Origin: Geothrix sp.
GTDB lineage: Bacteria > Acidobacteriota > Holophagae > Holophagales > Holophagaceae
Direction: 5' to 3'
Length of the DNA: 48,457 bases
Assembly: GCA_030681515.1 (NCBI GenBank)
Contig: JAUXSE010000062.1
Location: 1-48,457 of the forward strand
The position numbers were made by a program, and so were the translations under genes. The notes beneath the pieces are model-generated. The model saw nothing but the letters and a program-made list of their open reading frames with translations, ran no database searches and was not told where the DNA came from. Shown piece after piece: positions 1 through 48,457 of this stretch. The first letter of the stretch is position 1. The number at the start of each line of letters is the position of its first letter.

Positions 1-1
1 C

Positions 2-2539
2 GTCCACCCCGGCGACCTGCTGCGGCGGGTGCTGGAAGAGGATCCCGGCTCCCTCGCCGCCGAAGTGCCGGGCCTGCCGAAGGATCTGGCCGTCGTCGTG
101 GCCAAGGCCATGGAGAAGGAGCCGGCCCGGCGCTACGCCACGGCCGAGGCCTTTGCCGAGGATCTGGAACGGGTGCTGCGCGGCGAACCGATCCTGGCCC
201 ATCCCACGGGGTGGATTGTCCGGGTGGGACGTTGGATCCGTCGGTATCCGGTCCCCGCGAGGGCCCTGGGCGGGATCGCCGCGCTGGCGCTGACCGCCCT
301 GGCCTTCGCGGGCTGGACCTCCTTCCGGTCCCGCACCCAATCCCTGGAGGCGGCGCGGATGGGCTCCCTGGCGGCGGACATGCAGAGTACGTTGCGCATG
401 GCCTACCTGTCGCCCGCCTTCAATCAGCAGCCCCTGCTGGCGGGCATCCGGACCCAGGTGGAGCAGCTGCGGGCCCGCCCCAAGGGGCAGGTCTCCCCCG
501 CCGGCCTCTTCGTCGTGGGAAAGGGACTGGAAGCCCTCGGCGATGACGATGGCGCCCGCCCCTACCTGGAAGCCGCCTGGGCCCGTGGTTTCCGGACGCC
601 GGAAGCCGCCGAGAGCCTGGGCTTCCTGATGGGCCGCCTCTACTTCAAGGCCATGGATCGGGCTCGGGAATCCCTGGCCGCCAAGGCCCGGGAACGACGG
701 GAAGCCGAAGCGAAGGAAACCTATCTCCAGCCGGCCACCCGCATCCTCGAGCAGGACGCCGGCCCGGGCTGGAGGCGGGCCTACCGTGAGGCCTACCTCC
801 TGTACCTGCAGGGCCGGTTCAAGGAAAGCCGGGCCAAGGCGACGCTTGTGCTCCAGGAGGATCCCTCCCGCTACGAGGCCCTGCGGCTGCAGGCCACCGC
901 GGACGATCGGGAGATCAGCATCGCCTTCCAGAATGGTCAGCACGAAGGGATCCAGGCCCGGATCGAAGCCATGGGAGCCCGGGTGGACGAAGGCCTGCGC
1001 TGGGGCAGGAGCGATCCGATGCTGCTCAAGCTGAAGATCCGGGTCATCCACTTCCAGGCCGTCCTCCTGCGCATGAACGGAAAGGACGGTTCCGGGCTGC
1101 TGGCCCGGGAGGAACCCCTCATCCAGCAGCTCCGGGCCCTGGAAGGGGAGAGTTACGGTTCCCTCGTCACCCAGGGGAACCTCGACTGGGAGCGTGCCAG
1201 CGAGGCCCGGGACAAGAATCGCGCGATCATGCCCGGCTATTTCCGAAGCGCCGCCCAGTCCTATCGCCGCGCCGCGGATCTTGCCCCCGGGGATGTGAGC
1301 GTCCGCAACACACTGGCTGCGCTCTGCGCGGACTGGATCATGCTGCTCAGGATGCAGGGCCAGCCGCGCGAGGAACCCCTCCGGATCGGCCTCCAGGCCG
1401 CAGGGGAGGGCGAACGGCTGGGCCCGAACATGGCCCGCTCCCGCTTCGTGGCGATGCAGCTGAACCGGGGGGAAGGCGAGGCCCTGGATGACGAGGGCGG
1501 AGACGCCGAAGGGGCCTACCGGACCGGCATCCAGAAGGCCGAATCCCTCAAGGTCACTGAAGGTCCGGATGCCCTGCAGCTGGATTCCCACCTGTCCTAT
1601 CTTCACAGCCAGTTGAGCCGTGTGGTGTTCCGGAAGGGCGGGAATCCGGACCCGGAGATCCGCCTGGCGGTCGAGGCTGCGCAGCGCATGCGGGAGCACC
1701 TGGATCTGAAGCGGGTGGACGCGGTGCTGAACTGGAACGAGGTCGTCACCAATGTGGCCGATGCCATGGTGGAGTTCGGCGGAGATCCCAAGGCCCTCCT
1801 CGACCTCGCCCGGAGCACGTCGGATGAAGCCATCAAGCTGCGCCCCGATGCCGTCGTCCTGAGCATCGCGAAGGTGCCCCTCCTGTCCGTGGAAGCCTCC
1901 CGCCGGATCCAGACCGGCGAGGATCCAGCCCCGATCCTCGCCGAGATGACCACCCGTCTGGAGCAGACCAGGAAGGCGTACGGGAGCACCATCGTCCACT
2001 GGCAGACCCGGGCCCTGCTCGCCGTCATCGAGGGCGAGGCCCGCGCCCGGCAGGGGAAGGATCCCGGCAAGGCCCACCGGCGCGCCAGGCCCATCCTTGA
2101 GGAAATGGTGCGCAAGTTTCCGGGCTTCCCCTGGTCCGCCTCCTACCTTGTGCATCTGCCGGTGCTGGAGGCGCGATGGCGATTTTCCAGGGGTCTGGCC
2201 TACGCGCACCTGGCCCAACCCTCCCTGGCCTCGGCCGAAAAGCTCGTCGTGAAGTTCCCCCGCCAAATCCAGACCTGGGTGGATCTCGCGGCCCTGCGGG
2301 CCATGGCCGGGAATCCCAAGGGGGCCAAGGAGGCCTGGGACCAAGCGCTGGCCCTGAATCCCAGGGCTCCGGAGCTGCCGGATTACAAGGGCGTGCGTGA
2401 GCTGGTGTTCTCGGCCGGTAATCTGCCCGTGCCACCACCCTGGCCCGTGCCACATGCCGTCGGTGGAAAGGTGTTCTCGGCCGGTAATCTGCCCGTGCCA
2501 CCACCCCCTTCAAACCAGCGGGCGGGCGGCTCTCAATGA
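2..2539 (+). CDS. Ser/Thr protein kinase with TPR-like C-terminal region (5' truncated)
   Basis: The frame is open from base 2, so the gene starts outside the window; 845 residues are visible. The first ~60 residues match the end of a bacterial Hanks-type kinase domain: subdomain XI with KEPARRYATAEAFAEDL, then the usual short tail GEPI. A basic stretch and one membrane segment (about visible residues 88-105, ALGGIAALALTALAFAGW) follow. The remaining ~740 residues are Ala/Leu/Arg-rich helical repeats of TPR type, likely a sensor or scaffold outside the membrane. By family knowledge it is a membrane Ser/Thr kinase; its substrate is unknown and the ATP-binding lobe cannot be checked here. Oddity: the last ~45 codons run through a 66-bp direct repeat giving two VFSAGNLPVPPP blocks, a Pro-rich tail that looks like repeat DNA captured by the reading frame. 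Confidence 0.85.
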   Translation, partial: VHPGDLLRRVLEEDPGSLAAEVPGLPKDLAVVVAKAMEKEPARRYATAEAFAEDLERVLRGEPILAHPTGWIVRVGRWIRRYPVPARALGGIAALALTALAFAGWTSFRSRTQSLEAARMGSLAADMQSTLRMAYLSPAFNQQPLLAGIRTQVEQLRARPKGQVSPAGLFVVGKGLEALGDDDGARPYLEAAWARGFRTPEAAESLGFLMGRLYFKAMDRARESLAAKARERREAEAKETYLQPATRILEQDAGPGWRRAYREAYLLYLQGRFKESRAKATLVLQEDPSRYEALRLQATADDREISIAFQNGQHEGIQARIEAMGARVDEGLRWGRSDPMLLKLKIRVIHFQAVLLRMNGKDGSGLLAREEPLIQQLRALEGESYGSLVTQGNLDWERASEARDKNRAIMPGYFRSAAQSYRRAADLAPGDVSVRNTLAALCADWIMLLRMQGQPREEPLRIGLQAAGEGERLGPNMARSRFVAMQLNRGEGEALDDEGGDAEGAYRTGIQKAESLKVTEGPDALQLDSHLSYLHSQLSRVVFRKGGNPDPEIRLAVEAAQRMREHLDLKRVDAVLNWNEVVTNVADAMVEFGGDPKALLDLARSTSDEAIKLRPDAVVLSIAKVPLLSVEASRRIQTGEDPAPILAEMTTRLEQTRKAYGSTIVHWQTRALLAVIEGEARARQGKDPGKAHRRARPILEEMVRKFPGFPWSASYLVHLPVLEARWRFSRGLAYAHLAQPSLASAEKLVVKFPRQIQTWVDLAALRAMAGNPKGAKEAWDQALALNPRAPELPDYKGVRELVFSAGNLPVPPPWPVPHAVGGKVFSAGNLPVPPPPSNQRAGGSQ
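2404..2506 (+). repeat. In-frame 66-bp direct repeat at the kinase 3' end
   Basis: A 37-bp block at 2404-2440 recurs without mismatch at 2470-2506, a period of 66 bp or 22 codons. Both copies encode VFSAGNLPVPPP in frame. The unit lies after the last convincing helical repeat (ending near LNPRAPELPDYKGV). It is probably an intergenic-type repeat that became part of the C-terminus. Confidence 0.8.
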
Positions 2540-2602
2540 TGAGCGTGGAGGGGGAATGCGGCGCACAGGCGGGCAGAGGCGCAAGGAGCGGGAACGGGAG
2601 GC

Positions 2603-2919
2603 CTAGGAGCGTGTCCAAGTAATGGGTGGGGGCTGCACTGGGGCGCCAGCCGAGGGAGGCAAGGAAGGCGACGAAGGCCTTCTCGGTATCGGCGGAGCCG
2701 ATACGCGAGACGTACTGAATTCTGGTGGTTCCAAGGACGAGGAGCCTGACGCAGCATCCCGACGGCTGCCGCCCCAGCCCGAAGGGTTGATGGCAAAGGG
2801 TCCCCATGCTGCGTCAGCGACCTTGAACGGTGTACCCGCACCGCCCTGCGGTCGCTTCCTTCCCTGGAAACCCTTTGCCATCAATGCAGCCCCTATCGAT
2901 TACTTGGACACGCTCCTAG
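2603..2919. mobile_element. MITE-like inverted-repeat element abutting the NHL gene stop codon
   Basis: The ends 2603-2623 and 2899-2919 are perfect 21-bp inverted repeats starting CTAGGAGCGTG; an imperfect extension raises the arms to about 34 bp. Both ends carry the palindrome CTAG, which may be target sequence or duplicated target; the IS5 family often uses YTAR-type targets, so an IS5-like origin is a guess. Inside lie nested inverted repeats: 15 bp at 2787-2801/2870-2884 and 12 bp at 2746-2757/2806-2817. No transposase-sized gene fits, so it is non-autonomous or a relic. The right CTAG contains the stop codon (2916-2918) of the minus-strand NHL gene. It fills the whole gap between the two flanking genes. 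Confidence 0.7.
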
Positions 2920-5693
2920 GGCGCCGTGGCCAGCATCAGGCCGTTGGTGGTGGTGATCAGGAGGTCGCCCTGGGGGGTGAAGGCGAGCGCGGAGGGATAG
3001 CTGAGACCGGCGGGGAAGGCGCCCGGGAAGGCGCCCACCCGGTTGGGTGTTCCCAGGAGCAGCGCGGTGGTGCCGGTCGCCGTATCCACCGTATACAGGG
3101 CATGGCCCCAGGCATCCGCCACGTAGAGGGTGCCGGAGGCGGCGAAGGCCAGGTCCACAGGCCCGTAGACGAAGGTGCTGAGGGCCAGGGTACTCACGTC
3201 TCCGGCGGGGGTGATCCGGCGGATCCGGTTGTTGTTCAAATCACCCACGAAGAGGTTCCCGCTGCCATCCACGGCGATGCCGCTGGGCATGTAGAAGCGG
3301 GCGGCGGCCCCGTTCCCGTCCACCAGTCCGGTGGCGCCCGCCAGGCCAGCCACTGTCGTCACCACACCCGCGGGGGTGACCTTCCGGATGGTGTGGTTCC
3401 CGATTTCGGTGACATAGAGGTTGCCCGCCCCATCCAGGGCCACCCGCTGGGGGTAATTGAACCGGGCGGCACTGCCCGTGCCATCGGCGCTGCCCGGGGT
3501 GCCGCTCAGCCCGGCGAGGGTGGACACGACTCCCGCCGGCGTGATCTTCAGGAGGGTTTGGTTGGTTTGATCGGTGACGAAGAGATTGCCGGCCCCGTCC
3601 ATCGCCAGTCCGGTGGGGTAGGCGACGCTGGCGAAGGTGCTCGTCTGGCCCGCCGGCGTGACCTTGCGGATGGCGCTGTTGCCGTAGTCGGCCACGAAGG
3701 CGTTGCCACTGCCGTCTACCACCACGGCAGCGGGGTTGAAAAAGCGCGCCGCCGAACCCGATCCTTCCATATTCCCCGTCCGCGCGGGAGCGCCCGCAAA
3801 GGTGCTCAGACCCTGGGTCATGTCCATGACCCGCACCGCATGGTTGAACTCATCCGCGATGGCCAGCCTTCCGGAGGGCAGGAAGGCGAGGCCGGCGGGA
3901 CCGCTGAAGCGGGCCGACGCGACGGGGCCATCCACCCACCCGAGGCTGGAGGAGGCTCCAGCGGCCGTGGTCACGACCCCGGCCGTGGTCACCTTGCGGA
4001 TCATGCTCTGCGCATCGGTGATCCAGAGATCCCCGGCCCCATCCACCGCGAGGCTGTGGGGCAGGTAGAGCCGGGCGGCGGTACCCGTGCCATCCGTGGT
4101 TCCCGCCAGGCCCGGGCTTCCGGCGAGCGTCGTCACGACGCCCGCGGCCGTCACCTGGCGCAGGGTCTGGTTCTGGGTATCCGTCACATAGATGTTGCCG
4201 TTTCCATGCACCACCACGCCCGCAGGGTAATTGAACCGGGCTGAGGCGCCGGTGCCATCCGAGATCCCACTCAGGCCAGCGCTTCCCGCGAGGGTGGTCA
4301 CGACGCCCGCCGCCGTGACCCTGCGCAGGAGGTGATTGTTGGTATCCGCGACGATGAGATCCCCCGCCGCCGTGATGGCCAGGCCTCTGGGGCCGAAGAA
4401 CCGCGCCGTGGCGCCGGTGCCGTCGGCGGAGCCCGTGGAACCGGAATTCCCCGCGAGGGTCGAGACGACCCCCGCCGGAGTCACCTTGCGGATGCTGCTG
4501 TTGCCCCGGTCGGCCACGTAGAGGTTGCCCGCGGTGTCGATCGCCAGGCCGGCGGGGTTCCTGAAGCCCCCCGGCGTGCCATCCCAGCTGGCCATTTCAC
4601 CTACATAGCCTGCGAATAGGGTGACCGCACCCCCTGGGGTGATCTTCCGGATCGTGTGGTTGTTGGTATCCGAGACGTAGAGGTTGCCCACGGCATCTGC
4701 CGCCACGCCCTGGGGCTGGTTGAACCGCGCCGCGGCGCCGGTGCCATCCACCCAGCCCGCGCCATCCACGTTGCCGGCGAAGAGATCCAGCCCCCGGGCC
4801 GCCACGGTCGCGCCGGCCGAGGCGGTGCCCTTGAGATTGGAGGCCAAAAGGGTGTAGGTCTGGCGCCGGCGGGGGGTGACGCTGGCGTTCAGGGCCCCGA
4901 GGACGCTGGCGCCATTGATGCTGAGCGCGGAGGCGGGATCTCCGGTGAGGGTCCAGGACAGGGTGGTCGGGCTGCCCATGGGCACCGTGCTGGGCGAGGC
5001 CGTGAAGCCGGCGATGAGCGGCGGAGCGCCGATGACGGTGAGGTTCAGCATCTTGCCCAGGGTGCCGCCGCTGTTGGTGGCGGTCACCGTGTAGGCCTGC
5101 AAAGGGGCCCCCACGGTGGGGGTGCCGCTGATGGTGCCGGTGGTGGGGCTGAAGGCCAGACCCGCGGGCAGGGCGGGAGCCACGGACCATGCGGTGATGG
5201 CACCCCCGGTGCTGGTGGGCGTGAGGGGCGTGATGGGCACGTCCTTGCCATACAGGAGGTTCGAGCTGCTGTAGTCGAAGCCTGGCGCCAGATCGTTGAC
5301 GGTGATGCTGAGGTTCGCGGTGGCGCTGCCCCCGGCATTGGTGGCCCGGACGGCGAAGATCGCGACCGCAGCCACTGCGGTGGGAGTGCCCGTGATGGTC
5401 CCCGTGGTGGCGTTCAAGGCGAGACCTGAAGGGAGGGCGGGGCTCACCGAATAGGTGACGGTGCTGCCCGAGATCACGGTGGGCGTGTTCGCCGCGATGG
5501 GTGTGCCCTTCGCGTACACCGCGGGGTTGGTGGCATAGGCGAGGCTGGTGGGCGCGGGAACCACCGGCGCCACCGGGGCGGCGGAACCGCCCCCGCCGCA
5601 GGCCGGTGCGAGCGCCACCAGCGACAGGGCCAGGGCGGCATGCAGGACGCCGGGAGAACGGCGCAGGGATGAGGTGAACGCAGACGTGGCCAT
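2916..5693 (-). CDS. Surface lipoprotein: putative Ig domains plus two six-bladed NHL propellers
   Basis: 925 aa. The N-terminus has a hydrophobic signal with lipobox LAPAC followed by GGGG, so it is probably a lipid-anchored exported protein. Two He_PIG-type cadherin-like domains (about 45-130 and 131-222, each with a SPALPSGL/TGTITGTPT core) are followed by a third Ig-like segment (about 223-300). From ~300 to the end I count 12 NHL-type blades of the form GNLYVADxxNHxIRKVTPAG separated by TLAG...DGTGxxARF. NHL propellers usually have six blades, so 12 suggests two. The start has a good GGAGG Shine-Dalgarno. It is transcribed away from the next gene and preceded by regulatory element D. The stop lies in the end of the inverted-repeat element. 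The ligand is unknown. Confidence 0.9.
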   Translation of the reverse strand: MATSAFTSSLRRSPGVLHAALALSLVALAPACGGGGSAAPVAPVVPAPTSLAYATNPAVYAKGTPIAANTPTVISGSTVTYSVSPALPSGLALNATTGTITGTPTAVAAVAIFAVRATNAGGSATANLSITVNDLAPGFDYSSSNLLYGKDVPITPLTPTSTGGAITAWSVAPALPAGLAFSPTTGTISGTPTVGAPLQAYTVTATNSGGTLGKMLNLTVIGAPPLIAGFTASPSTVPMGSPTTLSWTLTGDPASALSINGASVLGALNASVTPRRRQTYTLLASNLKGTASAGATVAARGLDLFAGNVDGAGWVDGTGAAARFNQPQGVAADAVGNLYVSDTNNHTIRKITPGGAVTLFAGYVGEMASWDGTPGGFRNPAGLAIDTAGNLYVADRGNSSIRKVTPAGVVSTLAGNSGSTGSADGTGATARFFGPRGLAITAAGDLIVADTNNHLLRRVTAAGVVTTLAGSAGLSGISDGTGASARFNYPAGVVVHGNGNIYVTDTQNQTLRQVTAAGVVTTLAGSPGLAGTTDGTGTAARLYLPHSLAVDGAGDLWITDAQSMIRKVTTAGVVTTAAGASSSLGWVDGPVASARFSGPAGLAFLPSGRLAIADEFNHAVRVMDMTQGLSTFAGAPARTGNMEGSGSAARFFNPAAVVVDGSGNAFVADYGNSAIRKVTPAGQTSTFASVAYPTGLAMDGAGNLFVTDQTNQTLLKITPAGVVSTLAGLSGTPGSADGTGSAARFNYPQRVALDGAGNLYVTEIGNHTIRKVTPAGVVTTVAGLAGATGLVDGNGAAARFYMPSGIAVDGSGNLFVGDLNNNRIRRITPAGDVSTLALSTFVYGPVDLAFAASGTLYVADAWGHALYTVDTATGTTALLLGTPNRVGAFPGAFPAGLSYPSALAFTPQGDLLITTTNGLMLATAP

Positions 5694-5744
5694 GGAACCT
5701 CCGAGGGAGCTGAAGACCCAAACTACATCGCGCGCACCCCAGGT

Positions 5745-5780
5745 CCCGGGGCCGCTTTCCAGAAAGGGGGTGGGCCACCT
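5745..5780 (-). promoter_or_regulatory. Upstream element copy D (GTGGCCCA-N14-AGCG)
   Basis: On the minus strand, GTGGCCCA (5778-5771), exactly 14 nt, AGCG (5756-5753), 2 nt, then CCCGGG (5750-5745). The 14-nt spacer holds CTTTC-TG-GAAAG, a small inverted repeat. It lies 52 bp upstream of the NHL lipoprotein start. It lacks the distal TGAA block seen in copies A-C. Function is inferred from recurrence at four surface-protein genes. Confidence 0.55.
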
Positions 5781-5798
5781 CCGTGAGGCTCATTGAAG

Positions 5799-5862
5799 GG
5801 GTGGCCCAGGGCTTTTCTGGGAAGCGGACCTGGGAGGGGTGGTCCCCGGGGCGGAGGCTGAA
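5799..5862 (+). promoter_or_regulatory. Upstream element copy A (GTGGCCCA-N14-AGCG ... TGAA)
   Basis: GTGGCCCA at 5801-5808, N14, AGCG at 5823-5826, N2, CCTGGG at 5829-5834, and GGCGGAGGCTGAA at 5850-5862. Every spacing matches copy B. It is divergent from copy D, with 22 bp between their GTGGCCCA blocks. It precedes the two-gene unit starting at 5899. Confidence 0.55.
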
Positions 5863-5898
5863 GACCCGCGGCCCATGCCGCCCCTTTCTGGAGATTCC

Positions 5899-6426
5899 AT
5901 GTTCAAGCCACTCGCCATCGCCGCCCTGCTGATCGCCTCGCCCGCCTGGGCCCAGTTCAGGCGCCCCGCCCCGCCCATGACGCACCTGGGGGTGCCCGCC
6001 GCGGACCTCATCACGGTGGACCTCAGCACGCGTTCGGACATGAGCACCGGCGTGGTGACGACGGATGTGGGAACCTACCAGAACGGCATCTGGTCCTGGA
6101 ACTTCGGCGCGAAGGGCTTCGAAGTCCCCAAGGGCCGCACCTTCATCGTCACCGATGCCCAGGCCTGGGTGCTGCACGAGCCGGGTACGGGCACTCCCGC
6201 CTCCCTGGAACTGATGCTGGACTATCCCACTGGTGGTTACTCGGGCTCCATGGCCCTCTTCACCTTCCAGGATGTGCCGGCCAACGCCATGGGTGTCCAC
6301 CGGCAGACCTGGACCAGCGGTTTCGCCCTGACGGAGGGGCTTCGGATGCGGATCTGGGTGCAGCAGTTCTACCCCCTGAGCCTCATGTCCATGGCCCGCA
6401 TCGTGGTCCATGGCTACTACCTCTGA
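5899..6426 (+). CDS. Small secreted protein of unknown function
   Basis: 175 aa starting MFKPLAIAALLIASPAWAQF, a clear Sec signal with signal-peptidase-I site AWA-Q and no lipobox. I chose this ATG over an in-frame one 60 nt upstream because it has GGAG at proper spacing and begins with the signal peptide. The mature part is Thr/Val/Gly-rich and probably all-beta, with several aromatics near the C-terminus (FYPL, HGYYL). I do not recognise a family. It ends 7 bp before the next lipoprotein gene, so the two are probably co-transcribed from element A. Confidence 0.85.
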   Translation: MFKPLAIAALLIASPAWAQFRRPAPPMTHLGVPAADLITVDLSTRSDMSTGVVTTDVGTYQNGIWSWNFGAKGFEVPKGRTFIVTDAQAWVLHEPGTGTPASLELMLDYPTGGYSGSMALFTFQDVPANAMGVHRQTWTSGFALTEGLRMRIWVQQFYPLSLMSMARIVVHGYYL

Positions 6427-6433
6427 GGTGCCC

Positions 6434-7825
6434 ATGCTGACTCGCTTCGTTCCTCCCTTCGCAATGCTGCTCCTCCTGTCCGCCTGCGGGGGAAGCGGAG
6501 GAGGCGCGGCGTCCTCAACGCCCATCGCCACACCCGCGATGCCTTCCTGGCAAGCCCCCGTGGACCTGGTGTCCTTCGGCTACGACCAGGGTGCCCTCCT
6601 CGCCGGAGACGGGAAGGGCGGGGTCATCGCCGCCTGGGTCCACACGGGGGTGGATGGGGGCGGCACTCCCTACTGGGAGCTAATGGCCGTGCGCCTGGGG
6701 CCCGATGGCGTCTGGGAAGCCCCCAAGAGTCTGGAGGTCAACACCGGCACCCGCGGCATGCAGGCACCGGTGGCCGCGCTGGACGATCAGGGAAAAGGCT
6801 ACCTGGCCTGGTTCAGCGCCATTCCCCGCAGCACCACGACGGCCCTGCGCACCGTGCCCGTGGATCTGAAAGCGAGTTCTCCCTTCGGTACCCGCACGGC
6901 AGCCCAGGCCCTCGACCTGCGGGGTCTCGCGGATTTGCACCTCGCGGTGGGTTCCGATGGGAGCGCCTTGGCGGCGTGGTTCTATCTCCGCACCAACGAG
7001 TTCGTTACTGACTATCCGACCATCCAGTCTTCCCGTCTCGGCCCAGGGGCCGCCTGGAGCCCACCCGTCCACCATTGGCTGAACCCGTATTCCCACCAGG
7101 GGCTGAACGGCCTGCGTGGAGACAGCCGGGGCGCCTACTTCCTAGGGTTTGCCACGGGCGACGACTCCTGGTCTGAGAACCAGGTGGCCGATTTCCCCGT
7201 GGGCCAGGAGACTTCGTCGTTCGTCGCAGGTTGGATGCCCGTCTCCCAGGTGGCTCTGCCGGCGAACCACCAGGCCGCCTGGGCTCTGGATGGCCAGGGC
7301 CGTGCGGATGTCTGGATGGTTTATCCACTCGCCACTGTCGGGAACCCCGAACTTCAGGCATGGCCCCGCACCCGGTCAGGGGCAGGGACTTGGACCGTGG
7401 GCGACAAGGTGGCTCTGCCGTTGCCCACCCGGAGCCTCACGGCCTTCCGGGAACCCAGCGGCGCGGGCTGGCTGGCGGGACTGGGCAGCCAGGGGCTGTG
7501 GGTCGCGCCTCTCAGTGGGATGACGCCGGGCGCCCCAATAACCCTGCTCCCGGCGACAACCCAGACCGAGAATATGATCGGCACGCGGGATGCCGCCGGA
7601 CATCCAGCCCTGCTGTGGATCCAGCGGGGCACCGGAGGTATCTATGAAGGCATCGGCTTCTCCCGGTGGGATGGCAGCGCCTGGACCACGCCTGGGATCC
7701 TTCCCGGCACCGTGGGCAAGGCCATCCAGCGACTCTTCGCCGTGGCCGGGCCCGCAGGCCTCGCCGCTGGCTGGGTGGAGGTGGGCGACCGCACCCTGCT
7801 TCTCCGCACGGCGCTCTGGAAGTGA
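6434..7825 (+). CDS. Lipoprotein, probable eight-bladed beta-propeller
   Basis: 463 aa; start at 6434 with GAGGTG Shine-Dalgarno. The signal peptide carries lipobox LLSAC followed by GGSGGG. The mature part shows about eight repeats with a weak A-A-W strand signature (IAAWVH, YLAWFS, LAAWFY, DVWMVY, LLWIQR, AAGWVE), each after a GxG or DxxG turn. This resembles, at low similarity, the blades of the lipoprotein gene at 16766-19261. I infer an eight-bladed propeller without enzymatic motifs. It is the second gene of a pair with the secreted protein just upstream; element B and the next operon follow immediately. Confidence 0.85.
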   Translation: MLTRFVPPFAMLLLLSACGGSGGGAASSTPIATPAMPSWQAPVDLVSFGYDQGALLAGDGKGGVIAAWVHTGVDGGGTPYWELMAVRLGPDGVWEAPKSLEVNTGTRGMQAPVAALDDQGKGYLAWFSAIPRSTTTALRTVPVDLKASSPFGTRTAAQALDLRGLADLHLAVGSDGSALAAWFYLRTNEFVTDYPTIQSSRLGPGAAWSPPVHHWLNPYSHQGLNGLRGDSRGAYFLGFATGDDSWSENQVADFPVGQETSSFVAGWMPVSQVALPANHQAAWALDGQGRADVWMVYPLATVGNPELQAWPRTRSGAGTWTVGDKVALPLPTRSLTAFREPSGAGWLAGLGSQGLWVAPLSGMTPGAPITLLPATTQTENMIGTRDAAGHPALLWIQRGTGGIYEGIGFSRWDGSAWTTPGILPGTVGKAIQRLFAVAGPAGLAAGWVEVGDRTLLLRTALWK

Positions 7826-7832
7826 CGGGGAG

Positions 7833-7896
7833 GGGTGGCCCAAGCCCTTTCTTAGAAGCGCACCTTGGCCCCCTGTCACCGGGGGCGGAGGCTGAA
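7833..7896 (+). promoter_or_regulatory. Upstream element copy B (GTGGCCCA-N14-AGCG ... TGAA)
   Basis: GTGGCCCA at 7835-7842, N14, AGCG 7857-7860, N2, CCTTGG 7863-7868, GGCGGAGGCTGAA 7884-7896. CCAAG/CTTGG here replaces the CCCAG/CTGGG pair of copy A, a compensatory change if the element folds as RNA. It starts 8 bp after the upstream stop codon and heads the four-gene run 7917-16647. Confidence 0.55.
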
Positions 7897-7916
7897 CCAT
7901 TCCTCCGAGGTGCGTC

Positions 7917-10853
7917 ATGAACCGATCCGCGTATCCATCTCCGATTTCCATCGTGCTGGCTGGAGCCCTGCTGGCCCTGATGCCGGGCTGTTCGAGCGGT
8001 GGGGGAACCGCTCCCGGCCCCGTGGCGGTGGCGCCGCCCTCGGGTCTTGTCTTCAGCTCGAATCCGGCGGTCTACACGCTCGGCCAGATCATCCCCACGA
8101 ACACGGCCAGCCACGGCGGTGGCGCCGCCACCGCCTACACCGTGGCGCCCGCGCTGCCTGCCGGGTTGTCCCTGCATGCCAGCACGGGCGCCATCACCGG
8201 CACGCCCACGGCCCTCGCGCCGGTGGCCACCTACACCGTCACGGCCTCGAACGCAGGCGGCAACACGATGGCCGCCCTGGTGATCACCGTGAACGACCTG
8301 GCACCGGCGAACCTCGCCTATGCCACGTCCTCGGCCACGTACACCCTGGGCGTGGCCATCGTGCCCAATGCGCCCACCCATTCCGGCGGGGCGGTGGTCT
8401 CCTACGCGGTGAATCCCGGCCTGCCTCAGGGGCTGTCTCTGGATGCCCTCACGGGCGTGATCTCCGGCACCCCTTCGCTGCCCACCGCCACGGCCACCTA
8501 CACGGTGACCGCCACCAACAGCGGCGGCAGCGCCACGGCGGACCTGACCCTCACGGTGAACGATCTGGCCCCCATCGGCCTTGCCTACAGCACGAATCCG
8601 GCCGTCTACACGGTGGGCACCGCCATCGCCGACAACATGCCCACCCACAGTGGTGGCGCCGTGGCTACGTACAGCGTCAGTCCGGCCCTGCCGGCGGGTC
8701 TGAGCCTCCACCCGGGCACCGGCATCCTGTCCGGCACCCCCACGGCACCCGCCGCGATGGCCCTCTACACCGTCACCGCCTCGAATGGAGCTGGAAGCAT
8801 CACCGCCGCCCTCTCCCTCACGGTGAACCCGCTGCCCAGGTTCGCCTATGTGGCCAATGTCAACGACGGCACGGTGTCCTCCTTCACGGTGAACGCCGCC
8901 ACGGGCCAGTTGCGCCACAACGGCTATGCCCAGACGGGCACGAGCCCGCAATCCATCGCCGTGGCTCCCTCGGGCCGAACCGCCTATGTGGCCAATTCCG
9001 GCGACAACGATATCCGCACCTTCAGCATCAACCCGGCGACCGGCGTCTTGACGAACACGGGTTTCAAGGGGACGGGGGCCAACCCGTACTCCGTCACCGT
9101 GGATCCCACCGGACGGTTCGTCTATGTGGCAAATTTCGGTTCAAACACGGTCTCGATCTATACCATCAACACCGCCAACGGCTCCTTGACCAACGCGGGG
9201 TCCGTGACGACGGGGGCCCAACCCCTCTCCGTGACCGTGGCACCCTCGGGCCGATTCGCCTATGTGTCCTGCAACGATTCGACCCTCCATGCCTACAGCA
9301 TCCAGGGCACGACCGGGGCCCTGACGGCGGTGGCGGGCAGCCCCTTTACCACCCCTTTCACGAGTGGTTTCCGCTCCGTCACCGTGGATCCTTCCGGCCA
9401 GTTCGCCTATGTGGCCAACGGGGTATCGGGCAATGTCTCGGCCTACCGGATCAACGGCACGACCGGTGCTCTGACGGTGGTGCCGGGCAGCCCCTTCGCG
9501 GCGGGAACCTTCCCCATCTCCGTCACCGTGGATCCCTCGGGCCGGTTCGCCTATGTGGCCGATTTCAACGGCAACCTCGTCCTCGCCTATGGCATCAACC
9601 CCGCGACCGGCGCCTTGACGATGCTGGGCAGCAGGGCGGCGGGCACCAATCCCCAGTCCGTCACCGTGGATCCGTCGGGCCAGTTCGCGTACGTGGCGAA
9701 CACGGGTTCCAACGACATCTCGGTCTACAGCATTGACGGCAGCAACGGAACCTTGACGGTCCAGGCCCCGATCGCGGGTCGCGGTGGCCCCGCGGGTATC
9801 GCGCTAGCTGGAGGCAATGCGCCGGTGGTTTACACCCCCAAGTTCGCCTATGCGGCGAATTATGGATCCTCCGAAGTTTCGGCCTACGCCATCAACGCCA
9901 CCACCGGCGCGCTGACGAGCGCGGGTTCCGTGCTCTCGGGATCGCTCACGAATTCCGTCACCGTCAATCCAGCGGGCACATTCGCTTTCACGACCAATGA
10001 GCTCTTGATCGAGACGCCCACCGTCAATGTTCGATCCTGGGCAATCAATCCTTCGACCGGGGCCCTCAGCAGCGCCGCCGCAGACGCAGGGGTCGGGAGC
10101 AATCCTGTTTCCGCCGCCGTCGACCCCTCGGGCCGGTTCGCCTATGTGGCGCATCAAGCCTTTGGCAATGTCTCCGCCTACTCCCTTCATCCCACCACCG
10201 GGGCCATGACCTGGATCGGGAGGGTGGGGGCGGGCACGGACCCCGCGTCCATCGCGGTGGATCCCACCGGCCGGTTCGTGTATGTGGCCAACCAGTATGT
10301 TGGAAATCTGGGTTCGGGCAGCCTCTCGGCCTATGCCATCAATGTCCTCACGGGGGCCCTGACGCCCTTGGCGGGCTACCCGATCACGACGGGCCCCAAC
10401 CCGTCGGCCGTCACCGTGGATCCCTCGGGCCGGTTCCTGTATTCGGTGGATCTGAACGGCGTCGCGGCCTATCAGATCCACCCGGCGACGGGCGGTTTGA
10501 TCAACGCGAGCGCCGCGGCGGCCGTTCCCATCGGGGCCAATCCCAAGGCCATCGCGGTGGACCCCAGCGGCAGATTCGCCTATGTGGCCAACTACGACAC
10601 CAACACCGTGTCCATCTACGCCATTGACGCCACCTTCGGCACGCTGACCTTCAGCGTCAATGTGGCGGCGGGAAGCAATCCCCGCGCCATCACCCTGGAT
10701 GCCGCCGGCAAGTTCGCCTATGTGGCGAATGCCGGCTCGAACGATATCTCCGTCTACACCATTGATCCCGTGACGGGGATGCTGACCAGCGCGGGCACGG
10801 CGGGGGCGGGAACTGCTCCCGTATCCATCGTGACCACGGGTTCGATCCAGTAG
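7917..10853 (+). CDS. Surface lipoprotein with three Ig-like domains and two seven-bladed YVTN propellers
   Basis: 978 aa. Lipobox LMPGC then SSGGG. Three He_PIG-type domains (about 40-125, 126-213, 214-300) share the AYxTNPAVYTxG and SGTPTAPA cores. Then 14 blades start with RFAYVAN-type strands and end TVDPSG. They split 7+7 around a linker near 615-640 (GRGGPAGIALAGG), so two complete YVTN/lactonase-fold propellers are likely. 6-phosphogluconolactonase-type proteins share this fold, but binding or scaffolding seems as likely as catalysis. The Shine-Dalgarno is GAGGTG. It is first in a run with its tandem paralogue 42 bp downstream, and is preceded by element B. Confidence 0.92.
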   Translation: MNRSAYPSPISIVLAGALLALMPGCSSGGGTAPGPVAVAPPSGLVFSSNPAVYTLGQIIPTNTASHGGGAATAYTVAPALPAGLSLHASTGAITGTPTALAPVATYTVTASNAGGNTMAALVITVNDLAPANLAYATSSATYTLGVAIVPNAPTHSGGAVVSYAVNPGLPQGLSLDALTGVISGTPSLPTATATYTVTATNSGGSATADLTLTVNDLAPIGLAYSTNPAVYTVGTAIADNMPTHSGGAVATYSVSPALPAGLSLHPGTGILSGTPTAPAAMALYTVTASNGAGSITAALSLTVNPLPRFAYVANVNDGTVSSFTVNAATGQLRHNGYAQTGTSPQSIAVAPSGRTAYVANSGDNDIRTFSINPATGVLTNTGFKGTGANPYSVTVDPTGRFVYVANFGSNTVSIYTINTANGSLTNAGSVTTGAQPLSVTVAPSGRFAYVSCNDSTLHAYSIQGTTGALTAVAGSPFTTPFTSGFRSVTVDPSGQFAYVANGVSGNVSAYRINGTTGALTVVPGSPFAAGTFPISVTVDPSGRFAYVADFNGNLVLAYGINPATGALTMLGSRAAGTNPQSVTVDPSGQFAYVANTGSNDISVYSIDGSNGTLTVQAPIAGRGGPAGIALAGGNAPVVYTPKFAYAANYGSSEVSAYAINATTGALTSAGSVLSGSLTNSVTVNPAGTFAFTTNELLIETPTVNVRSWAINPSTGALSSAAADAGVGSNPVSAAVDPSGRFAYVAHQAFGNVSAYSLHPTTGAMTWIGRVGAGTDPASIAVDPTGRFVYVANQYVGNLGSGSLSAYAINVLTGALTPLAGYPITTGPNPSAVTVDPSGRFLYSVDLNGVAAYQIHPATGGLINASAAAAVPIGANPKAIAVDPSGRFAYVANYDTNTVSIYAIDATFGTLTFSVNVAAGSNPRAITLDAAGKFAYVANAGSNDISVYTIDPVTGMLTSAGTAGAGTAPVSIVTTGSIQ

Positions 10854-10895
10854 TCCATCCGAAACCACGCTCCGCGGCCCTTCCAGGAGGAATTC

Positions 10896-13895
10896 ATGCT
10901 TCGTCAATCCAGGTGGCTTCTCACGACCGCACTGATGCTCCTCGCGGGATTCATGGCCTGCGGTGGCGGGGGTGGTAGTGTCCCTGTCCCTGTCCCTGTC
11001 GTTCCCCCCTCGGCTCTTGCCTACAACTCGAATCCGGCGGTCTATACCCTTGGCCAGATCATCCCCACGAACACGGCCAGCCATGGCGGCGGTGCCGTCG
11101 TGGGCTACACCGTGGCGCCCGCGCTGCCTTCCGGATTGTCCTTGCAGGCCAGCACGGGCGCCATCACGGGCACGCCCACGGCCCTCGCGCCGGTGGCCAC
11201 CTACACCGTCACGGCCTCGAATGCGGGGGGCAGCACAACGGCGGCCCTGGTGATCACCGTGAACGACCTGGCACCGGCGAGCCTCGCCTATGCCACGCCC
11301 TCGGCCACCTACACGGTGGGGAATGCCATCGTGCCCAATGCTCCCAGTCATGCCGGTGGCGCGGTGGTCTCCTACGCGGTGAATCCCAGCCTGCCTCCGG
11401 GGCTGTCTCTGGATGCGCTTACGGGGGTGATTTCCGGCACCCCCTCGCTGCCCACCGCCACCGCCACCCACACTGTCACCGCCACCAACAGCGGCGGCAG
11501 CACCACGGCCGACCTGACGATCACCGTGAACGACATGGCCCCCAGCGGCCTCGCCTACGCCACCAACCCGGCCATCTACACTGTGGGCACCGCCATCGCC
11601 GACAACGTGCCCACCCACAGTGGTGGCGCCGTGGCCGCGTACAGCGTCAGTCCGGTCCTGCCGGCGGGCCTGAGCCTCCACGCGGGCACCGGCATCCTGT
11701 CCGGAACCCCCACGGCACCCGCCGCGATGGCCCTCTACACCGTCACGGCCTCGAATGGAGCTGGAAGCACGACCGCCGCCCTCTCCCTCACGGTGAACCC
11801 GCTCCCCAGGTTCGCCTATGTGGCGAATCCGGGCGACAGCACGGTGTCGCACTACACGGTGGATTCCGTCACCGGGCAGTTGCGCAATAACGGCTACAGC
11901 GGGGTTGGCGGCACCCCACAGGCCGTGGCGGTGGATCCCACGGGAAAATTCGTGTATGTGGCGGTGGGTGGAACGAATGTGGTCAGTTATTACCTCATCG
12001 AAAGCGAAGGCCGCCTTTCTTTCCAGCAGAACCTGACGACGGGGACGAACCCCTACGCCGTGACGGTTGATCCCCTGGGGCGGTTCCTTTATGTGGCGAA
12101 CTTTGGTTCCAACGATGTTTCGGCCTACGCCATCACGCCCAGCAACGGCTGGCTGACCCCCGTGGGCACCGTGGGGACGGGATCCCAACCCCTCTCCGTC
12201 ACCGTGGATCCCACAGGCCAATTTGCCTATGTCTCGTGCAATGACTCGACCCTTCATGGCTACAGCATCCAGGGCACGACCGGAGCCCTGACGGCCTTGG
12301 CGGGCAATCCCCATGCAACACCCGGCGCCAGCAACGGCCGCTCCGTGGCCATGGACCCCTTGGGCAAGTTTGTCTATGTGGCCAATGCTTCGGGCAGCAT
12401 CTCGGCCTATACCGTCAATCCCGTGAGTGGGTACTTGTCCAATGTGGCAGGAAGCCCCTTTCTGGCCGGGGCCTTCCCCATCTCCGTGGCCGTGGAACCC
12501 ACTGGCCGGTATGTCTATGTGGCGAATCTCAGTTCGAACAATGTGTCGGCTTTCGCCATCAACGCCACCACGGGCGCCTTGACCAGCCTGGGGGCCGTCG
12601 CGGCGGGGACCAGCCCTCAATCGCTCATCGTGGATCCCACCGGCTCCTTCGTTCGTGTCGCCAATAGCGGTTCCAGCGACATCTCGACCTTTGCCATCAA
12701 TCCCGGGAGTGGCGCCCTCACGGTCGTCTCCAAGGTCGCGAGCCGCCCCGGCGCAGCTTCCATTGCCCTGGCGAATGGCTCGACCCCCGTGTCCTATATC
12801 CCCAAGGTGGCCTATGTGGCGAACTCCAACGGGGGAAACACCACCGGCAGCGTGTCGGCGTTCGGCATTGACACGAGCACCGGCAGCCTCACGGCCCTGG
12901 GTGGCTCCCCGTCCGCGAGCGGTTGGAATACCCAGGGTCTGGCCTGGGCTCGCAGTCCCTACGCAGGCTATGGCCCCTTCCTGTATATGGCCAATTACAA
13001 CCCAACGCTGACGGGGTTTTCCATCGCCGCCACGGGCAGCCTGACAGCCATCGCTGGTTCGCCCTTCCCGGCGCCCTCGGGTCAGTCCGCCTGGGCCTCG
13101 GTGGTGGATCCCTCCGGCCGCTTTGCCTACTTCGCCAACTACAACAATGGCGGTGCGGGGGGCGTCTCGGCCTTCCGTCTCGACCCTTTGGACGGTCGCC
13201 TGGTCGCGCTGCCGGGATCGCCCTTCCTGGCGGGCAACGGGCCCGCCGCCATTGCCATGGATCCCGCTGGGCAGTTCCTCTATGTGGCGAACAGCTTCGG
13301 CAACAGCGTCTCGGCCTACACCATCAGCGCCACCACTGGCGCCCTCACCCGCCTGGATGCGGATCCTGGCACCGTGGGCCCACAGGATTTCGTGGCCGGT
13401 GCATTCCCGTACTCCGTGGCACTGGATCCCAGCGGCCGCTTCGTCTATGTGGCCAATTCCGGCGATGGCACCGTGTCCGCCTACACTATCACCGCCGCGA
13501 CCGGCGCCCTCACGCGGGTGGATGCGGATGCCGCCACGGCCGGGATCCAGAACTTCAACCTGGGCCGGGCCCTCACGGTCACGATGCATCCCTCCGGGCG
13601 CTACGCGTACTTCATCAAGGACGGCGGCTTCAACGAGGTCCTCGTCTACGGGATTGATGCCACCACCGGCGCGATCTCCTCCAGGGGCTCGATCGGCGCC
13701 GGAACGAACCCCCGCGCCTTGACCGTAGACGCGGCTGGAGCCTTCGCCTATGTCGCCAACTACGGCGGCAACAGCCTGTCGGTCTATCGCGTGGATCCGG
13801 CCACGGGCCTGTTGACCGCCGTGGCGGGTTCGCCCTTTGCGATCACCGGAGCGACGGCCCCCGTCGCCGTTGTCACCATGGGCACGATCCAGTAA
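10896..13895 (+). CDS. Tandem paralogue: Ig-like domains plus two seven-bladed YVTN propellers
   Basis: 999 aa, GGAGG Shine-Dalgarno, lipobox GFMAC then GGGGG. Three Ig-like domains (to ~302) are nearly the same as in the preceding gene, with long DNA-level identity. The 14 blades that follow, again 7+7 around a linker near 612-638, have diverged much more, apart from one shared blade (YVSCNDSTLHGYSIQGTTG). The second propeller has longer loops (ANSNGGNTTGSVSAF, NYNNGGAGGVSAF). It is clearly a tandem duplicate. It probably sits in the same transcript as its neighbours, since the gaps hold only ribosome-binding sites. Confidence 0.92.
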   Translation: MLRQSRWLLTTALMLLAGFMACGGGGGSVPVPVPVVPPSALAYNSNPAVYTLGQIIPTNTASHGGGAVVGYTVAPALPSGLSLQASTGAITGTPTALAPVATYTVTASNAGGSTTAALVITVNDLAPASLAYATPSATYTVGNAIVPNAPSHAGGAVVSYAVNPSLPPGLSLDALTGVISGTPSLPTATATHTVTATNSGGSTTADLTITVNDMAPSGLAYATNPAIYTVGTAIADNVPTHSGGAVAAYSVSPVLPAGLSLHAGTGILSGTPTAPAAMALYTVTASNGAGSTTAALSLTVNPLPRFAYVANPGDSTVSHYTVDSVTGQLRNNGYSGVGGTPQAVAVDPTGKFVYVAVGGTNVVSYYLIESEGRLSFQQNLTTGTNPYAVTVDPLGRFLYVANFGSNDVSAYAITPSNGWLTPVGTVGTGSQPLSVTVDPTGQFAYVSCNDSTLHGYSIQGTTGALTALAGNPHATPGASNGRSVAMDPLGKFVYVANASGSISAYTVNPVSGYLSNVAGSPFLAGAFPISVAVEPTGRYVYVANLSSNNVSAFAINATTGALTSLGAVAAGTSPQSLIVDPTGSFVRVANSGSSDISTFAINPGSGALTVVSKVASRPGAASIALANGSTPVSYIPKVAYVANSNGGNTTGSVSAFGIDTSTGSLTALGGSPSASGWNTQGLAWARSPYAGYGPFLYMANYNPTLTGFSIAATGSLTAIAGSPFPAPSGQSAWASVVDPSGRFAYFANYNNGGAGGVSAFRLDPLDGRLVALPGSPFLAGNGPAAIAMDPAGQFLYVANSFGNSVSAYTISATTGALTRLDADPGTVGPQDFVAGAFPYSVALDPSGRFVYVANSGDGTVSAYTITAATGALTRVDADAATAGIQNFNLGRALTVTMHPSGRYAYFIKDGGFNEVLVYGIDATTGAISSRGSIGAGTNPRALTVDAAGAFAYVANYGGNSLSVYRVDPATGLLTAVAGSPFAITGATAPVAVVTMGTIQ

Positions 13896-13940
13896 GTCGT
13901 CGCCAAAAAAATCCCTGCAGCCACGCCATCGAGGTTTGTC

Positions 13941-14534
13941 ATGAGCAGACGATTCCACCGCTTCCTGCTTCTCCCATGCGCCGCCCTGGTGGCGGGAGCC
14001 CTCGCATGCGGCGGCGGGGGCGGGAGCACACCACCACCGCCTCCCGCCGCGGCGGATTTCAGCCTCCAGGTGGCGCCGGGCAGCCTCCAGATCCCGGCGG
14101 GCGGCAGCGGGTACATCACCCTCACCCTGTCGCGACTGAACGGGTTCGCGTCGGCCGTCAGCATCGCGGGAGTCGGCTTTCCCGCCGGTGTGGTGGCCAG
14201 TGGCACCGTGCCTGTGGGGGCCACCACGCTGCAACTGCCCGTGGTGGTGGCGGCGGGAGTGACGCCCTCCGTCTACGCGGGCCTGAGCCTCCGGGCGACC
14301 GCGGGCACCCTCAGCCACGACGCGCCCTTCGGTCTCACCGTGGCCCAGGCCCTGGCGCCCAGCCAGCTCCGCGATGACCTGGTGCAGGCCGCGGGCGGGC
14401 GCCAGACCGGCGGCACCTTCGAGAACCAGGCCATCGTTCGCGAAGGTTTTCCCGCTCTGACAGCGAAGGATGCCAGCGACAGCACCCGTGTGCGCCATGG
14501 GTTCTACCCCAGTGGCGTGCCCGCCGACCGCTGA
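13941..14534 (+). CDS. Small Ig-like lipoprotein
   Basis: 197 aa. Signal peptide with lipobox AGALAC then GGGGGS and a Pro run. Residues ~35-130 read DFSLQVAPGSLQIPAGGSG...LTLSRLNGFASAVSI..., typical of bacterial Ig-like folds common in surface proteins. The C-terminal ~70 residues (QLRDDLVQAAGGRQTGG...GFYPSGVPADR) do not match anything I recognise. It lies 45 bp after the double-propeller paralogue and 40 bp before the S74 protein, so the four genes form one run. Confidence 0.85.
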   Translation: MSRRFHRFLLLPCAALVAGALACGGGGGSTPPPPPAAADFSLQVAPGSLQIPAGGSGYITLTLSRLNGFASAVSIAGVGFPAGVVASGTVPVGATTLQLPVVVAAGVTPSVYAGLSLRATAGTLSHDAPFGLTVAQALAPSQLRDDLVQAAGGRQTGGTFENQAIVREGFPALTAKDASDSTRVRHGFYPSGVPADR

Positions 14535-14574
14535 CGACTGACCTCGAAGCCCACCCGACTTTTCCGGAGCCCCC

Positions 14575-16647
14575 GTGCGAAACCGTTGGACCACTTCCCT
14601 CCTTGCTGCCCTCGTGGCCAGCGTTCCCTTGGTGGCGCAGGCCCCTCCAGCGCCACCCCTGCCCGTGTTGGCCTACCAGGGCCGATTGACGGAGGCCACG
14701 CTGCCGGTCACAGGTTCCCGTACCTTCGTCTTCTCGATCCTGGATGGCGCTGGGGCTGAGTTATGGAACTCCGGGGACCAGTCTGTCTCAGTCAATTCAG
14801 GCCTCTATGCCGTGCTGCTGGGGGCGCCGCCCATGCCCGCGATGCCCACCACGATGCTGGCCCAGCCCAACCTGAAGCTCCATGTGGTGGTGTCCGGCAC
14901 CGCGCTGGCCCCCGACACGGATCTGGTGCCCGCCCTCCAGGCCCGCTCGGCCTTCGAGGTGAGTGGGGCCTTCGCCGGGGATGTGGGTGGCACCCAGAAC
15001 GCCACCCGGCTCCTCCAGTTGCAGGGCATTCCCCTGGACCTCACCACCCTCGTTCCCGCGCCGGGCCAGGGCATCGTCTATAACGGCACCGCGTGGGCGC
15101 CGGGCACCGTGTCGGGCACGCCGGGACCCATGGGGCCGCAGGGGCCCATTGGACCTGCGGGTGCCAATGGGCCCGCTGGTTCCACGGGGCCCATTGGGCC
15201 CATGGGTGCCACCGGCATCACCGGCCCTCAGGGACCCATGGGCTTCCCGGGACCCGCGGGGGCGAGCCCCTTCACCTTGAGTGCGGGCAACGCGGTGTTC
15301 ACCACCGGCAGCGTGGGCATTGGTACCCTCTCGCCCACCCAGGCCCTGGATGTCTGGGGCAACGTGAACGTGAACGGGTATCTCGCCCTGAACGAGTCGC
15401 CCTTCCTCCACCGCTTCACGGCCATTGGCGCCCTTGGCCACAATACTTTCCTCGGCGAGAGTGCGGGCAACTTCACCACGCCGGCCCAGGCCAGTTCGGG
15501 CCTGGCCTCCTTCAACACAGGCGTCGGCTGGGCCGCCCTCTGGAGCATCGGCTCAGGCGCCTCGAACACGGCCCTCGGCTTTTCCTCGCTGCGCTCCAAC
15601 ACCCTCGGCAATCTCAACACCGCTCTGGGTAGCCTGGCCCTCTGGCAGAACACCACGGCAGGCACAAACACGGCCGTCGGCAGCTCAGCGCTCTCCTCCC
15701 AGTCCTTCGATAACGGCGGCGCCCCTTGGGATGCCTGGAACACAGCCATCGGTTTCCAGGCCCTGGCCGCCAACCAGCCCACCACAACCATGACCGGTGA
15801 CCGCAACACCGCCGTTGGTGCCGTGGCCCTGCGCAACAACACCACCGGCCGCGTGAACACCGCCGTGGGGGTGGATAGCCTCCAGCAGAACACCACGGGC
15901 GAATGGAATGTGGCCGTGGGCTTCCAATCCCTGCTGGGGAATACCACCGGCTACTCGAATGTCGCCGTGGGCAATGCGGCCCTGAGCTCGAGTGGCAGCA
16001 GCTGGGGCAACACTGCCGTGGGCACGGAGAGTCTCAAGGCCTTCAACGACGGCTCCGACAATGCGGGCCTCGGCCCACAGGCCCTTGGCTCGCTAACGGT
16101 GGGATATCGGAATCTCGCGCTCGGAGCCTACGCCGGAAACCTGCTCACCACTGGCAATGACAACATCTACCTCTCGCACACCGGCTCGGCGACCGAGAAC
16201 AACACCACTCGCATCGGCAAGGCCCAGACCCGCGCCTTCATGGCCGGGGTCTTTGCCAAGACCACGGGCCACCCCACCACCCTCCTGGTGCAGGTGGACC
16301 AGAACGGACAGCTGGGCACCGCCGCGTCCTCCCGGCGCTACAAGCAGGACATCGAGGACATGGGCGCCGTCACGGATCGCCTGTTCGATCTGCGGCCCGT
16401 CACCTTCCACTACAAGGTCCATCCGGAGGGCCCCACCCACTTCGGCCTCATCGCCGAGGAGGTGGACGAGGTGATGCCCGAGCTGGTGGTGCGGGGCAAG
16501 GATGGCCAGATCGAGACCGTGGCTTACCAGGATCTGGCGCCCATGCTGCTGAACGAGGTGCAGAAACAGCGCCGGCAGATCCTTTCGCTGAAGGCCGACC
16601 TCGAAGCGATCCGCGCCGCCCTGGCCAGGCTCGGCCTGCGCCACTGA
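14575..16647 (+). CDS. Secreted collagen-like protein with S74 auto-processing chaperone domain
   Basis: 690 aa from a GTG start with GGAG upstream. Signal peptide ends LVAQA. Domains: a beta-rich head (~25-175); Gly-X-Y collagen-like repeats (~181-230); ~250 residues of NTAVGxxAL repeats (~286-539), like trimeric adhesin or tail-fibre stalks; and a C-terminal peptidase S74 intramolecular chaperone (~585-690). The S74 motif SSRRYKQDI has Ser and Lys five residues apart, as in the endosialidase Ser/Lys dyad; HFGLIAEEV follows, then a coiled-coil tail. In known members the domain trimerises the fibre and cuts itself off. No phage genes are nearby, so this is a cellular surface fibre rather than a tail fibre. 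Confidence 0.9.
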
Positions 16648-16661
16648 ACGGCCGCCCTCAA

Positions 16662-16675
16662 CCAGGGATCCCTGG
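16662..16675. repeat. 14-bp perfect palindrome before element C
   Basis: A perfect palindrome centred on GGATCC in the gap after the S74 gene, 10 bp before GTGGCCCA of element C. It has no T-tract. It could be a weak terminator or an operator; it is absent from the other element copies. Confidence 0.4.
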
Positions 16676-16682
16676 GGGAGGG

Positions 16683-16746
16683 AAGTGGCCCAGCCCCTAT
16701 TTCAATAGCGTGCCTGGGCCATGGGAAGCCGGGACCGCAGCCTGAA
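16683..16746 (+). promoter_or_regulatory. Upstream element copy C (GTGGCCCA-N14-AGCG ... TGAA)
   Basis: GTGGCCCA at 16685-16692, N14, AGCG 16707-16710, N2, CCTGGG 16713-16718, CTGAA ending 16746, the same overall length as A and B. The internal arms read CTATT...AATAG where others have CTTTC...GAAAG, so the inverted repeat is kept by paired changes. TGGCCCA can also pair exactly with TGGGCCA. It lies 20 bp before the ATG at 16766. Confidence 0.55.
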
Positions 16747-16765
16747 TCTCTCCCCGAGGTGTGCC

Positions 16766-19261
16766 ATGCCCATCCGACTCTCCATCCACGCGCTGTTCCA
16801 TTTCGCCGCCGGTTCCCTGCTGGCGCTGCTCACGGCCTGTGGCGGGAGCGGGAACGGCGGGTCGGGGGTTCCAGTCCCCGTGGCGGCCCCTAGCGCCCTG
16901 GTCTACGCGGTGAATCCAGCCACCTACATCGTGGGGCAGGCCATCACGCCAAACCTGCCCAGCCACGGGGGTGGCGCGGTGGACACCTACACCGTGAGCC
17001 CGGCCCTTCCCATGGGTCTGGTCCTGAACGCCGCCTCGGGCATCCTCTCGGGCACGCCGACGGTGGTGACGCCGTCCTATGTCTACACTACTGTGCGGGC
17101 CACCAACGCGGCCGGCAGCACCACCGTCCAGCTCATCCTGGAGGTGAACGCCGCTGCACCCTCGAACTTGACCTATGCCGTGCCCACCGCCACCTACACG
17201 GTGGGCACGGCCATTCCGCCCAACACCCCCTCCCTCAGCGGGGGCGGGGATCTCTACTTTGCGGTGAGCCCGGCGCTGCCGGCTGGCCTCGTGCTGGATG
17301 CGCTCACGGGGATCCTGTCCGGCACGCCCACCGCAGCCGCCTCCCGGGCTGATTACACCGTCACCGTCGGCAACACGAGCGGCACCACCACGGCGCAACT
17401 GAGCCTGACCGTCCAGGCCGCGCTGGACGTGGCCCCGGCCATCTCCACCCAGCCCGCGAGCCTGACGGTGACCGCTCCCCAGCCCGCCTCCTTCTCGGTG
17501 ACGGCGAGCGGCACCGCCCCCTTGCAGTACCAGTGGAAAAAGAATGGGGTGAACGTGGGCACGAACGCGGCCACCTTCTCCCTGGCCACCACGGCTACGA
17601 CGGATGCGGGAAGCTACACCGTGACCGTCAGCAACACGGCCGGCAGCGTCACCAGCAATGCCGCGCTGCTCACCGTCAATGCGGCTCAAGGTATGCCGGC
17701 CTTCACCACTCAGCCCGCCGATGTCACCCTCACCGAGAGGCAAAACGGACAGTTCGTGGTCGCGGCCAGTGGCACGCCCACGCCGACACTGCAATGGCAG
17801 TTGAGAAGTAACAGCTTCGCCTCTTGGGGGAATCTCTCTTCCGAAACAAATCCCACTTTGAATATAGTCGCCGCAACGCTGGCTCAAAACGGGTTCCAGG
17901 TCCGCGTAGTAGCGACCAACAGCGTGGGGGTGACCAACAGCAATGTGGCGACGCTCACGGTCAATCCGGTGCCGCCCAGCCTGACTTGGAAGACAGCACA
18001 ATTACTCGAAACGGACATCGTGAATGATGGCGAATGGCCACAAGTCGCGTTCAATGACGCAGGCAACGGCATGGCCGTCTGGTCTCAATATGACGGGACG
18101 TATTTCAACGTCTGGGCGAGTCACTATGTCGCCGCCACAGGCTGGGAAGCTGCCGAGCTGATTGAAACCGGCACAGGATTCGCAGAACTGCCCCAAGTAG
18201 TCATGGATGCAAATGGAAATGCCACCGCTGTGTGGCAACAAAAAGATGTCAGTGCTGATCGCAAAATTATCGTCGCTAACCGCTACGTGGCCGGCACCGG
18301 TTGGGGTGTGCCTGTCGTGATAGGAACCAATGGGCCAGCAGCGGGTGATGATCAGTCACCGCAAATCGCAATAGACCCCAGCGGGAATGTGATTGCGGTA
18401 TGGAACCTGATGCGTGTTGGCAGTACGACTGTTTGGGCCAACCGTTATGCGGTGGGCACAGGTTGGGGTACTGCCAGCCAGATTGGCACTGGCCATCCCA
18501 TCTACCTCAATACGCTTCCACAAATTTCCGTGGATGCCGCGGGCAATGGTTTTGCGGTGTGGCAGCAAGCCAACGGTTCGATTCTCAACATCTGGAGTAA
18601 CCGCTTTGCTGTTGGCACGGGTTGGGGGTCGGCTGTTTTGATAAGCGATAGTGCGCAGGCCAGTCGCGATCCAAAAATTGCAGCCGACATAAATGGCAAC
18701 GCGATGGCGGTATGGGGGCAATTCAATCTAACCACTTCAGCGCATGACATTTTCGCCAATCGTTATGTGGCAGGTGCGGATTGGGGTACAGCCACAGCGA
18801 TACAAGCCAACAGTGCGGTTAACAATGCCGCCCGCCCAAAAATAGCTTTCGATGCGGCGGGTAATGCGATAGCAGCCTGGTATCAATTTGGCAGCTTTGG
18901 TCCCTACAGCATTTGGGCGAATCGTTATGTGGCGGGTACCGGCTGGGGAACAGAAACACTCATTGAAACAAATAACGCGGGTGATGCCGCCAACGTCAGC
19001 ATAGGCATGGATAGCGGCGGCAATGCCATCGTGGTCTGGCAACAAGCTGATGCCAATCTATTCAGGGAAATTTATTCCAATCGTTACGTGGTGGGCACAG
19101 GCTGGGGAACAGTCGCATTGGTAGAGCCTGGTAACTACCGTACAGGCCAGGCCCATCTTCCACAGATCGCCGTGAATGCCAATGGCAAGGCCCTTGTTGT
19201 GTGGCAGCGGTACAACAGCAGTGGCTTAATTCCCAGTATCTGGGGAAATGCAACCCAGTGA
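16766..19261 (+). CDS. Chimeric surface lipoprotein: Ig-like N-half, foreign-looking 8-blade propeller C-half
   Basis: 831 aa; the ATG with GAGGTG is preferred over a start 45 nt upstream that overlaps element C. Lipobox LLTAC then GGSGNGG. Two He_PIG domains (~42-129, 131-216), two Ig domains (~222-308, 310-400; PASLTVTAPQPASFSVTASG), then eight ~50-residue blades (~407-831) with AVWQQ and NRYVAGTGWGT cores. Base composition changes inside the gene. Sampled 60-base lines run about 75% GC near 17.46 kb but 50-55% near 18.7-18.85 kb, with AAT/AAA/TTG-rich codons. The propeller half was probably acquired and fused to a resident anchor. Element C drives it. Confidence 0.9.
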   Translation: MPIRLSIHALFHFAAGSLLALLTACGGSGNGGSGVPVPVAAPSALVYAVNPATYIVGQAITPNLPSHGGGAVDTYTVSPALPMGLVLNAASGILSGTPTVVTPSYVYTTVRATNAAGSTTVQLILEVNAAAPSNLTYAVPTATYTVGTAIPPNTPSLSGGGDLYFAVSPALPAGLVLDALTGILSGTPTAAASRADYTVTVGNTSGTTTAQLSLTVQAALDVAPAISTQPASLTVTAPQPASFSVTASGTAPLQYQWKKNGVNVGTNAATFSLATTATTDAGSYTVTVSNTAGSVTSNAALLTVNAAQGMPAFTTQPADVTLTERQNGQFVVAASGTPTPTLQWQLRSNSFASWGNLSSETNPTLNIVAATLAQNGFQVRVVATNSVGVTNSNVATLTVNPVPPSLTWKTAQLLETDIVNDGEWPQVAFNDAGNGMAVWSQYDGTYFNVWASHYVAATGWEAAELIETGTGFAELPQVVMDANGNATAVWQQKDVSADRKIIVANRYVAGTGWGVPVVIGTNGPAAGDDQSPQIAIDPSGNVIAVWNLMRVGSTTVWANRYAVGTGWGTASQIGTGHPIYLNTLPQISVDAAGNGFAVWQQANGSILNIWSNRFAVGTGWGSAVLISDSAQASRDPKIAADINGNAMAVWGQFNLTTSAHDIFANRYVAGADWGTATAIQANSAVNNAARPKIAFDAAGNAIAAWYQFGSFGPYSIWANRYVAGTGWGTETLIETNNAGDAANVSIGMDSGGNAIVVWQQADANLFREIYSNRYVVGTGWGTVALVEPGNYRTGQAHLPQIAVNANGKALVVWQRYNSSGLIPSIWGNATQ

Positions 19262-19364
19262 AGGAAGGCAGCCAGCGGGGCATGGGTGGTCGCTACCAAT
19301 GATCCTGCACCCACTGGAATGTTTCAGCACCGATTCGACCCCACCCCTTCCAACGGAGTCCACG

Positions 19365-20873
19365 ATGAAACCTACCGCACCTCAGCGGGCGCTCTTCGCC
19401 GCCAGCACCTTGGCTTTCCTCCTCGCCTGCGGCGGCAGTTCCAGTTCCACCACGGCACCGCCCGCCCCCGTGGCCGGCCCCCTGCTGACCACGCCACCCA
19501 CCGCCCAGGCGGGTTACATCGGTGACCGGGTGACCTACCGGGTGGTGGCCTCGGGCAGCGGCCATGCCTATCAATGGCTCCGCAACGGCAGCGTCCTTTC
19601 CGGGGCCACGGCCGATGCGTACGCCTTGCCGGTCGCGGCGGCCGATGACCAGGCCCGCTACAGCGTTCGGGTCACCGCCTCCACCGGGGGCATCACCACG
19701 AGCCCGGATGCCCTGCTGGATGTCCTCTACGCTGAACCTGCCGTTGTCGCGGGCCACGATCACACCCTGGCCATCACCACGAAGGGGAAGGTCTACGCCT
19801 GGGGCGTGGGCGGCAACGGGCAACTGGGTCTGGGGGACTACCAGGCCCGCATGGTGCCCACGGCGGTGACCCTGCCGGGGCCCGCGGTGCAGGTGGCGGC
19901 GGGCTGGGGGCATTCCCTCGCGCTGCTGGCCGATGGCCGCGTGTTCGCCTGGGGGAACAACCTCAACGGGCAGCTGGGGGATGGCACCACCACCATGCGC
20001 CCCACGCCCGCAGCGGTCCCTGGGCTCACCGGCGCGACCTTCATCACCTGCGGCTACAACCACAACCTGGCGGCGAAGGCGGATCAGTCCATCTGGCTGT
20101 GGGGCTACAACTCCCACGGGCAGCTGGCCCAGGGCGACAAGGCGAACCGCCTGAGCCCGGTGTCCATCCCCGCCGCCGCGTCCCAGATCGCCGATGTGGC
20201 CCTGGGCGAATTGCACACCCTGATCCTGCTGACGACGAACGAGCTGTACGGCAGCGGCGACAATGGCTACGGCCAGCTGGGCCTGCCCTCTGCCAGCGGC
20301 GAGCACTTGACCCTGACCGCCCTCGTCGGCGGCGTGAAGGCGGTTCGGGCCTTCTCCCTGTATAGCGTTGTCCTCGGCACGGATGGCCTGCCCTATGGCA
20401 CCGGGGAGAACGTGTACGGCCCATTGGGGGATGGCAGCATGACGACGCGGTATGCCTGGGTGCCCATGGACACCGGCGGGCTGACCGCCGGGACCACCCT
20501 GAAGGATGTGGTGCCGGGTCAGTATCACACCCTGTTCCTCGGCACCCAGGGGAGCGTGGCGTCCGTCGGCTACAACTGGTACGGCCAGCTGGGACTGGGC
20601 GCGGCCACAACCACTTCTTACACAGCGTCCCAGGGGATCGCCGGGCTCAACGCCCTTGGGGTGAGCGCGGGGTCTCAGTCCTCCTACGCCCTTCTGCCGG
20701 ACCTCAGCGTGAAGGCCTGGGGCTACAACAACAACGGCCGGCTGGGTGATAGCACCGCCACGGACCGGCCGGCGCCCACAACGATCCCCGGGCTCTTCCT
20801 GGGGCCCCTGCCCACGGGGGTGGCGCCGCCGGTGGCGCCAGGTTTGCAGACGAAGGGATCGTCCCGGTTCTGA
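19365..20873 (+). CDS. RCC1-repeat lipoprotein (seven-bladed)
   Basis: 502 aa. The start at MKPTAP has GGAG 7 nt upstream and begins the signal peptide; an in-frame start 117 nt upstream lacks both features. Lipobox FLLAC then GGSSSS. An Ig-like segment (~35-120) precedes seven RCC1/ALATS-type repeats with the core VYAWGxGxNGQLGxG; some are worn (LYGSGDNGYGQLG, PYGTGENVYGPLG). RCC1 repeats form seven-bladed propellers, so the count fits one complete ring. Composition returns to the usual high GC. It is convergent with valS, with 10 bp between stop codons. No copy of the GTGGCCCA element precedes it. Confidence 0.9.
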   Translation: MKPTAPQRALFAASTLAFLLACGGSSSSTTAPPAPVAGPLLTTPPTAQAGYIGDRVTYRVVASGSGHAYQWLRNGSVLSGATADAYALPVAAADDQARYSVRVTASTGGITTSPDALLDVLYAEPAVVAGHDHTLAITTKGKVYAWGVGGNGQLGLGDYQARMVPTAVTLPGPAVQVAAGWGHSLALLADGRVFAWGNNLNGQLGDGTTTMRPTPAAVPGLTGATFITCGYNHNLAAKADQSIWLWGYNSHGQLAQGDKANRLSPVSIPAAASQIADVALGELHTLILLTTNELYGSGDNGYGQLGLPSASGEHLTLTALVGGVKAVRAFSLYSVVLGTDGLPYGTGENVYGPLGDGSMTTRYAWVPMDTGGLTAGTTLKDVVPGQYHTLFLGTQGSVASVGYNWYGQLGLGAATTTSYTASQGIAGLNALGVSAGSQSSYALLPDLSVKAWGYNNNGRLGDSTATDRPAPTTIPGLFLGPLPTGVAPPVAPGLQTKGSSRF

Positions 20874-20883
20874 AATGTCCTGA

Positions 20884-23496
20884 CTACTGGAGCAGCGCCT
20901 TCACCTGCTGGAGGCGCTGCTCGCGTTCCTCGGCCTGGCCCCGCAGCTTGGCCACGGCGGCTTCGGGGGCCTTGGTGACGAAGCTATCGTCGGCCAGGCG
21001 GGCGCGCAGCGGTTCCAATTCCTTTTCCAGTTTGGCCCGTTCCTTTTCGAGCTTGGCCTGTTCGGCGACGGGATCCTTGAGGCCCGCCAGCTCCAGCGCC
21101 ACCGTGCCGCCCGCCACGACGGACACGACTCGCGTGGGCGTGGCGAGATCGTCCTTCGAGAAGGTGACGGATTCCAGCCGGGCGATGGACTTCAGTGCCT
21201 CGGTGAAGGGCTCCAGCTCGAACATGGAACAGAAGGCGGGAACGCGTTTGGCGGGATCCACACCCTGTTCGGCCTTGAGGCGCAGAAAGGCGGACAGGAC
21301 TTCCTGGAAGCGGGGGATGATCGTGGTGTCGCCGCCCTGGACCTGAAGGACTTTCTCATCCATGGGCCAGGATCTCAGAGCCAGCAGAGCTGGCTCTGAG
21401 ATAGGTAATCGCTGCGCGATTACTGCTTCGTGAATTTCCTCTGTCAGGAACGGCACGAAGGGATGCAGGGCCCGCAGCAGGATGTCCAGGAACTGCAGAA
21501 TGGCGGCCTTCTGGCCCGGCGTGCCGCTCAGCAACTGCACCTTGGCCAGCTCGATGTAGGTGGCGCAGAAGTCGTCCCAGACTAAGTGGTACAGCAGATC
21601 CGAGGCCTCATGGAACCGGAACTCCTCCAGGGCCTTCGTGACCGCCGACAAGGTGTCCCTCATCTTTTTGATTAACCAGAATTCGGCCTCGCCGAATTCT
21701 GGCACCGTCGCCAGCGTGATGGATTCATCAAGATTCATTTGGACAAACCGGGACGCGTTCCAGAGCTTGTTGCAGAAGTTGCGGCTGGCTTCGAGGCGCG
21801 CGGTGCTCATGGCGATATCGGTGCCCGGAGCGGCCATGATGGCCAGGGAGAAGCGCAGGGCGTCCGTGCCGTACTCCTCCATCACTTCCAGCGGATCAAT
21901 GACGTTGCCCTTGGTCTTGCTCATCTTCGCGCCGCTGGCATCGCGCACCAGGCTGTTGAAGTAGACCTTGCGGAAGGGCACCTCGCCCATCCAGGTGAGG
22001 CCCGCCATGGCCATGCGCGCCACCCAGAAGAACAGGATGTCGTAGCCCGTGATGAGCACGCTGGTGGGGTAGTAGCGCTTCAGCTCAGCGCTTTCATCAG
22101 GCCATCCGAACACACTGAAAGGCCACAGCGCCGACGAGAACCACGTATCCAACGTATCCGGATCCTGAATCAGTTTTCCATCTCCGCATGCGCAGCATGC
22201 GGAGGGCGCCTCCATCTCCACATGGAGCTCCCCGCAAGACGCACAGGTCCAGGCGGGGATGCGGTGGCCCCAGACCAGCTGGCGGCTGATGCACCAGTCC
22301 TGGATGTTGGTGAGCCAGTGCGCCCAGACCGCCGCGTGATGCTCGGGCGTGAACTGGATGGCGCCGCTCTGGACGGCCTCCAGGGCCTTGGCGGCGGCCT
22401 CCTTCACGTCCATGAACCACTGTTCGCTGACCAGGGGCTCCAGTACGGCGCCGCTGCGGTCGCTGAGCGAGATCTTGTTGACGTAGTCCTCGACCTTCAC
22501 GAGGAAGCCCTGTTCCTCCAGGTCAGCCACGACCCGCTTCCGCGCCTCGAAGCGGTCCAGGCCCGCGTAGACGCCAGCCTCAGCGGTCATCTTTGCATCG
22601 AAGCCGATGATGGTGATGGAGGGCAGGTTCAACCGCTGGCCGGCGGCGAAGTCGTTGGCGTCATGGGCGGGCGTCACCTTCACGCAGCCCGTGCCGAAGG
22701 CGGGATCCACGAAGCTGTCCGCCACCACGGGGATCTGCCGGCCCGTGAGCGGATGATTCATGAGCTTGCCGATCATGCCCTGGTAACGCTCGTCATCGGG
22801 ATGCACAGCCACGGCCGTATCCCCCAGCATGGTCTCGGGCCGGGTGGTGGCCACCACCACATCGCCGCTGCCGTCCGCCAGCGGATAGCGCAGGTGCCAG
22901 AGCTTGCCCCGGCGCTCTTCGTATTTCACTTCCAGATCGCTGAGGGCGGTCTGGAGCGCGGGATCCCACTGGATCATGCGGGGGCCGCGGTAGATGCGCC
23001 CGGCCTTGTAGCTTTCCACGAAGACCTTGCGCACGGCCTTGTTCAGCGAAGGATCCAGCGTGAAGCGGTTGCGGGTCCAGTCCACGGAGCAGCCCATCCG
23101 CCTCAGCTGATGCTCGATGGCGCCCTGGTTCTTCTCCTTCCAGTCCCAGATGCGCTGCTCGAAGGCCTCGCGGCCCAGCTGATGACGGTCCGTGCCTTCG
23201 GCCTTGAGCTGGCGTTCGACCATCATCTGCGTGGCGATGCCCGCGTGATCCGTTCCGGGCACCCAGAGGGCGTCGTAGCCCTGGGCCCGCTTGAAGCGCG
23301 TGAGCACGTCATGGAGGGTGTTCACCAGCGCATGGCCCATGTGCAGGTTGCCGGTGATGTTGGGCGGCGGGATCACGATGGACCAGGGTTCCTTGCCACT
23401 GTCTGGCGCCGCCTCGAAGGCCCTGGCTTCCTCCCATACCGCATACCAGCGCGTCTGCGCCGTCCTGAAATCGAACGCCTTGTCCATTTCGCGCAT
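20884..23496 (-). CDS. valS: Valine--tRNA ligase
   Basis: 870 aa class Ia synthetase that charges tRNA-Val. Seen: PPPNITGNLHMGHAL with the HIGH box at ~52-55, GTDHAGIATQ, DTLDTWFSSALWPFS, KMSKTKG near ~520, paired CxxC motifs (CASCGE and CCACGD) suggesting a bound zinc, and the C-terminal Lys/Glu-rich coiled-coil arm. The second of two nearby ATGs is preferred because AAGGA lies 5 nt before it; the other start is at 23502. Length is near family normal. Oddity: four perfect GC-NNN-GC hairpins lie inside the gene (near residues 434, 602, 694 and 703), apparently at variable surface segments. A fifth sits just upstream. Confidence 0.97.
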   Translation of the reverse strand: MREMDKAFDFRTAQTRWYAVWEEARAFEAAPDSGKEPWSIVIPPPNITGNLHMGHALVNTLHDVLTRFKRAQGYDALWVPGTDHAGIATQMMVERQLKAEGTDRHQLGREAFEQRIWDWKEKNQGAIEHQLRRMGCSVDWTRNRFTLDPSLNKAVRKVFVESYKAGRIYRGPRMIQWDPALQTALSDLEVKYEERRGKLWHLRYPLADGSGDVVVATTRPETMLGDTAVAVHPDDERYQGMIGKLMNHPLTGRQIPVVADSFVDPAFGTGCVKVTPAHDANDFAAGQRLNLPSITIIGFDAKMTAEAGVYAGLDRFEARKRVVADLEEQGFLVKVEDYVNKISLSDRSGAVLEPLVSEQWFMDVKEAAAKALEAVQSGAIQFTPEHHAAVWAHWLTNIQDWCISRQLVWGHRIPAWTCASCGELHVEMEAPSACCACGDGKLIQDPDTLDTWFSSALWPFSVFGWPDESAELKRYYPTSVLITGYDILFFWVARMAMAGLTWMGEVPFRKVYFNSLVRDASGAKMSKTKGNVIDPLEVMEEYGTDALRFSLAIMAAPGTDIAMSTARLEASRNFCNKLWNASRFVQMNLDESITLATVPEFGEAEFWLIKKMRDTLSAVTKALEEFRFHEASDLLYHLVWDDFCATYIELAKVQLLSGTPGQKAAILQFLDILLRALHPFVPFLTEEIHEAVIAQRLPISEPALLALRSWPMDEKVLQVQGGDTTIIPRFQEVLSAFLRLKAEQGVDPAKRVPAFCSMFELEPFTEALKSIARLESVTFSKDDLATPTRVVSVVAGGTVALELAGLKDPVAEQAKLEKERAKLEKELEPLRARLADDSFVTKAPEAAVAKLRGQAEEREQRLQQVKALLQ
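21372..21402. repeat. Perfect 14-bp-arm palindrome inside valS (loop AGA)
   Basis: Arms 21372-21385 and 21389-21402 are exact reverse complements around a 3-nt loop, with apex GC-AGA-GC. On the coding strand it encodes ISEPALLALR, in a segment between conserved blocks of the anticodon-binding domain. Confidence 0.85.
21405..21423. repeat. Perfect 8-bp-arm palindrome inside valS (loop TGC)
   Basis: Arms 21405-21412 and 21416-21423 with apex GC-TGC-GC, only 2 bp from the preceding palindrome, forming a back-to-back pair of about 52 bp. Confidence 0.75.
21676..21702. repeat. Perfect 12-bp-arm palindrome inside valS (loop CTC)
   Basis: Arms 21676-21687 and 21691-21702, apex GC-CTC-GC. It encodes PEFGEAEFW on the coding strand. 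Its 27 bp is a multiple of three. Confidence 0.85.
22182..22204. repeat. Perfect 10-bp-arm palindrome inside valS (loop GCA)
   Basis: Arms 22182-22191 and 22195-22204, apex GC-GCA-GC. It lies between the two CxxC motifs of the zinc-like knuckle. Confidence 0.8.
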
Positions 23497-23524
23497 TGCC
23501 ATCCTTAGTCTTGGCTTTTCCTGA

Positions 23525-23551
23525 CTCCAAATCGGCGTTGCCGATTTGGAG
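23525..23551. repeat. Perfect 12-bp-arm palindrome upstream of valS (loop GTT)
   Basis: Arms 23525-23536 and 23540-23551, apex GC-GTT-GC, about 30 bp upstream of the valS start on its 5' side. It has the same apex rule as the in-gene palindromes but a different arm sequence. It could act as a leader hairpin. Confidence 0.8.
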
Positions 23552-23640
23552 CGAGTGAATCGAACCTCGTTGGAACATCCAGCCCAGTGGATCAGTTTAG
23601 CTGTGGGAGCAGGCGGGTTCCAGCCTGGGATAGCCTGGGC

Positions 23641-24303
23641 TCAGTCGCTCGACATGCGTTCCCACATGTCTTCCCACTCCAGATCGGTCCACCATTCGCG
23701 CTCCAGGCCGTCGCAGGCGGTGCCGTAGGAGGGGCAGGCCACGCAGCCATCGCCGCGGATGGCTTCGGGATCGCGCTGGGGCGGGTAGGCGGCGACCAGG
23801 GCCAGGCCGGCCCCGTGGGCCGCGAGCTCCGCACCGGTCATGGGGCGGGAGGGCAGCTCCCGGATATGGGCGCGGCGCAGGCGCTCCTCGCTTTCGGGGA
23901 ACAGGACGGAGTTTTCGGCATCCATGTGCCGCCAGAGCGAACGGCTGTAGTCCACGGCCAGGGCCTGGATCCGCTGGCGGTCCGCTTCGACCGCCAGGGG
24001 GCCGCCCAGCAGGCCCTCCAGGGCATCCAGCAACCCCGCCATGCGGCGGTGCTCGCCGGTCAGGGCCGCGAGGGGGCCGCGATCCGCCGGCAGCTCGGCC
24101 TGCGTGGCGAGGGCATGGAAGAGAACGAGCTCCTCCTTCCCGTGGTGGAAGTCCCCGGCGTAGCGGCGGAAGAAGGCCATGAACCGCACGCCGTCCGCCG
24201 CTACGCCCTGGCCGGCCAACCGGGCGGTCACGAAGGCCCGGAGGGAACCGGCCACCTGCTCGATGAGATCGTGTTCGGTCCGGAGATCCTCGATGAGCTG
24301 CAC
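23641..24303 (-). CDS. Hemerythrin HHE-domain protein
   Basis: 220 aa from a GTG start with GGAGA 5 nt upstream. The first ~150 residues carry the HHE-type ligand set: TEHD near 10-12, HHGKEE plus H near 53-64, EHRRM near 84, and RHMDAENSVLF near 123. This predicts a di-iron four-helix bundle that senses or carries O2 or NO, in the cytoplasm (no signal). The C-terminal ~70 residues are an extra part with CVACPSYGTAC and a Trp-rich acidic end, possibly a second metal site. It is transcribed divergently from the E1 fusion gene. Confidence 0.85.
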   Translation of the reverse strand: MQLIEDLRTEHDLIEQVAGSLRAFVTARLAGQGVAADGVRFMAFFRRYAGDFHHGKEELVLFHALATQAELPADRGPLAALTGEHRRMAGLLDALEGLLGGPLAVEADRQRIQALAVDYSRSLWRHMDAENSVLFPESEERLRRAHIRELPSRPMTGAELAAHGAGLALVAAYPPQRDPEAIRGDGCVACPSYGTACDGLEREWWTDLEWEDMWERMSSD

Positions 24304-24348
24304 AGTTTCTCCGTTCTTGAGACCCGCAAGAGGCCCATTCTATCCAAG

Positions 24349-24418
24349 GGATGAATTTATGGACCCTGGCATCACTTATTGATCTGCACTGGTCTGTGTA
24401 TGAACTCAAAATTCATCC
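24349..24418. repeat. 10-bp inverted repeat flanking the divergent promoter region
   Basis: Arms 24349-24358 and 24409-24418 (GGATGAATTT and its complement) are 50 bp apart in an AT-rich patch between the hemerythrin and E1 genes. They flank the proposed promoter and could be paired operator sites. Confidence 0.4.
24376..24404 (+). promoter_or_regulatory. Candidate sigma70-like promoter for the E1 fusion gene
   Basis: TTATTG at 24376-24381, 17-bp spacer, TATGAA at 24399-24404, in a locally AT-rich stretch 92 bp before the ATG at 24496. Matches are moderate, and no transcription start is known. Confidence 0.35.
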
Positions 24419-24495
24419 ATCCTGACCCATGGAACCCGGGGATAGACGGGCTATCCGAGGTGCAGGGGCCCCCATGCTAGATTGGGAGGCTCCAG

Positions 24496-26652
24496 ATGGT
24501 CCAGAACCCCTTGCGAGGAGAGCCTTTGGCCGCCCCGTCCGTTCCTTCCATGCCCGGCACCACCCTGACCCGCGAGCAGCGGGTCCGGTTGTACCGCACC
24601 ATCTACGCTGCGCGCCGCATTGACGATAAGGAAATCACGGGCAAGCGCCAGAACAAGGTCTTCTTCCAGATCAACGGAGTGGGCCACGAAGCCGTCCAGG
24701 CCGCGGCGGCCCTGGTCTTCCGTCCCGGCCACGACTGGTTCTTCTTCTACTACCGGGACCGGGCCCTGGCCTATGGCCTGGGCTACACGGCCAAGGAGAT
24801 GTTCCTGGGCTCCGTGGGATCCGTGGAGGATCCCGCCAGCGGCGGCCGCCAGATGCCCAGCCACTGGGGGCACAAGGGCCTCAATATCTTCACCACCTCC
24901 AGTCCCACCGGCAGCCAGTTCCTTCAGGCCGTGGGGGCGGTGGAGGCGGTCATGCGCGCAGAGCAGGGCGGCCTGCAGGAGCAGCTGGGCATCCGGTCCG
25001 ACGAGGTGGCCCTGGTCACCACCGGCGACGGGACCTGCAGCCAGGGCGAGTTCTGGGAGGCCATCAGTAACGCCGTGAACCTGAAGGCCCCCGTGGTCTT
25101 CCTGGTGGAGGACAACGGCTATGCCATCAGCACGCCCAGCGAGGTGCAGTACCCAGGTGGCAACGTGGCGGCCCTGCTGCAGGGCTACGCCCCCCACGGC
25201 CTGCTGATCCTGGATGAGGTGGACGGCTGCGATCCCATCGCCAGCTACCACGTGATGAAGGCTGCTGCCGATCATGCCCGCGCCCGCAAGGGCCCGGCCC
25301 TGGTGCGGGCCAAGGTGATCCGCCCCTACAGCCACTCGCTGTCGGACGACGAGCAGCTCTACAAGTCGAAGGCCCAGCGCGAGGCCGAGGCCCTGCGGGA
25401 TCCGGTGACCACCTACGCGAAGCAGCTGGTGGCCTGGGGCGACCTCACCGAGGCCCAGCTGGAGATGCTGAAGGACGAGGTGCAGGCCGAGATTGACGCG
25501 GCCTGGGACGCGGCCGACGCCGCGCCGAAGCCCGAGCCCGGCAGCTTCTATCAGCATCTCTACAGCGAAGAGGTGGATCCCACGTCCGCCGCCTTCGACA
25601 CCGAGCACGCTCCCGGCGATCAGGCCATCGGCGCCAAGACGATGATTGACCTCATCAACGCCACCCTGAAGCACGAGATGGCGCGGGATCCGCGCATCCT
25701 GGTCTTCGGCGAGGATGTGGCCGACGCCAGCCGGGCGGAGATCCTCGACGAGGTGAAGGGCAAGGGAGGCGTCTTCAAGGCCACCCACGGCCTGCAGAAG
25801 CGGTTCGGCGACCACCGCGTGTTCAACACGCCCCTGGCGGAGGCCACCATCATCGGCCGCGCCATCGGTCTCGCGGCTCGCGGCTTCAAGCCCGTGGTGG
25901 AGATCCAGTTCTTCGACTACATCTGGCCCGCCATGCAGCAGCTCCGGGACGAGCTGGCCAATATCCGCTGGCGCTCCAACGGCGCCTTCAAGAGCCCCAT
26001 GGTGGTGCGCGTGCCCATCGCGGGCTACCTCATGGGTGGCGCCACCTTCCACAGCCAGTGCGGCGAAAGCACGTTCACGCACATTCCGGGACTGCGCGTG
26101 GTCTATCCCGGCACGGCGCTGGACGCCGCGGGCCTGCTGCGCACGGCCATCCGCTGCGACGATCCGGTGCTCTTCCTGGAGCCGAAGCACCTCTACCGGC
26201 AGATCCACAACAAGGGCAACGACCCTGGTCCCGGCTTCATGATCCCCTTCGGCAAGGCCCGGGTGGTGCGGGAGGGCACGAGCCTTTCCGTCATCACCTA
26301 TGGCAGCACCGTCCATCGCGCGGTGCAGGCGGCCCGCGAGGTGGAGAAGGAGGGCATCTCCGTCGAGATCATTGATCTCCGCACGCTGAATCCCTACGAC
26401 TGGGCCGCCATCTCCGCATCCGTCCAGAAGACCCACCGCGTGATCGTGGCCCACGAGGACACCCTGAGCTGGGGCTATGGCAGCGAGATCGCGGCCCGCA
26501 TCGCCGATGAGCTGTTCTTCCACCTGGACGCCCCCGTGCGCCGCGTGGCCGCCAAGGACACCTGGGTGGCCTACTATCCGGCCCTGGAGGACGAGATCCT
26601 GCCCCAGCCCAAGGACTTCCTCGAAGCCTTCCGCAGGCTCGCGGCGATTTAG
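24496..26652 (+). CDS. Fused alpha-beta E1 component of a 2-oxoacid dehydrogenase
   Basis: 718 aa; GGGAGG precedes the ATG. The N-half (~30-360) is E1 alpha, with the thiamine-diphosphate/Mg motif [19 protein letters not shown] and [13 protein letters not shown]. The C-half (~385-718) is E1 beta, with [48 protein letters not shown] and [15 protein letters not shown]. The usual two subunits are joined by an acidic/Pro linker near 365-380. It is cytoplasmic and decarboxylates a branched-chain or related 2-oxoacid and acylates E2 lipoate. No E2 or E3 gene is adjacent, so partners lie elsewhere. Substrate is uncertain; the sequence looks more BCKDH-like than pyruvate-specific. Confidence 0.92.
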
Positions 26653-26656
26653 GCTC

Positions 26657-26690
26657 TCCGGGGGTTCCGCGCTGCGCGCACACCCCCGGA
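26657..26690. terminator. GC-rich hairpin after the E1 gene
   Basis: Arms TCCGGGGGT (26657-26665) and its complement (26682-26690) begin 5 bp after the stop. A nested GCGC-TGC-GCGC hairpin lies in the loop. There is no T-run, so it is at best a weak or Rho-assisted terminator. Confidence 0.4.
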
Positions 26691-26807
26691 CCCCCGCGCC
26701 CGGGCCGGCGGAGCCATCCCGGGCTTGTTAAGGCAAGGTTGGGATCGGATGAAACTCGAGGGATCGCCCTGCCCAGCGTTAGGATGGGGCATCACCCCGG
26801 GGGATTC

Positions 26808-27608
26808 ATGCGCCTTCTGCCGATCACCCTTCTGCTGCAAGCCGCTGCGGTCTTCGCCCAGCTGGGGGCTCCCTATCAGCCCGCCCCTCCTTCCCAGAGC
26901 ACCTGGACCCTGGGCGCCCAGACCTTCGGGCCCACGCTGACGGGCCATTTCCAGGGCATCCAGGATGGCCAGCCCATCTCCGTGGATCTGGCCGGGGACC
27001 TGGGCCTGGGCAAGGACAAGACCACGCCCGGATTCTTCCTCGACTACCAGGGCCCCCGCTTCGCCTTCCAGATCTCCAGCGGTGCCGCCGAGTATCGGGG
27101 CGACCGCGTGATCAACCGCGCCGTGACGGTGAATGGGGTCTCCTACGCCGCCGGCACCCGCGTCCAATCCCGCGTGAAACTCGCCAGCGTGGACGGCATC
27201 TGGACCATCAAGATCGTGCGCGAATCCGATGCCTGGCTGGGCATTGATCTGGGCGTGCAGGCCTGGACCATTGACCTGGACGCGACCAGCGTGCCCACCC
27301 TTCCCGGGACCCCGGTCACGGCCAGCACCCGGATCCAGGCGCCCATCCCGCAGATCGGCCTTTCGGGGGGATCCCGCGGGTTCAACGGGGCGGTCGAGTC
27401 CAAGGCCTATGTCCACTACCTGGCCTACAAGCAGGCCAAGTACACCCTGTGGGGCGCCGATGTGCGGATCTTCCCCGTGCGCTGGTTCGGCCTTCGCGCC
27501 TTCTACGAGGGCGGCAGCTTCGACGTGCCCAGGGGCTCACTGAATGACGATCTGGAGCTGAAACTCGACCGCAAGGGGATCGGGCTCGGGGCCGTGGTCC
27601 GGTTCTAA
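26808..27608 (+). CDS. Putative outer-membrane beta-barrel protein
   Basis: 266 aa from the ATG that begins the signal peptide MRLLPITLLLQAAAVFAQ; an in-frame start 69 nt upstream adds only a non-signal leader. The mature chain alternates hydrophobic and polar residues (FFLDYQGPRFAFQISSG, YVHYLAYKQAKYTLWGADVRIF) and ends GAVVRF with a terminal Phe, the usual beta-barrel assembly signal. There is no internal repeat or enzymatic motif. I do not recognise the family. It stands alone between the E1 gene and the cold-shock gene. Confidence 0.8.
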   Translation: MRLLPITLLLQAAAVFAQLGAPYQPAPPSQSTWTLGAQTFGPTLTGHFQGIQDGQPISVDLAGDLGLGKDKTTPGFFLDYQGPRFAFQISSGAAEYRGDRVINRAVTVNGVSYAAGTRVQSRVKLASVDGIWTIKIVRESDAWLGIDLGVQAWTIDLDATSVPTLPGTPVTASTRIQAPIPQIGLSGGSRGFNGAVESKAYVHYLAYKQAKYTLWGADVRIFPVRWFGLRAFYEGGSFDVPRGSLNDDLELKLDRKGIGLGAVVRF

Positions 27609-27767
27609 AAAAAACGCGTTCCGGCAGAAATTGGCGGTAGACGCTGGCAATCCTGTCATGATTTCCCGCGTGACCCGCCAAGGGCGGACCTCACGCCTAC
27701 GCTATGACGGCCTTGTCTGGGGAAAGTCATCGCTTCACCATCACCAGACATTCTGCGGGAAACAGTC

Positions 27768-27971
27768 ATGGCTCAAGGCATCGTCAAGTGGTTCAACGCC
27801 GAAAAGGGCTTCGGATTCATCACCCCCGATGAGGGCGGTGCGGATCTTTTCGTTCACCACACCGCCATCCAGGGCGGCGGCTTCCGCACCCTGGACGAGA
27901 ATCAGCGTGTCAGCTTCGAAGTGTCCCAGGGCCAGAAGGGCCCCCAGGCCACGAACGTCCAGAAGGTCTAG
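27768..27971 (+). CDS. CspA-type cold-shock protein
   Basis: 67 aa OB-fold RNA chaperone. RNP1 KGFGFI and RNP2 DLFVHHTAI are intact, and the N-terminal [15 protein letters not shown] is canonical. The 159-bp stretch between the previous stop and this start holds no gene and is probably promoter plus the long leader usual for this family; I see no strong -35/-10 pair. A strong terminator follows 14 bp after the stop. Confidence 0.95.
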
Positions 27972-27985
27972 TCCTTCTCCGTCCC

Positions 27986-28020
27986 AAAGAAAAGGCGGCC
28001 CACCGGGCCGCCTTTTCTTT
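27986..28020. terminator. Bidirectional intrinsic terminator
   Basis: A perfect 16-bp stem (27986-28001 with 28005-28020), loop ACC, GC-rich centre, with A-rich 5' and T-rich 3' outer ends. It works on both strands and serves the cold-shock gene and the convergent membrane-protein gene at 28036. Confidence 0.92.
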
Positions 28021-28035
28021 GGGGTCGCCTCGAAT

Positions 28036-28386
28036 CTAGTGTTGCCCGTGCCCGTGGTCATCGGCCACGGCGGGCTTGCCGATGAACTCGGGTTTGCGGC
28101 CCAGGAAGAGGACCCATAGCCCGAACAGGGCCAGGATGCCCAGCCCCAGGCCCAGGAGGGCGGGACGGAGGGCGGCCAGGGCCGGGTAGCGGAAGCCCAG
28201 GAGGCCCACCGTGGACCCGAAGAATCCGACCGCGATGAGCAGAATTCCCCAGCGCGCCGAGGCCACGGGATTCTGGCCCACTTCCTCGGGCAGGGTGCCC
28301 AGGGGCGTCTTCACCTCGCCGGCCACATGGGTGCCCTGGAAGATCAGGACGACGAACAGGATGAAATAGAAGACCAGGAAGGTCAT
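28036..28386 (-). CDS. Small three-helix membrane protein
   Basis: 116 aa. Hydrophobic segments at about 1-20 (FLVFYFILFVVLIFQG), 45-66 (WGILLIAVGFFGSTVGLLGF) and 70-95 (ALLGLGLGILALFGLWVLFL), then a short tail ending DDHGHGQH that could bind metal. GGAG precedes the ATG. It is divergent from the TetR gene and shares the 150-bp region with its operators, so TetR may also affect it. No family recognised. Confidence 0.8.
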   Translation of the reverse strand: MTFLVFYFILFVVLIFQGTHVAGEVKTPLGTLPEEVGQNPVASARWGILLIAVGFFGSTVGLLGFRYPALAALRPALLGLGLGILALFGLWVLFLGRKPEFIGKPAVADDHGHGQH

Positions 28387-28460
28387 GGGGGACTCCGGGG
28401 GGGATCCAGGATCTCATGAAGCATCCCGGGGGGCGACGGGAGGTGTCCAACATTCGGGGA

Positions 28461-28488
28461 TTGACACCATCAATCGTTTGATTAATCT
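28461..28488 (+). promoter_or_regulatory. Promoter of the TetR/RND operon
   Basis: A perfect -35 TTGACA (28461-28466), 16-bp spacer, TAATCT (28483-28488) as a weak -10. The first operator-like site lies over the spacer and -10, fitting repression by the TetR protein encoded downstream. Confidence 0.5.
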
Positions 28489-28517
28489 GACATTCTGAAT
28501 TAATCACTCGATTGATT
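28468..28517. promoter_or_regulatory. Paired TetR-type operators
   Basis: Two AATC-N4-GATT sites (AATCGTTTGATT and AATCACTCGATT) in inverted orientation. The imperfect half-site blocks are 28468-28486 and 28499-28517. They are AT-rich against a GC-rich background, one over the -10 region and the other over the probable transcription start, 20 bp before the tetR start codon. Confidence 0.6.
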
Positions 28518-28536
28518 CACTGCACCGAGACATGCC

Positions 28537-29211
28537 ATGTGCCCCCTAGCGCTGCCCCAGGACACCCGGACCCGCCTGATCGAATCGGCCATCCTCCACT
28601 TTGCCGCCAAGGGTTTTGACGGGACCGGCATCCGGGAGATCGCCAAGGGGGCCCAGGCCAATTCGGCCCTGGTCACCTACCACTTCTGCGGGAAGGAGGG
28701 GCTTTATCTGGAAGCTCTCAAGGCCATCTTCTCCCGCAAGGCATCGCCGGTGGCGGAACTGGCGAGCATCCCGCCGGCCGGAACCCCCGGGGCGAGGAAG
28801 GCCGCCCTCCAGGGGCTTCAGAACTACATCCGGGCCTTCATCACCGAGCTGATGTCCTGCGACGGATCCGACCCCGTGGACGAGGCCGCCATGATCCTCA
28901 TGGCCCGGGAGATGCAGGCGCCGCGGCCCGCCTCGGTGCCCCTGCTCATGGAGCACGTGAAACCGTACGTGACCTACCTGATGAACTGTCTTCAGGTGTT
29001 GCGGCCGGATCTCGACGAGGAGGCGCTGTTTTCCATGGGGGTGAGCATCCAGGGCCAGATGCTCCACTTCCGGAATTCCCTGGGGATCATCCGCCTCATC
29101 CGGGGGAATCCAGCCTACCCGGAGGATCTGTCCCAGGTCATCGAGCACTACATCGCCTTCAGCCTGAGGGGACTTGGCGTTCCCGAGGCCTTCCCCCAGC
29201 CGAGGACCTGA
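28537..29211 (+). CDS. TetR/AcrR-family repressor (CerR-like C-terminus)
   Basis: 224 aa. An N-terminal helix-turn-helix (~10-58) with RTRLIESAILHFAAKGFDGTGIREIA and ANSALVTYHFCGKEGLYLEAL is typical of TetR. The C-terminal ligand domain resembles the DUF1956/CerR type (FITELMS, EAAMILMAREMQ, QGQMLHFRNS). It probably binds the two operators just upstream and represses its own operon until a small molecule binds. Its stop is 2 bp before the tolC-like ATG, so translation is coupled with the pump genes. Confidence 0.92.
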   Translation: MCPLALPQDTRTRLIESAILHFAAKGFDGTGIREIAKGAQANSALVTYHFCGKEGLYLEALKAIFSRKASPVAELASIPPAGTPGARKAALQGLQNYIRAFITELMSCDGSDPVDEAAMILMAREMQAPRPASVPLLMEHVKPYVTYLMNCLQVLRPDLDEEALFSMGVSIQGQMLHFRNSLGIIRLIRGNPAYPEDLSQVIEHYIAFSLRGLGVPEAFPQPRT

Positions 29212-29213
29212 CC

Positions 29214-30581
29214 ATGCTCCTGATCTCGCCACCCGCCCTCCAGGCGCCCGACATGAACGAGGGGGACCGCCCGCTCCCTCGTGCACCCCACGTAGTGATC
29301 GGGCAAAGCCCGATCACTACGTCTGCCCCCGCCAGCGAGCCCCTTTCACTGGACCTGTCGGGCGCCCTTTCCCGTGCCCGGGCCGAGAACGCCATGCTCC
29401 GCGCCGCCCAGGCCCGGGTGGACGAGCGCCGTGGCCTCATCACCACCACCCGGGCCGATGCCTTGCCGCAGCTCACGCTCATGGGCGACTTCACCCGGGT
29501 GCGGGATGTCTCCATCCTCAACAGCGGTTTCGCGGACAGCGCGGCAAGGTTCGGCCTGACGCCGGATTCCCTGGTGGGCGCCCGCAGCATCTACACCAGC
29601 CAGGCCAACCTGACGCAGCCCCTCTTCTACTGGGGCAAGCTGGGCACCGCCGTGGACATCGCGATGATGGGCGAAAAGGAGGCCGCGCTGGCCTACACGA
29701 CCTCGGAACTGGATGTCCTGCACGGCGTCGCCAGGGCCTACCTGACCGTTCTATCGGCTCAGGCGGAGCAGGAGGTCATCGAAAGCCGGCGGAAGACCGC
29801 CGAGCAGTTCGTATCGGACGTGAAGGCCAAGCTGGAGGCCCAGACCGCCACCGAACTGGATCGCCTGCGCGCCGAGAGCGAGCTGCTGGCCGTGATCCCC
29901 GAATCGCTCCAGGCCGAGGCCCAGGTGAAGCGGGCCATGGAAGTCCTGAACGGGCAGCTGGGGCTGGATCCCAGGACGCCGGTCGCCCTCGCGGAGCTGG
30001 GGCAGCCGGAACCGGCGACCAGGCCCGCGGGCACGGAGCGCAGCGAGCTCGCGCAGCTGAAGCAGCAGGAAGCGATGTACCGCGCCAATGGAAAAATCAT
30101 CACCTCGGATCTGCGCCCCAAGTTCGACCTCAGCGCCAGCTACGGCTACCAGGCGGGCCAGACGGACCACCTCTTCAAGGAGCCCTACGACACCTGGAGG
30201 GTGAGCGTCACCATGAAGTTCCCGGTCTTCGACGGGCTGCGCAGCTCGGGCAAGCGGGCCCAGAACACGGCCCAGCTCGAGCAGGTCAAACAGATGCGCC
30301 TGGATCGCGAGCGATCCGTCGCCATCGAGCAGAGCACCGCCGACCGCGAACTGGAGAAGGCCGCCGCCCTGCGCGTGGCGGCCCGGAAGGCCCACGATGC
30401 CACCGTGGAAGCCCTGCGCATGAGCCGCGAAGCCTTCGACCAGGGACTCATCACCTCCCTCGACCTGCTGCTGGCGGAGCGCACCGAGCGCCAGGCGGAA
30501 AGCCAGCGGCGCCGGGCCGAACTGGGCCTATGGGCCGCCCGCTTTGACCAGCGGCGCGCCCTCGGGCTGCCGCCTCTCTGA
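29214..30581 (+). CDS. TolC-family outer-membrane efflux channel
   Basis: 455 aa. Two OEP repeats (about 50-240 and 260-450) are predicted to be mostly long helices (LSRARAENAMLRAAQARVDERRG; VSVTMKFPVFDGLRSSGKRAQ), as in trimeric efflux ducts. The N-terminus is odd: the signal-like stretch is short (MLLISPPALQA), followed by a segment encoded partly by a perfect 33-bp palindrome (29290-29322; VVIGQSPITT). Export may use this weak signal, or the palindrome may have disturbed it. It forms the outer part of the tripartite pump with the next two genes. Confidence 0.92.
   Translation: MLLISPPALQAPDMNEGDRPLPRAPHVVIGQSPITTSAPASEPLSLDLSGALSRARAENAMLRAAQARVDERRGLITTTRADALPQLTLMGDFTRVRDVSILNSGFADSAARFGLTPDSLVGARSIYTSQANLTQPLFYWGKLGTAVDIAMMGEKEAALAYTTSELDVLHGVARAYLTVLSAQAEQEVIESRRKTAEQFVSDVKAKLEAQTATELDRLRAESELLAVIPESLQAEAQVKRAMEVLNGQLGLDPRTPVALAELGQPEPATRPAGTERSELAQLKQQEAMYRANGKIITSDLRPKFDLSASYGYQAGQTDHLFKEPYDTWRVSVTMKFPVFDGLRSSGKRAQNTAQLEQVKQMRLDRERSVAIEQSTADRELEKAAALRVAARKAHDATVEALRMSREAFDQGLITSLDLLLAERTERQAESQRRRAELGLWAARFDQRRALGLPPL
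29290..29322. repeat. Perfect 15-bp-arm palindrome in tolC-like N-terminal codons (loop AAA)
   Basis: Arms 29290-29304 and 29308-29322 are exact reverse complements around AAA, with apex GC-AAA-GC. At 33 bp it adds a whole number of codons. It is the longest member of the GC-NNN-GC palindrome set in this window. Confidence 0.9.
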
Positions 30582-30615
30582 TTGATTCGACCCCGCCCCC
30601 GATCTGGAGCTTGCC

Positions 30616-31716
30616 ATGAACCGCAAAGCCATCGTTGTCTACGGCGTGCTGCCCGCCCTCGTCATTGCCGGAGCCGCCACCTTCCACCGCATGAGCCGCA
30701 ACGCCGAACTGGACCGCCAGAAGGCGGCCAAGGATGCGGCGCTGGTCACCGTGTCCATGGCGCCCGTGGAGACCCGCCCCTTCCATGGCACGCTGGCCTT
30801 CACGGGCACGGTGCTGGCGGTGGACCGGGCCGAGATCAAGGCGGAAGTCTCCGGCCGCGTCACCCGCGTGGCCGTGCGCGAGGGCGATCGCGTCAGCCGG
30901 GGCACGATGCTCGCCATGCAGGACGAGGAGGATCTCCTCCTGTCCATGCAGGTCGCCGAGGCCCAGGCGGCCCAGGCCCAGGCCCAGCAGGCCCGCCGCG
31001 ACAATGACCGCGCCGTGGCCCTGCTGGAGAAGCGCAGCGTGACCCGGCAATTCGCCCAGCAGGCAGAGACGGCTTTCCATGCCACGCAGGATGCCTCCCG
31101 CGCCGCCGCAAGCAACCTCGGCCTGGCCCGGTCCCGGTTCCACAAGGCCCGCATCGCCTCGCCCATCGCCGGCGAAGTGGCCCAGCGGCTCGTCCAGCCG
31201 GGCGAGGTGCTGGCCCCGGGCCAGCCCGTCTTCATGGTGGTGGACAACCGCCGCATGGAGATCCAGGCCGATCTCCCCGCCGCCTCCGCGGCCTCGGTGA
31301 AGGTGGGCCAGAAGGTGCGCTTCCGCGTGGCCGGGTTCGCCGGGCCCTTCGAGGGTGCCGTGGCCAACGTGGCCGCCGCCGTGGCTCTGGATGGGCGCAC
31401 CCTGCGCGTTCGCGTCGAGCTCCCGAACGCCGATGGCCGCCTGAAATCAGGCCTCTTCGCGGAAGGCGAGATCTTGGGCAACGGCGAGGTCCAGCGGCCG
31501 GCGCTGCCCGTCGCGCTGGTGCGCGCGGAAGGCCAGGAGGCCCAGGTCTATGTGGAGGAGGGCGGCATCGCCCGCCTCCGCCGCGTGACCCTCGGCCCCG
31601 AGCAGGACGGCTGGCGCGCCGTGGAAGGCCTCGCGGCGGGCGTGAAGGTGGTGTCCCAGGGCCGCGACCAGGTGAGCGAAGGCAGCCGTCTGCGCATCGT
31701 GCCGGAAGGGAAGTGA
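30616..31716 (+). CDS. RND efflux periplasmic adaptor (membrane fusion protein)
   Basis: 366 aa; GGAG upstream of the ATG. An N-terminal signal anchor (AIVVYGVLPALVIAGAATF) is followed by a lipoyl/barrel-sandwich half (GTVLAVDRAEIKAEVSGRVTRVAVREGDRVSRG), an Ala/Gln-rich alpha hairpin (~110-175), the second half (KARIASPIAGEVAQRLVQPGEVLAPGQPVF) and a beta-barrel domain. It links the inner-membrane RND pump to the TolC-like channel. It starts 34 bp after the channel gene and ends 3 bp before the permease gene. Confidence 0.93.
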   Translation: MNRKAIVVYGVLPALVIAGAATFHRMSRNAELDRQKAAKDAALVTVSMAPVETRPFHGTLAFTGTVLAVDRAEIKAEVSGRVTRVAVREGDRVSRGTMLAMQDEEDLLLSMQVAEAQAAQAQAQQARRDNDRAVALLEKRSVTRQFAQQAETAFHATQDASRAAASNLGLARSRFHKARIASPIAGEVAQRLVQPGEVLAPGQPVFMVVDNRRMEIQADLPAASAASVKVGQKVRFRVAGFAGPFEGAVANVAAAVALDGRTLRVRVELPNADGRLKSGLFAEGEILGNGEVQRPALPVALVRAEGQEAQVYVEEGGIARLRRVTLGPEQDGWRAVEGLAAGVKVVSQGRDQVSEGSRLRIVPEGK

Positions 31717-31719
31717 GCC

Positions 31720-34700
31720 ATGTTCCTGTCTGACCTTTCCATCAAGCGGCCCGTCCTCACGACGATGATCATGCTGGCCCTCGTGGTGCTGGGCCTGTTC
31801 TCCGTGCGGGGCATCGGCATTGACCAGTGGCCCAAGATTGACTTCCCCGTGGTCACCGTCAGCGTGCCCTATCCCGGCGCCAGTCCCGACGCCGTGGAAC
31901 AGGATGTCGTCAAGAAGATCGAGGAGGCCCTCAACACCCTGGAGAAGGTGAAGGAGATATCGGCCACCAGCCAGGAGTCCATCGGCACCGTGGTCGTCCA
32001 GTTCCATCTCGAGCGGGACGTGGACAAGGCCCTGGAGGATGTCCGCTCCAAGATCGGCCAGATCCGCAAGGACCTGCCCGAGACCATCAAGGAACCCATC
32101 ATCGCCAAGATGGACCCGGCCCAGCTGCCAGTGGTCTCTCTGGTGGTGGGCCCTGACGCCAAGCACGCGGGCATGAGCCCCCGCGAGCTGACCCGGATCG
32201 CCGAGGAATTCCTCAAGCGCCGCGTGGAGAACACGCCGGGCGTGGGCAGCGTGGAAGTCGTGGGTGGCAGCCAGCGCGAAATCCTCATCCAGGCCGATCC
32301 GCAGAAGCTCAGCGCGCTGGGCGTTTCGCTCCAGTCGGTGACCTCGGCCCTGGGCAACGATTCCCGCAGCATCCCGTCCGGCAACCTGCTCCAGGGCAGC
32401 CGCGAGATCAGCGTCATGGTGGACGCCAAGGCCCGGCGCGTGGAGGACTTCGAGCACATGATCGTGGGCAACCGCCAGGGCCGCCCCGTGGAATTGGGGG
32501 AGGTGGCCCGGGTGGTGGATGGCGTGAAGGAGCGCCGCACCCTCGCCCTGTTCAATGGCCAGGAGGCCGTGGCCCTGCTGGTCCAGAAGCAGCTGGGCGG
32601 CAACACCGTGGCCATGGTGGATGCCCTGGACAAGGCCCTGCAGCAGCTCGGCCCCGAACTCGAAAAGGCCGGCGTCCAGGTCACCAAGGCCAAGGACAAC
32701 GCCAAGTTCATCCATGACGCGGTGGATGACGTGAAGGTGGCCATCTTCCTGGGCGGCGCGCTCACGGTGGTGATCGTCTTCTTCTTCCTGAAATCCTGGC
32801 GCTCCACGCTGATCACCAGCCTGACCCTGCCCGTGTCCATCATCTCGTCCTTCATCATCATGAAGATGCTGGATTTCACGCTGAACACCATGACCCTCAT
32901 GGGCCTCAGCCTCGCGGTGGGCATCCTTATTGACGATGCCATCGTGGTCCGGGAGAACATCACGCGGCACGCGGAAATGGGCAAGGACCACGTGACGGCG
33001 GCCCGGGAGGGCACCGCCGAGATCGGCCCCGCTGTCGTCGCGACCACCCTTTCCATCCTGGCGGTGTTCGTGCCCGTGGCCTTCATGGGCGGCATCGTGG
33101 GGCGCTTCTTCTTCCCCTTCGCCATCACCGTGGCCTTCGCCGTGGCGGTGAGCCTCTTCGTCAGCTTCACGCTGGATCCCATGCTCAGCGCCGTCTGGCC
33201 GGATCCCGAGCACGAGAAGGGCCACCACACCCTCGACGAGGCCGGATCGGGACGCAACCCGGTCCGTCTGGCCGTGGCCTGGTTCAACCGCCAGCTCGAC
33301 GGCTGGGAAATCGTGTACCGGGATGGCATCCGCTGGTCCCTGGAGCATCGCAAGACCGTCATGGCCGTGGGGTTCGGAAGCTTCTTCCTCGCCATGGGGC
33401 TGTCGGGCCTGCTGGGCAACGACTTCATGTCCGACTATGACCGCGGCGACCTGCAAGTGGGCTTCAAGACCGAACCGGGATCCAGCCTGGCCGCCACCGA
33501 GGCCAAGGCGATGCAGGTGGAGAAGATCATCCGCCAGTCCCCGGAGGTGGAGCGCACCTTCACCAGCATCGGCACCGGCCTCAACGCCACGATCAATGAG
33601 GGTTCGATCTACGTGAAGTTCAAGGAGGGACGCCGGCGCAGTCACGTCGCCATCCGGCGCGAATTCCGGGACCGTTTCCAGGCCCTCGCCGGCATCGAGA
33701 CGAGCATCGAGGCGGTGAATGATTTCGGCGATCCGAAGCCCTTCATGGTCGCCGTGCTGGCGCCCGAACGCGCCCTGGTGGAGCGGGCCGAACCCCAGGT
33801 GCGGGCCGTGTTCCAGAAAGTGACGGGCGCCGTGGACATCCAGAGCAGCCGCGACGCGGGCCGTCCCGAGCTGAGGCTCGTGGTGGACCGCAAGGCCGCC
33901 TCGGATCTCGGCGTGTCCCCGGGCGCCGTGGCCGCCGTGGTCAGACCCCTGGTGGATGGCGTGGAGGTCTCCAAGTTCGAGGATGTCTCCGGCGAGCAGT
34001 ACGACGTCCGGGTGCGGCTATCCGACGAAGCGCGCCGGAAAGCCTCGGACCTGGCGGGCATGATGGTGGTCTCCACCAAGAAGGACAAGGCGGGCAACAA
34101 CACCCTGGTGCGCGTGGACCAGGTGGCCCGTTTCGAGGAGTCGCTGGCGCCCAGCAAGCTCCAGCGGCGCGATCTGCAGGCCCAGCTCCTGCTCACCGCC
34201 AACAAGGAGGGCAAGTCGCTGGAAGAGGTGGTGGCCGAACTGGGCAAGGGCATTGACAAGCTCAAGGCCAGCGGCGAGCTGCCCGAGGGCGTGAAGGTGG
34301 CCTTCATCGGCCAGGCCAGGGACAACAAGGAAACGGCGGGCTACATGGGCTCGGCCCTGCTGCTGGCCGTGGTGTTCATCTACATCGTGCTGGCCTCGCA
34401 GTTCGAAAGCTTCAAGCTTCCGGTCACCATCATGCTCAGCCTGCCGCTCTCCATGGTGGGCATGGTGCTCATGCTGCTGGTCACGGGCGATTCCATGTCC
34501 ATGATGACCAGCATCGGCCTGATCCTGCTCATGGGCCTCGTGACGAAGAACGCCATCCTGCTGGTGGACCACGCCCTGCATCTGGAACGCGAGGAGGGCA
34601 TCCCCCGCCGCGAGGCCATCATCCGCGCCGGCACGGTCCGTCTGCGGCCCATCCTCATGACCAGTTTCGCCATGATCTTCGGCATGCTTCCGCTGTTCTT

Positions 34701-34923
34701 CGCGCTGGGCGCGGGGGCCGAGATGCGCGCCCCCATGGCCCGCGCCGTGGTGGGCGGCCTCATCACCTCCACGCTTCTGACCCTGATCGTGGTGCCGGTG
34801 TTCTTCGAGATCATAGATGACCTGAGCCTGGCCCGGACCTGGACCTGGCTCCGCCGCCGGCTGGGCATGGCGGAACCGGAACCGGAAACCAGACAGCCAC
34901 TCGTGGAGGCCCCGGATGCCTGA
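31720..34923 (+). CDS. RND-family multidrug efflux permease
   Basis: 1067 aa, usual HAE1 length. TM1 starts at PVLTTMIMLALVVLGLF. Two periplasmic loops and 12 membrane helices are evident. The proton-relay Asp pair is in GILIDDAIVVREN, and the TM10 Lys is in GLVTKNAILLVDHAL. This fits a proton-driven trimer exporting hydrophobic or amphiphilic compounds. The last 8 nt overlap the nitroreductase start, so expression is coupled. Substrate cannot be told from sequence. Confidence 0.95.
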   Translation: MFLSDLSIKRPVLTTMIMLALVVLGLFSVRGIGIDQWPKIDFPVVTVSVPYPGASPDAVEQDVVKKIEEALNTLEKVKEISATSQESIGTVVVQFHLERDVDKALEDVRSKIGQIRKDLPETIKEPIIAKMDPAQLPVVSLVVGPDAKHAGMSPRELTRIAEEFLKRRVENTPGVGSVEVVGGSQREILIQADPQKLSALGVSLQSVTSALGNDSRSIPSGNLLQGSREISVMVDAKARRVEDFEHMIVGNRQGRPVELGEVARVVDGVKERRTLALFNGQEAVALLVQKQLGGNTVAMVDALDKALQQLGPELEKAGVQVTKAKDNAKFIHDAVDDVKVAIFLGGALTVVIVFFFLKSWRSTLITSLTLPVSIISSFIIMKMLDFTLNTMTLMGLSLAVGILIDDAIVVRENITRHAEMGKDHVTAAREGTAEIGPAVVATTLSILAVFVPVAFMGGIVGRFFFPFAITVAFAVAVSLFVSFTLDPMLSAVWPDPEHEKGHHTLDEAGSGRNPVRLAVAWFNRQLDGWEIVYRDGIRWSLEHRKTVMAVGFGSFFLAMGLSGLLGNDFMSDYDRGDLQVGFKTEPGSSLAATEAKAMQVEKIIRQSPEVERTFTSIGTGLNATINEGSIYVKFKEGRRRSHVAIRREFRDRFQALAGIETSIEAVNDFGDPKPFMVAVLAPERALVERAEPQVRAVFQKVTGAVDIQSSRDAGRPELRLVVDRKAASDLGVSPGAVAAVVRPLVDGVEVSKFEDVSGEQYDVRVRLSDEARRKASDLAGMMVVSTKKDKAGNNTLVRVDQVARFEESLAPSKLQRRDLQAQLLLTANKEGKSLEEVVAELGKGIDKLKASGELPEGVKVAFIGQARDNKETAGYMGSALLLAVVFIYIVLASQFESFKLPVTIMLSLPLSMVGMVLMLLVTGDSMSMMTSIGLILLMGLVTKNAILLVDHALHLEREEGIPRREAIIRAGTVRLRPILMTSFAMIFGMLPLFFALGAGAEMRAPMARAVVGGLITSTLLTLIVVPVFFEIIDDLSLARTWTWLRRRLGMAEPEPETRQPLVEAPDA

Positions 34924-35620
34924 GTCAGCCTTCTACGCGGCGGTGGAATCCCGGCGCACCGTGCGGGATTTCCTCCCCGATCCCGTCCCCCGGGAGGTGC
35001 TGGACCGGGCCCTCGACGCCGCCCGGCTGGCGCCCAGCTCCAGCAATCTGCAACCATGGGAGTTCATCATCATCCGGGATCCAAAAGTCAGACAGGCGGC
35101 CAACGCCGCCTGCCTGGATCAGCAGCCGGCGAAGACCGCGCCGGTGCTGATCGCCCTGGTCACGCACCGGGATACCTGGCGGCGGAACCGGGACGAGATC
35201 CTGCGGATCTTCAAAGGCCGGGGTCCCCTCCGCCCGAGCCAGGCGGCCTACTACCGGCGCATCGTCCCGCTGATCTACACCACGGGGCCCTTCGGCATTC
35301 TCGGGCCCCTGAAGCGCTTCTTCAGCCGCGTGGCCTCGCTCTTCAAACCCACGCCGAACCTCATGTCCCGCAGCGATATCCGCATCATGGCCCACAAGAG
35401 CACGGCCCTGGCCGCCGCCACCTTCATGCTGGCCATGCGCGCCGAGGGTTACGATACCTGCCCCATGGAAGGCTTCGACCCCTGGCGGGCCGAGGCGCTG
35501 CTTGGCCTGCCCCGGGGCGTCGAGGTGAACATGTTCCTGGCGGTGGGCAGGCGCAGCGACACGGGCGTGTGGTGGGACCGGGCCCTCATGCCCCGGGAAT
35601 GGGCCGTGCGGGAGATCTGA
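34916..35620 (+). CDS. Nitroreductase-family flavoprotein
   Basis: 234 aa. FMN-binding signatures: ESRRTVRDF at the N-terminus, LAPSSSNLQPWEF (~42-54), and a C-terminal MEGFDPWRAEALLGLPRGVEVNMFLAVGRR. It is a probable NAD(P)H-dependent cytoplasmic oxidoreductase. The ATG lies inside the end of the RND gene (8-nt overlap). Co-expression with a TetR-controlled pump suggests a detoxification module in which a quinone, nitroaromatic or similar compound is reduced and exported; that is inference. Confidence 0.9.
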   Translation: MPESAFYAAVESRRTVRDFLPDPVPREVLDRALDAARLAPSSSNLQPWEFIIIRDPKVRQAANAACLDQQPAKTAPVLIALVTHRDTWRRNRDEILRIFKGRGPLRPSQAAYYRRIVPLIYTTGPFGILGPLKRFFSRVASLFKPTPNLMSRSDIRIMAHKSTALAAATFMLAMRAEGYDTCPMEGFDPWRAEALLGLPRGVEVNMFLAVGRRSDTGVWWDRALMPREWAVREI

Positions 35621-35684
35621 TACCGCTCCGTGGTGAAGGTTTTTCATTCGGACTGAACGCATCTTGAGGCACTCTGGAAGGTCC

Positions 35685-38600
35685 ATGACTGCTGCGCCCC
35701 AAGACCTGAAGGACCTGCTGCGACTGGCGGATTCGCCGGTGGAGGGGTTTTCCGCGCCGGGCGCGCGGCTGCGCTGGACCTCGCCCCCGGCCCTGGCCCT
35801 GGTGCTGGCCCGATGGATCACCCGCGAAGGCCGCGTCCAGCCCCTGTGGGTGGATGCGCCCAGCGAGGCCGAGGCCCGCACCCTGGCTCACGATCTCCAG
35901 GCGCTGCTCCCCGGCGCCGGCATCGCCCATTTTCCCGGCTTCACCGCCTATGCGGGCGGCGAAAGCAGTCCCCCGGGGATGGTGCTCCGGGAGCGGCTTT
36001 CGGCCCTGGTGGGGATGCTCGAACGGCGAGTTCAGGTGCTCGTGACCGGCCCCCTCACCGCATGCGAAAAGCTGCCCCATCCCACCTGGTTCCAGAAACA
36101 GAAACTGGAGCTTCGCAAGGGCGCGGAGGTGCCCCGGGAGCTGCTGCTGGAAACGCTGGTGGCCCTGGGCTACCGCCGCACGGAGCTGGCCTCGGCCCCG
36201 GGCGAGTTCAGCTCCCGCGGCATGGTGGTGGATCTGTGGCCCGACCATCTGGAGCAGCCGCTGCGCCTGGAGACCTTCGGCGATGAGCTGGAGCGGCTCA
36301 GCCCCTTCGATCCCGATACTCAGCGCCGCACGGGCGAGGCCCTGGAATCGCTCATGCTCTACCCCCGCTTCGAGGGGGATCGCGGCAACGGCGAGGCGCT
36401 GCTGGCCGCCGTGGCCTCCCGCGCGGACCGCACGCAGGAACCCGGAGACGATCTGGCGTTCCGCCGGGCCCGGCTCGCCACCCACGGCCACTTCCCCGGC
36501 GAAGAGCTGTTCCATTCCCTGCTGGCCCAGCCCAGGGGGCAGCTGGTCCACTGGATGCCGCCCTGCCTGCGGGTCCGCCTGGATGGGGCCTGGGAGGAGG
36601 CCCTGCGGGACGCGGAACGCGCCCGCATCGAGGAGGGGCTGGCCATGCTGCGCCGGGGCGGCGTGGTGTGCCCCGATTTCGAGGATCGCTTCCTGCCCAC
36701 GGACCCCAGCCGTCCCACCCTGCGGTTGACCGAATGGCAGAGCGAAGCCACGGTGCCCCTCGCGGCGCAACCGGTACGCGAGTTCCAGGGCCGCATCTCC
36801 GAGTTCGCCGAGCACCTGCAGGACCTCTCCCTTTCGGGTCACCGGGTGTTCCTGGCGGGCTCCACGCCGGGCATGCGGGACCGCTTCCAGGAACTTCTGC
36901 GGGAGCACGAGCTGCCCCGGGGCCATGGCGCGGAGGCCGGATGCCGGGCCATCCACCTGGGCCTGAGCGGTGGAGCCCACTTGAAGGAACCCGCCCTGGT
37001 GGTCTTCACCGAGCGGGAGATCTTCGGACGCAAGGTGGCCCAGGCCGCGCCGAAGAAATCCCGAAGTTCTGCCTTCCTGTCGGACCTGCGGGATCTGAAA
37101 CCCGGGGATCGCGTGGTGCACCTGGACCACGGCATCGGCGAATTCCTGGGCTTCGCCACCCTCACCGTGGGCGGCGAGGAGCAGGAGGTGCTGCAACTGC
37201 GCTACGCGGACGGCGGCCAGCTCAACGTGAGCCTCGAACGGGCCGATCTGATGCAGCGCTACACCGGCGCCGAAGGCCACCTGCCGCCCCTGGACAAGCT
37301 GGGCGGCGCCAGTTGGGCCAAGGTCAAGCGCCGGGCCAAGAAGGCCATCCGCGACATGGCCGACGAACTGCTGAAGCTCTACGCCCAGCGCAAGCTGGAG
37401 AAGGGCCACGCCTATCCGCCGGACGGGCCGGACATGGCGGCCTTCGACGCCAGCTTCCCCTTCACGCCCACGCCCGACCAGATCGAGGCCATCGAGGCGG
37501 TGAAGGCGGATCTGGAATCACCGCGCCCCATGGATCGCCTGCTGGTGGGTGACGTGGGTTTCGGCAAGACGGAAGTGGCCATGCGCGCCGCGGCCAAGGT
37601 GGCGCTGGAAGGCAAGCAGGTGGCCGTGCTGTGCCCCACGACCGTGCTTTGTTTCCAGCACTTCCGCACCTTCAAGGAGCGCTTCGCGGGCTTCCCCATC
37701 CGCATCGAGATGCTCAACCGCTTCGTGGATCCGGGCGGCCAGAAGCGCATCCTCCAGGAGGTAGCCGACGGCAAGATCGAGATCGTCATCGGCACCCACC
37801 AGATGCTGGGGGCCAAGGTGAAGTTCGCGGACCTGGGCCTGGTGGTGATTGACGAGGAACAGCGCTTCGGCGTGGGCCACAAGGAGAAGCTCAAGCGGCT
37901 GCGCCTCAACGTGGACCAGCTGGCCCTGAGCGCCACGCCCATTCCCCGCACCCTGCACATGAGCCTCACGGGGCTCCGCGAGATCAGCCTCATCGAAACG
38001 CCACCGAAAGACCGGTTGGCCATCGAGACCGTGGTGGCCCCCTGGAGCGACGAACTGGTGCAGACCGCCATCCAGTTCGAGCTGCGCCGCGGCGGCCAGG
38101 TCTACCTGGTCCACAACCGCGTGGAATCCATCGTTTCCATCGCCGCGCGGGTGCGCGAGCTGGTGCCCGATGCCCGGGTGGGCGTGGGCCACGGCCAGCT
38201 GAGCGATGACGGCCTGGAGCAGGTGATGCTGGCCTTCATGGAGGGCCGGGTGGATGTGCTGGTGGCGACCACCATTGTCGAAAACGGCCTCGACGTGCCC
38301 AACGCCAATACGCTCATCGTCCATCGCGCCGATGCCTTCGGCCTGAGCCAGCTCTACCAGCTGCGGGGGCGCGTGGGCCGCAGCGACGTGCCGGCCTATG
38401 CCTACCTGCTGATTCCGCCCAAGCACGAGATCAGCGAGGAGGCCCGCCGGCGCCTGCAGGCTCTGGAGGATTTCTCGGAGCTGGGCTCGGGCTTCCGGGT
38501 GGCGGCCATGGATCTGGAGCTGCGGGGCGCGGGCAACCTGCTGGGCGGCGAACAGTCCGGCCACATCCACGACATCGGCTTCGAGCTCTACGTGAAGCTC

Positions 38601-39095
38601 CTGGAGGAAACGCTCCAGGAACTGCAGGGCCAGCCCAGCGGCACCTTCGAGGTGAAGCTGGATGGCCTGGCGCCCGGCGCCCGGCTCAGCCGCCGCTGGA
38701 TTGACCAGGCCAGCGAACGCCTGGTGGCCTACAAGCGCATCTCGCGCCTGCGGGAGGAGCGCGACCTGGAGCTCTACCGCCTGGATCTGGAGGATCGCTT
38801 CGGCCGCATCGCGGATGACGATCCGGATACGATCCGTTTCTTCGAACTGCTCAAGGTCAAGGTGCGGGCCCAGGTTCTGGCCGTGTCCGAAGTGGCCGTG
38901 GACAAGGGCCAGCTGAAGTTCCGCCTGAGCCCCCAGACCCCGCTGGACCCCGCCAAGCTCATGGCCTGGGTGGGGCGCACCAAGGGTGCCAGCCTCAGCC
39001 CCGACGGCACCCTGCGCCTGCCCCTGCTCGGCACCCAGGATGGCCCCATCCTCCAGGCCCAGCGGGTGCTGGCGGAATGGGCGCTCCTGGGCTGA
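35685..39095 (+). CDS. mfd: Transcription-repair coupling factor
   Basis: 1136 aa (E. coli Mfd is about 1150). The ATG at 35685 with GGAAGG is preferred over a TTG 21 nt upstream. Order: UvrB-like N-terminal modules (~1-330; PGAGIAHFPGFTAYAGGESSP), the RNA-polymerase-interacting CarD-like domain (~470-540; GDRVVHLDHGIGEFLG), the SF2 motor with Walker A GDVGFGKTE and DEEQ box IDEEQRFGV, motif VI QLRGRVGRSD, and the TRCF C-terminal domain. It displaces stalled RNA polymerase and recruits UvrA. No unusual features. Confidence 0.97.
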   Translation: MTAAPQDLKDLLRLADSPVEGFSAPGARLRWTSPPALALVLARWITREGRVQPLWVDAPSEAEARTLAHDLQALLPGAGIAHFPGFTAYAGGESSPPGMVLRERLSALVGMLERRVQVLVTGPLTACEKLPHPTWFQKQKLELRKGAEVPRELLLETLVALGYRRTELASAPGEFSSRGMVVDLWPDHLEQPLRLETFGDELERLSPFDPDTQRRTGEALESLMLYPRFEGDRGNGEALLAAVASRADRTQEPGDDLAFRRARLATHGHFPGEELFHSLLAQPRGQLVHWMPPCLRVRLDGAWEEALRDAERARIEEGLAMLRRGGVVCPDFEDRFLPTDPSRPTLRLTEWQSEATVPLAAQPVREFQGRISEFAEHLQDLSLSGHRVFLAGSTPGMRDRFQELLREHELPRGHGAEAGCRAIHLGLSGGAHLKEPALVVFTEREIFGRKVAQAAPKKSRSSAFLSDLRDLKPGDRVVHLDHGIGEFLGFATLTVGGEEQEVLQLRYADGGQLNVSLERADLMQRYTGAEGHLPPLDKLGGASWAKVKRRAKKAIRDMADELLKLYAQRKLEKGHAYPPDGPDMAAFDASFPFTPTPDQIEAIEAVKADLESPRPMDRLLVGDVGFGKTEVAMRAAAKVALEGKQVAVLCPTTVLCFQHFRTFKERFAGFPIRIEMLNRFVDPGGQKRILQEVADGKIEIVIGTHQMLGAKVKFADLGLVVIDEEQRFGVGHKEKLKRLRLNVDQLALSATPIPRTLHMSLTGLREISLIETPPKDRLAIETVVAPWSDELVQTAIQFELRRGGQVYLVHNRVESIVSIAARVRELVPDARVGVGHGQLSDDGLEQVMLAFMEGRVDVLVATTIVENGLDVPNANTLIVHRADAFGLSQLYQLRGRVGRSDVPAYAYLLIPPKHEISEEARRRLQALEDFSELGSGFRVAAMDLELRGAGNLLGGEQSGHIHDIGFELYVKLLEETLQELQGQPSGTFEVKLDGLAPGARLSRRWIDQASERLVAYKRISRLREERDLELYRLDLEDRFGRIADDDPDTIRFFELLKVKVRAQVLAVSEVAVDKGQLKFRLSPQTPLDPAKLMAWVGRTKGASLSPDGTLRLPLLGTQDGPILQAQRVLAEWALLG

Positions 39096-39138
39096 GCCGA
39101 GATTCAGCAGAACAAGCGTTCCGGCCGAAACAGCTGGC

Positions 39139-40614
39139 ATGGCTCAGGGACGGATCACCAGCATCTGGAGTGGCCACCGCCCGGCGGTGGTGACTGCGGT
39201 GTGTTTCCTGGTGGCGGCGGGGCTGGGGCTGGTCACGGCCCACCATGGTGGAGTCAAGGATTTCGAACCGCTGGGTTTCGCCACCGCCAGCCGCACGCTG
39301 AACCAGATCATGGCCGTGGTGATGACCAGCATCGCGCTGATCCTGCCGCTCACGTCGAATCTCTACACGCCGCGGCTGGCGAAGCTCTATGTCACCCATC
39401 CGCTGATCGTGGGCGGGCTGTCCGTCTTCATCGTCGGCAACCTGCTGATCATGTCCCTGCATTTCTTCCCGTCCGGGCACGGCTTCGTCCGCTTCGGCAT
39501 CTGGGCCGTTGCCTGCATCTACCTGCTGGTGCTGGCGGCCATCCTGCCCTACCTCTACGGCATCAGCCGCTTCCTCCGCCCCAGCTACTTCATGCCCATG
39601 CTCACCCGGAAGGGCCTGCGCAGCCTTCAGGAGCTGGCGCGGGGGCGGCGGATCGAAGCGAACAAGGACGACCTCTTCGAGACCATAGATGTGGTGACGA
39701 ATGTGGCGCTCACCGGCATGGCCCGCGGGGACCGGCAGCTGGTGCTGCTGGCCCTGAAATCCCTGCACGCGCTCCTGACCGGCATCATCGGCTGCGCCGG
39801 GCGGAAGGCTTGTGCCTGGCGCGGCTCCCGGCCCTGGTTCGTGCCTGGCCTGGCCAAGGAGGGCCAGGACTACCTCACGCGCGAACGGGCCTGGCCCGAG
39901 GCCTACGTGCTGGCGCAGATCCTGAAGGTGGCGGAGGTGGCGACCCGGCGGCAGCACGAGCTGGTGTCTGAGCTGGCGGGACAGCTGGTGGCCACGGCCC
40001 GCCTGGCCTGCGATGCGGACGCGGGCCCCGTGATCGAACTCCACGTGATGACCTTCAACACCCTGCTGCACGAAGCCCTGGAGGAGCGGGATCTCCGGCG
40101 CTTCCAAAACCTGTCGTACCACTACCGCCTGCTCATCGAGGTCTTCCAGCGCTCCCCCGGCCGCATGCACGAGGGCGCCCGCCACCTGATGCACTACGCC
40201 CGCCTCGCCGCTCGCCAGGGGCTTCATTTCGCCTTCGAGACCGTGGTGTACGACCTGGGTGAACTGGTGCTCAGCATCGGCGGCCAGGATGAAGAGCGGG
40301 CGGTGGAGCTGATCCAGGCCTGGGCGGGGCCGGTCTGGCAGGAGGCCATCGCCCAGGACAGCGGCATGAAGAAGGTCGGCTGGCGCACCCTCCTGCGCAC
40401 CCACTGGGAGGCCCGGGCCAGGGGATTGAAGGAGGCCGCCGACGCCATCTACTGGCGATTCCTGACGGATGAGGCGATCCATCGCGAACAACTGGAGCTG
40501 CTGCTCGAAGAGAACCGGGAACTGCACTACGAGTTCAACGACCGGCTCATGCGCTTCGCCCACCTGTCCCCCGCCGCCGAGGCCGAGGCCCAGGCTTTCC
40601 TGGAGCAGTGGTAG
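39139..40614 (+). CDS. DUF2254-like integral membrane protein
   Basis: 491 aa. Start at MAQGRITS; a longer open frame runs back into mfd but reads as a shadow of it. The Shine-Dalgarno is weak. Four hydrophobic segments occupy the first ~150 residues (VVTAVCFLVAAGLGLVTA; LNQIMAVVMTSIALILPL; IVGGLSVFIVGNLLIMSL; FGIWAVACIYLLVLAAIL), followed by SNLYTPRLAKLY-type wording as in DUF2254. The remaining ~340 residues are a soluble helical domain. Function unknown. It lies 43 bp after mfd and may be co-transcribed. Confidence 0.8.
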   Translation: MAQGRITSIWSGHRPAVVTAVCFLVAAGLGLVTAHHGGVKDFEPLGFATASRTLNQIMAVVMTSIALILPLTSNLYTPRLAKLYVTHPLIVGGLSVFIVGNLLIMSLHFFPSGHGFVRFGIWAVACIYLLVLAAILPYLYGISRFLRPSYFMPMLTRKGLRSLQELARGRRIEANKDDLFETIDVVTNVALTGMARGDRQLVLLALKSLHALLTGIIGCAGRKACAWRGSRPWFVPGLAKEGQDYLTRERAWPEAYVLAQILKVAEVATRRQHELVSELAGQLVATARLACDADAGPVIELHVMTFNTLLHEALEERDLRRFQNLSYHYRLLIEVFQRSPGRMHEGARHLMHYARLAARQGLHFAFETVVYDLGELVLSIGGQDEERAVELIQAWAGPVWQEAIAQDSGMKKVGWRTLLRTHWEARARGLKEAADAIYWRFLTDEAIHREQLELLLEENRELHYEFNDRLMRFAHLSPAAEAEAQAFLEQW

Positions 40615-40649
40615 TGGGGCACTCTCCAGAATTCCTAAGCCAGAAAAGC

Positions 40650-40690
40650 GGAACACAGAGGACACAGAGGGCCGCAGAGGACACAGAGAA
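40650..40690 (+). repeat. CACAGAGGACACAGAG-type interspersed repeat, left copy
   Basis: Tandem degenerate units of CACAGAGGACACAGAG, followed by a CACCGGTGAACACCGATAAA-like tract (to ~40730). Similar units recur in many environmental bacterial genomes. An inverted counterpart lies at 40915-40956. Confidence 0.7.
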
Positions 40691-40770
40691 AAGACAAAAA
40701 GAAACCACCGGTGAACACCGATAAAAGCTGATGAACGCCAATCAAGACCAGATCATCCGTTCTCTAAGCA

Positions 40771-40822
40771 CGGGCTGCAGCCCGGGATCACTTCCGGCCA
40801 TGCCGGAAGCCGCCTTCGGCGG
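40771..40822. repeat. Cluster of three palindromes
   Basis: A 14-bp palindrome centred on CTGCAG (40771-40784); an 8-bp-arm hairpin with apex GC-CAT-GC (40791-40809); and a 5-bp-arm CCGCC-TTC-GGCGG hairpin (40810-40822). They are back to back in non-coding DNA; the second follows the GC-NNN-GC rule seen in valS. Confidence 0.65.
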
Positions 40823-40914
40823 GCCCATGCGGCGAGGGGCACCTGCTTCCGTGTCTTCCCTGGAATTCCGTGTTTTCCGTGACCAGCAAGGCTGTGGTGC
40901 CGCGCAGGGGCATG

Positions 40915-40956
40915 TTCTCTGTGTCCTCTGTGGGATTTCTGTGTCCTCTGTGTTCC
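40915..40956 (-). repeat. CACAGAGGACACAGAG-type interspersed repeat, right inverted copy
   Basis: Two units of TCTGTGTCCTCTGTG ending GTTCC, the reverse complement of the left copy beginning GGAACACAGAGGACAC. Together they bound about 307 bp of non-coding DNA like a terminal inverted repeat. Confidence 0.7.
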
Positions 40957-41114
40957 AACTTTTCCTGGAGAGTTGACCATGGCCATGCCCCTGCTGCATC
41001 GCCAGGTTGAGTTGGGGCCTCAAGTCCGTTCGCCGGTGGGGATCCGCCATTCGCCGATCCGCGTGGAAGGCGGCATCCCGAGGGGCTAGCTTGGAGGCAT
41101 CCCCGGGGGTTCCC

Positions 41115-42515
41115 ATGTTTCCCTTCCTGATGTCCGAAGCCGCCGCCCTGCTCCGCGTGCTCCAGGCCGTGGCCCTGTTCGTGCTCCTGGCCTCCTTCGC
41201 CCCCGCGGCCCTGCGGAGCGGGGAGCCGCGCATCGTCGCCCTGCATGGCTTCGAGACCGCCGAGGTGCGCCAGCAGGGCTTCACCCTGCCGAGGGCCATG
41301 AAGATCCACATCTACGCCAAGGGTGGAGGGGTTCGGCGCTTCGGGCGCGCCTCCATGGAAAACCCGCTCTTCGCCTACGGGTGGATCCTGAACGCCGCCA
41401 CCCGGGAAGTGGTCTGGCAGATGGACGGATCGAACACCCGGAGGAACTGGGAATACCGCATCGCCGATCAGTACCTGGATCTGCCCGCGGGCAGCTACGA
41501 AGCCACCTTCGCCAACCACGGCTTCGGCCAGAGCCTGCTCTTCGCCCAGTGGAGCCGGAACATTGACCGTCGCGCCCTCCATGCCGGACGCACCGAGCGG
41601 CCCCACGGCTTCCTGGCGGCCTTCGGCGCGGACGAGGCCAGCCTCCTGCGCCACTGGCGGGAGCAGGTGGGGAACTACGGGATGGAGATCTACCTGCCCG
41701 GCGGCGATCCGAAGGAGGTGCCCACCTTCGACGCGCCCCTGCGCTGGAGGAACATTGTCCTGGCGCTGCCGGCGGTCACAGACAGCGGGCATTGGACCCA
41801 GGCCTTCCAGGTGCGCAAGCCGGTCACCCTGCACATCTACGCCGAGGGCGAGGGCAGCGGCCGGCGCATGCATGACTACGGCTGGATCACGGAGGCCCGC
41901 ACCCGCGCCCGGGTGTGGGAGATGGCCATGGACAAGGCCCAGTACGCCGGCGGTGGCCGCAAGAACCGCCGCCAGGTGGAAACGATCCAGCTGCCCGCGG
42001 GAGACTACGAGGCCACCTTCGTCACGGACGATTCCCATTCCCCCGCCGACTGGAATGTCGCGCCCCCCTGTGATCCGGCGTTGTACGGCCTCACGCTGTC
42101 CGTTCCATCGGATGCAGACCTTCCGGCCATCTCGATGACGAAATCCCTCGCCTGGCCCGTGCTGGCCGAACTGGCGCGGCTGGGCGACGATCAGGACCGC
42201 AGCGCCGTCTTCACCCTCGCCGGAGCCCAGTCCGTGCGGGTCTACGCCATCGGTGAGGGGGATGGCGACGAGATGGCCGACGAGGGCTGGATCGAGGATG
42301 CCACGGGCAAGCGCGTCTGGACCATGGAGCGCAGCCGCACCGTTCATGCCGGAGGCAGCTCCAAGAACCGCCTGGCCGACGAGGTGATCAGCCTGCAGAA
42401 GGGCGCCTACACCCTGCGTTTCCGCACCGACGACAGCCACGCCTACGGCCGCTGGAACAGCGACGCGCCCTGGGATCCGGAGCACTACGGCGTGACGGTG
42501 TATGCGGTGAAGTGA
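41115..42515 (+). CDS. Exported protein with a triplicated ~110-residue domain
   Basis: 466 aa from the ATG at MFPFLMSEAAALL, after a G-rich Shine-Dalgarno; an upstream in-frame start is less likely. A hydrophobic N-terminus (LLRVLQAVALFVLLASFAPAA) predicts export or anchoring. Three repeats start near 55, 230 and 365. Each has a beta-strand I(H/R)(I/V)YAxGEG, then YGWI, VWxM, KNR, a LPAGxYEATF strand, and in copies 2 and 3 a TDDSH-xxxxWN-xxPxDPxxYG motif rich in acidic residues and His that could bind metal or sugar. Copy 1 has lost the DDSH motif (NHGFGQ). Function unknown. The 3' end overlaps the convergent nucleotidase gene by 31 bp. Confidence 0.82.
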   Translation: MFPFLMSEAAALLRVLQAVALFVLLASFAPAALRSGEPRIVALHGFETAEVRQQGFTLPRAMKIHIYAKGGGVRRFGRASMENPLFAYGWILNAATREVVWQMDGSNTRRNWEYRIADQYLDLPAGSYEATFANHGFGQSLLFAQWSRNIDRRALHAGRTERPHGFLAAFGADEASLLRHWREQVGNYGMEIYLPGGDPKEVPTFDAPLRWRNIVLALPAVTDSGHWTQAFQVRKPVTLHIYAEGEGSGRRMHDYGWITEARTRARVWEMAMDKAQYAGGGRKNRRQVETIQLPAGDYEATFVTDDSHSPADWNVAPPCDPALYGLTLSVPSDADLPAISMTKSLAWPVLAELARLGDDQDRSAVFTLAGAQSVRVYAIGEGDGDEMADEGWIEDATGKRVWTMERSRTVHAGGSSKNRLADEVISLQKGAYTLRFRTDDSHAYGRWNSDAPWDPEHYGVTVYAVK

Positions 42516-43945
42516 TCGCCCGGATCATGCGGCAGGCTTCCCCGCGGCGATCGGAAATAGGCGTAGGGCGTGGCGTGGAGGAAGTTGGATACGCGGCTGG
42601 TGTAGATATCGGCGTAGCGTTCGATCTGGCGGGTGAGGTGGCTCTTGTCATTGCCGGCGCGGGTGAGCAGGCCCCAGCGGGCATTGGTCATTTCGGTGCC
42701 GGCCTTGGCGAGGGGGCCGATCTCCGCATCGAGGGCCAGGAGCTGGCCCCGGAGGTCCTGGACGCGGGCTTCCAGGCTGGCCGCGTCCGCGGCGGACGCT
42801 GGTCCGTAGCCCGCGTGCAGGCGCTGGAGCGCCAGGCGCGCCCGGGACAGCCGGGCCTCCAGCGTCTCCTTCTCCCGCATCAGGACCATGAGGCGCAGTT
42901 CACTGGGGCGGTAGTCCTCCAGGGCCGAGACTTCGGCCTCCAGCTCGCGCAGCACCAGGGCCGTGCGCCAGCTGAGGGTGCGCTTGCTCACGTGCACGTC
43001 GCCGAACATGTGATCGCCCACATAGAGGATCTCATCGCCGGAGACGCCGAGATCGTGCTCCACCTGGGCTGCGGATCCACCCAGATAGATGCCCCCGGCG
43101 CGCAGGGGCCCGGCCAGGGGACGCAGCAGGCCCGCCTCGTCCACGACCTCGAAGAAGGGCCCGCGCTCCGTGAAAAAGGCGGGCTTGCGGGCCGCGACGA
43201 TCACCACGTCGAAGAGCTGGCGCCAGGTCATGTCCCCGGGGAGATGGCGGTCATAGGCGTGGGTCATCATCTTCGAGGTGAAGCTCCACTCCGAATTGGT
43301 GATGAGCAGCAGCCGCTTGCCCGCGGCTTTCTGATCCAGCAGGGCCAGGGGCGCTTCAGGATCCTGCACGATGTAGCGTTCCGGCGCGGCGGCGATCTCG
43401 GCCTTCAGGTGGCCTTCCAGGTGCTGGGCATCCACCCGGGCCCGCACGTGCCGGTAGAGGCTCGCGTACTCGAAGGGCCGGGGCAGGGCGCCCCGGTCCA
43501 GCAGATCCACGGCCTGGGCGAAGAGGCAGCCTTCCGATAGCGAGAACAAGGTATTGAGGAAGACCCAGCGGGGCTCGCTCAGATCCACCAGGGTCTGGGC
43601 GTAGGCGTCCCGCTGCTCGGTGAACTCGAGCATGCGCGTGCCATGCATGGCCCGTTTCACGAAGCCGAAGCGATTGGCCTTCACCAGGTTGCCCAGCTCC
43701 GTGTCTATCACCAGTCCGCGGGTCACCATCCGGGCGTCAAAATCGAGACCGTCCATGGGCCAGCCTTCGGAGGCCAGGCGCTCCCGGGCCTGGGCGTAGA
43801 CCATGCGCTCGAAGGCGTCCACCCGGTAGTCCACCAGGGTGTAGTCCATGTCGTAGCCGATGGCCCGGACGGACCGCAGGTTCAGGGTCCGGTTGCAGAA
43901 GATCCCGCGGCCGGGGGGTGGGGTGGAATCATCGGGAAGGACCAT
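42485..43945 (-). CDS. HAD-family 5'-nucleotidase (cytosolic purine type)
   Basis: 486 aa. HAD motif I is DMDYTLVDY (nucleophile Asp, ~31), motif II is in LLITNSEWSF, and motif IV is ILYVGDHMFGDVHVSK. The overall order matches the HAD-IG 5'-nucleotidase (cN-II-like) family that dephosphorylates IMP/GMP. A coiled-coil cap (~370-440) is present. No signal peptide, so cytosolic. The ATG has a poor Shine-Dalgarno. It lies 13 bp after the upstream coiled-coil gene and is the last gene of the minus-strand run. Confidence 0.9.
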   Translation of the reverse strand: MVLPDDSTPPPGRGIFCNRTLNLRSVRAIGYDMDYTLVDYRVDAFERMVYAQARERLASEGWPMDGLDFDARMVTRGLVIDTELGNLVKANRFGFVKRAMHGTRMLEFTEQRDAYAQTLVDLSEPRWVFLNTLFSLSEGCLFAQAVDLLDRGALPRPFEYASLYRHVRARVDAQHLEGHLKAEIAAAPERYIVQDPEAPLALLDQKAAGKRLLLITNSEWSFTSKMMTHAYDRHLPGDMTWRQLFDVVIVAARKPAFFTERGPFFEVVDEAGLLRPLAGPLRAGGIYLGGSAAQVEHDLGVSGDEILYVGDHMFGDVHVSKRTLSWRTALVLRELEAEVSALEDYRPSELRLMVLMREKETLEARLSRARLALQRLHAGYGPASAADAASLEARVQDLRGQLLALDAEIGPLAKAGTEMTNARWGLLTRAGNDKSHLTRQIERYADIYTSRVSNFLHATPYAYFRSPRGSLPHDPGDHFTAYTVTP

Positions 43946-43958
43946 GGGCCAGGATAGC

Positions 43959-45395
43959 TCACAGGGGCGCGACCCCCGAACCCAGCCCGCGCCGCGCCGC
44001 GGGAGGGATCAGATCCTCGGGCCGGACGCCGAGCTGGGCGGCCATCTGGGTTCGGGACTGCTGGAGCTGCCGGACCACGGCTTCGAGGCGCCCCTGGAGC
44101 ACCTTCTGTTTCTGGAGCACCAGGGACACGTCCCCTTGGCGTTCGAGGATGACGCCCCAGCCATCCAGTTCCGCCGCCAGATCCACGGAGGTGCCCACCA
44201 GGGCCTTGCCCACCTCCCAGTGCAGGCTCACCGGCTCGAGTCTGGAGGAAACGTGCTGGAGGTTGGTGGCGATGAAATCAACATTCTTCATCAAGTTGTG
44301 TTTGGCCTGGACCCAGTCCAGGGCCTGTCCGGCCGCATCGTAGCGATCCGCCACGGTGGTGGCGAACTCGGAGAATTCGTTGATGTCCGACAGCGACTGC
44401 ACGGTCTGGTTCCAGAGCTTGGGGTTCTTCTGGAGACGCTTCAGCCCGGCACTGGTGCCCTTGGGGATGATGACGCCGGTGAGCAGGCTCGTGCCCCGCT
44501 CCATGGCGGCCTGGGTGGCCTGTTCGAGACGCCAGCCCCAGTAGTCCATATCCCGCTGGATGGCCCGGCCTTCGGAGCCCAGACCGGCGGCCTGACGCTT
44601 CAGCCGGTCCAGTTCCGCTTCCAGTTCGTAGAACCGCTGCCCCAGCAGGCGCAGATCCTGGTTCTCCACCATCATGGCCTTCAAGCGGGCCTGCGCGGCC
44701 TCCCGGTGCTTGATGAGGTCGTCGGCGGACACCGGCGTGGTGCGCCTGGTCCCGTTGGCCTCCCGCAGAAGGCTGGGCGTGAGGGTCCGGCTTCCGCGCA
44801 GATCCACCACAGGCGCGGGATCGCTGAGGGCCGCCGCCAGGCCACCCCCCGAGGCGGGCGCCTTGCCGGTGTCCCAGCCGTCGGACAGGGAGGCCCGCAG
44901 GCCTTCCAGGCTCTCCTGGTTCTGGGAGGCGCGCTGCTGCCGCTGGTGCTCCACCAGGGCGTTCATGCGGGAGGAGTAGGCGTTGGCCCAGGCCTGCAAC
45001 TCGGCCTGCTCCTGGCGGAGGGCCGCCTGCCGCTCGGCCTCGATCCGCGCCAGTTCCGCGGGGCTCGGCCCCGTGGGCCCCGCGGGTTGCAGGGCCTGGG
45101 CCAGCAGGCTGCCGAAGATCCCTCCCAGCAGGGCGGCATTCTGCTGGTTGGCCAAGGTCTGCCGCGAGACGGTCTTCGGTCTCGGGGGAGGCGGCTTCCG
45201 GACCTTGAAGGAGGTGCCGACCTTGCTGCGGTCCACCTTCTGGCCCGTGATCGCCTCCAGCTGGCCGAGGGCGCCCTGGCCCTGGGCGCTCGGGGCGGCA
45301 GGCTTGGGATCGGGCTTGCCTTGGTGGAGACCCACCTGGGCCGCAAGGACTGAGGGGAGGGCCAGCCACAGGAATAGGGGAGATATCACTCGCAT
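43959..45395 (-). CDS. Secreted coiled-coil protein of unknown function
   Basis: 478 aa. Signal peptide MRVISPLFLWLALPSVLAAQ. Pro/Lys-rich linker (~50-80), a Gln/Ala/Glu coiled coil (~105-170), a low-complexity segment, then long helices (~215-320 and ~430-465; LKAMMVENQDLRLLGQRFYELEAELDRLK). No enzyme motif and no match I recognise. Its GGAGGTGA Shine-Dalgarno is made of the last Arg codons and stop of the preceding gene, so it is translationally coupled to the paralogue array and probably works with it. Confidence 0.8.
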   Translation of the reverse strand: MRVISPLFLWLALPSVLAAQVGLHQGKPDPKPAAPSAQGQGALGQLEAITGQKVDRSKVGTSFKVRKPPPPRPKTVSRQTLANQQNAALLGGIFGSLLAQALQPAGPTGPSPAELARIEAERQAALRQEQAELQAWANAYSSRMNALVEHQRQQRASQNQESLEGLRASLSDGWDTGKAPASGGGLAAALSDPAPVVDLRGSRTLTPSLLREANGTRRTTPVSADDLIKHREAAQARLKAMMVENQDLRLLGQRFYELEAELDRLKRQAAGLGSEGRAIQRDMDYWGWRLEQATQAAMERGTSLLTGVIIPKGTSAGLKRLQKNPKLWNQTVQSLSDINEFSEFATTVADRYDAAGQALDWVQAKHNLMKNVDFIATNLQHVSSRLEPVSLHWEVGKALVGTSVDLAAELDGWGVILERQGDVSLVLQKQKVLQGRLEAVVRQLQQSRTQMAAQLGVRPEDLIPPAARRGLGSGVAPL

Positions 45396-45398
45396 GGT

Positions 45399-46835
45399 TC
45401 ACCTCCGAAGATTCGCAAGGGACTGTTTGGCGCTGCCCAGGATGGCCATGAGGATGGCCTTGCGCTGATCCAGCAGGTCGGCGAGACCCTCGCTGTCCTG
45501 GGTTGCAGCCACGGGAGTTGCTTGAACACTCCCCCCTGGTTTGTCAGCCTGGGCCTGCACTGCGGCCAGGGATCGGGCCTGGGCATCCAGTCGCTGCCGG
45601 AGGCCGCGGACCTGGCGGTCCAGCACCAGGAGCCCCTTCTCGATGCGAATGACCAAGTCCTCCAACGAAGCAGCCTCCTGAGCCCGCAGCTGGACCGGCA
45701 GGGTGCGGGTCTTCCACTCCAGCAAGGCCTCGTTGGCTTGTTGCTCAAGGGCTTCCTGAAGGGCGGGCATTTTCAAGGGGCCGAGTTCCGATGCGAGGTC
45801 GGTGCCACCCAAGAGCGCTGATATGTTCGCCTCCCAGGGGCGGAGGCTCAAGGTGCTGAGCCGGCCGGTGGCCTGGTCCTGGGTGATGGCCTGGAGCTGG
45901 TACCAGCGGTCACCGATCCGAAGCGCCCGGCCTATCCGGAACCCGTCTCCGGGTTCCGGCCAGACTTCGATAAGCCCTGTCTCGAAGGCACCGGTGAGGG
46001 GATCCTCCTTCCAGAATTCCAGAAAGCGGGTCATCTGCGGGGGGGCGTCCTGGCTGGGCTGACCCTGGGCAAGGACGGCCCAGAGCTTGCGGTCGGCGAG
46101 GTCCAGGGGGAGGGCCGTAAAAGCGGCTTTCTGGGAGCGGAGGATGAGTAGATCCGCCCAGGCCTTCCTGTCGGCCAGCCAAACCTTCACTTCAGTATTG
46201 GGCGGTGTGTTCTCCAGAACCGCATCTGCGGGATCCGGAGGGGTGTCGATCCTGCGGTTCTTGAGGGTGTAGGTTTTGTATGAGGGACTGAAGAGTGCGA
46301 AGCCCGGCAGCTTGACGATCTGCATTGTCACAGTGGGATTCTGGGAAATGTGGAAAATCAGGGCGTTGGTATCCCAACCGAAATTGCTGCCATCCACTGC
46401 ATCCAGACGAAGTCGTCCGTAGGTCGAATTTTCCAAACCTGCTGCCTCAGCCGGGGAACCCTTCGTCGGGTGGGTGAAGGTGAAATGATTCTGGTAAAAG
46501 CTGGGAGCATACTCTCCGTCGTAAGGCCCTGGATTTATAGGTTTAGGCCGAGCGGGAGTGTAGCTGAGGCACTCTTCCAGGCCGGACCGGTAGGGTCCCC
46601 AGCCTGCCGGTCCGTGGATCCAGTAGAGCCGCGCCAGCGGCTTGCGAGTGTCGGGCTCGAAGCTCAAGCTGGTCAGCATGATCTTTCCGGTCTTCGTGGT
46701 GAACTGGAGGCCATAGCCGGGCGCCCCCGGGGCCTTGGCGGCCAGGGCTGGATGGACTGGCTGGTGCGACAGGACTGGCGGGACGTTCAATCCGGGCGCG
46801 GACTGGCAGAGGGCAAACAAGAAGGCCGCAAACAT
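45399..46835 (-). CDS. Secreted PDZ-like protein, tandem paralogue 3
   Basis: 478 aa. Short signal-like N-terminus (MFAAFLFALCQSAPG). A beta-rich domain (~30-110; LAAKAPGAPGYGLQFTT, GPAGWGPYRSGLEE), then a PDZ-like stretch TKGSPAEAAGLENSTYGRL, a mixed domain, a helical part (~345-430) and a conserved tail DLLDQRKAILMAILGSAKQ ending LRR. It is homologous along its length to the gene just upstream, with the tail best conserved. It starts 3 bp after that gene's stop with an embedded GGAGG. Role unknown. Confidence 0.83.
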   Translation of the reverse strand: MFAAFLFALCQSAPGLNVPPVLSHQPVHPALAAKAPGAPGYGLQFTTKTGKIMLTSLSFEPDTRKPLARLYWIHGPAGWGPYRSGLEECLSYTPARPKPINPGPYDGEYAPSFYQNHFTFTHPTKGSPAEAAGLENSTYGRLRLDAVDGSNFGWDTNALIFHISQNPTVTMQIVKLPGFALFSPSYKTYTLKNRRIDTPPDPADAVLENTPPNTEVKVWLADRKAWADLLILRSQKAAFTALPLDLADRKLWAVLAQGQPSQDAPPQMTRFLEFWKEDPLTGAFETGLIEVWPEPGDGFRIGRALRIGDRWYQLQAITQDQATGRLSTLSLRPWEANISALLGGTDLASELGPLKMPALQEALEQQANEALLEWKTRTLPVQLRAQEAASLEDLVIRIEKGLLVLDRQVRGLRQRLDAQARSLAAVQAQADKPGGSVQATPVAATQDSEGLADLLDQRKAILMAILGSAKQSLANLRR

Positions 46836-46838
46836 GGT

Positions 46839-48233
46839 CTACCTCCGCAGATTCGACAAGGCCTGCTTGGCACTGCCGAGGATGGCCATGAGGATGGCTT
46901 TGCGCTGCTCCAGAAGATCGGCGAGGCGCTCGCTTTCTGTGGCCGGAGCAGCCTGCACCAGGGGCGCGGCCTTTCCGTCCTTGGCGGCGAGCTCCGCCTG
47001 GGCCTTGCGTTCGGTCTCGGCCCGGGCCGCGGCGTCCAGGCGGGTGCGGATGCCCTTGACCTCGAGGTCCAGGGTGAGGAGCCCTTTCTCGGCGCGGATC
47101 ACCAGATCCTCCACGGGCCCCAGGCCCTGGGTGGCCAGCAGGCCGGGCAGGGTGCGGGTCTTCCATTCCACCAGGGCCTCGTTGCCCAGTTGTTCGAGCG
47201 CCTCCCGGTGCGCCGCGGCGGCCCCCCGACCCAGGTCCCTGGCCAGGGTGCCGCCGCCCAGGAGGGCAGGCACATCGGCGGCCCAGGGCTGGAGCGCGAG
47301 CTTCAGGAGCCGGCCAGAGGCGGCGTCCACGGCCACCTCCTGGATGCGGTACCAGCGGTCCTCCACCCGGAGGGCTCGGGTGGAACGCAGGCCGTCCTCG
47401 GGTTCGGGCCACAGGGCGGCGGGGTCTTGGTCCGGCTTCACCGCCGGATCCTCCCCCCAGAATTCGAGGGTGATCAGGTCCGGGGGCACTCCCTGGTCGG
47501 GATGGGGATTCCTCGTGCCGCGGACGGCCCACATCCGCCTGCCGGAGAGGTCCACGGCCAGGGGCGTGAAGCGGGGCAGGGCCGAGCGTTGGGCCAGGAG
47601 TACCGACCAGGCTTTGATATCCTGGAGGATGGGCCGGAGTGCCTCCGTGTCACCAGGTATGAGCACGCCATCCGTCGGATCCACGGGTGCGTCCAGCTTT
47701 CGTAGCTGGATCTTGAAGGTCTTCTGCTTGTAGGTCATCCCCCACCCCTTCGCCTTGAGGGCGAGCACCTCGATGGCGGGGCGCGTGGTCATGTAGGCGA
47801 TCAGGGCGTTCAGGTTTCCCCCGAAGTCCTGGCCGTCCACGCTGATGATGGACCAGTCCTCGTCCAGCCCCGCCTCCAGGGCGGCGCCTCCCTTCACCGC
47901 CTTCTCGATCTTGAACCACCGGCCCGGGTAAATTCCCTTGAGATCCTGGTTCACATACTTGAGAGGGCCGCCCAACTGAACCCCCAGGCGGTAGGGCCCC
48001 ATGCCCGCGGGGCCGGTCACGCCATAGGCATTGGCCATGCCCCTGGGGTTCTGGGGGGTGAACCGCAGGTTGGTGAGGATGAACTGCCCCACGGGGGTGG
48101 TGATGTGGATGCCGTATTCGGGCTTCCCCGGCGCCTTGGCCGCCAGGGCGGGCAGGGCGGGGCGGTGGGTGATGGCGGTCGCCGGGGCGGGTGGCGTCTG
48201 CAGGAGGGCAGATAAGAAAACCGCGATCAACAT
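46839..48233 (-). CDS. Secreted PDZ-like protein, tandem paralogue 2
   Basis: 464 aa, signal-like N-terminus MLIAVFLSALLQTPPAPA, AAAGGGA-type Shine-Dalgarno (AAAGGGA). Same order as its neighbours: LAAKAPGKPEYGIHITT, GPAGMGPYRLGV, a PDZ-like KGGAALEAGLDEDWSIISVDGQDFG (shown here only in part as family evidence: GGAALEAGLDEDW, IISVDGQDFG), a helical region with KAQAELAAKDGKA, and the tail QRKAILMAILGSAKQALSNLRR split as QRKAILMAILGSAKQ plus LRR. The last codons CGG AGG TAG supply the Shine-Dalgarno for the next gene. No catalytic residues are evident. Confidence 0.83.
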   Translation of the reverse strand: MLIAVFLSALLQTPPAPATAITHRPALPALAAKAPGKPEYGIHITTPVGQFILTNLRFTPQNPRGMANAYGVTGPAGMGPYRLGVQLGGPLKYVNQDLKGIYPGRWFKIEKAVKGGAALEAGLDEDWSIISVDGQDFGGNLNALIAYMTTRPAIEVLALKAKGWGMTYKQKTFKIQLRKLDAPVDPTDGVLIPGDTEALRPILQDIKAWSVLLAQRSALPRFTPLAVDLSGRRMWAVRGTRNPHPDQGVPPDLITLEFWGEDPAVKPDQDPAALWPEPEDGLRSTRALRVEDRWYRIQEVAVDAASGRLLKLALQPWAADVPALLGGGTLARDLGRGAAAAHREALEQLGNEALVEWKTRTLPGLLATQGLGPVEDLVIRAEKGLLTLDLEVKGIRTRLDAAARAETERKAQAELAAKDGKAAPLVQAAPATESERLADLLEQRKAILMAILGSAKQALSNLRR

Positions 48234-48276
48234 GGCGTCCCTTTCATCGGGTTCGTTGTGACAGTCATCGGTGGTC

Positions 48277-48457
48277 CTACCTTCGCTGTTGAGCCAGGGC
48301 CTGTTTGGCGCTGCCGAGGATGGCCATGAGGATGGCCTTGCGCTGGTCCAGCAGGTCGGCGAGGCGTTCGCTTTCGGTGGCGGGGCCGATCAGCGCTTGG
48401 GGTGGAGCCTTCCCGTCCCGGGCGGCGAGCTCCGCCTGGGCCTTGCGCTCGGCTTCG
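48277..48457 (-). CDS. Tandem paralogue 1, C-terminal fragment (cut by window edge)
   Basis: Only the last ~59 codons are visible: KAQAELAARDGKA, then SERLADLLDQRK, AILMAILGSAKQALAQQRR and a TAG stop. This is the same conserved tail as the two complete paralogues downstream on this strand. The gene continues beyond the right edge of the window. The 43 bp to the next ATG hold only its Shine-Dalgarno. Confidence 0.8.
   Translation of the reverse strand, partial: EAERKAQAELAARDGKAPPQALIGPATESERLADLLDQRKAILMAILGSAKQALAQQRR

Follow-up and report, generated by a model that had tools for sequence, protein, structure and literature searches.

What could place five perfect palindromes of unlike sequence in and beside a single essential gene? 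The question arises in a Geothrix-like (Holophagaceae) genome, within an analysed stretch of 48,457 nucleotides (the window), where valS (20884..23502, minus strand) is an open reading frame for an 872-residue valyl-tRNA synthetase with Pfam domains tRNA-synt_1, Anticodon_1 and Val_tRNA-synt_C. All five inverted repeats described in the first-pass annotation were recovered, each with a 3-nt loop and the apex GC-NNN-GC, and four of them do lie inside this gene, all read on the minus strand: p1 (21372..21402; arm 14, loop AGA), encoding ISEPALLALRS and with a DNA fold of -15.8 kcal/mol (z -6.2); p2 (21405..21423; arm 8, loop TGC), encoding VIAQRL; p3 (21676..21702; arm 12, loop CTC), encoding PEFGEAEFW; and p4 (22182..22204; arm 10, loop GCA), encoding SACCACG. 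The fifth, p5 (23525..23551, minus strand; arm 12, loop GTT), is non-coding and sits 22 bases 5' of the first valS ATG, flanked by a hemerythrin-domain gene and valS. The annotation's placing of the four in variable protein segments is right for p1 and p2 and wrong for p3, which spells the conserved motif PEFGEAEFW, and for p4, on a Cys-pair segment. On neither strand does a T run of the intrinsic-terminator kind follow p1-p5 directly at the 3' side.

Codon choice under a fixed protein rarely yields such arms. When valS was shuffled synonymously 20,000 times, the observed arm arose at the same centre 0, 1, 95 and 0 times for p1, p2, p3 and p4, respectively, and 20,000 sequences drawn from the codon usage of the genome gave 0, 0, 35 and 1; whole-gene shuffles held one loop-3 hairpin with an arm of at least 10 bp in 14 of 2,000 cases and more than one in none, against three observed. 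The earlier judgement that perfect arms of this kind are very unlikely by chance is therefore sound, p3 being merely seldom attained. The sites also hold some of the rarest codons of the genome: TCA, CCA, GCT (twice) and AGA in p1, and GTA, CGA and TTA in p2. As shares of their own amino acid, TTA stands at 0.2%, AGA at 0.8%, GTA at 2.0%, TCA at 2.2%, GCA (present twice) at 2.8% and CGA at 3.2%. Rare-codon islands in general (140 examined) do not coincide with hairpins; mean codon scores are lowest for hairpins with loops of 2-4 nt (-0.07 to -0.18), and loop 8 likewise scores -0.07. Accident under protein constraint, with repeated motifs (EFGEAEF, SACCAC) happening to be spelled as palindromes, may account for part of p3, whose core results from EFGEAEFW in common codons, CCA excepted. 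It is contradicted at p1, p2 and p4 by the shuffles, and the rare codons and the several perfect stems that share one centre also speak against it; as an account of the whole set, it is improbable.

Comparison with relatives suggests how the arms came to match. Across 37 aligned valS genes, the window included, frame and length are kept at p1-p3 in every one, and a single codon is missing at p4 in four. No indel of hairpin size occurs at any of the four sites: the palindromes are not insertions, and the relatives carry imperfect inverted repeats at the same place, perfected by substitutions directly visible in the alignment, at fixed centres and with no arm inserted. A stem scan over 44 rows covered 2,597 loop-3 centres of valS, and a perfect 9-bp stem appears in any row only at p1-p4. 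Three different perfect stems occur at p4 among the relatives; p2 is perfect in 6 of 37, and many valS genes lack both p1 and p2. The first-pass annotation had held conservation across distant valS genes to count against its proposal, and such conservation is found in part: p3, and less strongly p4, are widespread in the family on protein-coding motifs, and p1 and p2 are patchy.

The same alignments bear on a mobile source. Rickettsia palindromic elements, to which the first-pass annotation likened the valS sites, are related copies of a common sequence inserted in frame, and REP/BIME elements repeat a single conserved palindrome many times between genes. The valS palindromes resemble the former in lying within open reading frames, and the likeness ends there; as no indel the size of a hairpin separates the relatives at these sites and the arms have no sequence in common, none of insertion, hairpin capture and the Rickettsia comparison fits. 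That annotation's own remark that variable arms argue against copies of one element stands, and REP/BIME character is equally missing, since p1-p4 are coding and their arms differ. The genome does have palindrome families elsewhere, namely CTTCCGGC-NNN-GCCGGAAG (23 copies) and CGGGC-AAA-GCCCG, which lends some plausibility to an element copied into valS. However, the exact CTTCCGGC copies are intergenic in all eight of those listed, and CTTCCGGC-NNN-GCCGGAAG, a separate REP-like family that inflated our first genome hairpin count, was rejected as the valS source. A shared flank GGAG..GGAAAAGCC behind CTCC..GGAG hairpins was also dropped, such a hairpin standing at 2 of 21 GGAAAAGCC sites. Copying of an RPE- or REP-like element into valS is thus barely credible.

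Geothrix species might instead have passed a ready-made p1-p2 segment to one another by exchanging parts of valS. The patchiness of p1 and p2 on the valS tree, even between the sister tips represented by the window and L008, is what exchange could produce, as are the linked residues of the segment (VIAxRLPxSEPALLALR versus MMDGRLPAGEPxLLAQR). Yet among nine sequences of haplotype A, synonymous codon identity in the p2-p1 block is 0.67, no higher than elsewhere in the gene (0.73), which gives no sign of recent exchange; exchange would also leave the palindromy itself unexplained. We consider it very unlikely. As a separate observation, the p2 loops GCA and TGC of different species are reverse complements, as spacer inversion might leave them.

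The reading that we prefer, at a probability of roughly 0.64, is that the palindromes are quasipalindromes (imperfect inverted repeats) perfected in place through template switching during replication. Single-stranded DNA would fold at a weak inverted repeat whose short loop is bordered by GC; GC-closed DNA triloops are stable. A stalled nascent 3' end could then fold back, take the opposite arm rather than the template as its guide for a few bases, and return, leaving one arm the exact complement of the other regardless of codon usage or protein. Hot spots struck again and again, with either arm as the guide, would have their stems extended and restored, and would come to hold different perfect stems in different species. 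The first-pass annotation had proposed a process, either template switching or hairpin capture; template switching best fits the comparative evidence, and capture is set aside with insertion. It is the comparison of species that suggests a polymerase mechanism, and likewise mutation, not selection, as the driver.

Three further genes, picked for their palindromes in this genome, were compared with the 29 best-matching of 44 (ksgA-like), 41 (thiF-like) and 43 (XPB-like) relatives. The ksgA-like site has four different perfect 9-bp stems at a fixed centre, in 10 of 30 sequences. At the thiF-like site, four different perfect 11-bp stems, varying in their outer two pairs, occur in 5 of 30 sequences, and stems of 10 of 11 pairs in none; here the perfect stems depart from the majority sequence in the left arm in our own genome and L321 (Ala to Ser) and in the right arm in L315, L312 and L307 (Glu to Ala), so that both directions of arm change are seen, each through an amino-acid change. 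Only in this genome does the XPB-like site pair at 11 of 11 positions, each of the 29 relatives in the comparison having 5-7 of 11; the changes include Ser AGC to TCT with the protein unaltered, and the site is the gene's densest window of bases unique to this genome (three versus at most two elsewhere), on one tip with a long branch. Branches are long among the compared sequences generally, and single events are undated. Imperfect repeats perfected without arm insertion are thus found in these genes as in valS. Homologous sites with at least two different arms numbered seven for loop 3 and 0-3 for other loops, in loci that had been chosen for loop-3 palindromes.

Two controls gauge how far the arms vary together. 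When right arms were dealt out among sequences, a procedure that leaves kinship in the statistic, perfect stems exceeded expectation at p1 (inner 12 bp; 4 vs 0.95), p2 (7 vs 2.2), p3 (15 vs 10.9) and p4 (12 vs 4.2), and at the ksgA-like (10 vs 2.0), thiF-like (5 vs 0.45) and XPB-like (1 vs 0.04) sites. Ranking the paired-cell excess over dealt-out arms against that of the gene's remaining centres takes relatedness into account; 0 of 861 centres were then as high as p4, and 86, 39 and 56 of 861 as high as p1, p2 and p3; the corresponding counts were 33 of 761 (ksgA-like), 38 of 972 (thiF-like) and 11 of 572 (XPB-like). Measured against same-gene centres, p4 alone stands out for covariation and the other tested sites are moderate, which weakens the covariation argument everywhere except at p4.

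Covariation is also what functional RNA would leave, and the hairpins could be structures of the valS messenger (for pausing, stability or feedback control) that selection has preserved through compensatory substitutions. A single gene has all five centres, four within it and one upstream, and they are common to the family; among the loop-3 centres of valS, p3 pairs most across that family and p4 comes next, a conservation that looks like constraint, and no other valS centre covaries as p4 does. Just 5' of the start, p5 recurs with a core of ATCGGC-NNN-GCCGAT and outer stems that vary between species; 6 of 40 sequences have a perfect loop-3 stem there, 12-14 bp long, and the outer pairs differ. 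Changes at p4 and p5 appear compensatory from alignment, though the window gave no Rfam match. Mismatches in near-perfect valS stems (37 G-T, 3 A-C, 45 C-T) have the G-T surplus over A-C that RNA pairing might give, but the count is confounded by codon choice, 25 of the 37 G-T falling at p3, where the choice between GAA and GAG produces them. Against RNA structure stand the few perfect copies of p2 and the many genes devoid of p1 and p2, the amino-acid changes by which thiF-like stems were perfected, and the similar sites in unrelated genes. Selection for RNA hairpins may have acted, above all at p5; as the explanation of the whole set it is possible but doubtful.

The genome-wide scan against shuffled controls that the first-pass annotation had called for does find an excess, a modest one for long arms alone. 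In 1,098 called genes (1.31 Mb), with synonymous shuffling as the control, loop-3 hairpins numbered 46 vs 39.2 for arms of at least 8 bp and 14 vs 2.0 for arms of at least 10 bp, and those with apex GC and arms of at least 8 bp numbered 15 vs 6.2. The genes came from a simple codon-score caller, and some "in-gene" hairpins (L133 at a gene start, L205:8606 at a gene end) may be intergenic. The 14 comprise three in valS, three in a separate repeat family (window 29290, L126:6568, L133:19759) and eight others. For arms of at least 10 bp in genes, loop 2 gave 6 vs 2.0 and loop 4 gave 7 vs 1.6; loop 5 was weak (5 vs 2.8), and loops 6-12 had no excess. A count over the longest open reading frames of the same genome (25 vs 5.2) was set aside, as these probably take in intergenic stretches.

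Two sampled relatives (200 kb each) had no excess at loop 3; within their longest open reading frames loop 3 gave 1 vs 1.0 and loop 4 gave 12 vs 2.0. The longest open reading frames of other phyla (607,839 bases) had no clear loop-3 excess for arms of at least 10 bp (2 vs 1.3), and Holophagaceae loci without valS gave 5 vs 1.8. Within the 1.31-Mb sample, valS has 4 of the 15 in-gene GC-apex sites and every other called gene at most one. A mutational process does not predict this concentration, and, because the excess is modest and restricted to long arms, a uniform genome-wide process does not account for the valS cluster. Loss of the hairpin nucleases encoded by sbcD and xseA was considered as a cause and rejected, because our own genome carries both (30 of 47 genomes yield sbcD, and 45 of 47 yield xseA above the cut-off). 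A wider proposition would be that, in the Geothrix lineage, a triloop-specific, GC-anchored form of template switching overrides codon usage and amino acids in widely shared genes, perfecting the same hairpins repeatedly and independently across species, with valS (four coding sites and one upstream) as a natural hot spot where templating masquerades as compensatory RNA evolution. We advance it tentatively, as a conjecture with the odds against it.

If perfection by template switching is right, these genes hold a natural bacterial record of a strand that served as its own template within widely conserved coding sequence: several perfect stems occur at a centre, complementarity dictates rare codons, and amino acids change with no adaptive reason required. 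Paired-base covariation in coding DNA, usually read as RNA structure, could on that view arise by mutation alone. Because the centres are fixed in valS and in the ksgA-like and thiF-like genes, cultured Geothrix strains offer a way to test this.

A brief search of the literature on Geothrix palindromes turned up no account that we recognised as describing such palindromes. For proteobacteria, Lavi et al. in 2018 reportedly found perfect inverted repeats to be conserved between species more than expected, and explained this by preferential correction; the Geothrix sites differ in showing different perfect stems at one centre, and in Acidobacteriota. In E. coli, template switching renders quasipalindromes more perfect (PMC7202029), a correction followed with lacZ reporters and at a thyA hot spot (PMC7202029, PMC6357072). 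An imperfect inverted repeat improved in place, at hot spots, is common to both cases; in E. coli it was measured by experiment, whereas in Geothrix species comparison suggests it, for chromosomal genes in which stems of 8-14 bp have become fixed. In RNA genes, template switching is described as generating hairpins and keeping them intact, with an excess of 4-nt loops and a deficit of 3-nt loops (PMC8794818). Multi-base compensatory changes at a hairpin and the importance of loop length appear to recur here, but in protein genes and with 3-nt loops. The closest parallel is from yeast genes, where Abraham and Hazkani-Covo 2021 (PMC8604942) describe template switching that homogenises arms with non-synonymous changes, parallel recurrence and shorter spacers; their PIM1 example combines 10-bp arms with a 3-nt spacer, and GC stands beside the loop. 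Spacer inversions are documented in yeast, whereas in Geothrix only p2 was seen with reverse-complementary loops, GCA and TGC; arm homogenisation within coding sequence, non-synonymous changes, parallel events and shorter spacers are shared by the two.

The valS gene of this 3.2-Mb draft genome (20884-23502, minus strand), whose closest named relatives are in Geothrix and other Holophagaceae of the Acidobacteriota, contains four of the five perfect inverted repeats reported by the first-pass annotation, and all five were found where it had placed them, with the arms, loops and apex described. Each has a 3-nt loop and the apex GC-NNN-GC. Repeats p1 (21372-21402, arms of 14 bp), p2 (21405-21423, 8 bp), p3 (21676-21702, 12 bp) and p4 (22182-22204, 10 bp) are inside valS; p5 (23525-23551, 12 bp) is non-coding, with a hemerythrin-domain gene on one side and valS on the other. 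The predicted DNA fold of each is a single hairpin, with energies from -6.2 to -15.8 kcal/mol and z between -4.1 and -8.1. The valS 3' end (20890-20922) carries another inverted repeat (arm 11 bp, loop 11 nt), and a loop-11 centre in that region has perfect 9-bp stems in 9 of 44 rows.

That perfect arms are very unlikely by chance, as had been claimed, is borne out by 20,000 shuffles of synonymous valS codons, protein unchanged and arm length scored at the same centre: the observed arm was reached 0, 1 and 0 times at p1, p2 and p4, and 95 times at p3. Draws from genome codon usage reached it 0, 0, 35 and 1 times for p1 to p4. Codons at these sites are among the genome's rarest, including TTA, AGA and GTA (0.2%, 0.8% and 2.0% of their amino acid), TCA (2.2%), GCA (2.8%, twice), CGA (3.2%), GCT (3.5%) and CCA (4.1%); codon preference is overridden here by some nucleotide-level factor.

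Insertions or copies do not fit as the origin of p1-p4, and neither does the suggested hairpin capture. Across 37 aligned valS genes, the window's included (locus L048 dropped for an internal stop; L040, L041 and loci with fewer than 2,300 bases of valS left out), the frame is the same at p1-p4, with no hairpin-sized insertion there and one codon missing within p4 in 4 of 37. The p3 and p4 centres are paired throughout the family, perfectly in 14/37 and 10/37. Stem p2 is perfect in 6/37, precisely the sequences with Val codon GTA at that site, and p1 is fully perfect (14/14) in this genome only, the runner-up having 13; both belong to a patchily distributed protein variant. Of 2,597 loop-3 valS centres (44 rows, some partial), p1-p4 alone have a perfect 9-bp stem in any row.

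Three further genes, XPB-helicase-like, ksgA-like and thiF-like by Pfam and picked for having a palindrome in this genome, were compared with the best-matching 29 of 44, 41 and 43 relatives, respectively. The XPB-like site has 11/11 pairs here and 5-7/11 in all of its best-matching 29 relatives; against the majority, its left arm shows Ser AGC to TCT plus a silent Gly change and matches the right arm's complement. Among 30 thiF-like sequences (this genome and the best-matching 29), five have a perfect 11-bp stem at one centre, in four versions that vary in the outer two pairs, and none has 10/11 pairs. The left arm departs from the majority in this genome and relative L321 (Ala to Ser), the right arm in L315, L312 and L307 (Glu to Ala). 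Four different perfect 9-bp ksgA-like stems occur in 10 of 30 sequences, likewise this genome and its best-matching 29.

When right arms were dealt out anew, perfect stems observed versus expected were 4 versus 0.95 at p1 (inner 12), 7 versus 2.2 at p2, 15 versus 10.9 at p3, 12 versus 4.2 at p4, and 10 versus 2.0, 5 versus 0.45 and 1 versus 0.04 in the ksgA-, thiF- and XPB-like genes, all figures inflated by kinship of the sequences. Because of that inflation, the excess of paired cells (10 bp) per site was also compared with other centres of the same gene. The p4 excess lies above all 861 other valS centres; that of p1, p2 and p3 is equalled or exceeded at 86, 39 and 56 of 861, and the ksgA-, thiF- and XPB-like excesses at 33/761, 38/972 and 11/572. 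Covariation as such is strong at p4 only, so more of the case is carried by the stems, both perfect and alternative, together with the fixed centres and the rare codons. Mismatches in near-perfect valS stems (37 G-T versus 3 A-C) point to RNA at face value, but are confounded by codon choice.

In a sample of 1,307,404 of the genome's 3,197,944 bases (window included; 1,098 called genes), the genome-wide excess sought for loop-3 hairpins appeared at arms of at least 10 bp (14 versus 2.0 after synonymous shuffling) but barely at arms of at least 8 bp (46 versus 39.2). The 14 comprise three in valS, three in a separate repeat family and eight others. Loops 2 and 4 were in excess in called genes (6 versus 2.0; 7 versus 1.6), and loops 6-12 showed no excess over the same shuffling. 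Among called genes, valS is alone in having four hairpins with loops of 3-8 nt and arms of at least 8 bp (a single gene has three, each with loop 4), and no other has a second GC-apex triloop. In 41 Holophagaceae loci, which were retrieved through valS and are related by descent, 45 loop-3 hairpins lie in 107 kb of valS plus 60 bases upstream versus 23 in 641 kb outside; a 200-kb sample of each of two relatives had no loop-3 excess.

Other palindromes occur in the window. The called beginning of an outer-membrane efflux (OEP) gene contains, at 29277-29327, a member of a separate palindromic family of repeats, in which CTCGTGCACCCC is followed by GTGATCGGGC-AAA-GCCCGATCAC and then by a CGTCTG region; the pattern of this family occurs at five places in this genome and in 14/47 genus genomes (at most one mismatch), and here, in contrast to valS, an element insertion within a gene is possible. 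A REP-like intergenic family, CTTCCGGC-NNN-GCCGGAAG, often with a second small hairpin alongside, is represented at 40791-40809 and elsewhere (23 copies in this genome; 29/47 genus genomes, 0-27 copies each). A triloop palindrome at 27983-28023, with 19-bp arms containing A and T tracts, lies between two convergent called genes and looks like a bidirectional terminator. The small intergenic triloop palindrome GTATCGGC-GGA-GCCGATAC (2686-2704) has a core similar to p5. Within Geothrix, sbcD is patchy (30/47 genomes; 21 of the 30 best), and xseA is above cut-off in 45/47.

The palindromes look like marks of quasipalindrome correction, in which the nascent strand would fold back at a short-loop inverted repeat, copy the other arm and then return. 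The earlier preference for a process over element copies was probably correct in kind; the palindromes themselves, however, resemble in-place conversions and not captured insertions. That mutation drives the templating we can only infer, because all branches are long, and correction does not account for valS having four coding sites plus one upstream. At p5, perfect loop-3 stems of 12-14 bp occur in 6/40 sequences, with a recurring core and differing outer pairs; a functional leader hairpin would fit, as would a self-maintaining hot spot, this pattern being expected under both.

Perfect inverted repeats in proteobacteria were reportedly explained by correction in the same way (Lavi et al. 2018). 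The mechanism is already known; taken as a natural record across several species and alleles in bacterial genes, this makes a good new case. Published work describes quasipalindrome correction in E. coli (PMC7202029) and indicates that template switching can maintain RNA stems (PMC8794818), although the loops enriched in the latter are of 4 nt, not the 3 nt found here. In yeast genes (PMC8604942), quasipalindrome correction is described as homogenising the arms, with non-synonymous changes, events in parallel and spacers that are shorter; one such case has 10-bp arms, a 3-nt spacer and GC beside the loop, much like the GC-apex triloops here.
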